Below, in pieces: positions 1-40,501 of a DNA stretch of 40,501 nucleotides (positions within the stretch are counted from its first letter, which is position 1; every line of letters starts with the position of its first letter). Origin of the DNA: Verrucomicrobiota bacterium (GTDB lineage Bacteria; Verrucomicrobiota; Verrucomicrobiia; Opitutales; UBA953); assembly GCA_026397965.1 (NCBI GenBank), contig JAPLTU010000062.1, positions 1 to 40,501 on the forward strand, given 5' to 3'. Both the position numbers and the translations under genes were made by a program. The notes under the pieces were generated by a model that had not been told where the DNA came from, did not search any database, and saw only the letters and a list, made by a program, of their open reading frames with translations.

Positions 1-1227
1 CCGAAGTGCGTGAATTCCTCCCCAAGGAACCCGTCACTTGCACTTAACGGCGTCGAAGTCTGCGCCGTACCGCTGACGTCGAAGCAACTTCCGCTCACGT
101 TGCCTCAGGTCAAATCTTACCTGCCCTCGCCCACCGGCGATTCGCCGCTCTCCAAAGAACCCGAGTGGACCGAAGTCTGGTACGATACCGCTTCCGCCGC
201 GACCATTCCTCAATCGCAAGCCCAACCGGGCCCACTTTGGATCAAGGCCTCGCGTGAAACGAACACGATGCCGCAGTGGGCAGGCTCTTGTTGGTATTAC
301 CTCCGCTACCTCGACCCGAAGAACAGCCAAGCCATCGCCTCACCGGAAGCCATGGAATACTGGGGTTGCCCCGACTTCTATATCGGCGGCGCGGAACATG
401 CGGTACTCCACCTATTGTACGCGCGTTTCTGGCACCGTTTCCTGCATGAAATTGGCGTTGTTCCGACAGCGGAGCCGTTCAAGAAACTTTTCCACCAAGG
501 CCTCATCATGGGCGAGGATGGCGAAAAAATGTCGAAGAGTCGCGGTAATGTCGTGAACCCTGACTCCATCGTCAAGGACCATGGGGCGGACGCCCTGCGC
601 ATGTACCTGATGTTCCTGGGGCCGCTCGAAGCCTCGAAACCTTGGAGTTCGGAAGGCATTTCCGGCATCACCCGCTTCTTGCGCCGCCTGTGGAGACTTT
701 CCGTCGATGAGATCAGCGGCAAAGTTTCGCCGAAACTTTCGCAAGACGGCGCCGAATCCGAAGACCTCGTCCGCGAGCTCCATCGCACCATCCAGAAAGT
801 CGAGAAGGACATCGAAACCCTGCAATTCAACACCGCGATTTCGCAGATGATGATCCTGATGAACGTCGCCGAAAAATCGCCGATCGTCCGGCGCAGTACC
901 GTGGAAGATTTCGTCCGGTTAGTCGCCCCGTTTGCGCCGCACGTGTGCGAAGAAATCTGGGCCCGCCTAGGCAACAACCAAAGCGTCACCGCCGCCGGCT
1001 GGCCTAAACTCGATGCCTCGAAACTCGTCGAAACCACCGCCGAAGTCGTCTTTCAGGTGAACGGCAAAGTCCGGGCAACCGCTAAGGTCGCCAAGGACAT
1101 CTCCAAGGAAGCCCTGCTCGCGCTCGCGAAAGCCCATCCTGACGTGCTTAAATTCACCGACGGTAAACCCGTCGTGAAGGAGATCGTCGTCCCGGGTAAG
1201 CTGGTGAACATCGTCGTCGCCGGGTAA
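1..1227 (+). CDS. leuS: Leucyl-tRNA synthetase, C-terminal part (5' end outside window)
   Basis: Class I aminoacyl-tRNA synthetase that charges tRNA-Leu in the cytoplasm. The visible part starts inside the catalytic domain. It holds the LeuRS block DTMPQWAGSCWYYLRYLDP, the GGAEHAVLHLLYARFWH segment and the KMSKS signature (GEKMSKSRGN, around 529-549) that binds the ATP/adenylate. The anticodon-binding helical domain follows, then the C-terminal editing/tRNA-contact domain ending in VVPGKLVNIVVAG, as in the family. The first ~42 bases look wrong in this frame. Frame 3 (bases 3-44) gives EVREFLPKEPVT, which resembles the linker expected here, whereas the main frame gives a non-family stretch with a rare AGG codon. 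A one-base frameshift near 36-46 is therefore likely, either an assembly error or a true lesion. Identity is certain; the 5' end is not. Confidence 0.95.
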   Translation, partial: PKCVNSSPRNPSLALNGVEVCAVPLTSKQLPLTLPQVKSYLPSPTGDSPLSKEPEWTEVWYDTASAATIPQSQAQPGPLWIKASRETNTMPQWAGSCWYYLRYLDPKNSQAIASPEAMEYWGCPDFYIGGAEHAVLHLLYARFWHRFLHEIGVVPTAEPFKKLFHQGLIMGEDGEKMSKSRGNVVNPDSIVKDHGADALRMYLMFLGPLEASKPWSSEGISGITRFLRRLWRLSVDEISGKVSPKLSQDGAESEDLVRELHRTIQKVEKDIETLQFNTAISQMMILMNVAEKSPIVRRSTVEDFVRLVAPFAPHVCEEIWARLGNNQSVTAAGWPKLDASKLVETTAEVVFQVNGKVRATAKVAKDISKEALLALAKAHPDVLKFTDGKPVVKEIVVPGKLVNIVVAG

Positions 1228-1245
1228 GCTCCGCGCCCCATGCCA

Positions 1246-1278
1246 ACAAAAAGGGCCCCGTCACGGGGCCCTTTTTGT
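1246..1278. terminator. Bidirectional rho-independent terminator between leuS and the MFS gene
   Basis: A perfect inverted repeat has arms 1246-1260 and 1264-1278 around a 3-base loop. The core stem is GGGCCCCG/CGGGGCCC, flanked by A5 on the left and T5 on the right, so each strand ends in a U-run after the hairpin. It lies between two convergent genes, as expected for a shared terminator. Confidence 0.93.
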
Positions 1279-1294
1279 TACGCTAAGGATTCTC

Positions 1295-2590
1295 TTAGAG
1301 TACCGCTTTTTCGAGCTTCGGCACCAACGCGTGGTGGATGACGAAGGCGATTACGTAAGCGAAGGCGCAGAAACTGAACAAGAGCGCGTAACCACCGGTG
1401 GGATTCGCGTCCAGAACGGCCCCCGCGACAATCGGGAAAATCATGCCACCGATGGAACCGGCAAAGCCACCCATGCCCGAAACGGAAGCGACGGCGTTCT
1501 TCGAGAAAGTGTCGGAAACGGTAGCGTAAAGGCTGGCTGACCAGGCCTGGTGGGCGGATGCGCCGAAAGCGATGAGGAAGACCGCCTCCCACATGCCTAA
1601 ACCGCGCACGAAGAAGATAGGCAGCGAACAAAGGGCGAAGATCAACATCGAGATCTTACGCACTTTAACGATATCGAAACCTGATTCAGCGAACTTCTTG
1701 ACCGCCCAGCCAGCGAAGATGCTAAGAACGGTGACGATCGAATAAAGGACGACGAGAGGTTGACTGAACATCCAACCGAAAAATTCAAAAGGATGAAAAA
1801 GACTAGGGACGGAACCGATGGCCTTCAAATCAAGGTGCTGTTCCTTCTTAAAATAGTCAGGCAGCCAGATCAGGTAGAACCACCAGACCGGGTCAGTCAT
1901 GAATTTTGCCACCATGTAGGCCCAAGCTTGGCGTGTACCGAAAAGCTGACCCCATGAAACCTTTTCAGTCGGCTCACCGGCATCATCCTCCTGCAGGGGA
2001 GGATTACGGAAGAGCGGAATCCAGAAGAAAACCCAAATAACACCCAAGATACCGGCGATGACAAAAGTCGAGCGCCAGCCCCAAGCCGCGGCTACCGGCA
2101 AGACAACGAGCGGCGCGACGACCGAGCCGATGTTCGAACCGGAATTAAAAAGCGCATTGGCGAAAGCTCGCTCAGCCCGGGGGAACCACTGGGCCACCGT
2201 CTTAATGGCTGCGGGAAAATTACCCCCTTCACCGAGACCCAAACCAACCCGGGCGGCCGCGAAACCCATTACAGAGCCGACCGCAGCATGAGCAGCGGCC
2301 GCGACCGACCACGCCACGATGGAAACAGTGTAACCGATTTTAGTCCCAAAACGGTCGATGAACCAGCCGAAGCCCAGTAGTCCGAACGCATAGGCAAATT
2401 GAAAAACCGAATTCACATAACCGTACTGGGTATTGGTCCAGCCAAGTTCCTTATCCAGATACTCGGGCTTAATGAGCGAGAGAATCGACCGATCGATATA
2501 ATTGATCGTCGTCGCAAAGAAGAGGAGCGCCAGAATGACCCATCGATGCGAGGAGACAGCGGGTTTGGTGCTTAGGTTGGAATCTTTCAT
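1295..2590 (-). CDS. MFS transporter, ExuT-like hexuronate carrier
   Basis: Inner-membrane carrier of the major facilitator superfamily, anion:cation symporter type, 431 residues from the chosen start. The first helix is followed by the hallmark INYIDRSILS. The loop between helices 2 and 3 reads GWFIDRFGTKIGY, the MFS motif A region. A second basic loop (WAVKKFAESGF) opens the second half. About 12 hydrophobic segments are visible. I chose the ATG at 2588-2590 because the product then starts a short polar N-terminus before helix 1. An in-frame start at 2614 adds eight residues. The gene diverges from a five-gene uronate operon, so the substrate is inferred to be glucuronate or galacturonate. 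Family certain, substrate inferred from context. Confidence 0.88.
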   Translation of the reverse strand: MKDSNLSTKPAVSSHRWVILALLFFATTINYIDRSILSLIKPEYLDKELGWTNTQYGYVNSVFQFAYAFGLLGFGWFIDRFGTKIGYTVSIVAWSVAAAAHAAVGSVMGFAAARVGLGLGEGGNFPAAIKTVAQWFPRAERAFANALFNSGSNIGSVVAPLVVLPVAAAWGWRSTFVIAGILGVIWVFFWIPLFRNPPLQEDDAGEPTEKVSWGQLFGTRQAWAYMVAKFMTDPVWWFYLIWLPDYFKKEQHLDLKAIGSVPSLFHPFEFFGWMFSQPLVVLYSIVTVLSIFAGWAVKKFAESGFDIVKVRKISMLIFALCSLPIFFVRGLGMWEAVFLIAFGASAHQAWSASLYATVSDTFSKNAVASVSGMGGFAGSIGGMIFPIVAGAVLDANPTGGYALLFSFCAFAYVIAFVIHHALVPKLEKAVL

Positions 2591-2688
2591 CTTAATAAGG
2601 GGTTCTGCTAACAAATGGCCATTTTTTAGGTTGTCGACCTTAGAAGTCCTGTTGACTGAACCCCCTCATAAAGCCACAAATGGACGAG

Positions 2689-2702
2689 ATTATACCTATA
2701 AT
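2689..2702. promoter_or_regulatory. Inverted repeat at the start of the uronate operon (possible operator)
   Basis: ATTATA-CC-TATAAT is a perfect 6-bp inverted repeat with a 2-base centre. It lies in the divergent region between the MFS carrier and the dehydrogenase and overlaps the ATG at 2701. A second partly symmetric element, AGGTTGTCGACCT, lies at about 2630-2642. Either could bind a regulator that controls both directions. No regulator gene is adjacent, and AT-rich repeats this short can arise by chance. Confidence 0.3.
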
Positions 2703-3684
2703 GAAGCCGCGTATCCTCCTCACAACCACCTCCTTCCAAGACACCCCCGGCGAGCATCACAAGCTTCTGGCCGAAACGGGCTGGGAAGTTGTCACTGCCC
2801 GCGGGCCGCTCAACGAAGCGGACACCCTCGCGCTTATGGGGGAATTTGACGGTTACATCTGTGGAGACGACCTCATCACGGCTGCGGTCATCGAAAAAGC
2901 CCTGCCCCGCCTGAAGGTCGTTTCCAAATACGGCATCGGCGTCGACAAGATCGACGTCAAACACCTCACCAGCAAAGGCATCCCCCTGCTCTTCACCCCT
3001 GGCGTCAACCACACGACAGTCGCCGAGCACACTTTCCTACTCCTTTTGGCCATGGAAAAGAATTTCTACTTTCACACCGACTCGACACGTTCGGGCGGCT
3101 GGAAGCGCAAGACGGGTCGTGAATTACTCGATAAGACCATCGGTATCATCGGCATGGGTCGCATCGGCAAAGAAGTCGCCATCCGCGCCCGCGCTTTCGG
3201 CATGAAGGTCATCGGCTTCGACCTCTACTGGGACGATAAATTCGCCGCACAATATGACATCAAGCGTGCAACTGCGATGGACGAAGTTTTCGCCGTTGCC
3301 GATTACCTCTCGCTTCACACCAACCTAACCCCTGAAACCCGCGACTTAGTCCGGGCCGAGACCATCGCCAAGATGAAGAAGGGGGTCTTGATCCTCAACT
3401 GCGCCCGCGGCGAAATCGTGCACACCGATGATATCGCGGCCGCTCTCAAGTCAGGCCAGGTCGGCGGCTACGGCACCGACGTGCTCGACGAAGAGCCCCC
3501 ACGCGCGGACCACCCCTTGACCAAGCTCCCCAACTGCGTCGTCACGCCGCACATCGGTTCACGCACCGCCGAAAGCGTCCAACGCCAGGCCGTGGCCGCG
3601 GTGAAGAACCTGATCTTAGCGATGCATGGCGAAAAACCGCTGGCCCAGATCAACCCGGAAGTTCCGGTCAAGAAAGTCGTCTAA
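2701..3684 (+). CDS. D-2-hydroxyacid dehydrogenase, SerA (phosphoglycerate dehydrogenase)-like
   Basis: NAD-dependent 2-hydroxyacid dehydrogenase, 327 residues from ATG 2701; another in-frame ATG at 2680 adds seven. The nucleotide-binding motif is GMGRIG at residues 151-156. The catalytic triad of the family is present: Arg236 in NCARGEIV, Glu264/265 in DVLDEEPP and His284 in TPHIGS. It lacks the C-terminal ACT domain of long SerA proteins, so it may not be the serine-pathway enzyme. It is first in an operon with an Ldh2 dehydrogenase, KdgK, an SDR and UxaC (gap of 25 bases to the next gene). A role reducing or oxidising a sugar-acid intermediate is inferred. The exact substrate cannot be read from the sequence. 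Confidence 0.88.
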   Translation: MKPRILLTTTSFQDTPGEHHKLLAETGWEVVTARGPLNEADTLALMGEFDGYICGDDLITAAVIEKALPRLKVVSKYGIGVDKIDVKHLTSKGIPLLFTPGVNHTTVAEHTFLLLLAMEKNFYFHTDSTRSGGWKRKTGRELLDKTIGIIGMGRIGKEVAIRARAFGMKVIGFDLYWDDKFAAQYDIKRATAMDEVFAVADYLSLHTNLTPETRDLVRAETIAKMKKGVLILNCARGEIVHTDDIAAALKSGQVGGYGTDVLDEEPPRADHPLTKLPNCVVTPHIGSRTAESVQRQAVAAVKNLILAMHGEKPLAQINPEVPVKKVV

Positions 3685-3709
3685 TCTCACCTAGATATTT
3701 AAAATAACC

Positions 3710-4804
3710 ATGAGCGAAATTTTCCATGTCATCCCCGTCGCAGCCCATGAGGCTCTGATCACCGCCGCGTATATGAAGCGCGGCTTCGGCGCCAAAGAGT
3801 CGGCCCAGGCCGCCCAGATGGCCTCGATGGCCACGCACCACGGCATCCGGACGCACAACGCCCTGAAAGCCCTTCACCTCGACGAATTATTCGGCTCTGG
3901 CGCCAAGGTACCGGGCTGCACGCCCAATGCCACCGTCACCAAAAAGGCTTCACGCTTCGAAGCCGCTGAAGTCTGGGACGCACATCAGAAGCTCGGCCAG
4001 GCCGTCGCCGTCGACGCCATCAATCGTTGCATCGAGCTCGCTGATAAGTACGGCGTGGGCACGGTCTCCGTCGACAATGCCTTCCACTACCTCTGGGGTG
4101 GTGGCTATGTGATGGAAGCCGCGAAACGTGGTTATATCGCTTATACGAATTGCACGGCGACGCTCTCCGAAGTCGTTCCTTTCCAAGGCAAGCACCCGAC
4201 GCTCGGTACCAATCCGCATTCGTGGGGCTTCCCCACGACGGATGCCGTCGGCTTCCCCATCGTGATCGATTGGGCCACCTCTGTCATCGCCATGGGCCGA
4301 GTCCAAGTCCTCAAGCGTGAAGGCAAGATGCTGCCACCCGATGCGGCCGTGGATAAAGACGGGAAGATCACCCTCGACCCGAACCAAGCGGTCTCCCTCA
4401 TCCCCTTTGGCGCCCACAAAGGCTACGGACTTTCGTTGATCAACGAAATCGTCGCCGGATTCATTGGCGGCTCATTGCCTACGATTCGTAGTCGCACGCA
4501 TGTGCCTGGTGAAAAACAAGCCTGCGCCTTCTTCTTCCAAGTAATCCACCCCGAGGCCATCAGCTCGGGCGTCTTCGCCCAAGGTCGCAACCAATCGCAG
4601 AACGTCAAAGCCGTCCTCGCCGACGTCCTCGGCCACGGTAACGAAAAGTGCATGCTGCCTGGCCAGCTCGAAGCAGCGGCAGCAGCGCGTAGCATCAAAG
4701 CAGGTGGCCTGCTCTTCTCGAAAGCCGAAGTGGAAGCGCTGAACGAACTGGCTCACGAATGCGGTGCGAAACCTTTCGACCTCGCCACCCTCCTCGTCGC
4801 CTAA
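3710..4804 (+). CDS. Ldh2-family (malate/L-lactate, YiaK/AllD-type) NAD(P)H-dependent oxidoreductase
   Basis: Member of the Ldh2 fold, distinct from classical Rossmann lactate dehydrogenases; 364 residues, a normal length. The conserved N-terminal block ATHHGIRTHN (residues 41-50) holds the catalytic His region. The central segment GTNPHSWGFPTTD and the GAHKGYGLSLINEIVAGFIGG stretch are typical nucleotide-binding parts of the family. Known members reduce 2,3-diketo-L-gulonate, ureidoglycolate, malate or imine substrates. Placed second in the uronate operon, 35 bases before the kinase gene, it most likely handles an oxidised sugar acid. That is inference. The leader before the ATG is AT-rich with no Shine-Dalgarno sequence. 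Confidence 0.87.
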   Translation: MSEIFHVIPVAAHEALITAAYMKRGFGAKESAQAAQMASMATHHGIRTHNALKALHLDELFGSGAKVPGCTPNATVTKKASRFEAAEVWDAHQKLGQAVAVDAINRCIELADKYGVGTVSVDNAFHYLWGGGYVMEAAKRGYIAYTNCTATLSEVVPFQGKHPTLGTNPHSWGFPTTDAVGFPIVIDWATSVIAMGRVQVLKREGKMLPPDAAVDKDGKITLDPNQAVSLIPFGAHKGYGLSLINEIVAGFIGGSLPTIRSRTHVPGEKQACAFFFQVIHPEAISSGVFAQGRNQSQNVKAVLADVLGHGNEKCMLPGQLEAAAAARSIKAGGLLFSKAEVEALNELAHECGAKPFDLATLLVA

Positions 4805-4839
4805 GCGCCGTCATCCTCTAACTTAACACCCTACCAGCC

Positions 4840-5937
4840 ATGTCCCTCATCATCAAGTCGGCCAAAAATTGCGCCTTCGACCAAGTCTCCCTCGGAGAAA
4901 TCATGCTTCGTCTCGACCCAGGTGAAGGCCGGGTCCGCACGACACGCGAATTCAAAGTCTGGGAAGGCGGCGGCGAATACAATGTTGCCCGCGGCCTCCG
5001 CAAATGTTTCGGTCTTCGCACTTCCGTCTGCACGGCCTTCGTCGACAATGAAGTCGGACGCCTGCTCGAAGATTTCGTCATGCAAGGTGGCGTGAACACT
5101 GATTACATCAAATGGCGCGAAGATGACGGCATCGGTCGCACCGTCCGGAACGGTCTCAATTTTACCGAACGTGGCTTCGGCATCCGTGGCGCCGTCGGCG
5201 TCCCTGATCGCGGCAACACCGCCGCCTCGCAACTCAAACCCGGCGATTTCGACTGGGAATACCTTTTTGGCAAACTGGGTGTCCGCTGGCTCCATACGGG
5301 AGGCATCTTCGCCGCCCTTTCCGAATCGACGGCCCAAGTGACCATCGAAGCCGTGAAAGCCGCCAAGAAGCATGGCACCATCGTTTCGTACGACCTCAAT
5401 TATCGGCCTTCGCTCTGGAAGACCATCGGCGGCCTTAAGAAAGCCCAAGAGGTCAACCGCGAGATCGCCCAGTATGTGGACGTCATGATCGGTAACGAAG
5501 AAGACTTCACGGCTTCGCTCGGCTTCGAAGTCAAAGGTGCCGACCACAGCCTTTCGCACATCGAAACCCAAGCCTTCAAGGATATGATCGGCGAAGCCGT
5601 CAAACAGTTCCCTAATTTCAAAGTCGCCGCAACCACCCTACGCCGGGTGATTACTGCTACCAAGAACGACTGGAGCGCCATCTGCTGGCACGACGGTAAA
5701 TTCTACGATAGCATCTCCTTCTCTGGACTCGAAATTCTCGACCGCGTGGGCGGAGGTGACAGTTTCGCTTCGGGGCTAGTCTTCGGCTTCCTCGAATACA
5801 ACGATGCCCAGAAGGCCGTTAATTATGGTGCGGCTCACGGAGCGCTCGCCTCGACAACCCCAGGGGACACCTCCATGGTCACCCGTAAAGAAGTCGAGAA
5901 GCAGCTCGCCGGTGGCGGCGCCCGTGTCGTTCGGTAA
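4840..5937 (+). CDS. kdgK: PfkB-family sugar kinase, probable 2-keto-3-deoxygluconate kinase
   Basis: Ribokinase/PfkB-fold kinase, 365 residues. It would phosphorylate 2-keto-3-deoxy-D-gluconate (KDG) to the 6-phosphate with ATP. The N-terminal substrate motif [11 protein letters not shown] is at residues 43-53. PfkB signature 2 is [12 protein letters not shown], with the catalytic base Asp307 and the anion-hole glycines. [11 protein letters not shown] (183-193) is typical of KDG kinases, as is the C-terminal [16 protein letters not shown]. It lies between the Ldh2 enzyme and the SDR in the uronate operon, which fits the KDG step. No UxuA or Eda gene is in the window, so the steps before and after it must be encoded elsewhere. 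Other keto-sugar substrates remain possible. Confidence 0.88.
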
Positions 5938-5975
5938 TCGCCCTCCCTATACTCAATACTCCTTACTCTAGTCCC

Positions 5976-6746
5976 ATGTCCTCACTTGAACTCTTCTCAC
6001 TCAAAGGTCGCACCGCCGTCGTCATTGGCGGCACCGGCGAACTTTGCGGCGCCATGGCCGAAGGCTTTGCCTCCGCTGGCGCCCACGTCATCCTAGTCGG
6101 ACGCGACCCCGCCAAAGCGGATTCCCGTCTGGCCCTCATCAAAGCCGCCGGCGGTTCGGCTGAATTCCTTTCGTGCGAAGCCACGAACAAAGCCGAGCTC
6201 ATCAAACTGCGTGACACCATCCTGGCCAAGCACGGCAAAGTCGACGTCTTGGTGAATGGCGCCGGCGTCAACTCCCCGACGCCCTTCTTCGACATCGACG
6301 AAGCACAGCTCGATCGGATTCTTACCGTAAATATCAAAGGCGTCGTCTTCGGCTGTCAGGTTTTCGGCGAAGCGATGGTCAAAGCCGGCAAGGGTTCGAT
6401 CATCAACCTCGGCTCGGAATCCGGTATCCTGCCCCTTTCCCGCGTCTTCACCTATTCGGCTTCGAAGGCCGCGGTGCATAATCTATCGAAGAACCTCGCC
6501 CGCGAATGGGCGGCCAAAGGCGTCCGCGTGAATACGCTCGTCCCGGGCTTCTTCCCCGCCGAACAGAACCGCAAGGTACTGACCCCCGAACGCGTGGCCA
6601 CGATTTTGGGCAAGACCCCGATGAATCGTTTCGGCGACGCCAAGGAACTCATCGGTGCCTCGCTGTTATTGGCTGCCGACGCCGGCAGTTTCGTCACCGG
6701 CGCCGAGATCGTCGTCGACGGCGGTTTCGCCGCGATGTCCATCTAA
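5976..6746 (+). CDS. SDR oxidoreductase, probable D-mannonate oxidoreductase (fructuronate reductase)
   Basis: Short-chain dehydrogenase/reductase, 256 residues. The cofactor motif is GGTGELCG at residues 18-25. NGAG (94-97), Ser147/149 in NLGSESG and the catalytic pair Tyr160/Lys164 in YSASK are all intact. The C-terminal [13 protein letters not shown] is, from memory, characteristic of the SDR-type fructuronate reductases (YjmF/UxuB-like) that interconvert D-fructuronate and D-mannonate; they are unrelated in fold to E. coli UxuB. The next gene, 18 bases downstream, is uxaC, which makes fructuronate, so the assignment fits the pathway. KDG 5-dehydrogenase or an alginate-derived uronate reductase would be alternatives in the same fold. 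Confidence 0.86.
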
Positions 6747-6764
6747 CAACGGGAGACTGCGACG

Positions 6765-8171
6765 ATGGCTTTCATGGACGACAATTTCATCCTCTCGACT
6801 GGTACGGCGCAAAAGCTGTACCACGGCATCGCCAAAGACCAGCCGATCGTTGACTACCATTGCCATCTTAGTCCGAAGGATATCGCCGACGACCGTCGCT
6901 TCGAAGACTTGACCGCTATCTGGCTCGCCGGTGATCACTACAAGTGGCGCGCCATGCGAGCCAACGGAGTCAACGAGGACCTCATCACGGGAAATAAGTC
7001 CACGTCTCGGGAAAAGTTCCAAGCTTGGGCTGAGACCGTCCCGCACACGTTGCGCAATCCGCTGTTCCACTGGACGCACCTCGAACTTCGACGCCACTTC
7101 GGTATCACCGAAGTCCTGGAAGGCGCGACGGCGCAGAAAATTTGGGACGAAGCCAATCGCCAGCTTACGCACGGCGACCTGACCGCCCGTGGTATCCTGA
7201 AGATGATGAAAGTCGATGTCGTCGGCACGACCGACGACCCGGCAGACTCGCTCGAATTGCATCATCAGATTGCCAAGTCCGGTTTGGCGACGCGCATCGT
7301 TCCGACCTACCGTCCTGACGCTTGCCTTAAAGTCGACGCCCCTGAACGTGTCCAAGCTTGGGCGAAGAAATTGGCAGGCGTAACCGGCAAAGGCGCTGAC
7401 ACCTTTGCTGGCCTCATCGCGGGTCTCAATCAACGGCACGACGATTTCGCAGCCGCGGGCTGCCGTGCCACGGACCACGGCCTCAACTACCTCCCCGACG
7501 TCAGTTGCACGGAGAGCGAGGCCAAAGCCATCTGGGATCGGGCTATCGCCGGTAATGCCGCTACCGTCGCCGAAGCCGGGAAATTCACGGCCTACATCAT
7601 GCTCCATGTTGGGCGACTCAATCACGCCAAAGGCTGGGCTACCCAGCTGCACCTTGGCGCCGTCCGCGACCCGAATCTCGGACTACTCAAACGCCTGGGC
7701 TCCGACGCCGGCTGCGACACCATTGGCGACTTCCGCCAAGGCCCGGGCCTTATTCGCTGGTTCGGCACCCTCTCGGGCGAGAACGCCCTCGGTAAAGTCA
7801 TTTTGTACAACCTGAACCCAGCCGACACGGCGCTCTTCGCCTGCCTCCCAGGTTCATTCCAAGACGGGGTCACCCCGGGCAAAATCCAGTATGGCTCTGG
7901 CTGGTGGTTCCTCGACCAAGAGCGCGGGATGCGCGACCAGATCAACGCCCTGTCGGACCTCGGTTTACTCGGTCGCTTCATCGGCATGATCACCGATTCG
8001 CGTTCCTTCCTTTCGTATCCACGCCATGAATACTTCCGTCGTATCTTGTGCGACCTCGTCGGCCAAGACGTCGAATCCGGCCGCATCCCGGACCGCAAGG
8101 AATGGAATGAACGCTTGGTCGCCGACGTCTGTTACGGCAATGCCAGCCAGTATTTCGGCTTCAAAAAATAG
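6765..8171 (+). CDS. uxaC: Glucuronate isomerase
   Basis: Uronate isomerase (EC 5.3.1.12) of the amidohydrolase superfamily, 468 residues, full length. It converts D-glucuronate to D-fructuronate and D-galacturonate to D-tagaturonate in the cytoplasm. The metal-binding VDYHCHLSP (His32, His34) follows the family N-terminus. It continues DIADDRRFEDLTAIWLAGDHYKWRAMRANG, a classic UxaC block. Later blocks include DDPADSL, the LHVGRLNH segment and the C-terminal GMITDSRSFLSYPRHEYFRRILC. This gene has a purine-rich GGGAG nine bases before ATG, one of the few Shine-Dalgarno-like sites in the window. It is the last gene of the operon and is followed by a strong hairpin. Confidence 0.97.
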   Translation: MAFMDDNFILSTGTAQKLYHGIAKDQPIVDYHCHLSPKDIADDRRFEDLTAIWLAGDHYKWRAMRANGVNEDLITGNKSTSREKFQAWAETVPHTLRNPLFHWTHLELRRHFGITEVLEGATAQKIWDEANRQLTHGDLTARGILKMMKVDVVGTTDDPADSLELHHQIAKSGLATRIVPTYRPDACLKVDAPERVQAWAKKLAGVTGKGADTFAGLIAGLNQRHDDFAAAGCRATDHGLNYLPDVSCTESEAKAIWDRAIAGNAATVAEAGKFTAYIMLHVGRLNHAKGWATQLHLGAVRDPNLGLLKRLGSDAGCDTIGDFRQGPGLIRWFGTLSGENALGKVILYNLNPADTALFACLPGSFQDGVTPGKIQYGSGWWFLDQERGMRDQINALSDLGLLGRFIGMITDSRSFLSYPRHEYFRRILCDLVGQDVESGRIPDRKEWNERLVADVCYGNASQYFGFKK

Positions 8172-8172
8172 G

Positions 8173-8192
8173 GTTTAAAAGAGTTTAAAAGA
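8173..8192 (+). repeat. Two tandem copies of a 10-base direct repeat
   Basis: GTTTAAAAGA occurs twice without a gap (8173-8182 and 8183-8192), directly after the uxaC stop codon and running into the hairpin at 8190. Read on the minus strand it is T-rich. No function is evident. Confidence 0.6.
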
Positions 8193-8219
8193 GACCTGAG
8201 GCATCCACCTCAGGTCTCT
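8190..8219. terminator. Strong hairpin after uxaC
   Basis: A perfect 12-bp stem, AGAGACCTGAGG / CCTCAGGTCTCT, encloses a 6-base loop (8202-8207). It follows the uxaC stop by 18 bases and most likely ends the operon or protects its 3' end. On the plus strand no T-run follows, so it is not a canonical intrinsic terminator. The T-rich flank is on the minus strand. Confidence 0.65.
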
Positions 8220-8225
8220 GATGAC

Positions 8226-8250
8226 TTGCCAACGATCAAAATCTTGGCAA
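8226..8250. promoter_or_regulatory. Inverted repeat upstream of the first thioredoxin-like gene (possible operator)
   Basis: TTGCCAA (8226-8232) and TTGGCAA (8244-8250) are perfect inverted arms separated by 11 bases, ending nine bases before the ATG at 8260. The two half-sites are spaced about 1.7 helical turns apart, centre to centre (18 bp), which is plausible for a dimeric repressor or a small hairpin over the translation start. No regulator is visible nearby. Confidence 0.35.
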
Positions 8251-8259
8251 ATTCGCCTT

Positions 8260-8745
8260 ATGCGCACGTTGTTCCTGCTCATTACCTCTTGCCTCGCTCT
8301 TGGTGCAGCCGATTCGACGGACAAGGCGCATCAACTCCGGGAGTTCAACCTTGGTCGCTATCTGACCGGGCCACGGATTTCCGAAGGCGCCATGAAAGGC
8401 AAAGCCACCGCCATCGTCTGCATGGGAACCCTCTCCTCCAATCCGCACTCCTGGGCGGCGGCTTGGACTCCCGAATTCGAAGACCTGCATAAAAGCAGCG
8501 GCGTCAAAGTAACCGTCATCGGGGCGGCTTGGGGCAAGGGTCTCGCTCCCAAGGATTACGCCGAATATGCCAAGAAGTTCAAATTAGAGTTCACGCTCGT
8601 CAACGGCATCGAGCACGCACCCTTTGAAGTGCCGCGCGACGGGCATTGCCTGATTTTCAATGCCGACGGCAAACTAATCTACAGCGGCCAACCCAACAAA
8701 GGTAACCAAGATTTCAAAGACGCCATCGCCGCGATCAGCAAGTAA
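8260..8745 (+). CDS. Secreted thioredoxin-fold protein without CxxC, paralogue 1
   Basis: 161 residues from ATG 8260. An upstream in-frame ATG at 8221 adds 13 residues that contain no signal and overlap the inverted repeat. The N-terminus MRTLFLLITSCLALGAADS is an export signal. ITSC also resembles a lipobox, but it comes early. The mature part looks like a TlpA/AhpC-type thioredoxin fold: a first strand ATAIVCMGT, a helix, strand VKVTVIGAAW, and a C-terminal GHCLIFNADGKLIYSG resembling the cis-Pro beta-hairpin region. The CxxC position carries Ser/Asn instead, so disulfide exchange is unlikely. The next gene encodes a homologue: both share F..G(R/K)..(T/S)GP.I(S/T)E near the mature N-terminus. 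Function unknown; periplasmic or surface location inferred. Confidence 0.75.
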   Translation: MRTLFLLITSCLALGAADSTDKAHQLREFNLGRYLTGPRISEGAMKGKATAIVCMGTLSSNPHSWAAAWTPEFEDLHKSSGVKVTVIGAAWGKGLAPKDYAEYAKKFKLEFTLVNGIEHAPFEVPRDGHCLIFNADGKLIYSGQPNKGNQDFKDAIAAISK

Positions 8746-8783
8746 CCCCCTTCCCAATTATCCTATCCCCCATTCATCATCCT

Positions 8784-9347
8784 ATGCGAAAACTAGCCTG
8801 CCTGCTGCTCTTAGTGCCCATGCTCCTCCCAGCGGCGGAGAAAAAGGAAAAGAAATATGACCTTAATGATTTCGCCTGGGGGAAGATTATTTCCGGTCCC
8901 GCGATCACAGAGGCCAGCACCAAAGACAAAGGCATCATCTTGTTCGGCTGGGCCAATGAAAAGCAGGTACACGGCGAGGAGAACATGGAGCGTCTTTCGA
9001 AAATCAATGAAGAGTACAGCAACACCGTCTTCATGGTCGCCGTCGAATTGACTTCACAATACAAAACCGCAAAAGAACAAGCCGAACTCGGTAAAGCCGT
9101 CAAAAAAGCCAACGTCAAGGTGCCTGTCGCCGCAGGAATGAAAAAATTACCGGAAGGAAAATGGTTCAAGACAACCCCGGCCTGCTTCATCTTTAACTCC
9201 AAGAAGGTGCTCATCTACGAAGGTTACGTTCACGGCGATGAATTCAAACAAGCCATGGAAGAGGCCGGTATCGTAGCCGGCAAGCCCGGTAGCAAACCTG
9301 CGACCGAAGAAAAGCCCGCAGCCAAAGACCCTAAGAAGGGGACCTAA
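8784..9347 (+). CDS. Secreted thioredoxin-fold protein without CxxC, paralogue 2
   Basis: 187 residues. The signal peptide MRKLACLLLLVPMLLPAAE is clear, with likely cleavage after PAA or PA. A Lys-rich start of the mature protein leads to LNDFAWGKIISGPAITEAS, which parallels LREFNLGRYLTGPRISEGA in the preceding gene. The C-terminal TPACFIFNSKKVLIYEGYVHGDEFKQAM matches the paralogue's GHCLIFNADGKLIYSG region in spacing. FGWANEKQV sits where a redox-active CxxC would be. A low-complexity Lys/Pro/Glu tail (about 160-187) extends the C-terminus. It probably arose by tandem duplication and is co-transcribed with its partner. It ends two bases before the stop of the convergent racemase gene. Role unknown. 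Confidence 0.75.
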   Translation: MRKLACLLLLVPMLLPAAEKKEKKYDLNDFAWGKIISGPAITEASTKDKGIILFGWANEKQVHGEENMERLSKINEEYSNTVFMVAVELTSQYKTAKEQAELGKAVKKANVKVPVAAGMKKLPEGKWFKTTPACFIFNSKKVLIYEGYVHGDEFKQAMEEAGIVAGKPGSKPATEEKPAAKDPKKGT

Positions 9348-9349
9348 AA

Positions 9350-10600
9350 TCAACGTACAGCCTGCATACTTTGCCAGGTAAGAGGCAACTTATTGCGGAC
9401 CAATTCGGAGGTCGCACCTGGCAGCCTGTCCGGCCGCAACGGTACGATAATTGTATCCTCACGGTCGACCTGCCCTTCGCTGCGCCCATATTTAAATTCG
9501 TAATTCAGCGACCCGTCGGGAGCGAGCCCGATACCCTTCCAGGCAGGATTCGGTACGGAGATATAAAAATAATCGCCGGTCACCGGGTTAGCCTTGGCCA
9601 TCATCTTGGCAGCTTGCAGCGACCGCCATAAAGTCTCGGCAGTCCAAGCCGCGGGATTCACCTGCCTGAGCTGCGACGCCACGAGCTGGGCGTAAGGCTT
9701 GCTCCCGTCGGCCTCGGCATAATCGCGCCAGAAAGCGAACGACGCGACAATCTCATCAGCCACCAGGGGATAGTGGGTGCAACCGAAGACGAGGGTGTCA
9801 ATAGGGGCGGCACCATCGGCGGCCGCGGCTTGGAGGAAAGTGCCCACGTCCGCTCGGATGATATCTCGGACTGGTGACTTTATGGACGGGTCACCCTCAA
9901 TCGCGGCGGCGAGGGTGGCCGAACCCAGTTGGCGTACGGGACGACCGGTGACCTTGGCGATGGCCTTGGGATAGGCGTTGGAGGCGCAGGTGCCCACGGT
10001 GGCGAGCACGGCGACCCCGCCCTGCGCGCCATGGGCGGTCTCGGCCAAGCCTTGCGCGCCCGCTTCGACGACCCCGACGACGATGACCGGAAGCCCCCAC
10101 GCTTTCACTGCGGCGCGGACGTCTTCGAGCCCGTAAGCGGTGGCGGTATTGCAAGCGATGACGATGGCTTTCACCGGAGGTTTCTCGCCCCTCGCCTGAC
10201 GGCGTCCGAGTAGAAATAAGGCGTCGCGCAGGATGAGCTCACGCAGGAAACCCGTGCGGCCAGCGGCGGAATAGTTGCCGTAGGGCATGTTAGCCTGATC
10301 ACCGAAATAGACGAAGCGCTCGCCGACGAAATCCGGTACACCATCCGCGCCTTCTTCTCCGGTCAGATTATGATGACGGTCATGGGATTTGATCGCTTCC
10401 AGCACCGTGAGACCACCGACGCCGGAATCAAAGACGCCGATAGGCAGATCGCTAAGGTCGCCGCGGTAATCTGCGGCCCGGAAACTTGCGGTCACATCAC
10501 CCTCGGCATGCGCCTTGGCATAAGCGATCACCGATGGAACGATTTCTTCCGCGGCAGATGCGCGCAGAAAAAGCAGTCCGATGAGAAGGAAGCTGCGCAT
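9350..10600 (-). CDS. Glutamate racemase (MurI)-like protein with signal peptide and C-terminal extension
   Basis: Asp/Glu racemase family. The core motifs of glutamate racemase are complete: FDSGVGG (57-63), GDQANMPYG (100-108), the first catalytic Cys150 in ACNTATA and the second, Cys274, in GCTHYP. The usual enzyme is about 260-280 residues and cytoplasmic; this one is 416. Three additions account for the length. MRSFLLIGLLFLRASA-AEE is a textbook signal peptide with an AxA site. A ~15-residue insert follows residue 72. A ~110-residue tail after about residue 300 contains TGDYFYISVPNP and matches no MurI part I know. The gene starts two bases after the alr stop (TGA-CC-ATG), so translation is probably coupled. 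A periplasmic amino-acid racemase is inferred. Whether it supplies D-Glu for peptidoglycan is doubtful if it is exported. Confidence 0.85.
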   Translation of the reverse strand: MRSFLLIGLLFLRASAAEEIVPSVIAYAKAHAEGDVTASFRAADYRGDLSDLPIGVFDSGVGGLTVLEAIKSHDRHHNLTGEEGADGVPDFVGERFVYFGDQANMPYGNYSAAGRTGFLRELILRDALFLLGRRQARGEKPPVKAIVIACNTATAYGLEDVRAAVKAWGLPVIVVGVVEAGAQGLAETAHGAQGGVAVLATVGTCASNAYPKAIAKVTGRPVRQLGSATLAAAIEGDPSIKSPVRDIIRADVGTFLQAAAADGAAPIDTLVFGCTHYPLVADEIVASFAFWRDYAEADGSKPYAQLVASQLRQVNPAAWTAETLWRSLQAAKMMAKANPVTGDYFYISVPNPAWKGIGLAPDGSLNYEFKYGRSEGQVDREDTIIVPLRPDRLPGATSELVRNKLPLTWQSMQAVR

Positions 10601-10602
10601 GG

Positions 10603-11751
10603 TCAGGTCCGGTCAGTTCGATAGACTCGGCGCACCCGCTGGGTAAGGGTGCAGAGCGCTTCCCATGGAATGCAATCCGCCCACGCGCAAAACTCGGCGA
10701 CGGCAATGCGGTCCTTCCCTTGCGCCCCTAGAATCGTAACGATGTCTCCCGCGACAACTTCAGGAATATCCGTGATATCAAGGATGGTCTGATCCATCGT
10801 CACCCGGCCCAGGATCGGGCAGCGTCGACCGTGTAACAGAAAGAACCCGCGATTACTGGCCGCCGTCGGCACGCCATCTCCGTAACCGACAGCGACGATG
10901 GCCACGCGCGACGGACGCGAAAGGACTTTAGTCCGGTTATAGCTGACGGCCGTACCTGCCGGAAGATCCTTCACCAGCACCACGCGGGCGTGAAACGAAA
11001 GAACCGGCTCGGGCTTAAGGCTCGCCAAGAATGACCCCGCCGAAGGTGGCAACCCATACTGCATCAGACCGATACGGACGGCATTGAAAGGCGAATCTGC
11101 GGAAAAACTTTCCAGCCCCGCGCTATTGTCCGCATGAATCAGCATCCGGGCTTTTTCCACCGGCGTTACAAGTGCGAGCAGACGCAAGAAAATCTGGCGT
11201 TGCTCGGTCGTAAAACCGGCATCCGAAGCCGCTTCGGAAAAGTGGGTGTAAATGCCGCGCCAATTGAAACGCGCTTGACTCCGGACATAGGTAAAAAGCT
11301 CCGGAGCGGCTTCATGCCAGACACCTGCCCGCCCCATCCCGGTATCGACTTTGACGTGAACCTTGGCCGTCAGCGCCGAAGCGTTGACGATCGCAGCCAA
11401 GGCGGCGGCTTCCGCTAGAGAGTTAAGCGTGATATCCAAACCAAGCGCGACAGCCCTCGCCATCTCGCCGGGCAAAGTCGGGCTAAGCAAAAGAATATCC
11501 CCTTCATGGCCGATCTCGCGAAGCCGTGAAGCCTCCTCGACATTCGCCACCGCAAAACAATCGACGCCCGCCTGCATTAGACGCGTTGCCACTTCAGGCA
11601 TGCCATGCCCATAGGCATTGGCTTTTACCACGGCGACATAGCGAACATGGCGCGGCAGGGCTAGTTTGATGCGTCCGACATTACGATCGATGGCCGGAAG
11701 ATCGATTTCGACCCAAGCGCGCGTTGCGGCGTCATGATTGGCGGGACTCAT
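10603..11751 (-). CDS. alr: Alanine racemase
   Basis: PLP-dependent fold type III racemase making D-alanine for peptidoglycan, 382 residues. The PLP lysine is Lys43 in VVKANAYGHG. The second-base Tyr region is VSYNRTKVL, followed by VAIVAVGYGDGVP. HVKVDTGMGRAG and the C-terminal LGRVTMDQTILDI are family blocks. The start codon overlaps the tsaB stop by one base (TGATG), and the stop lies two bases before the racemase-like gene. A translationally coupled operon is therefore likely. Confidence 0.97.
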   Translation of the reverse strand: MSPANHDAATRAWVEIDLPAIDRNVGRIKLALPRHVRYVAVVKANAYGHGMPEVATRLMQAGVDCFAVANVEEASRLREIGHEGDILLLSPTLPGEMARAVALGLDITLNSLAEAAALAAIVNASALTAKVHVKVDTGMGRAGVWHEAAPELFTYVRSQARFNWRGIYTHFSEAASDAGFTTEQRQIFLRLLALVTPVEKARMLIHADNSAGLESFSADSPFNAVRIGLMQYGLPPSAGSFLASLKPEPVLSFHARVVLVKDLPAGTAVSYNRTKVLSRPSRVAIVAVGYGDGVPTAASNRGFFLLHGRRCPILGRVTMDQTILDITDIPEVVAGDIVTILGAQGKDRIAVAEFCAWADCIPWEALCTLTQRVRRVYRTDRT

Positions 11752-12398
11752 CAGGAGGCACGATGGCGTTCACCGCCCCAAGTTGCGAAATCAGCCGCAG
11801 GATTAAGCGCTTCTGGCTTTGGCTCCAGACGAAGCAAGGGCGACCGCGAAAATAAATCCGGCAATTGCGCCCAGGGTGATTCTATCACTGTGCAAAGCGG
11901 GAAGACGGCGGCGGCTTCCGGCGAGGTCGTCACGATCGGAAGATCCTTGGTCCGAAGTTGATCCGCCTCCATTTCGCTGGGAGCACCGGACTTGCCCTCG
12001 GCATCAACGCACAAACAATTCCAGCGCTTCAGCCTAGATTCCAAAGCGACCGCGTACGGAGGCAGATGGCCCGAACGGGCCGCTGCTTCGGCCAAAACGG
12101 CCAGCGATTCCCAGACATAAATCGGCCGGGGGACCAACGTCGCCCAAGTACGGGCTGCCATAGCCGCGATGCGGATGCCTAAGACCGAGCCTGGACCGAC
12201 GCACACGGCAAACGCTTTGATATCACTCAACTGTAAACCTGCCTCCGCCAGGGCTGCACGGGCGCAGGCAAAAGTAGATTCCAAAGCGCCCTCAACAGCG
12301 ATTGCCTGACCGCTCCATTGAGTAGCAGAAATCACGCCCACGCGGACGCCGACACGAGCCGAGCCATCGATGACCAGACATGGTTCAGGCAAAGCCAT
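11751..12398 (-). CDS. tsaB: TsaB-like tRNA threonylcarbamoyladenosine biosynthesis protein
   Basis: Inactive ASKHA-fold paralogue of TsaD. TsaB scaffolds the TsaBDE complex that makes t6A37 in ANN-decoding tRNAs. The N-terminal strand CLVIDGSARVGVRVGVI and the central AFAVCVGPGSVLGIRIAAMAARTWA are the typical family pieces, the latter replacing the usual GPGSFTGLR. I chose ATG 12396-12398 (MALPEPCLVIDG) because it lies just after the HIT stop. An upstream start at 12419 would overlap the HIT gene and add seven residues. The length of 215 is normal. It overlaps alr by one base, a pairing also seen in other bacteria. Family call good, functional call by homology. Confidence 0.82.
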   Translation of the reverse strand: MALPEPCLVIDGSARVGVRVGVISATQWSGQAIAVEGALESTFACARAALAEAGLQLSDIKAFAVCVGPGSVLGIRIAAMAARTWATLVPRPIYVWESLAVLAEAAARSGHLPPYAVALESRLKRWNCLCVDAEGKSGAPSEMEADQLRTKDLPIVTTSPEAAAVFPLCTVIESPWAQLPDLFSRSPLLRLEPKPEALNPAADFATWGGERHRAS

Positions 12399-12403
12399 GC
12401 GGA

Positions 12404-12751
12404 TTAGCCTGGGGGCCAACCCAAGGCCCTGCCACCCAAGAGATGAACGTGGAGGTGCGGGACTGATTCGCCCCCGTCGGGACCATGATTGATCACCAGA
12501 CGGAAACCCTTGGCGAGCTCCAGCTGGCGTGCCACCTGCCCGGCTACCCTAAGCAAATGCCCTAACAAAGCCTGATCGGAAGCCTGGGCTTCACCGACGC
12601 GGGCGATCAGTTGGCGCGGAACGATGAGAATATGGATGGGGGCCTGCGGAGCGGCGTCATGAAACGCGACGCAGAGGGCGTCTTCGTGGACGATCCTAGC
12701 CGGGATCTCCTTGTCGGCGATCTTCTGGAAAATCGTCTTAGGCTTATTCAT
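12404..12751 (-). CDS. HIT family protein (HINT-type nucleotide hydrolase)
   Basis: Histidine-triad protein, 115 residues. Family members hydrolyse purine nucleoside phosphoramidates. The N-terminus TIFQKIADKEIPARIVHEDA is the standard HINT start, HILIVPR follows, and the triad HLHVHLL is at residues 99-105 (His99, His101, His103). It lies seven bases after the preceding unknown gene in the minus-strand operon. The physiological substrate cannot be told. Confidence 0.95.
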   Translation of the reverse strand: MNKPKTIFQKIADKEIPARIVHEDALCVAFHDAAPQAPIHILIVPRQLIARVGEAQASDQALLGHLLRVAGQVARQLELAKGFRLVINHGPDGGESVPHLHVHLLGGRALGWPPG

Positions 12752-12758
12752 AAGGTGA

Positions 12759-13232
12759 TTATAACACGACCACCGTCACGCGACGGCGGCCGGCCTGGCG
12801 GGCGACGAGACCTTGCAGGAATTCCACCGCTTCATCGTAGGCTTGGCGCGATTTGCTCGAGCGGGCCCGCGGGCCGGTGAGGTATTGATCCTGAAGCCCT
12901 ACCGCCCAAAACAAGACATCCGCTGCATCGCCCGTCGTCGCCAAGGCAGCCTCGACCCGCTCCGAGGCCCAAAGGGCGTCAAACGGCTCGGCCCGGTGGT
13001 CCAAGACGGCCACGGAAGGCGCGGGTTGATGCGGAGACAGCAAGCGGAAGATCTGTGCGGCGGCGGCGGCCAACTCCGTAGCGCCCAAGCTAGGATCGGT
13101 CTGCTCATCGTTTTCAAAAACCCGGAGGACCGCATCCACATCGCGGCTTAATTGCGGAGCCGTGCCCACCATCGAAGCGATTAGCGCATTAAGAGTCCGC
13201 AGCCGGATCGACTTGGGCAAGGCCGCGGTCAC
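12759..13232 (-). CDS. Unknown protein co-transcribed with nrdR
   Basis: 157 residues, GTG start overlapping the nrdR stop by four bases (GTGA), so it is translationally coupled to nrdR. I do not recognise a domain. The sequence looks soluble and mostly helical (IRLRTLNALIASMVG, ATELAAAAAQIFRLL, AYDEAVEFLQGLVARQ), with no signal peptide or membrane segment. The C-terminus is basic then hydrophobic (RRRVTVVVL). NusB would be a natural neighbour of nrdR, but the NusB motifs are not visible. That the frame is real is supported by the tight spacing on both sides and by codon use like its neighbours. Confidence 0.7.
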   Translation of the reverse strand: MTAALPKSIRLRTLNALIASMVGTAPQLSRDVDAVLRVFENDEQTDPSLGATELAAAAAQIFRLLSPHQPAPSVAVLDHRAEPFDALWASERVEAALATTGDAADVLFWAVGLQDQYLTGPRARSSKSRQAYDEAVEFLQGLVARQAGRRRVTVVVL

Positions 13233-13693
13233 TTCGCTTTTCCTCCCTTGCGCAGTTGTTCGATGGCCTTAGCAAGTTCTTCGATATCACGGAACTCGCG
13301 ATAGACACTGGCGTAACGCACATAGGCAATCTGATCGACGCCTTGAAGTTTGGCCATGATCTCTTCGCCGATTGCGCTCGAGGGAACTTCGTCTTCGAAT
13401 TTGGCCTGCAAGCCCTCGACGACCTCCGAAATCAGAAGATTGATGCGTTCGACCTCGATGGGTCGCTTATCCGTAGCCTTGCGGATGCCGGCGGCGATTT
13501 TGCCCATGTCAAATTCCTCCCTGGCTCCATTACGTTTAACTACAGCCAGACCTTCGCGGACGATTTCTTCGATCGTACTGAAACGGTGGGCGCAAGCCAG
13601 GCATTCGCGGCGACGTCGGATCGAATGGTTACCCTTTCCGAGGCGGGTCTCCAAGACCTTCGTATCCTCGTGATTACAGCGCGGGCAGAACAT
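13229..13693 (-). CDS. nrdR: Transcriptional repressor NrdR
   Basis: ATP/dATP-sensing repressor of ribonucleotide reductase genes, 154 residues, the usual length. The zinc ribbon is MFCPRC (Cys3, Cys6) and CLAC (Cys31, Cys34). The ATP-cone follows (VVKRNGAREEFDMGKIAAGIRKA, then VDQIAYVRYASVYREF). It represses by binding NrdR boxes upstream of nrd genes, none of which is in this window. It lies three bases after the trpG/pabA stop and overlaps the next gene. Confidence 0.97.
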   Translation of the reverse strand: MFCPRCNHEDTKVLETRLGKGNHSIRRRRECLACAHRFSTIEEIVREGLAVVKRNGAREEFDMGKIAAGIRKATDKRPIEVERINLLISEVVEGLQAKFEDEVPSSAIGEEIMAKLQGVDQIAYVRYASVYREFRDIEELAKAIEQLRKGGKAK

Positions 13694-13696
13694 CGC

Positions 13697-14260
13697 TCAG
13701 AGTTTCAAGAAGTTGCCCAATAACTCCAAACCGTGCTCGGTCGCAAAAGATTCCGGATGGAATTGTACGCCCCAGATAGGCATCTCACGATGACGGAGCC
13801 CCATGACCAAGCCGTCATCGGTCCAAGCCGTCACCTCCAAGCAGGAAGGGAAAGTCGAACGCTCGACGATCAACGAATGGTAACGCGTGGCGGCGAAAGG
13901 ATTGGGCAAGCCCTTGAACAAGTCGGTGTTATTATGGAAAACCGGCGAAGTCTTCCCGTGCATCAAGTGGGGCGCTCGGATGACGCGGCCGCCAAAAACA
14001 TGACCGATGGCCTGATGGCCCAGACAAACCCCAAGCAACGGCTTTTTACCAGCGAAGGCTTTGATCATATCGCATGACACGCCAGCCTCGACCGGCGAGC
14101 ACGGACCGGGCGAAATCATGACGCGATCTGGGTTGAGTGCCAAAGCTTCCTCGACGGTGATTTGGTCATTACGAAAAACTTTTTGCTCAACGCCTAATTG
14201 ACCAAAGTATTGGACAAGGTTGTAGGTGAACGAATCGTAATTATCGATGACCAGGAGCAC
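13697..14260 (-). CDS. Glutamine amidotransferase of anthranilate / aminodeoxychorismate synthase
   Basis: Class I (triad) amidotransferase subunit that feeds ammonia to TrpE or PabB; 187 residues. [20 protein letters not shown] starts the protein. The nucleophile is Cys79 in [12 protein letters not shown], and the His/Glu pair is in VQFHPES near the C-terminus. TrpG and PabA cannot be separated by sequence alone and many bacteria use one protein for both. No trpE, trpD or pabB gene is adjacent, which slightly favours a shared or folate role. It is the first gene of the operon running down to the racemase, and it has a GTG start. Confidence 0.93.
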
Positions 14261-14657
14261 GACGAAACGATTTGCCCGTCGCGTCTAAGTGTCAAGGAAC
14301 GGAGCAGCCGTGTGAACAACTGAGCCGGCGGACAAAGTTGTTCGCAGCAGGCATCTTGATGGCACGAAAAAGTCTGTTGTTCGCCAATGATCGTGAAGGC
14401 GAAAGAGGAAAATATTCATGGAAGTTTCGAGCACGAGCAGCCCAGCTGATCTCTCGCTTTGAAGCGCCGTGCGTGCCCGTCTTTGCCTGCTCAAGCGACT
14501 CAATCCAGCCGCCAGCCCCAGACGCCCTATTCTCCCCCGCCTTGCCCTCCCTCCTGCCCCATCCGGGCCCCTTTGTCGCATATCGTGAATTACCCCACAA
14601 CCCCCTCAAAAGTAGGACTTTACAGATAGGCCAGCTGTGAATAACTATGTTAAAGGC
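14261..14657. other. Divergent intergenic region between trpG/pabA and lpxC
   Basis: About 400 bases without a convincing gene, the longest non-coding stretch in the window. Short open frames exist on both strands but have no family features or plausible starts. It must hold the two divergent promoters. TTTACA (14619-14624) with TAACTA 17 bases on (14642-14647) is a weak lpxC candidate. The stretch around 14490-14560 is very C-rich on the plus strand. I see no tRNA, clear riboswitch or terminator. Confidence 0.6.
14267..14295 (-). promoter_or_regulatory. Candidate promoter for the trpG/pabA-nrdR-alr operon
   Basis: On the minus strand a perfect TTGACA (14295 to 14290) is followed after 17 bases by AATCGT (14272 to 14267), a poor -10. 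Transcription would begin near the GTG at 14260, giving an almost leaderless mRNA. This rests on the -35 match and the spacing only. Confidence 0.3.
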
Positions 14658-15995
14658 ATGAAACAGCGCACACTTGGAAGGGAAGCCTCGGTAAAAGGTA
14701 AAGCCTTGCACACCGGCCAGGAGGTCACCCTTACCCTGAAGCCGAGCGCACCTAACACCGGGCTCATCTTCCGTCGCATCGATCTTTTCGGCAAACCTGA
14801 GGTTCGGCCGGTTTCAGAAATGGTCACCGAACTTGAACGCAAAACGACGGTCTCATCGGACACGGTCAAACTACATACCATCGAGCACGTGCTTTCGGCC
14901 CTGACGGGAATGGGCGTAGACAATGCCATCGTCGAAATCGACGCTTCCGAGCCCCCCATCGTCGACGGTTCGGCACGCCCTTTCACCACCCTCATCCATC
15001 AATGCGGCATCGTCGAGCAAGACGCCCAGCGCGAGGTCTTCACCCTGACGCATCCGATCACTATCAATGAAGGAAGCCGTTCGATTATCGCGCTTCCGTT
15101 TGATGGCTTACGGATCACCTGCACTTCCGCCGACGACCGCGGCATTCACACCCAGCACCTCACAATCGATATCGACCCGGAAACTTACGAAGCTCAGATT
15201 GCACCCGCTCGCACTTTTACAATTTACGAAGACATCGAGGAGCTTTTGAAAAAAGGTCTGATTCAAGGCGGCTCACTTGATTCCGCCATCATCCTAAAAG
15301 GAGATAAAGTCGTCAGCAAAGAACCCCTTCGCTTCAAAGACGAACTCGTTCGCCATAAGATTTTGGATATCATTGGTGACATCGTGCTCGCCGGCATCCG
15401 GCTAAAAGCGCACATCATCGCCGTACGCCCTGGACACGCCTTAAACGCCCGCTTGGCCGCTTCCGTCCGCAAGCAATGGCAGGAGTCCAAAGAACCTAAG
15501 CCCAAGGCCGAAGCTATCCGTAAAATTGAAGCTCCGAAGGCGCCTATCGGCAGTGCGTTGGATATCCGCCAGATTCTCAACGCCCTGCCCCACCGTTATC
15601 CGTTCGTGATGGTCGACCGCGTGGTCGAACTCACCGATGACTCACTGGTCGCGATCAAAAACGTGACGATCAATGAGCCTTATTTCCAAGGACACTTCCC
15701 CGGACAACCCGTCATGCCCGGCGTGCTTCAAATCGAAGCGATGGCTCAGGCTGCTGGCCTCATCATGCTACGCCGCGGTGCCCCGGACGAAGCCCCTAAG
15801 GTCGTTTTCTTTATGAGCGCGGATAAGGTCAAATTCCGTAAAGCCGTCACCCCGGGTGACACCTTGGAGATCCGTGCCAAACTAACGAAGGTTCGCGGGC
15901 GCATCGCCGCCGCCGAATGCGAATGTTTCGTGAATGGTGAATGCGTTTCGTCGGCCGAACTGCTTTTCACCGTCGCAGACTCGCTCAGCACCTAA
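14658..15995 (+). CDS. lpxC/fabZ: Bifunctional UDP-3-O-acyl-GlcNAc deacetylase / 3-hydroxyacyl-ACP dehydratase
   Basis: Fusion of LpxC (residues 1 to about 275), the committed step of lipid A synthesis, with FabZ (about 300-445), the dehydratase of fatty-acid elongation. LpxC zinc ligands are His77 (TIEHV), His233 and Asp237 ([11 protein letters not shown]), with the general acid His260 (PGH). FabZ has the catalytic His346 in [11 protein letters not shown] and Glu360 in IEAMAQ. A Lys/Pro/Glu-rich linker joins them. The fusion is known in Bacteroidota and some other Gram-negatives. Both halves use 3-hydroxyacyl-ACP-related substrates, so fusion may balance lipid A against phospholipid. I preferred ATG 14658 over the GTG at 14637 because family members start just before the KGKALHTG block. 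lpxA follows after five bases. Confidence 0.96.
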
Positions 15996-16000
15996 GCCGT

Positions 16001-16777
16001 ATGGCCGAAAAAATCCACCCGACCGCTATCATCGAACCCGGAGCTAAGCTGGGCAAGAATGTGACGGTCGGCGCCTACGCTTTCGTCGGAGCCGACGTGA
16101 CCTTAGGCAACGATTGCGTCCTTCACCATCATGCGTCGGTCGAAGGCTTTACTCAATTGGGACCTCAATGTGAGGTCTTCCCCTTCGCCGTCATCGGCGG
16201 CCGGACCCAAGATCTGAAGGCTAAGCCCGGCAAACCCGGCTTGATGGTTGGCAGCCGTAACACTTTTCGCGAATACGTCAGCGTCCACCTTGGCACCCAA
16301 GAAGGCGAATGGACCATCCTTGGTGACGATAACGTCCTACTCGCCTACGCGCATGTCGCGCACGACTGCGTCATCGGCAACCACCTTGTCATCTCGAGCC
16401 ACTCCGCCGTCGCCGGACACGTCCACGTCGGCGACCATGTCAACATCGGCTGGAACGCGGGCATTCATCAATACTGTCGCATCGGAGACCACGCCATGGT
16501 CGCGGCCTGCTCGAAGTGCGTCCAAGACGTCCCTCCTTTCGTCATCGCCGATGGCAACCCCTGCGAGACCAAGATGATTAACGCCATCGGCCTAAAGCGT
16601 TCGGGATTTTCCGACGACGAGATTGCTACGGCCAAGATGATGCACCGCCTCTTCTACCGCGACGGGCTCAACACCACTCAGGCCATCGAGAAGGCCCGCA
16701 CGCTAACCGAAGCTTCCGGTCGGGTCGTGAAAGCCTTCGTGGACTTCGCGGCGTCAACCAAGCGCGGCCTGGCCTAA
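16001..16777 (+). CDS. lpxA: Acyl-ACP:UDP-N-acetylglucosamine O-acyltransferase
   Basis: First enzyme of lipid A synthesis, a trimeric left-handed beta-helix protein, 258 residues. The hexapeptide-repeat coil begins at IHPTAIIEPGAKLGKNVTVG. The catalytic His is His121 in AYAHVAHDCVIGN, with the second His at 118. The C-terminal helical domain (GFSDDEIATAKMMHRLFYRDGLN) is typical. I chose ATG 16001, five bases after the lpxC/fabZ stop. An open extension to 15941 lies inside that gene and is not family-like. The gene order lpxC/fabZ-lpxA indicates co-expression. Confidence 0.97.
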   Translation: MAEKIHPTAIIEPGAKLGKNVTVGAYAFVGADVTLGNDCVLHHHASVEGFTQLGPQCEVFPFAVIGGRTQDLKAKPGKPGLMVGSRNTFREYVSVHLGTQEGEWTILGDDNVLLAYAHVAHDCVIGNHLVISSHSAVAGHVHVGDHVNIGWNAGIHQYCRIGDHAMVAACSKCVQDVPPFVIADGNPCETKMINAIGLKRSGFSDDEIATAKMMHRLFYRDGLNTTQAIEKARTLTEASGRVVKAFVDFAASTKRGLA

Positions 16778-16790
16778 GTACGGTAGACGC

Positions 16791-16818
16791 TTGCACCGTC
16801 AAAGCCCTTACCTAGGTT
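16791..16818 (+). promoter_or_regulatory. Candidate promoter for the dienelactone hydrolase gene
   Basis: TTGCAC (16791-16796), 16-base spacer, TAGGTT (16813-16818), placed in the 48-base gap after lpxA and seven bases before the ATG. A similar TTGnnn-N16/17-TAGGnn arrangement precedes two other secreted-protein genes in this window (20366-20393 and 25004-25032). Confidence 0.35.
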
Positions 16819-16825
16819 GGCGGAT

Positions 16826-17563
16826 ATGAAAGCTATCCTACTTTCCCTTCTCGCTGTTCTCGGTACCTTCAGCTCGCTCGGCGCGGCTATCGTCGAGCAG
16901 CCTCTGGAATATAAGTCCGGCGACGTTCTCTGCGAAGGCTGGCAGGCCTATGATGACGCCGTGAGCGGCCAGCGCCCGGGCGTGCTCGTCGTGCACCAGT
17001 GGACCGGCATCAGCGACCACGAGAAGGAAGCCGCCCACAAGCTCGCCGCGCTCGGCTACAACGTCCTCGTCGCCGACATCTATGGCAAAGGCATCCGCCC
17101 GCAACCTCCGGCTGCTGGCAAAGAAGCCGGCAAATACAAGGCAGACCAGCCGCTGCTCCGCGCCCGCGTCAACGCTGCGCTCGACGTGCTTAGCCACGAC
17201 GCCCGTACCGACGCTTCGAAGATCGCCGCGACCGGCTACTGTTTTGGTGGCACCACGGTGATTGAACTCGCCCGCAACGGCGCCGCCATCAAAGGCGTCG
17301 TCAGCTTCCACGGCGGCTTGGATTCTCCGACCCCTGCCGACGGCAAGAATATCAAGGCCAAGATCCTCGCTTTACACGGCGCGGACGACCCTTTCGTAGC
17401 CGCCAAGGATGTCGCCGCTTTCGAAGCCGAGATGAAGGCCTCCAGCGTTGACTATAAGCTCATCAAGTATCCCGGTGCCGTCCACAGCTTCACGCACAAG
17501 GCCGCCGGCAACGACAACTCCAAGGGCGCCGCTTACAACGCCACGGCCGACCGGGATTCCTGA
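16826..17563 (+). CDS. Secreted dienelactone hydrolase family protein, in-frame TGA near the C-terminus
   Basis: Alpha/beta hydrolase of the dienelactone hydrolase family, 245 residues as written. MKAILLSLLAVLGTFSSLGA is a signal peptide, so it acts outside the cytoplasm. The triad is Cys in GYCFGG, Asp in HGADDPF and His in GAVHSF. ATG 16826 is taken; a TTG at 16817 is in frame but adds nothing. The normal family C-terminus reads like AYNAxADRRSWxxMxxF. Here AYNATADRDS is followed by TGA (17561-17563), and the same frame continues IEMENFLKTALGR to a TGA at 17603-17605. A TGG-to-TGA change at the conserved Trp would explain this exactly. The loss of 14 residues may be tolerated. Substrate unknown. 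Confidence 0.88.
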   Translation: MKAILLSLLAVLGTFSSLGAAIVEQPLEYKSGDVLCEGWQAYDDAVSGQRPGVLVVHQWTGISDHEKEAAHKLAALGYNVLVADIYGKGIRPQPPAAGKEAGKYKADQPLLRARVNAALDVLSHDARTDASKIAATGYCFGGTTVIELARNGAAIKGVVSFHGGLDSPTPADGKNIKAKILALHGADDPFVAAKDVAAFEAEMKASSVDYKLIKYPGAVHSFTHKAAGNDNSKGAAYNATADRDS

Positions 17564-17615
17564 ATCGAAATGGAGAATTTCCTTAAGACCGCGCTCGGCC
17601 GCTGAAAGCCAAGTC

Positions 17616-19178
17616 ATGCCCCGATTCAGAAGATTGTTCTGCGCCTTCCTCCTAATAGCCGGGACAGTATCGCCAGCCAGATCCGCTCAGCAACCGTCCC
17701 TGACCGCCACCGGCCATGAAAGTCGCGTCGACCTGACTTGGACGCCTCTCGCAACTGGAGCGGAGCGCTATACCATCGAACGGGCCGAGAAACCTTCCGG
17801 GCCGTTCACTGTCATCGCCCACGGATATCGTCCGAGCGAGTACAGCGACTTCTTAGGAACTAACGGACAGAGCTACAGCTATCGCATCACCGTCGAAGCA
17901 GGCAAAGGAGGGCCTGCAATGAGATCCGCCACAGCCACCGCGACACCCGCCGCCATGACGGATGACCAACTGCTGACCTCCGTCCAGGCCGCCACCTTCC
18001 GCTATTTCTGGCAGGGCGCACATCCCGTCAGCGGACTCATCCGTGAACGCTCGAACTTTGACCCCAAATGCGCCACCGGCGGCACGGGATTTGGGATTTA
18101 CGCCATCATCATCGGTTCGGAACGCCACTTCATCACTCGCCCTGAAGCTGCTGCTAGGGTTCAAAAAATATTCAGCTTCTTGGAGGACAAAGCCGAACGC
18201 TATCACGGGGCTTTTTCGCATTGGATCGATGGTGAGACCGGTAAAACGCGCCCCTTCTCGGAATTCGACGACGGAGCCGACCTCCTCGAGACGGCCTTAC
18301 TAATGCAAGGCGTACTAGCGGCACGGCAGTATTTTAATCGCAACGAAGCAGTTGAAAGGGATATCCATCTGCGAGCGGAGCGCCTCTGGAAGGCCGTCGA
18401 TTGGAATTGGTTTCTCAAGGAGTCAGGCGGAAAATCCCTCTACTGGCACTGGTCGCCTAATTTCGGCTGGAAGAAGAACCTGCGCATCACGGGCTGGAAC
18501 GAAGGCATGATTGCTTACCTCTTGGCGATCGCCTCGCCCACGCATCCCATTCCATCCGATTGTTATGCCCTAGGATGGGCAAGTTCCAAGCATTACGCAA
18601 ACGGCAAGGAATACTACGGCCTCCGGCAATCCGTCGGCAGCAGTATGGGTCAACCGCTTTTCTTCACCCAATACTCCTTCATTGGGTTCGATCCGCGCGG
18701 CAAGTCTGACGCCTTCTGCGACTACTTCGCGAATAACCGCAACACAACGCTGATCCACCGAGCCTATGCCATCGACAACCCTGGCAAACATGCTGGTTAC
18801 GGGGAGAACGTGTGGGGACTCACGCCCAGCATCGGACCAGACCGATATCAACCGTCCGCCCCTGGGAAGAAAGATTTCGGCACCATCGCTCCGACCGCCT
18901 GCCTGAGCGCGATGCCCTTCGCCCCGAAAGAATCCATGGCGGCGCTTCGCCATCTCTACAAAAACTACGGTCCTAAGCTATGGGGCGAATACGGCTTTCG
19001 GGATGCCTTTAATCCAGACCTCGATTGGTACGCGCAGTCTTACCTGGCCATCGACCAGGGGCCCATCATCGCGATGATCGAAAACCACCGCACCGGCCTG
19101 TGCTGGAAACTCTTCATGGACAACCCTGAGGTCGCCCCCATGCTCGCCAAGGTCGGATTCAAAGGCCATAAGCGCTGA
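17616..19178 (+). CDS. Secreted FN3 plus glucoamylase-like (PF10091/GH144-type) glycoside hydrolase
   Basis: 520 residues from ATG 17616, where MPRFRRLFCAFLLIAGTVSPARSA gives a signal peptide. The longer open frame to 17448 overlaps the hydrolase gene and is not protein-like. A fibronectin type III domain covers about 30-115 (VDLTWTPLATGAERYTIERA to YSYRITVEA). The rest is an (alpha/alpha)6-type glucoamylase-like domain: FRYFWQGAHPVSGLIRERS, SHWIDGETGK, GWNEGMIAYLLAIASPTHPI and the final FMDNPEVAPML. Characterised members of this family include endo-beta-1,2-glucanases (GH144), so a beta-glucan is a fair guess, while true glucoamylase activity is unlikely. It follows the dienelactone hydrolase and precedes a beta-lactamase-like gene, 31 bases away. 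Confidence 0.87.
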   Translation: MPRFRRLFCAFLLIAGTVSPARSAQQPSLTATGHESRVDLTWTPLATGAERYTIERAEKPSGPFTVIAHGYRPSEYSDFLGTNGQSYSYRITVEAGKGGPAMRSATATATPAAMTDDQLLTSVQAATFRYFWQGAHPVSGLIRERSNFDPKCATGGTGFGIYAIIIGSERHFITRPEAAARVQKIFSFLEDKAERYHGAFSHWIDGETGKTRPFSEFDDGADLLETALLMQGVLAARQYFNRNEAVERDIHLRAERLWKAVDWNWFLKESGGKSLYWHWSPNFGWKKNLRITGWNEGMIAYLLAIASPTHPIPSDCYALGWASSKHYANGKEYYGLRQSVGSSMGQPLFFTQYSFIGFDPRGKSDAFCDYFANNRNTTLIHRAYAIDNPGKHAGYGENVWGLTPSIGPDRYQPSAPGKKDFGTIAPTACLSAMPFAPKESMAALRHLYKNYGPKLWGEYGFRDAFNPDLDWYAQSYLAIDQGPIIAMIENHRTGLCWKLFMDNPEVAPMLAKVGFKGHKR

Positions 19179-19209
19179 GAAAATCGGCTCCAACCCCCTT
19201 ACCTCTCAA

Positions 19210-20376
19210 ATGAAAGCCCGCCTCCCATTCCTGCTCTTCTCGGCCTCCGCCCTACTCGCCGAACCCAGCGACGGCCTCGCACCCGAGGTCGCAGGTCTCA
19301 ACGCGGCTGCCGTCTCCTACGCCCTGGAAGCCAAATTACCTGACCTCGAGAAGCCGTTCCTCAGCACCAAGCCGCAGGAGCTCAAGGATGGCATCACCGT
19401 CGGAGAGCTCCAAGGTGCGCAGAAAGAAACCGTATTAAAATTCGCCCACGAGATCGCGGACGGTAAGCACGGCGAAATCGACAGCCTACTCATCGCGCAC
19501 CACGGGCAGCTGCTCTTCGAATCTTATTATCGCAGAGGACGTCAGAACTACCCTCACTATCAGATGTCGATTACCAAGTCCTACACGGCCATGGCCGTCG
19601 GACGCGCGATTCAACTCGGTTACCTGAAGATGTCGGACCTCGACCGCCCCGTTTACTCTTTCTTGAATGAACTTCAGCCGGCGAAGTTCGTCGCGGGCGC
19701 CAAAGATGTCACCCTCGCGCAGGCGATGAATATGAAATCGGGCGTCCGCATCGACGAGACCAAGGTCGGAGAACTCGTCAAGAATCCTGCCGGACTTAAA
19801 GGGCAAGGCCAGATTCAGGCCTACTTTCAGCATAGCGCGCCGATCCCGGCCGCGCCGCGCACCTTCAAGTACCAATCCTCTGACCCCAGCATGGCCATGC
19901 AAGTCGTACAGGCCACCGTACCGGGCTCCGCCGCGGAATTCATCCGCAAGGAGCTCTTCGGCAAGCTCAGCATCACGAATTACAACTGGGAAACTGACAC
20001 CATTAGCGGCTGGCCTAAATCAGCAGCTGGCGCCGGCTTACTGTCGCGTGACATGGTCAAGTGGGGCCTGCTCGTGCTTGATAAGGGTAAGTGGCACGGC
20101 GAACAGCTGATCCCCGCCGAATACGTGGCCAAGGCCACTTCGCGCATCCATGAGAACTCCGACACGAATGGTTATGGTTATTTCTGGTGGACCGATGACT
20201 TCAAGATCGGCGACAAATCCTATCACGCAATGGAAGGACGCGGTGCCGGTGGCCAATTTATCTTCACGTTTCCGGAGGCCGATCTCGTCGTCGTCGTGAC
20301 CGCCCACCAAAAAGGCATGGGCTCGATGCTCAAGAACCTCCCACCCGCCCTGCTGCCGGCCTTCCTTGGTCGATAA
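19210..20376 (+). CDS. Secreted serine hydrolase, class C beta-lactamase/penicillin-binding-protein-like
   Basis: 388 residues. MKARLPFLLFSASALLA is a signal peptide. The nucleophile motif SxxK is S120-ITK-K123 in HYQMSITKSYTAMAVGRAI. The second motif is in the FKYQSSDPSMAM region, and the third, usually KTG/HTG-like, corresponds to EGRGAGGQFIFT. This set matches the esterase/6-aminohexanoate hydrolase branch of the beta-lactamase superfamily better than a true antibiotic resistance enzyme. It probably cleaves an ester or amide outside the cell. It has no partner that fixes the substrate. Confidence 0.88.
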   Translation: MKARLPFLLFSASALLAEPSDGLAPEVAGLNAAAVSYALEAKLPDLEKPFLSTKPQELKDGITVGELQGAQKETVLKFAHEIADGKHGEIDSLLIAHHGQLLFESYYRRGRQNYPHYQMSITKSYTAMAVGRAIQLGYLKMSDLDRPVYSFLNELQPAKFVAGAKDVTLAQAMNMKSGVRIDETKVGELVKNPAGLKGQGQIQAYFQHSAPIPAAPRTFKYQSSDPSMAMQVVQATVPGSAAEFIRKELFGKLSITNYNWETDTISGWPKSAAGAGLLSRDMVKWGLLVLDKGKWHGEQLIPAEYVAKATSRIHENSDTNGYGYFWWTDDFKIGDKSYHAMEGRGAGGQFIFTFPEADLVVVVTAHQKGMGSMLKNLPPALLPAFLGR

Positions 20377-20393
20377 TCGGCCCACCCTAGGCG
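20366..20393 (+). promoter_or_regulatory. Candidate promoter for the small lipoprotein gene
   Basis: TTGGTC (20366-20371) overlaps the end of the serine hydrolase gene. A 16-base spacer leads to TAGGCG (20388-20393), eight bases before ATG 20401. The same TTGnnn/TAGGnn shape is seen at 16791 and 25004. Confidence 0.3.
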
Positions 20394-20400
20394 GCTGATC

Positions 20401-20823
20401 ATGCGACTCGCCCTTTTCCCGCTACTCGCCCTGCTCGTGCTCGTCGGCTGCAAGCCGACAATCGAGACACAGCGCGGGACGCCGGCGGAGCTCAGCGCGG
20501 TGCGTACTTCCGGCGAGCACGGCTTCAGCGCGGGAGACGTCGTGACCTGGGCCCAACTAGACGACACTTTCCTCGACCGTTCGGCAAAACTCGAGGTCGG
20601 CGCGGCCGACGGGAAGACCGTACTGGGACGACTCGTCATGCTTGAGAACGGCGCCGAGGCGGCCGACTTCCTCAAGGCCCACGGATGCGCCCAGATCTCT
20701 GGCCCAAAGGGCGTCCGCAATCTGCAGACCGCCCTCGAAATCGAAATAGAACTCACGGGCAAGGATGGCCAGAAACTCATCCTTATCCTGAAATCCGACG
20801 GCACGCCAGCTGGCGAAGGCTGA
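20401..20823 (+). CDS. Small lipoprotein of unknown function
   Basis: 140 residues. MRLALFPLLALLVLVGCKP carries a clear lipobox (LVGC), so the mature protein is acylated at Cys17 and membrane-anchored. The mature part has a repeated ELxxxDGxKxxLxL pattern (KLEVGAADGKTVLGRLV; IELTGKDGQKLILILKSDG), suggesting a small beta-rich domain. No known family recognised. It ends in front of a strong shared terminator. Confidence 0.75.
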   Translation: MRLALFPLLALLVLVGCKPTIETQRGTPAELSAVRTSGEHGFSAGDVVTWAQLDDTFLDRSAKLEVGAADGKTVLGRLVMLENGAEAADFLKAHGCAQISGPKGVRNLQTALEIEIELTGKDGQKLILILKSDGTPAGEG

Positions 20824-20827
20824 AAAC

Positions 20828-20862
20828 AAAAGAGCCGCGGATCACTCCACGGCTCTTTTTCT
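20828..20862. terminator. Bidirectional rho-independent terminator
   Basis: AAAAGAGCCG (20828-20837) pairs with CGGCTCTTTT (20850-20859), with a partly paired internal CGG/CCA, and a T-run follows on the plus strand. On the minus strand the hairpin is followed by TTTTGTTTTC. It separates the lipoprotein gene from the convergent deoA. Confidence 0.9.
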
Positions 20863-20878
20863 TTCTTGGCGGCCCGAC

Positions 20879-22213
20879 TTAGGCCACGCGCTCGACGACG
20901 AGCGGGGGCATGTTCGGACGCTTCGGAGCGAGGCGATAGGCGTCGCGGAAGTACGGCAGCGCGGCGTCGACCTTGGCCTCGTCGTTGTAATGGATCATGA
21001 TCAGCGGCTCGCCCTGCTTGACCTGCGTGCCGACCTTGCGGATCTCGGTGACGCCGACCGACGGGTCGAGCGTGCCATCCTTGAGAGTAGCGAGGAGACG
21101 GACGCCCTGGGCGATCTTGCCGGCGTCGATGGTGTGCACGTAGCCACGCTTAGGCGCAGGCAATTTGCGGATGAATTTCGCCTTCGGGAATTTTTCTGGA
21201 TCATCGATCCAATCGGTCTTGCCACCCTGGGCACGGACCATCGCTTTGAATTTCTCGAGAGCCGAACCGTCCTTGAGATGCTTCTCTACCGTCTGCTTGG
21301 CGGAAAGGGTCGAACCAGCGACACCAGCCAGACGGACGACTTCCATGCCTAATTTGAGAACGAGATCCTGAAGATCTTCTGGTCCTTCGCCCTTGAGGAG
21401 ACGGACGGCTTCGAGGACTTCGAGGCCGGTGCCGACGGAATCACCCAGAGGCTGATTGATGTCGGTAACCAGAGCCACGCACTTGCGGTTAAGCGAGCGG
21501 GCGACGCGGGTGACGATGCGGGCGAGCTGCTTGGCTTGCTCGAGGTCGCGGATAAAGGAACCGTTGCCCCACTTCACGTCGATTACCAAACCTTCGCAGC
21601 CTTCGGCCAGCTTCTTGGAAAGAATGCTGCCGGTGATGAGCGGGAGGGAGGGAATCGTACCCGTCTTCTGACGGAGTTTGTAAAGGATATCGTCGGCAGG
21701 AGCGATCTCGCTGCACTGCTCGGTGACAGCGCAACCCACGCGCTCGAGTTGCTGGCGGAACTGATCCATCGTCGCCTTACCCTTGAAGCCGGGGATAGAG
21801 CTGAGCTTCTCGACGGTCGAGATACAGAATTCTTCATCCTTACCGTTCATGCCCGGCATGATGACGCCAGCGGCGGCACCGAGAGGACCGAGCACCATGG
21901 AAGTCTTATCACCCACGCCACCGGTCGAAACCTTGGCGATCTTGGGTTGAGTAAGGCGGTCCAAATCGATGACATCACCGGAGAGGCGCAATTCCTCGGC
22001 CAGCATGGCCGTTTCCTGAGCTGACATCTGCTTAAAGTAAATCGCCATGGCCAAAGCCGCTTGCTGCGCCTCGGGCATCTCCGCATCCATGATTGAATCA
22101 ATAATCTGACGAATCTCGTCGGCCGAAAACTCACCGCCGTCCCGCTTCTTTTCGATGAGAGACGTAAATGAGGGCTTTTCCTTCCGCTTGTGTTCTAAGA
22201 TTTTGTCTGTCAT
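20879..22213 (-). CDS. deoA: Thymidine/pyrimidine-nucleoside phosphorylase family protein with altered active-site loop
   Basis: 444 residues. Family enzymes cleave pyrimidine deoxynucleosides with phosphate. The helical N-terminus (EKKRDGGEFSADEIRQIIDSIM), STGGVGDKTS (96-105) and SLPLITGSILSKK are present, the latter matching E. coli Ser186/Lys190, with the equivalent of Arg171 in YKLRQK. Two substrate regions differ. KHSTGG is KVSTGG here, so the thymine-contacting His85 is Val. The loop SGRGLGHTGGTLDKLES becomes NGKDEEFCISTVEKLSS without a length change, so Ser113 and Leu117 are Asn and Glu. Substrate specificity may have shifted. The N-terminus carries about 14 extra residues. The name deoA is by family only. 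The 200 bases upstream hold no gene. Confidence 0.85.
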   Translation of the reverse strand: MTDKILEHKRKEKPSFTSLIEKKRDGGEFSADEIRQIIDSIMDAEMPEAQQAALAMAIYFKQMSAQETAMLAEELRLSGDVIDLDRLTQPKIAKVSTGGVGDKTSMVLGPLGAAAGVIMPGMNGKDEEFCISTVEKLSSIPGFKGKATMDQFRQQLERVGCAVTEQCSEIAPADDILYKLRQKTGTIPSLPLITGSILSKKLAEGCEGLVIDVKWGNGSFIRDLEQAKQLARIVTRVARSLNRKCVALVTDINQPLGDSVGTGLEVLEAVRLLKGEGPEDLQDLVLKLGMEVVRLAGVAGSTLSAKQTVEKHLKDGSALEKFKAMVRAQGGKTDWIDDPEKFPKAKFIRKLPAPKRGYVHTIDAGKIAQGVRLLATLKDGTLDPSVGVTEIRKVGTQVKQGEPLIMIHYNDEAKVDAALPYFRDAYRLAPKRPNMPPLVVERVA

Positions 22214-22414
22214 AAGTAGTTAGGATTTAGAAGGTTAGGCCCGTTCTGCTTTAGGCAGGGAAGCGGACTCGCTGTGATGTAAGTTTTTCTTGAAAAGGCG
22301 AGCCAAAACCGTCAGGCGGAGCCGTCTTGGTGCTAAAAGAAACCTCCCACCCTCACGGGAAGGCACAAAGGGGCTAATTTTGGCCTTGGCGGCCTTTAGG
22401 GAAATCAATCGAGG

Positions 22415-23503
22415 TTACCCCAAATAACCACGGAAAAGGGCGTCCTGGCCCAAAGCCGAGGTCCTTACGGCCACCATCGGAAGCTCGGCACCCTCGAACC
22501 ACGCCGGACTATCGGGGTCGCCCCGTACACGAGGTGACACATAAGCGAATAAGTAATCCGCAAAGGCGCCTTGCAGCAGCGAACTTGCGAGACGGGGGCC
22601 TGCTTCAATCAAGACCGCCGTAAGACGCTCCGCCGCGCAACGCTCGGCCCAGGTGTCGAGAAATTCTTCCGCATCACCCGATAAGACCCAGACGTTAATT
22701 CCTTCAGCTTCATACCAAGCCAGATCGGATTTACGGGCAAGAGCCGCCAGCCCGACCACGATTGTTCGGGACCGGTGATGATCCTGGAAAAGATTCAGCC
22801 CCACCCTTCCGGCAGATTTGAAAGTACGATCAAGGACGAAACGTATCGGAGAGAATTCACCGCTCGATCCTCTTGAGGTTAGACGTGGGTTGTCCGCCAT
22901 AAGCGTATCGGCGCTCACCGCGATGGCCGGAAAAAGTCGGCGCCATTGATGGACATCGGCCTGCGCCGCGGCGCCAGTGATTTGCTTTCCTTCGCCAGGC
23001 GCTAGCATGAGCTTGCCATCCAAGGTGGAAGCCACCTTCACGGCCATCAGTGGCCGCTGGGTGGTGATCCAATGGTTAAAAATTAGGTTAAGGTCTTCGC
23101 ATTCTTCGCTCAAGACCCCTTCGGTCACCTGAATCCCCGCCGCACGCAGCAGGTCGAGCCCCTTTCCGGCATGGGCAGGATTAGGATCCAAAGCGCCGAT
23201 GACGACGGTGCGAAAACCAGCCTGAATGATGGCTTCTACGCAAGGCGGCGTCCGACCGTGCGTGCAACAAGGCTCAAGCGTAACGTGTAAAATCGCATCG
23301 GGCCCTGGCTTACGACCCAACGATCGGAGTGCCATGACCTCGGCATGCGGTTCGCCCGCCTTCGCATGAAAACCTTCGCCAACGATCTTGCCGTCTTCCG
23401 TGATCACCGCCCCGACCATGGGATTAGGGTGAGTCTGACCCCAAGCCTGGCGAGCGAGCTCCAAAGCTCGGCGCATAGGGGGCTCGCTCGGAACAAGAGA
23501 CAC
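22415..23503 (-). CDS. ribD: Bifunctional riboflavin biosynthesis deaminase/reductase
   Basis: Catalyses deamination of the pyrimidine from GTP cyclohydrolase II and then NADPH-dependent reduction of its ribose, in riboflavin synthesis; 362 residues. The N-terminal CDA-like domain has the zinc motif PHAEVMAL and LEPCCTHGRTPPC. The C-terminal reductase (DHFR-like) domain starts near ITTQRPLMAVKVASTLDGKL and includes ISADTLMADNPRLTSR-like sequence (AVSADTLMADNPRLTSR). The stop of the upstream helicase is two bases away, so they are co-transcribed. No other rib genes or FMN riboswitch were seen nearby. Confidence 0.95.
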   Translation of the reverse strand: MSLVPSEPPMRRALELARQAWGQTHPNPMVGAVITEDGKIVGEGFHAKAGEPHAEVMALRSLGRKPGPDAILHVTLEPCCTHGRTPPCVEAIIQAGFRTVVIGALDPNPAHAGKGLDLLRAAGIQVTEGVLSEECEDLNLIFNHWITTQRPLMAVKVASTLDGKLMLAPGEGKQITGAAAQADVHQWRRLFPAIAVSADTLMADNPRLTSRGSSGEFSPIRFVLDRTFKSAGRVGLNLFQDHHRSRTIVVGLAALARKSDLAWYEAEGINVWVLSGDAEEFLDTWAERCAAERLTAVLIEAGPRLASSLLQGAFADYLFAYVSPRVRGDPDSPAWFEGAELPMVAVRTSALGQDALFRGYLG

Positions 23504-23505
23504 GA

Positions 23506-24693
23506 TTATCGATTACGTTTACGAGAAACCAACGCCGCCTTGGCGCTACCAGGCACCAACTGAGGTTCGGAGTAATAACGGAAGTCTTCTAATTTACGGC
23601 GCTCGATCGCCCGACCCAGCAGTTGCTCGATCTGCTGCAAGTGATGCATTTCATCCGGAGAGAAAAGCGTGAAAGCTTCGCCTTCCGCGGAAGCCCGGCC
23701 CGTCCGGCCGATCCGGTGAACGTAGTCTTCAGCATGCTCAGGGACATTGTAATTGATGACGTGGGTCACGCCGCGGATATCAAGCCCGCGCGAGGCGATG
23801 TCCGTCGCGACCATGATGGAGAATTTCCCTGACTTAAAACCGGCCAAGGCCGCGGCGCGCTCGGTCTGCGTCCGGTCGGCGTGCATCGTGGCCACTGGCG
23901 TACCATGACCTTCGATCCATTCCGCAATGCGGTCGGCATCACGCTTCGTGCGGGTGAAAACAATGACCGACTTGTAACCGCTCTTATTCAAGAGGGCCAG
24001 AAGCAGGTCGTACTTCTGAAAAATATCGACGGGGTAAATGGCGTGTTCGACCGTATCCGCCGCGCCTAAGCCGGTCCGGACGTCGATGGTGACGGGATCG
24101 CGCAAGGCCCAGCCAGCGATCCGACCGATGGCTTCGCTGATGGTCGCAGAAAATAACAATGTCTGCCGACCCTTCGGACAGTAGTTCACGATTCGGGTCA
24201 CGTCCTCGATGAAACCCATGTCGAGCATGCGATCCACTTCGTCCAAGATCAGGATCTTGATATGCTTAAGGTCGAGCAGCTTCTGCTCATGAAGGTCGAG
24301 CAAGCGGCCGGGCGTGGCGATGACGACGTCAACCCCCTCTTCCAAGGCCTTCACTTGGGCTCCGTAACCGACGCCACCATAGAGCAAAGCCGTACGCGTC
24401 CCGAAGTGCTTGCCATACTTTTGAAAATTCTCGTCAACCTGCACGGCCAGCTCGCGCGTCGGTACCAGGACCAGACAACGAGGCTTACCGGCCGCGGGTC
24501 CGAGGATGGAAAGAGCCGGTAAAGCGAACGCTGCGGTCTTACCGGTACCCGTCTGAGCTGCCCCGATGATGTCTCTGCCGGCCATAATAGCTGGAATGCC
24601 TTGAGCCTGAATGGGCGTAGGGGTCACATAACCATGTTCGGCTAGTGAGCGCAGGACTGGCTCGGGGAGGCCGAGATCGGAAAACGTAGACAT
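23506..24693 (-). CDS. DEAD-box ATP-dependent RNA helicase (RhlE-like), DEVD variant
   Basis: 395 residues. Motifs in order: Q motif (YVTPTPIQAQGIPAIMAG), Walker A AQTGTGKT, PTRELA, GG, TPGRLLD, motif II DEVD in LILDEVDRMLDMGF, SAT (FSATIS), the C-terminal IVFTRTKRDAD, ATDIASRGLDIRGV and HRIGRTGR. Motif II is DEVD rather than DEAD; the metal-binding acids are kept, so ATPase activity should persist. The C-terminal tail is short, unlike the long basic tails of many RhlE proteins. Likely role: rRNA maturation or RNA turnover. The leader before the ATG is pyrimidine-rich. Confidence 0.95.
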   Translation of the reverse strand: MSTFSDLGLPEPVLRSLAEHGYVTPTPIQAQGIPAIMAGRDIIGAAQTGTGKTAAFALPALSILGPAAGKPRCLVLVPTRELAVQVDENFQKYGKHFGTRTALLYGGVGYGAQVKALEEGVDVVIATPGRLLDLHEQKLLDLKHIKILILDEVDRMLDMGFIEDVTRIVNYCPKGRQTLLFSATISEAIGRIAGWALRDPVTIDVRTGLGAADTVEHAIYPVDIFQKYDLLLALLNKSGYKSVIVFTRTKRDADRIAEWIEGHGTPVATMHADRTQTERAAALAGFKSGKFSIMVATDIASRGLDIRGVTHVINYNVPEHAEDYVHRIGRTGRASAEGEAFTLFSPDEMHHLQQIEQLLGRAIERRKLEDFRYYSEPQLVPGSAKAALVSRKRNR

Positions 24694-24809
24694 AAAGAAG
24701 GATGAGAAAGCGATACGGAGAGGTAAAGGGGAAGGATAAACGATGGAATATTAGGAAAGGAGGCAAGTTTGACCTGGGGAGCCGACTTACGCGGCCAGTT
24801 TGTCAGAGT

Positions 24810-24838
24810 TTGACAATTCGTGGCAGATTCCCTGCATA
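24810..24838 (+). promoter_or_regulatory. Candidate promoter of tRNA-His with overlapping inverted repeat
   Basis: A perfect TTGACA (24810-24815) is followed after 17 bases by TGCATA (24833-24838). The -35 overlaps an inverted repeat TTGTCA-N5-TGACAA (24800-24816). A small hairpin CCTTCT-GCGA-AGAAGG (24845-24860) lies between promoter and tRNA and may mark the processed leader. Confidence 0.4.
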
Positions 24839-24867
24839 GGGCTTCCTTCTGCGAAGAAGGCTCGAAT

Positions 24868-24945
24868 GGTGGTTGTAGCTCAGTTGGTTAGAGCACCGGT
24901 TTGTGGTACCGGGGGTCGGGGGTTCAAGTCCCCTCAATCACCCCA
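24868..24945 (+). tRNA. tRNA-His (anticodon GTG)
   Basis: Full cloverleaf. Acceptor GTGGTTG (24869-24875) pairs with CAATCAC (24935-24941) with one G-U. D-arm AGCTCAGTTGGTTAGAGC. Anticodon stem CCGGT/ACCGG closes the loop TTGTGGT with anticodon GTG. T-arm GGGGG-TTCAAGT-CCCCT. The genomic G at 24868 is the extra G-1 that identifies tRNA-His; it pairs with discriminator C73 (24942). CCA is encoded (24943-24945). Confidence 0.97.
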
Positions 24946-24948
24946 TCT

Positions 24949-24980
24949 TTAAAGCCCCGGAGCAATCCGGGGCTTTTCTT
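24949..24980 (+). terminator. Rho-independent terminator after tRNA-His
   Basis: AAAGCCCCGGA (24951-24961), loop GCAA, TCCGGGGCTTTT (24966-24977), ending in a T-rich tail. It directly follows the tRNA CCA end. Confidence 0.93.
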
Positions 24981-25003
24981 ATTTATCGATGCCCCTTGAA
25001 ACT

Positions 25004-25032
25004 TTGTACCTCCGTCGCGGGTTTCTTAGGTA
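25004..25032 (+). promoter_or_regulatory. Candidate promoter for a secreted protein gene
   Basis: TTGTAC (25004-25009), 17-base spacer, TAGGTA (25027-25032), five bases before ATG 25038. It follows the tRNA terminator, so the gene needs its own promoter. Confidence 0.35.
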
Positions 25033-25037
25033 ACCCC

Positions 25038-25835
25038 ATGCGCTTCGCCTTACTCGCCCTTTTCCCGTTGGCCACCTTGGCCGCGGAACTCAAACCTTTG
25101 ATGGTAGAAATCGATAAGGTGATTTTCTCCGACGACTTCACCCAAGCCCGCGACATCAAAGCAACCGCCGGAGCCGCCGCTAAAAATGCGACCGCCCCTC
25201 AACCCTGGAATCCTAATCAAGGGACGCGTTGGATTGTCGCCGATGGCGTCCTCAAGGGCCAAGCCTCCACGCCGGAATACCAAAGCTCGCACGTTACGCA
25301 CAAAGGCTTACATCCCCGCATCGTCCTTAACGCCACCCCGGCGGAATATGCGGTCAAGTTCTCGTTCCGGTTGATCGACGGCAAACCCTTCGACGCCGCC
25401 AACCGGAAGTCGGTCTCACCTTTCCTCGAGTTCGGTCACCACATCTCCCGGATCTCGTGGGGAGCCGAGGGGGCGATGCTTCTCGCTGATGCCGATAGTT
25501 TGGCGATTGATACCGCGAAAGGCTTCAAACTCGAAACCGAGAAGTGGTATACAGTGCTGGCCGAACGTCGCGCAGATGAAATCTATGTGCAGTTTCAAGA
25601 CGGTCCTTCCTTTCACGGTAAACATGCCAGCTACAAGAGCGAGCCTCACGCGGTCATGATCGCCGGGCTCGAAGCCGGGCACTTGGAAATCGACAACGTC
25701 ACGGTCTGGTCGATCAAAGCCGGCACAAACCCTGCGTGGGAAGCGACGCTTAAGGCCCATCCGGCGATTCCGGAAGTCCGCCTGCATGAAGCCAAGCCTG
25801 CGGCCGAAGCTACGCCCAAGAAGGCCAAAAAATAA
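25038..25835 (+). CDS. Secreted protein of unknown function, concanavalin-like beta-sandwich likely
   Basis: 265 residues. I chose ATG 25038 because it gives the signal peptide MRFALLALFPLATLAAE and because the upstream open frame runs through the tRNA and its terminator. The mature part has alternating short strands (VIFSDDFTQARDI, RWIVADGVLKGQAS, YAVKFSFRLIDG, GHLEIDNVTVWSI). This resembles the DUF1080/laminin-G-like beta-sandwich seen in many secreted verrucomicrobial and planctomycetal proteins. It has no lectin motif I can assign. The C-terminus is Ala/Lys/Pro-rich (KPAAEATPKKAKK). A carbohydrate-binding role is only a guess. Confidence 0.75.
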   Translation: MRFALLALFPLATLAAELKPLMVEIDKVIFSDDFTQARDIKATAGAAAKNATAPQPWNPNQGTRWIVADGVLKGQASTPEYQSSHVTHKGLHPRIVLNATPAEYAVKFSFRLIDGKPFDAANRKSVSPFLEFGHHISRISWGAEGAMLLADADSLAIDTAKGFKLETEKWYTVLAERRADEIYVQFQDGPSFHGKHASYKSEPHAVMIAGLEAGHLEIDNVTVWSIKAGTNPAWEATLKAHPAIPEVRLHEAKPAAEATPKKAKK

Positions 25836-25865
25836 GCCGACGCCGGACGTGCGCTTTCGGGTGAC

Positions 25866-26366
25866 TTACTGCGCGCCCTTGGCCTTGAAATAAGCTTCGA
25901 GGGTATCGCGGATGGCCTTCTCCAGTTCATCGTCCTTGGCCTTCACTTCCGCATCCAGAACCGGATCACCCACGATGGCGCCTTTGCGGAAATAACCACC
26001 GTCCCCCGCGAAGTTAATCCGCTGCGCATAGTAGCTCGCGTAACTGATATTATACTTATAACCGGAGGAATAATTCTGGAAACGCAAGGTCAGCGATTCG
26101 ACGGGGTAGTCGGGCTTGATCTTCACAACGGCTGCCCGGAGCAAGACCAACGCTTCCGGCGCCTCGCATTTGATTCGGTTATCCATGAACCGAACGTCTT
26201 CGGGCAATTCGACCGTGTGCGGAAAGAAAACTCCCGCTCGTACGCCGCGAAAATCCGTATTCGGAATCCCATAATACAAGATTGCGGCCGTGAGGAGCGT
26301 CGTACCCAGCAGCAGGGCGATATTAACGAAGGGATTCGACTCCTCCTTGAGCTTAACGGCGCACAT
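25866..26366 (-). CDS. Single-pass membrane protein of unknown function
   Basis: 166 residues. A short polar N-terminus (MCAVKLKEESN) is followed by one membrane helix (FVNIALLLGTTLLTAAILYYGI, about 13-34), then a soluble domain with FFPHTVELPEDVRFMDNRIK and a charged helical C-terminus (KAKDDELEKAIRDTLEAYFKAKG). No family recognised. Topology would place the domain in the periplasm. It sits 61 bases downstream of the large cytochrome gene and may be co-transcribed with it. The coding frame is supported by codon use and clear start and stop. Confidence 0.65.
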   Translation of the reverse strand: MCAVKLKEESNPFVNIALLLGTTLLTAAILYYGIPNTDFRGVRAGVFFPHTVELPEDVRFMDNRIKCEAPEALVLLRAAVVKIKPDYPVESLTLRFQNYSSGYKYNISYASYYAQRINFAGDGGYFRKGAIVGDPVLDAEVKAKDDELEKAIRDTLEAYFKAKGAQ

Positions 26367-26427
26367 CTCGGTGGAGATAACCCAGACGGATACCGTGGCA
26401 ATCAGATATGAAGCGGCGGCAAAATCG

Positions 26428-29355
26428 TCACTTCAACGTCTGCAAGAATGCCTTGATGTCTTCGATTTCCTGCGCCTTTAAGATCAAGCCCATCGGGGGC
26501 ATGGGAGAGACGCCAAGCTTCTCGAAGCCCTTGGCCAGGACTTTATTTGGCTCCAGCAATGACTCTTGGATGTAGGCCGGAGTCCCCCGGGTCGCGATAC
26601 CATCGAGAGCCGGGCCGATAGCACTGCCCTTCCCTTTCAACATGTGGCAGTTCACGCAGGCCGCAATCGGATGCTTGAGAACGATCTGCTCGCCGCGGGC
26701 AGCCACACCCGCAGTCACGGGAGCCTCGCCCACTAAAGTCAGTTCACACAGTTTCACATCATCGAACAAGGCGTCGCCAGCGGCAGCAACCTGTAGAAGA
26801 TTGATGCTGGCCTTGGTCCGATTGCCACTATTGAAGACGACGTCAACTTCGCCCCACTCCGATTCGCGGGCGACAATCTTCTCGGTCTCAGCACGGCCGA
26901 TATGATCATTCAGGCTGGCTTTGCCCCGCAGGGCGTGGGTCTTGATCCAAGCGCTCAAGCGATACTCGGTGTTCGGCTTGAGTTCCACGTCGGCGTGCAG
27001 ACTCGTATCGACATCTCCGCGGGCGATGACGCGCACGGAGACCTTGCCGGAATGCACTAGTTTAGGGTCGGTCACCACGCCCCACTCCACCGACTTATTA
27101 CCGGACTTAGTGCCATAATCACGACGCTTCCAGCCAGCGGTAAGTTTCTTATCCGCGGCAAGCTCCTCAAAGCCGGGATTGGGAAGCAAATTTGGCCCTT
27201 CGACGTAACTGGCAGTCTTATGCTTTTTGGCGAGCAGGTGCGCGGCTTCGTTGAGCCATTCGTCCGCCTTGACGACTGCGTCGGAGGAGAGCTGACGCAC
27301 CAACGTCTGCACCTCGGGCGTCGTGGAAAAATCAGCCAGTTTAACGAATGCCGCCAGACGCGTGACAGGATTCTTATCCGCGACGACACCTGCTCCGAAA
27401 AAGAGCCCCTGGGAGGCAACATCATCGCCGAGTGCCCGGATCGCATTTCGACGTAAAATGTCGTCGCGCGACAGCAGAGCCTTCTGGTGGGTTTCGACAT
27501 CTAACTGACCCAGCCCCTGGAGCGCCCAGAGCGCGTGAACAGCAGCGATGCCGGACTTTTCATCCCGTGCCAGTTTCTTCAGTTCCAAAACTAGTCCGAT
27601 TTTTTGCCCCTCGACGATGGCTTGCTGCGCGCGCAGTCGACCATACTGCGTCGAGCCCGACAAGCCCGCAAGCAGTTCGGTATCAGCCGAGCCGAGCGCC
27701 GGCGAGACCACGGGTTTGGTTTTGGAAATTACCCGATAGATTCGTCCACGGCTGTGGTCGCGCAGCGCATTCTCGTGTGCGCCCCCGCCGCCGGTCTTTG
27801 CATCGTAACCGCCACGAATTGTACTTGGCGTCGGATTGTGCTGAATGATGAAGTTCTGCCAATCCGCCACCCAGATGGCACCGTCCGGGCCGACCGCCGC
27901 ATAGACCGGCGAAAGCCATTCATCGGAGCTCGCGAGCAGATTGAAGCCGTCCTTGGCGACATACCCCGCACCGTCGGCCTGCACATCCATCAGCGTCACG
28001 ACCTTCATCGTCGGCTCACAGACCATGACCATGCCCTGGAGACGTTCTGGTAGTTGGGCGGAGTAGATAAAATTGGAGCCGGCGGCGGCCGTATATCCCC
28101 CCATGACGTCGACCTGGCGGAAGTTCGGGGTGATGGTGTGGACCTCGCCGACCAGATTGATTTTCTTAGCGGTCATGGTGCGAGCGCCTTTCGGAAGGAC
28201 GGAGTTCGGAATGCCGCCGTAGAAAATCGGAGCGGCATTGGCTGTACCGCCAAACTCATCTCCGGCCGCATTCGCGCTCTGGGCCCAGGTGTTATTAGTA
28301 AACTGATGGAGGAACTGGATTTTTTGCCCGTCAGCCGTGAAGCGATAACTCCCCATGGCGAATCGCTTGTCTTCACCCCCGACCTTGCCTTCGAAACCGC
28401 TATAACCGACGGCCCCGCGTAACCAGTTATCATAACCATAGGAGAGATTGCTGGCCTGAGCGTGGGTGTCGCGAATACCCCAGCCTGTCATGATGACCTG
28501 ACGGACGTCGGCATGATCACCGCCCGTACTATCTTTCAGAAACAGGAAGTTCGGGGGCTGGGAGACGATGATGCCGCCATGGGCGAAGGTAAAACTTGTC
28601 GGAATATTAAGATGATCGGCGAAGACCGTGAACTTGTCGGCCTGGCCGTCGCCGTCGGTGTCTTCGCAGATAACAATCTTATCGTGACCCTGCTGCTGGT
28701 CTTCCATGACGCCGTGCGGGTAATCGGAGGTCTCGGCTACCCAAAGGCGACCGCGGTGATCCCAGGCGAACGCGATCGGCTTCATGATGTCTGGCTCGGA
28801 AGCGAAGAGCTTCAGCTCCATGTCGGCCGGGACTTGCGTGCGCTCCATGCTACCCTTCACCGAGAAAGGCTGCTGGAACGTCAACGGCTTGGAACGTTTC
28901 TCGTAGTTCGCTACGTTCGGATTTTCCTCGCGGATTTCCGGTTCGCGCTGGGCGAGGAAATTTCGCCAAGCACCCAGTCGCTCCGGCGAAAGCCGTGACT
29001 CAAGTTCCGTCCGGAACGAAAGCGCCGTAGCCTCAGCCGAGAGCATGAAAATCGGCAGAGCCTGTCCGGACGGTAATGGATAAACTGACCCCAAGGCCGG
29101 CTGAGCGGCGGCAGCTGGCTTTACCAAAATGGCGTCGTAATAGCCGATACGTGACGCGTCAGGAGACGCTCCCGTCGCATAATCGAACCAAATACCCTCG
29201 CGACCGAGTGCCGCCATCAAATCATGGAGCGAGCCCTTGGCCGACTGTTCGCTACCCGCCGTATCAAGGTAAAGAATCCGCAGCGGACCTTCGGCGGCGA
29301 AGACCTGTGAAACCGACAGCAGCAGGATAACACGTAAGACGGCGAAGATTCGCAT
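26428..29355 (-). CDS. PVC-type secreted dehydrogenase/HEAT/cytochrome c fusion protein
   Basis: 975 residues from ATG 29355. MRIFAVLRVILLLSVSQVFAAE is a signal peptide; a longer frame to 29484 is not protein-like. Parts in order: a ThuA-like N-terminus (LRILYLDTAG, about 24-150); the PVC membrane-bound dehydrogenase beta-propeller with FASEPDIMKPIAFAWDHRGRLWVAE and DTDGDGQADKFTVFADHL (about 165-500); HEAT-like helices (about 560-680); a carbohydrate-binding-like jelly roll starting NLLPNPGFEELA (about 720-870); and a C-terminal c-type cytochrome with CVNCH haem attachment and an MPPMG axial Met. Such proteins are abundant in Planctomycetota and Verrucomicrobiota and are thought to oxidise sugars or alcohols in the periplasm. 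The substrate is unknown. Confidence 0.9.
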   Translation of the reverse strand: MRIFAVLRVILLLSVSQVFAAEGPLRILYLDTAGSEQSAKGSLHDLMAALGREGIWFDYATGASPDASRIGYYDAILVKPAAAAQPALGSVYPLPSGQALPIFMLSAEATALSFRTELESRLSPERLGAWRNFLAQREPEIREENPNVANYEKRSKPLTFQQPFSVKGSMERTQVPADMELKLFASEPDIMKPIAFAWDHRGRLWVAETSDYPHGVMEDQQQGHDKIVICEDTDGDGQADKFTVFADHLNIPTSFTFAHGGIIVSQPPNFLFLKDSTGGDHADVRQVIMTGWGIRDTHAQASNLSYGYDNWLRGAVGYSGFEGKVGGEDKRFAMGSYRFTADGQKIQFLHQFTNNTWAQSANAAGDEFGGTANAAPIFYGGIPNSVLPKGARTMTAKKINLVGEVHTITPNFRQVDVMGGYTAAAGSNFIYSAQLPERLQGMVMVCEPTMKVVTLMDVQADGAGYVAKDGFNLLASSDEWLSPVYAAVGPDGAIWVADWQNFIIQHNPTPSTIRGGYDAKTGGGGAHENALRDHSRGRIYRVISKTKPVVSPALGSADTELLAGLSGSTQYGRLRAQQAIVEGQKIGLVLELKKLARDEKSGIAAVHALWALQGLGQLDVETHQKALLSRDDILRRNAIRALGDDVASQGLFFGAGVVADKNPVTRLAAFVKLADFSTTPEVQTLVRQLSSDAVVKADEWLNEAAHLLAKKHKTASYVEGPNLLPNPGFEELAADKKLTAGWKRRDYGTKSGNKSVEWGVVTDPKLVHSGKVSVRVIARGDVDTSLHADVELKPNTEYRLSAWIKTHALRGKASLNDHIGRAETEKIVARESEWGEVDVVFNSGNRTKASINLLQVAAAGDALFDDVKLCELTLVGEAPVTAGVAARGEQIVLKHPIAACVNCHMLKGKGSAIGPALDGIATRGTPAYIQESLLEPNKVLAKGFEKLGVSPMPPMGLILKAQEIEDIKAFLQTLK

Positions 29356-29480
29356 AGGGGTATGCCGTAATGAAAGCCTGCGGCCTACTTCTGGCAATAG
29401 GTTCTCTCGCCAAAACCTAGGCGTTCTTGCGAGCGGACCGTGTCGGATGTCGTAATCATAAAAGCCCGAGGGAGCTGGGC

Positions 29481-29509
29481 ACAAAAAACGGCGCCCAAAG
29501 GGCGCCGTT
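29481..29509 (-). terminator. Rho-independent terminator of groESL
   Basis: On the minus strand, AACGGCGCCC (29509 to 29500), loop TTT, GGGCGCCGTT (29496 to 29487) and a T-run (29488-29483 complement) follow the groEL stop by about 30 bases. Perfect 10-bp stem. Confidence 0.93.
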
Positions 29510-29538
29510 CGTAAGTTATCGGATTAAGAACCCAGACC

Positions 29539-31164
29539 TCAGTGATCGTGGTGATCACCACCGGCCGAAGGTTTATTATCCTCAGGCATGTCGGTGATTA
29601 GGCACTCAGTCGTCAGAAGCAGGCCAGCCACCGAGGCGGCGTTGATGATGGCCGTACGCGTCACCTTGGTAGGATCCACGACACCGGCAGCGATCAAGTC
29701 TTGGTACTCGCCAGTAGCAACGTTGTAACCATTGCCACCCTTATGCTTGAGCATGACTTCCTGAACAATCAGGGAGCCTTCGACACCAGCATTGGAGCAG
29801 AGAGTGCGGAGCGGCTCTTCAATCGCCTTACGGACGATCTGGGCGCCGATTTTTTCATCACCAACGAGGCTATTGATCACAGCATCGATGGCTTTGACGG
29901 TACGAAGCAGGGCAACACCGCCCCCAGGGACGATGCCTTCTTCGACGGCGGCTCGGGTAGCGTGAAGGGCGTCATCGACGCGGTCCTTCTTCTCCTTAAG
30001 TTCGGTTTCCGTCGCAGCACCCACGTGGATGACGGCAACGCCACCGGCGAGCTTAGCGAGACGCTCCTGGAGCTTTTCCTTATCGTAATCAGAAGTGGTC
30101 TCTTCGATCTGGCGACGGATGAGTTTCACGCGACCCTGGATGTCAGCGGACTTGCCGGCACCCTGAATGATCGTGGTGTTTTCCTTGTCAGCCACGATTC
30201 GCTTGGCGCGACCGAGGTCAGCGACTTTTACGGACTCGAGCTTAATCCCGAGGTCATCGGTGACGAAGCGACCACCCGTAAGGACGGCGATGTCTTCCAT
30301 CATGGCCTTACGGCGATCACCGAAGCCTGGAGCCTTGACGGCGCAGACGTTGATGGTGCCACGGAGGCGATTGACGACGAGGGTAGCGAGGGCTTCGCCT
30401 TCGATCTCTTCGGCAATAATGAGGAGAGGCTTACCAGTCTTGGCGACTTCCTGCAAGAGAGGCAGCAGGTCCTTCATGGCGCTGACCTTCTTTTCGTACA
30501 GAAGAATGTAAGCGTCTTCGAGGATGGCCTCGAGGGTTTCAGCGTTGGTCGCGAAATAAGGCGAGAGGTAACCCTTGTCGAACTGCATACCTTCGACGAC
30601 GTCGAGGGTCGTTTCGATGGTCTTGGCTTCTTCGACCGTGATGGTGCCGTCCTTGCCAACGCGATCCATGGCCTCAGCGATGATGTCGCCGATGGAGGAA
30701 TCCCAATTAGCGGAAACGGTAGCGACCTGCTTGATTTCTTCGCGGGTCTTGATCTTCTTGGAGATGTTAGCGAGTTCCTTGACGATAGCTTCCGAAGCCT
30801 TGTCGACGCCACGCTTGACGAAAATCGGATTGGCACCGGCGGCGACGAAACGAAGGCCTTCCTTGTAGATGGCTTCGGCGAGAACGGTGGCGGTGGTCGT
30901 GCCGTCGCCCGCTTTGTCAGCGGTCTTCGAGGCGACTTCGCGCACCATTTGGGCGCCCATGTTTTCGTAAGGATCGTCGAGTTCGATTTCCTTGGCGACC
31001 GTGACACCGTCCTTGGTGACCTTCGGAGCGCCGAATTTCTTGTCGATCATCACGTTGCGGCCCTTAGGACCGAGCGTGACCTTGACGGCACGGGCGAGAA
31101 TCGAGACGCCATTGAGCACCTTGCGGCGAGCGGCTTCATCGAACAGAATCTGTTTCTTGGACAT
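29539..31164 (-). CDS. groEL: Chaperonin GroEL
   Basis: 60-kDa chaperonin, 541 residues; forms the double ring that folds proteins with GroES. The ATP site is [14 protein letters not shown] and [12 protein letters not shown]. The apical domain and hinge are complete, with [17 protein letters not shown]. The C-terminal tail is [13 protein letters not shown], His/Asp-rich, rather than the usual GGM repeats that point into the cavity. It is in an operon with groES, 32 bases upstream. A long open frame runs antisense to it but is a codon-bias shadow. Confidence 0.98.
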
Positions 31165-31196
31165 AGTAGTTTGGGTTTAGAGTGGGGAGAGACGAA

Positions 31197-31508
31197 TTAG
31201 TCGATGACGGCGAGGATTTCTTCTTCGCGCATCAGAAGGTAAATCTCTTCATCAAGTTTCACTTCCGTGCCGGCATATTTACCGACCAGAACCTTGTCGC
31301 CGACTTTCACGGAGAAAGGGATTTTCTTACCATCCTTGTCGAGAGCACCAGTGCCCAAGGCGATCACCTTGGCCTCCTGTGGCTTCTCTTTGGCAGAATC
31401 AGGGATAATGATTCCGCCCTTGATTTCTTCAGCTTCCTCGAAGCGCTGCAGAAGCACGCGGTCGGCGAGGGGCCGTACGGATTGTTTGGATTTGGTAGTC
31501 TTGGCCAT
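31197..31508 (-). CDS. groES: Co-chaperonin GroES
   Basis: 103 residues from ATG 31508. A frame extension to 31544 is not family-like. [41 protein letters not shown] is the standard N-terminal half including the mobile loop, and [34 protein letters not shown] the C-terminal half. It carries a short basic N-terminal addition (AKTTKSKQS). First gene of groESL. No CIRCE element lies upstream. Confidence 0.97.
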
Positions 31509-31565
31509 GGTAGTTAGTTTGGGTAGAGGTGCGTCGGGGGACAAAGTAAGATTGCAGAACAGATG

Positions 31566-31580
31566 CCAAAACGGTTTTGG
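31566..31580. promoter_or_regulatory. Palindrome upstream of groES (possible heat-shock operator)
   Basis: CCAAAAC-G-GTTTTGG, a perfect 7-bp inverted repeat around one base, 58 bases upstream of the groES ATG. On the minus strand TTGGCA (31571-31566 region) at its edge could act as a -35 with TACTTT 15 bases later. It is not CIRCE (TTAGCACTC-N9-GAGTGCTAA), which is absent here. Confidence 0.35.
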
Positions 31581-31717
31581 CGAAGATAAGCAATCGATTT
31601 AGGGGTTTTTCGGGGTCAGTCTTGGTTAAAGACCGCCTTGGAGGCCATTTGTTCCCCTTTTCAACGGGACAGGGTGGCACAGGGGTGGGACACGCCAAGG
31701 TCTACCTTACCGGTCGT

Positions 31718-32095
31718 TCAAGCAATCTCGCCCGGCAACTTACCCTCGGGCTCTTTCAATTGATCGCCCCACCCCAGAATTCTGGCTTGGGCGCCATGGA
31801 ACTCGGCTTTGGTCTTATCCCCTCGCTCCATCCAAATGCGGGAGAGCGAAGTATGAATATGAATATCTTTAGGTCGGAGTCCGTGGGCATGCTCCCCCGC
31901 GGCCAAGGCCTCGTCATATTGATGCAGTGCGAAATGGACCTCGGCTTTAGCCAGCCAGGCCTCGAAACAATTCGCATCCAAGGCGACGGCTGAGGTCAGT
32001 TTCGCCAAGGCAGCCGCTTCATCGCCGAGGGCAAAATCAAAGGCCGCCTCCTCCGCCAAGCCCAGGGCGCGATTTACGGGTGAGTCAGAATCCAT
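31718..32095 (-). CDS. TPR-repeat protein, small
   Basis: 125 residues from the ATG at 32095; the frame stays open to 32164 but the added residues are not TPR-like. Three tetratricopeptide-like helical hairpins are visible: ALGLAEEAAFDFALGDEAAALAKLTSAVALD, CFEAWLAKAEVHFALHQYDEALAAGEHAHGLRP and IHIHTSLSRIWMERGDKTKAEFHGAQARILG. It lacks a signal peptide, so a cytoplasmic protein-protein interaction role is likely. It diverges from the aminopeptidase gene, whose start is 85 bases away. No partner can be named. Confidence 0.8.
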   Translation of the reverse strand: MDSDSPVNRALGLAEEAAFDFALGDEAAALAKLTSAVALDANCFEAWLAKAEVHFALHQYDEALAAGEHAHGLRPKDIHIHTSLSRIWMERGDKTKAEFHGAQARILGWGDQLKEPEGKLPGEIA

Positions 32096-32180
32096 CCACC
32101 CACGCTGAAGCCTGCGAAGAAGTCCGCAAGCGCTCCTTTCACGCTTGGAAAGCCCGGATGGCATCGCAAGTTAGCCCTTC

Positions 32181-33299
32181 ATGGATCCACGATTCGGACA
32201 GCTGGCCAAAGTCCTTTGCGGCTTTTCTACCCGCCTTAAAAAAGGCGAGAACGTGCTCATCGATGCTTTTGATATTCCGGAGGAGTTCGTCCTGGCGCTC
32301 GTCCGCGCCGTCCGGGCTTGCGGCGCCACGCCTATGGTCAACCTCCACCGGGCTCGCGTAAGCCGCGAAATGGTTCTCGGAGCCACCCCGGCACAACTTA
32401 AACTCGCCCGGGACCATGAACTCGCCCGGATGAAGAAGATGCAGGCATACATTGCGGTGCGCGGTTCTGAAAATATTTTCGAAGGCAGCGACATCCCCAG
32501 CGATCAAGCGAAGCTTCAAGGTGAGTTCATGCGGCCGGTACTCGACTGGCGCGTCAATAAGACCAAATGGGTCGTGCTCCGGTGGCCAACCGCTTCGATG
32601 GCCCAGCAAGCGAAAATGAGCACCGAAGGGTTTGCCGATTTTTATTTCCGCGTCTGCACCTTGGATTATTCGCGCATGATCCCCGGCATGGCCGCCTTGA
32701 AAAAGGCCATGGAAGCCACCGATCAGGTGCATATCACCAGCCCAGGTACTGATCTGAAATTCTCGATCAAAGGCATGAATGCCGTTCCTTGCGGCGGAGA
32801 ATATAACATCCCCGACGGCGAAGTCTTCACCGCGCCCATCAAGGACTCCGTCAACGGCGTCCTCCAATATAATTGTGCGACCGTCTACAGCGGCACGTCG
32901 TTTGAAAATATCCGCCTGGTCTTCAAAAAAGGTAAAATCGTCGAAGCGACTTCGAACAACACGAAGCGCCTCAATGAGATCCTTGATACCGACGGCGGCG
33001 CCCGCTTCATCGGGGAATTCGCCATCGGTTTCAATCCGCACATCCTCAACCCGATGCAGGATATCTTGTTCGACGAAAAGATTGCCGGCTCTTTCCATTT
33101 CACTCCCGGCAAATGCTATGAAGCGACCGACAACGGCAACCACTCCTCCATCCACTGGGACATGGTCTGCATCCAGCGCCCCGAATACGGCGGCGGAGAA
33201 ATTCGTTTCGACGGCAAAGTCATCCGCAAAGACGGCATCTTCCTCCCTCAACCTCTCCAAAAATTGAACCCTTCATACCTCCTCGGTAAGGCCCGCTAA
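32181..33299 (+). CDS. M29-family (thermophilic-type) aminopeptidase
   Basis: Metallo-aminopeptidase of the AmpS/aminopeptidase T family, 372 residues. The metal-binding blocks of the C-terminal domain are present: [22 protein letters not shown] with the first Glu ligands, [13 protein letters not shown] with Glu, the His-rich stretch [11 protein letters not shown] and [10 protein letters not shown] with His and Asp. The N-terminal domain ([15 protein letters not shown]) is typical. It removes N-terminal residues from peptides in the cytoplasm. The next gene starts one base after its stop, so the two are co-transcribed. Confidence 0.9.
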
Positions 33300-33300
33300 G

Positions 33301-34419
33301 ATGGCCAACCAAAAAAAGCCCAAGAAGCCTAAGCCCACGCGCAAAGGGTCGCGTCCCCAAGCGCGCACCGTCAAGGCGTTGAAGCGTAAAGACAAACCAG
33401 CGCCGCATATACCCTATGCCGCCCGGCCCGCAAAAGCACCGATTGAAGAAAATCGCCCCGACGAAATCGTCACCACCCGCGTCCCGGAAGAAGTCGAAGC
33501 CGCGCGGGCGGATAAGATCGTCTCGACGCTACTGGACGGGGTCAGTCGTTCGCGGGTGCAAAAAGCCCTCGACCTTGGGATGGTCAAGGTCAACAGCGTC
33601 GCCGCCGACCGTCGCACGATCATCAAACCTGGCGACCATATCGAAGTCGCCCTCCCCTCCCCGGGCGAGCCAACCGCTCGCCCCGTCAAGATGGCCCTCG
33701 AAGTTCTTTTCGAAGACGCTCACCTGATTGCGATCAACAAACCCGCCGGTCTGCTCACGCACCCCGTGCAGGGTTCTGATGAAGTTTCCGTCGTGCACGG
33801 TCTCCTCCATTACACCAAAGGAAAACTGGCTCCAGCCGGGGGCGCGCCGCGTCCCGGCGTCGTCCATCGCCTCGACCGTGAAACCTCGGGCGTGATCGTC
33901 CTGGCCAAGACCGACAAAGCCTACCACGCCCTCGTTGCGCAATTCGCCCAACGGACGGCTCAGAAAGAATACCTCGCTCTGGTCGACAAAGCACCTCGCC
34001 TGCTTTCGGGTATCATCCAAGCCAAGATTGATCGTCACCGCACCGTGCGCGTCCGCATGGCCGTCCGCGAAGACGGACGCGATGCCGTGACCGAATGGCG
34101 CGTCGAAGAAAAATATGCCACCGATGCGGCGCTCGTCCGGGCCTTCCCGCACACTGGCCGCACCCACCAGATCCGCGTGCACTTGGCACACCTCGGTCAC
34201 GCTATCCTCGGCGATCGGACCTATGGCAAATTTGATATCCCGACCTATACCGGTTGGCCTATGTCACGCGTCATGCTTCACGCCCACCGCCTAACCTTGA
34301 CGCACCCGCAGACCGGCAAGCCAATCACGATTTCGGTTGAGCCGCCGGAAGACTTCAAAGAGCTTCAAGAGTGGCTAGCCAAGAAGTTCGGGCGTAAGGC
34401 CTACCTGCTGCCCGCCTAA
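33301..34419 (+). CDS. RluA/RluD-family pseudouridine synthase
   Basis: 372 residues. The N-terminal ~50 residues are very basic (many Lys/Arg/Pro) and probably bind RNA. An S4 RNA-binding domain follows (about 66-118, DKIVSTLLDGVSRSRVQKALDLGMVKVNS). The catalytic domain has Asp192 in VVHRLDRETSGVIVLAKT and the RTHQIRVHLAHLGHAILGDRTYG block. It isomerises uridine to pseudouridine in rRNA (RluD type, helix 69) or tRNA. The exact site cannot be read. It follows the aminopeptidase gene by one base. Confidence 0.95.
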   Translation: MANQKKPKKPKPTRKGSRPQARTVKALKRKDKPAPHIPYAARPAKAPIEENRPDEIVTTRVPEEVEAARADKIVSTLLDGVSRSRVQKALDLGMVKVNSVAADRRTIIKPGDHIEVALPSPGEPTARPVKMALEVLFEDAHLIAINKPAGLLTHPVQGSDEVSVVHGLLHYTKGKLAPAGGAPRPGVVHRLDRETSGVIVLAKTDKAYHALVAQFAQRTAQKEYLALVDKAPRLLSGIIQAKIDRHRTVRVRMAVREDGRDAVTEWRVEEKYATDAALVRAFPHTGRTHQIRVHLAHLGHAILGDRTYGKFDIPTYTGWPMSRVMLHAHRLTLTHPQTGKPITISVEPPEDFKELQEWLAKKFGRKAYLLPA

Positions 34420-34434
34420 GGCCTCGGAAGACCC

Positions 34435-35856
34435 TTAGAAGCCTTTGTCGCCCGGCTTAGGGAGCTTCTTGGGGGCTACCCATTCACCAGACACGATGGT
34501 CTTGGCCGTGAGGGGGTCGGCGTCGCCATCAGCTTTCATCTCTTCGCCTAGTTTCGCGAGCATGGCCTTGACCCGTTCTGCCTGCTCCGGCGCCGCCGCC
34601 AGGTCATTGAGTTCATGCGGATCGGCCTGTAGATCAAAGAGCTGGGTCCGATTAATATGTGGGTAGCGGATTAATTTCCATCGGCCGTCGTTCAGCGCCT
34701 TCTGGAGTGACTTGTAACCGAATATCAAGAACGGGCGGGCGGGCTGGGACGGATTCTTAAGGACGGCTGAGAACTCGCCGCCCTGGGAATCCTTCGGAGC
34801 CGTCACACCACAGAGTTTTCCGAGCGTGGGCATGACGTCGTAAAGGTAGCACATCGCCGTGGTCCGCTGGTCGATTGCAATACCTGGTCCGGCGAAAATC
34901 AGCGGCACCCGCATCGAGTGCTCATACAGATTCTGCTTGCCGATAAGGCCATGCGAACCACGGGCCACCCCAGAGTCGGCGGAGTAGACGACGATAGTAT
35001 TGGCGGCGAAGGGCGAGGCGTCGACGGCGTCAAGAATGCGGCCCACCTGACCATCCAAGAAACTGATATAACGATAATATTCTGACAGCATTTCCTGCAC
35101 GGCTTCCGGGGTGCGGGGCCACTTTAGCAGCTGTTCGTCACGCACGACCATTTCGCCGTTATTGAAAGGGTGCTGCGGCAGGAAGTTAGGCGGTAACGGA
35201 ATCGACGCCGGGTCATATTTCACAGGGTAACCTTCAGGCACGATGTGCGGATCATGCGGACCATCGAAAGCCAGGTAACTGAAGAAGGGCTTCGAACCAT
35301 CCTGGGACTTCAAGAATGCGAGCGTCTCATCCGTCGCCTCTTCGCAAAGATGCTTCGGCGAAATCTTCGCAGGGGTTAGCTTGCCGGTCGGCAGCATGTC
35401 GCTGGTCGGCGCTTTCAAAGGGTTAGCCATACCGCCGACAAAGAGCGCCTTGGCCTGCTGGAAGGACTTGGGGATGGAAGGCGGGCCGTTGTGCCACTTG
35501 CCGGCGGTGAAGGTAGCGTAACCAGCCTCGCCGAAGGCATGGGGCCAGGTCTCATGCTTCATGAGTTTCTCGTCGATATTGGCCAGCGAACGAGCGGAAA
35601 GGAGCATGGCGCGCGAGGGCACGCAGGTAGCCCCACCATTGCCGCCCTGCATGTAAGCGTGCGTAAAAGAAACGCCGCGTTTGATCAGCCGATCCAAATT
35701 CGGCGTCTTGATGACGGCATTGCCTAAGGCAGCGATGGTATCTGCCCTCTGGTCGTCGGCAAAGATGAAGACGACATTCGGCGGAACGGGTGAGGCGGCT
35801 CGCAAAGAACTCAGCGTTAAAAACCAAAGTAAAAACATCACTCGTGGGAATCGCAT
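34435..35856 (-). CDS. Secreted type I sulfatase
   Basis: 473 residues. MRFPRVMFLLWFLTLSSLRAAS is a signal peptide. The metal site begins NVVFIFADDQRAD. The formylglycine motif is CVPSR with Cys78, a Cys-type site needing a formylglycine-generating or anaerobic maturase not seen here. TAGKWHNG, AFDGPHDPH and VYSADSGVARGSHGLIGKQNLYEHSMRVPLI are the remaining catalytic blocks. It probably removes sulfate from glycans, in line with the many sulfatases of Verrucomicrobiota from algal environments. The target sugar is unknown. It is convergent with the pseudouridine synthase gene, 15 bases apart. Confidence 0.94.
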   Translation of the reverse strand: MRFPRVMFLLWFLTLSSLRAASPVPPNVVFIFADDQRADTIAALGNAVIKTPNLDRLIKRGVSFTHAYMQGGNGGATCVPSRAMLLSARSLANIDEKLMKHETWPHAFGEAGYATFTAGKWHNGPPSIPKSFQQAKALFVGGMANPLKAPTSDMLPTGKLTPAKISPKHLCEEATDETLAFLKSQDGSKPFFSYLAFDGPHDPHIVPEGYPVKYDPASIPLPPNFLPQHPFNNGEMVVRDEQLLKWPRTPEAVQEMLSEYYRYISFLDGQVGRILDAVDASPFAANTIVVYSADSGVARGSHGLIGKQNLYEHSMRVPLIFAGPGIAIDQRTTAMCYLYDVMPTLGKLCGVTAPKDSQGGEFSAVLKNPSQPARPFLIFGYKSLQKALNDGRWKLIRYPHINRTQLFDLQADPHELNDLAAAPEQAERVKAMLAKLGEEMKADGDADPLTAKTIVSGEWVAPKKLPKPGDKGF

Positions 35857-35913
35857 AAGGAAAGGGGTAAGCCAGATATAGGTTACTTGTGGGTTTTGTA
35901 CACCAGCACTTGG

Positions 35914-36831
35914 TCAATCAATCCGGCCGTGATGCCCATCCTGCTTGCGGTGTTCGGGAGCATCAGGCTCGACATGGACCAAGACGGCCACGACCTCAGG
36001 GTGCAGCCTTAAGATGTTCGATTTGACCTGACCGGCGATCGCATGACCTTCGGCAACCGTTGCCGTCTCTGCAACCTGCAGGTGGAAATCGACTTCAAAA
36101 CGATCGCCCAGACGACGGGCCCGGAAGGCATGAAATCCTTTGGCGCCCGGCACTTCTAAAATATGCTCACTCAAGTCCTTCAGCACCGTCGCCGCGGGAG
36201 CGGTATCGATGAGGTCATCACAAGCTCCCTTGAACAGTCGGATACCCTCAGAGCCCAACCAACCTGCGAGCACTAAGCCGACGACCTTATCCACTGCGAC
36301 CCAGGCGGGGTAGACATTGGCAATCAGCACGGCGATCAGTGCGAGCAATGAAGCGACGGCGTCTGCCCGATGATCGGTCGCACTCGCCATGAGCAACCGC
36401 GATCCGAGACGTTCCGCCTGCCGCCGGGCATAGCGGTAAAATCCTTCCTTTAAAAGCAGCGCGATACCGGCGACCCAGGCGGCCGCCAAGCCCGGAGGCT
36501 GGGTTGCTTCTCCGTGCATCAATCCGTGCAAGGAAGTCCAAGCCAGGCCGACACAGAAAATAATGACCATCCCAGAAATAAAGAATGTCGCGAGGGTCGA
36601 GAAGCGATGGTGGCCGTAGGGATGATCGTCATCCTTAGGTAAGTGTGCGAAGCGCAGGCCGATGAAGGCTGCGATGTCGCTGGCGATATCGACCAACGAG
36701 TGGATACCATCAGCCAGCAGAGCCTGCGAGGACGCCAAGAAGCCTACCGTAAGCTTGGAAACGGCCAGCAATAGATTCACCCCGAAACTCCAGAGGGTCG
36801 TACGCGTGCCTTCTCGTTGCAGGTCGCTCAT
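35914..36831 (-). CDS. Cation diffusion facilitator (CDF) family metal transporter
   Basis: 305 residues with about six membrane helices in the first 200. The metal site is formed by LLADGIHSLVD (His44, Asp48) and the second pair in SATDHRADAVAS. The cytoplasmic C-terminal domain (GFHAFRARRLGDRFEVDFHLQV) is the ferredoxin-like fold that dimerises CDF proteins. It exports Zn, Mn, Fe or Co by proton exchange; the metal cannot be told. The His-rich tail (EHRKQDGHHGRID) may sense metal. It starts one base after the stop of the preceding gene. Confidence 0.92.
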   Translation of the reverse strand: MSDLQREGTRTTLWSFGVNLLLAVSKLTVGFLASSQALLADGIHSLVDIASDIAAFIGLRFAHLPKDDDHPYGHHRFSTLATFFISGMVIIFCVGLAWTSLHGLMHGEATQPPGLAAAWVAGIALLLKEGFYRYARRQAERLGSRLLMASATDHRADAVASLLALIAVLIANVYPAWVAVDKVVGLVLAGWLGSEGIRLFKGACDDLIDTAPAATVLKDLSEHILEVPGAKGFHAFRARRLGDRFEVDFHLQVAETATVAEGHAIAGQVKSNILRLHPEVVAVLVHVEPDAPEHRKQDGHHGRID

Positions 36832-36832
36832 A

Positions 36833-37480
36833 TCATTGCTTACTGTTGGCTTTGATTAAGTCGGCCTCGGCCTTCCAATCGATCCGTATAAGTTCGGCCG
36901 AAGCCACGGCAGCATGCTGGTTTAATTCGCGGACAAGTTTCGGCAAATTTCCCCACGGTGCGCCTGCGGTAAGGTGTTGCCATTTCGTCAAATTAAGCAC
37001 GGCCTGATCGGTCTTCCCCGCCACCATCACGGCGATGTCGCCCGAAGGAAGTATGATTTCCGCTGGCTGATGCCCGGGCTTGAGGCGAAGCGTGATGCGG
37101 TCGGCATAGACAAAATCATAACCGATGACCGGACCCGCTTCCGCTAACGGGGTACCGGCGGCGTAGGTCTCCGTGATCCAAAGGTATTCCTCGGGCAATT
37201 CACGTCCGTCCGAACCGTAGCGACGACGACCTCCGGTCACGACGGACCGGAGTTGCGAACCATCGGCTTGTAATGTCACGGATTCGTACTTCACGTAATG
37301 ACCATAGAACCCCTTCTGGGTCACGGCATAGTCGTACATCATCCCAGGCAAGTTAAGCGACTCGCGCACCCGCCGGTGCTGCTCCTTGGCTGGATTGCCT
37401 TTGTTATTAAGCCCCCAAAGAATACCCACGCCGAGCAGAGCTCCGACCAGAAAGAGGATAAAACGTTCACGCTGTCCCAT
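36833..37480 (-). CDS. Membrane-anchored protein of unknown function next to the CDF transporter
   Basis: 215 residues from ATG 37480 (MGQRERFILFLVGALLGVGILWGLNN). The 15 residues before it in the open frame are Arg-rich and not a signal. One N-terminal membrane helix anchors a soluble domain. This domain has beta-rich stretches (FYGHYVKYESVTLQADGSQLRSVVTGGRRRYGSD, ITLRLKPGHQPAEIILPSGDIAVMVAG). No family recognised. Its stop is one base from the CDF start, so it is likely co-expressed with the transporter, but a metal role is only suggested by that. Confidence 0.7.
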   Translation of the reverse strand: MGQRERFILFLVGALLGVGILWGLNNKGNPAKEQHRRVRESLNLPGMMYDYAVTQKGFYGHYVKYESVTLQADGSQLRSVVTGGRRRYGSDGRELPEEYLWITETYAAGTPLAEAGPVIGYDFVYADRITLRLKPGHQPAEIILPSGDIAVMVAGKTDQAVLNLTKWQHLTAGAPWGNLPKLVRELNQHAAVASAELIRIDWKAEADLIKANSKQ

Positions 37481-37590
37481 GCGGGCATCTTCACTCCTCT
37501 CGGCTCTTCGGCAAGGACAAGACACTTGAGCGCCCGCAAAGTCCTGCCTTTGGCGTTGGAAACTCCCCGAAGGTCGTCAAAATCAAGGCC

Positions 37591-38004
37591 ATGATTCAGG
37601 CTACCGTCGAAACCCGCGTCCGCTTTGCCGAAACGGATGCTATGGGCGTCACTTATCACGGGAACTATCTCCCTTGGTTTGAAATGGCCCGCGTAGCGCT
37701 CCTCGACCAACTGGGTTGCCCTTATCGCGAACTTGAAAAAGCCGGCTTCTTCCTCCCCGTGCTGGAAGCCGGCTTAACCTACCACCACCCATCGCATTTT
37801 GACGACCGCGTCCGCATCACCGTCACCTTGGCGGAAAAGCCCAAAGCCCGCTTACGCTTAACCTACAAAGTGGAACGCAACCATGAGTTGCTCGTCGAGG
37901 GCTTCACTGTCCACGCCTTCGTGACGCGCGAAGACTTTAAAGCGATTCGCCCACCGGAAGCCGTTGAGCTCGCCCTGCAACGCGTCTTCGGTCCCTCGGT
38001 CTAA
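37591..38004 (+). CDS. YbgC/FadM-type acyl-CoA thioesterase
   Basis: Hotdog-fold thioesterase, 137 residues. The signature RVRFAETDAMGVTYHGNYLPWFEMAR carries the catalytic Asp16 and the YxxxFE motif. LTYHHPSHFDDRVRITVTL and the beta-bulge TYKVERNHELLVEGFTVHAFV are typical. It cleaves short or hydroxybenzoyl-type acyl-CoA. It is near the Tol-Pal type ybgC in sequence style but no tol or pal gene is here. A metallo-hydrolase gene follows after four bases. Confidence 0.93.
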   Translation: MIQATVETRVRFAETDAMGVTYHGNYLPWFEMARVALLDQLGCPYRELEKAGFFLPVLEAGLTYHHPSHFDDRVRITVTLAEKPKARLRLTYKVERNHELLVEGFTVHAFVTREDFKAIRPPEAVELALQRVFGPSV

Positions 38005-38008
38005 TCTT

Positions 38009-38659
38009 ATGAATATCAGCGCCGCCCCGTTGGGGCCGTTCGAAACCAATGCCTACTTAATCGTCTCCGACGATGGTAAGACCTGCGGCGTCGTCGACGC
38101 CCCCAAGGGCGCGGGAGCCGCCCTTTTGGTTGAAATCAAGACGCGTGGCCTTAAATTGACCCATCTGCTCATTACCCATGGGCACTGGGATCACATGTGC
38201 GAAGCTCATCTTTTCGCCGCCGCTGGCGCGCAAGTCATCGCTCACCGCGACGATCAGCAACTCATCGAGAACATTGAAGCCTATAAGGACCGCTACCAAT
38301 CGATGATCCCTTGGCTCACAGATGATGATTTTTGTTCGGTCAAAGTCGACCGCTGGGTCACGGAAGGCGACACGCTCGAGGCCTGTGGTTTTAACTTCGA
38401 AATCCGTCACGTACCCGGCCATTGCCCGGGCAGCATTCTTTTCTATGCCGCCCAAGAAAAGGTGGCCTTTACGGGCGATGCAATCTTTGCCGGATCTGTC
38501 GGAAGGACTGACCTGCCGAACGGTAACTGGAACCAATTACTGGAAGCCATCCGTCAGCGCATCTACACCCTGCCTGATGACACCATACTTCTTCCAGGAC
38601 ATGGCGGCCAGACCACGGTCGGCGTCGAGAAGAAGACTAACCCGTACGCCAAACCTTAA
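38009..38659 (+). CDS. MBL-fold metallo-hydrolase, glyoxalase II-like
   Basis: 216 residues from ATG 38009; upstream in-frame codons to 37964 overlap the thioesterase. The metallo-beta-lactamase motif is LLITHGHWDHMCEAHLF (THxHxDH, His57 to His62). The later ligands are His in HVPGHCPGSILF, Asp in FTGDAIFAGSVGRTDLP and His in LLPGHGGQTTVG. This set matches the short glyoxalase II-like family (YcbL type) that hydrolyses thioesters. Cytoplasmic. The substrate is not fixed by the sequence. It is co-directional with the thioesterase and the following unknown gene (nine bases). Confidence 0.93.
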   Translation: MNISAAPLGPFETNAYLIVSDDGKTCGVVDAPKGAGAALLVEIKTRGLKLTHLLITHGHWDHMCEAHLFAAAGAQVIAHRDDQQLIENIEAYKDRYQSMIPWLTDDDFCSVKVDRWVTEGDTLEACGFNFEIRHVPGHCPGSILFYAAQEKVAFTGDAIFAGSVGRTDLPNGNWNQLLEAIRQRIYTLPDDTILLPGHGGQTTVGVEKKTNPYAKP

Positions 38660-38668
38660 TCCGTCGAA

Positions 38669-39184
38669 GTGACGCCCTCGCCCTGTCCTTTCCTACCCAC
38701 CTGTGGGCGTGAACTCTCCTGGCGAAATCTTGCGGAATTGCGCGCAGATCAAGGGCCGGAACTTTATCTGCTTTGCCTCACTTACGCGCAACAACTCTGG
38801 CTCGACGATCTCCCCGCCCGAGCCCTGCTCGCGGTTGATCGCGCGCTCTACTGCGACATCCCCGAGCAGGCCGAAGTTTTAATCGACTACCCTCTGCCCT
38901 ATGCGACGATCGGCTGGATGGTTAGCGAGCCGACGGAAGCCTTTACGGGTAACGCTCGCATTCACTACCAGCACTTGGCGGACCGCGTGCGCGGCGAACG
39001 CGCTGAAACCAAGAAATGGCGTGCCTGGGCGGCTTGGGCTATCGTCAGAAAACGACGTCCAGAGTTAGCCAATGACCCACTGCATGCCGTCGACGAACCG
39101 ACGATTGAGATGATTCAAGCGGGGCTCAGGGACTACGGACTGCCCAATGAAGCGGCAGTCTGGACCAAGGCCTTATCCGATTAA
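38669..39184 (+). CDS. Conserved-looking protein of unknown function
   Basis: 171 residues, GTG start (Met-Thr-Pro-Ser-Pro-Cys). The first half is helical with many Leu and Ala (LYLLCLTYAQQLWLDDLPARALLAVDRAL), in a TPR-like manner. The second half contains EAFTGNARIHYQHLADRVRG and a Trp-rich KKWRAWAAWAIVRKRRPEL. I do not recognise a named family, although I have the impression that similar proteins occur in other Opitutia. It is cytoplasmic and third in a short operon after the MBL-fold gene. It meets the next gene stop to stop with no spacing. Confidence 0.75.
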   Translation: MTPSPCPFLPTCGRELSWRNLAELRADQGPELYLLCLTYAQQLWLDDLPARALLAVDRALYCDIPEQAEVLIDYPLPYATIGWMVSEPTEAFTGNARIHYQHLADRVRGERAETKKWRAWAAWAIVRKRRPELANDPLHAVDEPTIEMIQAGLRDYGLPNEAAVWTKALSD

Positions 39185-39895
39185 CTACCGAACAATATCA
39201 GCGGTGATCGTCACCTCGACTCCACCCATTCCGACCACTTTAGTGGCTTCGCCTGGCTTGACCGTGATGACCGTATTGATGTCCGTTATGGAGGCGGATA
39301 CGACCGACTTGTGCAGGGGCAATTCTTGACGGGCACTCCCTTGAGTCAGGATCAGGATTTCTTTTTCCTTATCGTAGGATTCAAGCTTCCAACCGTCGAT
39401 TGTGCGACGCAACGGGACCCAACGACGGACGCCCTTCGAATCTTCCAAAGAAAATAAGCCATCGGCCGCCAAGGCGGAATGGAAAATCGGGAGGCCTTCG
39501 TGGGCGACCGGCGAGCCATCCTTGCGTGGTTTCTTTTCTTTCTTATCTGACTTATCGGATAACGCACTCGTTTCGGATTTGTTATTAAGTACGATATGCA
39601 ACGCCAAGGTGATTTCGCCCGTGGCCACATTAACCGTCGGGGTGACCGTCATCTCCATCGCATTGTCGACCTTACCGTTGGCATCAGGTTTTCCGGCGAC
39701 GATGACACGGGCCTCGGAACCCGAAGCGGCCGTAATCGTCGGCGTACTTAGCACATCGGTCTTGCCGGTCGTCTTTGGATGCGAAATGACCGTGCGAACC
39801 CGCACCGAAGGATTGGGCACGACGGGAGGCGTCTGCGCCGCAAGAAAAGGGGTCATCGCCGTCAGCGCAGCGAGAAAAATAGGGCGAAGGGCCAT
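39185..39895 (-). CDS. Secreted protein with secretin-like strand pattern, function unknown
   Basis: 236 residues. MALRPIFLAALTAMTPFLAAQ is a signal peptide. The mature N-terminal half (VLSTPTITAASGSEARVIVAGK to VTPTVNVATGEITLALHIVL) resembles the secretin beta-domain pattern (S-P-x-V-T-x-x-x-G-x-x-A-x-I-x-V-G). It is far too short for a secretin and lacks its N-domains. A Lys/Ser-rich linker (ALSDKSDKKEKKPRKDG) separates a second domain (VRRWVPLRRTIDGWKLESYD to VEVTITADIV). No other secretion-system genes are near. A periplasmic location is likely. The assignment is by pattern only. Confidence 0.65.
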   Translation of the reverse strand: MALRPIFLAALTAMTPFLAAQTPPVVPNPSVRVRTVISHPKTTGKTDVLSTPTITAASGSEARVIVAGKPDANGKVDNAMEMTVTPTVNVATGEITLALHIVLNNKSETSALSDKSDKKEKKPRKDGSPVAHEGLPIFHSALAADGLFSLEDSKGVRRWVPLRRTIDGWKLESYDKEKEILILTQGSARQELPLHKSVVSASITDINTVITVKPGEATKVVGMGGVEVTITADIVR

Positions 39896-39973
39896 GGGGT
39901 AAGGTCTACGAGGTTATACACCAAAAGCGGGTGAAAGTTTCAATCCAGCCCAAATGGCGGACGGAAATCCGAC

Positions 39974-40501
39974 TTAACTTTTGAAACGCTTGAAAATCAG
40001 CGAGGCGTTATGTCCGCCAAAACCGAGGTTGTTCGAGATCGCCACGTCCACCTTACGGACCTTGGCCACATTCGGAGTATAATCCAAATCGCAATCGGGG
40101 TCTGGATTCTCGTAATTGATGGTCGGAGGGATGATGCCGTGGTGAATCGCCAGGCAGCAAGCCGCAGCCTCGACGCCACCGGCAGCACCCAACAAGTGAC
40201 CGGTCATCGACTTGGTCGAAGAAATTGAGATTTGGCGGGCGGCTTCACCGAAGACGCGCTTGATCGCAAGCGTCTCGCAACGGTCGTTGATCGAAGTCGA
40301 AGTGCCATGGGCATTGATGTAGCCCACTTCGGATTTCTCAATGCCGGCTTCGGCCAAGGCGCGATTGAGGCAGAGGGCCAAGCCCTTGCCTTCTTGGTCC
40401 TGGCCGGTGATGTGATAAGCGTCGCACGTGGCGCCATAACCGACGAGTTCGCAATAGATGCGGGCACCACGGGCTTGGGCATGCTCAAGCGCCTCGATGA
40501 C
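39974..40501 (-). CDS. fabF: 3-oxoacyl-ACP synthase II (FabF), C-terminal part (5' end outside window)
   Basis: Condensing enzyme of fatty-acid elongation. The visible ~175 residues start at [31 protein letters not shown] and carry the two catalytic His: [11 protein letters not shown] (the first His) and [11 protein letters not shown] (the second). The conserved Lys is in [19 protein letters not shown]. The nucleophilic Cys lies upstream of the window. The frame runs open to the window edge. FabF is favoured over FabB by the TSIND/GFGGHN pattern. Confidence 0.95.

Follow-up and report, generated by a model that had tools for sequence, protein, structure and literature searches.

Textbooks present glutamate racemase as an essential enzyme of cell wall synthesis in the cytoplasm; enzymes of the MurI type work with a pair of cysteines, one acting as acid and the other as base, and need no cofactor. 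The racemases BsrV and BsrF are PLP enzymes with the fold of alanine racemase. Racemase action outside the cytoplasm, as described for these enzymes and for RacK in an excerpt of PMC12502697, is also what we propose for the protein presented here, which unlike them has PF01177 as its only Pfam match and is predicted to adopt the MurI fold. According to an excerpt of PMC5885031 the bifunctional DapF of C. trachomatis likewise racemises glutamate depending on two active-site cysteines; however, this enzyme is PLP-dependent and belongs to a different family and a different cellular place. The enzymes of D-glutamate salvage (N-acyl-D-amino-acid deacylases, L-Ala-D/L-Glu epimerase and DgcA) have in common with our protein the proposed role in D-Glu turnover, and relatives of some of them are encoded near exported-type members of its family, but they are members of other families, namely the amidohydrolases and the enolase superfamily.

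The window, that is the whole analysed stretch of 40,501 nucleotides, carries on its minus strand the gene order NrdR-like protein (labelled by eye), unnamed gene, HIT protein, TsaB-like protein, alanine racemase (alr, 10603..11751; TIGR00492, 300.7 bits and over the cutoff) and a MurI-like protein of 416 aa (9350..10600). As the sequence-only reading had stated, the open reading frame of the latter begins two bases after alr, which ends at 10603, with an ATG at 10600. A convergent neighbour of the MurI-like gene on the plus strand (8784..9347) encodes a small signal-peptide-like protein for which no Pfam or NCBIfam match was found.

We presume, with a probability of about 0.5, that the MurI-like protein is an extracytoplasmic glutamate racemase for the salvage of D-Glu, which would be accessory and not the source of D-Glu for the wall. 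After export (of the Sec type here, often of the lipoprotein type in Bacteroidota) the protein would be located outside the inner membrane, where the cofactor-free two-cysteine mechanism would interconvert D- and L-glutamate or a close analogue. D-Glu from peptidoglycan, from wall turnover or from N-acylated, peptide-linked or foreign peptide D-Glu would thereby be converted to L-Glu, and the product could be imported by ordinary transporters. If this holds true, a conserved, apparently active, exported and dispensable branch would add an extracytoplasmic step to D-Glu turnover, and the “MurI” totals of similarity surveys may include proteins unable to feed peptidoglycan synthesis.

The protein matched PF01177, the Asp/Glu/hydantoin racemase superfamily (E 3.4e-12; 47 bits vs a gathering score of 31), as well as 23 distinct PDB sequences, all of them named glutamate racemase (best E 4.8e-19). 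For the MurI equivalog TIGR00067 it scored 107.9 bits and thus remained below the curated cutoff of 146.65. The observation that the catalytic cysteines and the core motifs are kept proved correct: DSGVGG with Asp58 (10427..10429), DQANMPYG (codons 101-108; 10277..10300), CNTATA with the first catalytic cysteine Cys150 (10151..10153) and GCTHYP with the second, Cys274 (9779..9781), all on the minus strand, align with the solved glutamate racemases. The protein shares with canonical MurI/RacE (TIGR00067; 1zuw) the two-domain PF01177 fold, the catalytic cysteine pair and the motifs DSG, PYG, CNT and GCTH, which we take to be the Glu-binding motifs. In alignment A1, which comprises 52 rows including the window's protein, the invariant positions are DSG (Asp58), GG, D-x-ANMPYG, CNT and GCTH-x-P (with both catalytic cysteines) and one arginine; CNT and CTH are present in 53/53 exported-type sequences. 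Since the catalytic residues and the neighbouring motifs are kept, the glutamate racemase reaction appears to be the plainest reading.

Differences from canonical MurI/RacE include, apart from the score below the equivalog cutoff, a signal-peptide-like start, about 109 unmatched residues, the placement in a separate clade, the accessory distribution and DxANMPYG in the place of D[TSA]AxxPYG. The former signature was detected in 53/53 exported-type and 0/34 canonical sequences, whereas the latter was found in 33/34 canonical and 0/53 exported-type sequences. A second clade-specific stretch, FYISVPN...KYGR, is located near the C-terminus (codons 345-373; 9482..9568, minus strand); Arg373 is conserved in 52/52 rows and several columns reach at least 90%. 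A pattern for this FYISVPN...YKYGR region was matched by 42/53 exported-type and 0/34 canonical sequences.

An AlphaFold2 model calculated from 42 sequences, the window's included, reached a pLDDT of 94.0 and a pTM of 0.94, and its best Foldseek matches were glutamate racemases. VIA-align placed model residues 34-397 (of 400) on residues 2-262 of B. subtilis RacE (1zuw) with a Z of 29.7 at 2.3 A and 255 aligned residues; Z ranged from 21.5 to 29.7 for MurI structures vs up to 18.4 for aspartate racemases. In the RacE-aligned range 109 of the 364 model residues are unmatched. As modelled, the protein is a complete two-domain MurI fold bearing insertions. The size of the extra part of about 110 residues, noted previously, could thus be reproduced, but not its description as a separate C-terminal part: because RacE can be aligned almost to the end of the model (residue 397 of 400), the unmatched residues would represent insertions and no added C-terminal domain. 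One insertion site is likely the stretch of codons 345-373. Between the MurI-like gene and five relatives of the genus dN/dS was 0.08-0.14 over codons 51-416, with dS exceeding 1 in four of the five comparisons, and the gene appears to be under purifying selection.

A scan of genome contigs provided at least 80 loci, which were sorted by length and signature into 47 exported-type (L016-L060, L065 and L071) and 33 canonical loci. Together with ten loci of the window's genus (L005-L014) the 47 exported-type loci, among the matches listed, make up the 57 family loci. A tree was calculated from 53 rows of the exported type and 34 canonical ones; the split between both groups has a support of 100/100, and the branch that separates them measures 2.35 changes per column. 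The exported-type sequences thus seem to form one clade apart from canonical MurI, whose rows are mostly from Bacillota because of the way they were collected, so that their sampling is narrow. Absent from the alignments and the tree are L014, L034, L056 and L071, which are incomplete, and L011, whose start motif was unmatched; L043 is absent from alignments A1 and A2 and present in the tree, and alignment A2 furthermore does without L047 (an X) and L052 (fused). The latter carries a BPL_N fusion, and L021 possesses an N-terminal cellulase-type domain (PF00150; GH5-type fusion); further long ORFs of the family have a similar appearance.

The exported-type rows bear eight phylum labels (Verrucomicrobiota, Kiritimatiellota, Planctomycetota, Bacteroidota, Ignavibacteriota, Chlorobiota, Fidelibacterota and Acidobacteriota), many of the carriers being MAG contigs, such that single placements may reflect binning errors. 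The exported-type gene was found in at least 8 of 395 Bacteroidota genomes drawn (including the previously known carriers G082 and G091) and in at least 7 of 387 Verrucomicrobiota genomes (including G000 and G018, likewise known before); up to four candidates were scored per genome, and the counts are lower bounds. The family is rare and patchy in its distribution, and this patchiness speaks against a central role of the clade. No match at E 1e-20 was obtained among 72,556 plasmid records. Going by titles and listings, none of the papers retrieved from the PMC open-access literature deals with a glutamate racemase outside the cytoplasm, the one match for such wording being listed as work on the inhibition of DapF, and within this scope the branch is apparently distinct and unstudied.

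The N-terminus of the MurI-like protein, MRSFLLIGLLFLRASAA (codons 1-17; 10550..10600, minus strand), is built like a signal peptide and is accepted by a rule for signal peptides and lipoboxes that is home-made and neither SignalP nor any other trained predictor. Among the matches listed, 52 of the 57 family loci pass this rule vs 1 of the 33 canonical MurI loci, the control being uneven as the rule searches every upstream start for the best one and the open frames reach further upstream in the family than in the canonical loci. The remaining five are L016, L037, L043 and L055 together with L011, which the rule did not evaluate; judged by eye, the N-termini of L016 and L055 are signal-like although the rule fails. 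The start of the window's protein is Sec-like, and starts of the lipoprotein type are frequent in Bacteroidota. Within the genus the N-terminal stretch diverges fast in sequence and remains hydrophobic by eye. The earlier proposal of a signal peptide is supported in so far as signal-like or lipobox starts occur family-wide; export itself is a prediction from the sequence, and the protein is probably exported from the cytoplasm. A depletion of cysteine (0.42 vs 0.83 per 100 aa) was discarded as a mark of export, since the sets differ taxonomically and both medians are 2.

The genome to which the window belongs (2.18 Mb, 96.5% complete) contains no further match to PF01177 or TIGR00067. Among 57 genomes of the order, namely 37 of the genus including the own one and 20 others, an above-cutoff MurI was detected in a single genome (G049). 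The exported-type gene is present in 11 of the 37 genus genomes, ten copies being full-length and one truncated by the contig end (G015); the twelfth genome matched was G049 with its canonical MurI. The gene was detected in none of the 20 other-genus genomes and is missing in 26 of the 37 genus genomes, some of which are incomplete. The immediate upstream neighbour of the MurI-like gene is alr in all nine genus carriers that were fetched; in L140 this alr is broken or badly assembled. Regarding 30 genus alr loci, the gene follows alr in nine, and in 21 it was not found within the 517-1500 bases available. The Alr of G028 shares 97% identity with that of the window; in this genome the homology ends at window position 9347, the stop codon of the small protein, and resumes at 10619 in the tail of alr, as judged from the flanks; the segment 9348..10618 is missing and the small protein still adjoins alr. 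This close relative thus shows a clean empty site next to alr. An exchange of the gene at this position was considered and rejected: between the own genome and G024 the dN of the MurI-like gene (0.066) exceeds that of the other genes in a set of 11, at a dS of 0.46, and since the dS of trpG is similar (0.44), no special gene history is evident.

Outside the genus an above-cutoff MurI coexists in 27 of the 44 carrier genomes among the matches listed, two of these MurI matches (G083 and G088) reading through stop codons; 14 of the 17 carriers without it are labelled Planctomycetota. The carriers with a MurI of their own include the culturable Brevifollis gellanilyticus and Sphingobacterium alimentarium, and a homologue of the exported type is also present in Prosthecobacter. 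Matches to the MurD family were detected in 57/57 genomes of the order (over the cutoff in 50), so the D-Glu-adding step seems to be kept. Since the order generally lacks MurI and close relatives lack the gene, the MurI-like gene is unlikely to be an essential MurI, and it is probably accessory and not the wall D-Glu enzyme. The sequence-only reading had argued that, were this the only murI, either the signal peptide would be misread or the biology unusual. The gene is indeed the only MurI-like one found, but the dilemma resolves in another way, given that the order generally lacks MurI and close relatives do without this gene. A second, cytoplasmic murI, for which that reading had suggested a search, was not found in the window's genome, and no evidence against export was encountered, so that of the two parts of the refutation named in that reading the first alone applies.

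With respect to the source of D-Glu in the order, an excerpt of PMC5885031 states that the vast majority of PVC bacteria possess DapF and lack MurI, DapF being proposed to act instead; the racemisation was shown for DapF of C. trachomatis, and replacement of either active-site cysteine by alanine abolished complementation. DapF was matched in 51 of the 57 genomes of the order, with one match per matched genome, and aligns with solved DapF. In contrast to the chlamydial enzyme as described in that excerpt, both catalytic cysteines are serines in 24 of the 25 order DapFs read, the own one included (typically KSGNG and LASGSS), G043 having the sole Cys/Cys enzyme. Owing to this replacement and to the failure of the chlamydial enzyme with either cysteine changed to alanine, DapF was rejected as D-Glu source. 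Dat exceeded its cutoff in 1/57 genomes. A class IV aminotransferase of the window's genome, which matched TIGR01121 below the cutoff, was dismissed as Dat because it is of the IlvE type (PRK08320, 445.9 bits; TIGR01122, 316.1 bits; both over the cutoff), and so was a second aminotransferase piece at a contig end, which is 97% identical to the first over 71 aa and has PRK08320 as best match. The D-Glu routes searched were MurI, Dat and DapF; MurL (PMC8788868) is a further candidate. The serine replacements in DapF concern the route to meso-DAP as well as that to D-Glu. Where D-Glu comes from in an order that has neither MurI nor Dat and whose DapF mostly lacks the cysteine pair can be tested directly. 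A scenario in which the wall D-Glu derives from no known enzyme and the exported racemase of the carriers recycles D-Glu and re-feeds it by import appears very doubtful.

The exported racemase might also make D-Glu outside the membrane that is imported for peptidoglycan, replacing the missing cytoplasmic MurI. No other MurI and no Dat was found in the genome, its DapF lacks both catalytic cysteines, and the periplasmic racemase BsrF offers a precedent, having reportedly emerged when D-Glu auxotrophy was suppressed in Vibrio fischeri (excerpt of PMC12502697). We nevertheless regard such a supply as quite improbable in view of the absence of the gene from 26/37 genus and all 20 other-genus genomes (some incomplete), the clean empty site and the own MurI in 27/44 carriers. 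The scenario of a cytoplasmic MurI whose translation really begins further downstream relies on the only additional in-frame start codons within the first 60 codons, GTG at codons 24 and 36. It is extremely unlikely, taking into account the signal-like N-termini across phyla, among them lipobox forms, the ATG 2 bp behind the alr stop and the survival of relatives without the gene. The insertions and the clade-specific C-terminal stretch would be in agreement with a non-catalytic periplasmic protein that binds or senses D-Glu, to which we give hardly any credence, since both catalytic cysteines are invariant in 52/52 sequences and CNT and CTH in 53/53. Of the two roles suggested previously for the exported protein, racemase or sensor, racemisation is therefore favoured over pure sensing, as far as the invariance of the catalytic residues in all 52 aligned sequences, the window's included, can indicate it.

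The protein may furthermore be an exported racemase or epimerase acting on another substrate than free glutamate, for example aspartate, an N-acyl amino acid or peptide D-Glu, and hence no glutamate racemase. The clade-specific DxANMPYG and C-terminal FYISVPN...YKYGR regions would fit such a specificity, as would the amidohydrolase neighbours described below and the fusions in L021 (GH5-type) and L052 (BPL_N). However, the motifs that align with solved MurI are kept and the model resembles MurI structures most closely (Z 21.5-29.7), aspartate racemases following behind (Z up to 18.4), so a different substrate seems rather unlikely.

Regarding the presumed salvage of D-Glu, the surroundings of the MurI-like gene in the window's genus consist only of alr and housekeeping genes. 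Outside the genus 57 contexts (46 + 11) were inspected, and the ORFs of all of them were searched by phmmer with seven neighbour proteins; the neighbour ORFs were picked by length, a choice that failed where the GC content is high: for L129 and L137 it took the wrong frame or strand, and L134 and L138 contain long antisense ORFs. Telling neighbours, i.e. such with a putative relation to D-Glu or muropeptide turnover, were detected in 12/57 contexts, and none within three genes in the other 45. The neighbour proteins that were scored are all below the curated cutoffs except for the transaminase of L059, and the others were assigned by similarity to these.

Amidohydrolases of the PRK09061 type (Amidohydro_3) are encoded within three genes in five contexts: at a distance of 45 bp in L041, on both sides with gaps of 3 and 2 bp in L042, as third gene upstream in L056, and with an overlap of 4 bp in L122 and L130. 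They scored 121-213 bits vs the PRK09061 cutoff of 340. This family (“amidohydrolase family protein” in the library) is presumably tied to D-glutamate. PRK09061-type amidohydrolases were found in 18 of 29 genomes (E up to 1e-25) with one to few copies each; given so few copies among thousands of genes, the adjacency would by rough reasoning exceed chance. SusC/SusD-like genes, recognised by eye, are located near the amidohydrolase contexts L041, L056 and L122. The amidohydrolase of L130 has no obvious signal peptide, and its genome (G771) gave no match at E 1e-25.

In three contexts (L051, L057 and L121) genes for AmpG-like and NagK-like proteins come before the MurI-like gene, accompanied in L051 by a GH3 plus beta-lactamase protein. 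L059 (290.8 bits) and L123 (276.3 bits; cutoff 277.45) have a D-amino-acid-transaminase-like gene upstream, at a distance of two or three genes. In L031 and L053 an L-Ala-D/L-Glu-epimerase- or DgcA-like gene, below the cutoff in both cases, is found two genes off on the opposite strand. The consumption of D-Glu would fit these few telling neighbours better than the production of free D-amino acids outside the cell, which the sequence-only reading had envisaged and which is possible as well.

Among the neighbours that were not counted are an AmpG-like piece six genes off in L126, a weak NagK-like gene three genes off in L128 and a distant enolase-superfamily gene in L046. Five related loci of the Verrucomicrobiaceae type share a Gate-domain protein upstream of the MurI-like gene, two of them additionally with a cytidine-deaminase-like gene assigned by eye.

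The two catalytic cysteines of DapF, a candidate source of D-glutamate for the cell wall alongside MurI and Dat, were both found to be replaced by serine in 24 of the 25 members of the order that were read, including the genome containing the window. The loci read (L119 on contig 24 of this genome, L112-L115 and L171-L190) typically carry the motifs KSGNG...LASGSS. This Ser/Ser form of DapF occurs although MurI and Dat are mostly absent from the order.

The exported-type racemase domain was also detected in very long ORFs (L021, L028, L029, L032, L040, L052 and L131), the first six of which span 736-898 codons from stop to stop. The racemase ORF of L021 possesses an N-terminal GH5-type domain and that of L052 a BPL_N domain, while the remaining five were assessed from their length and N-terminus only. 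Furthermore, SusC/SusD-like genes, identified by eye, lie close to the genes for an amidohydrolase and the exported racemase in L041, L056 and L122. This arrangement suggests an outer-membrane uptake locus for a D-glutamate-containing compound.

Next to the MurI-like gene, two adjacent ORFs (8221-8745 and 8784-9347, both on the plus strand) encode small signal-peptide-like proteins, neither of which matched any Pfam or NCBIfam family. Related proteins follow alr at 13 genus loci, out of 21 that lack the MurI-like gene.

Comparing contig 45 of the window's own genome with the genus relative G024 (L132), dS differed greatly along the region (between 0.08 for alr and 0.46 for the MurI-like gene, with trpG at 0.44), which may reflect recombination between relatives.

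As judged by eye, the window also contains an LpxC-like ORF (14637-15995, plus strand) whose C-terminal part resembles FabZ (in an 11-residue stretch) and which probably encodes an LpxC-FabZ fusion.
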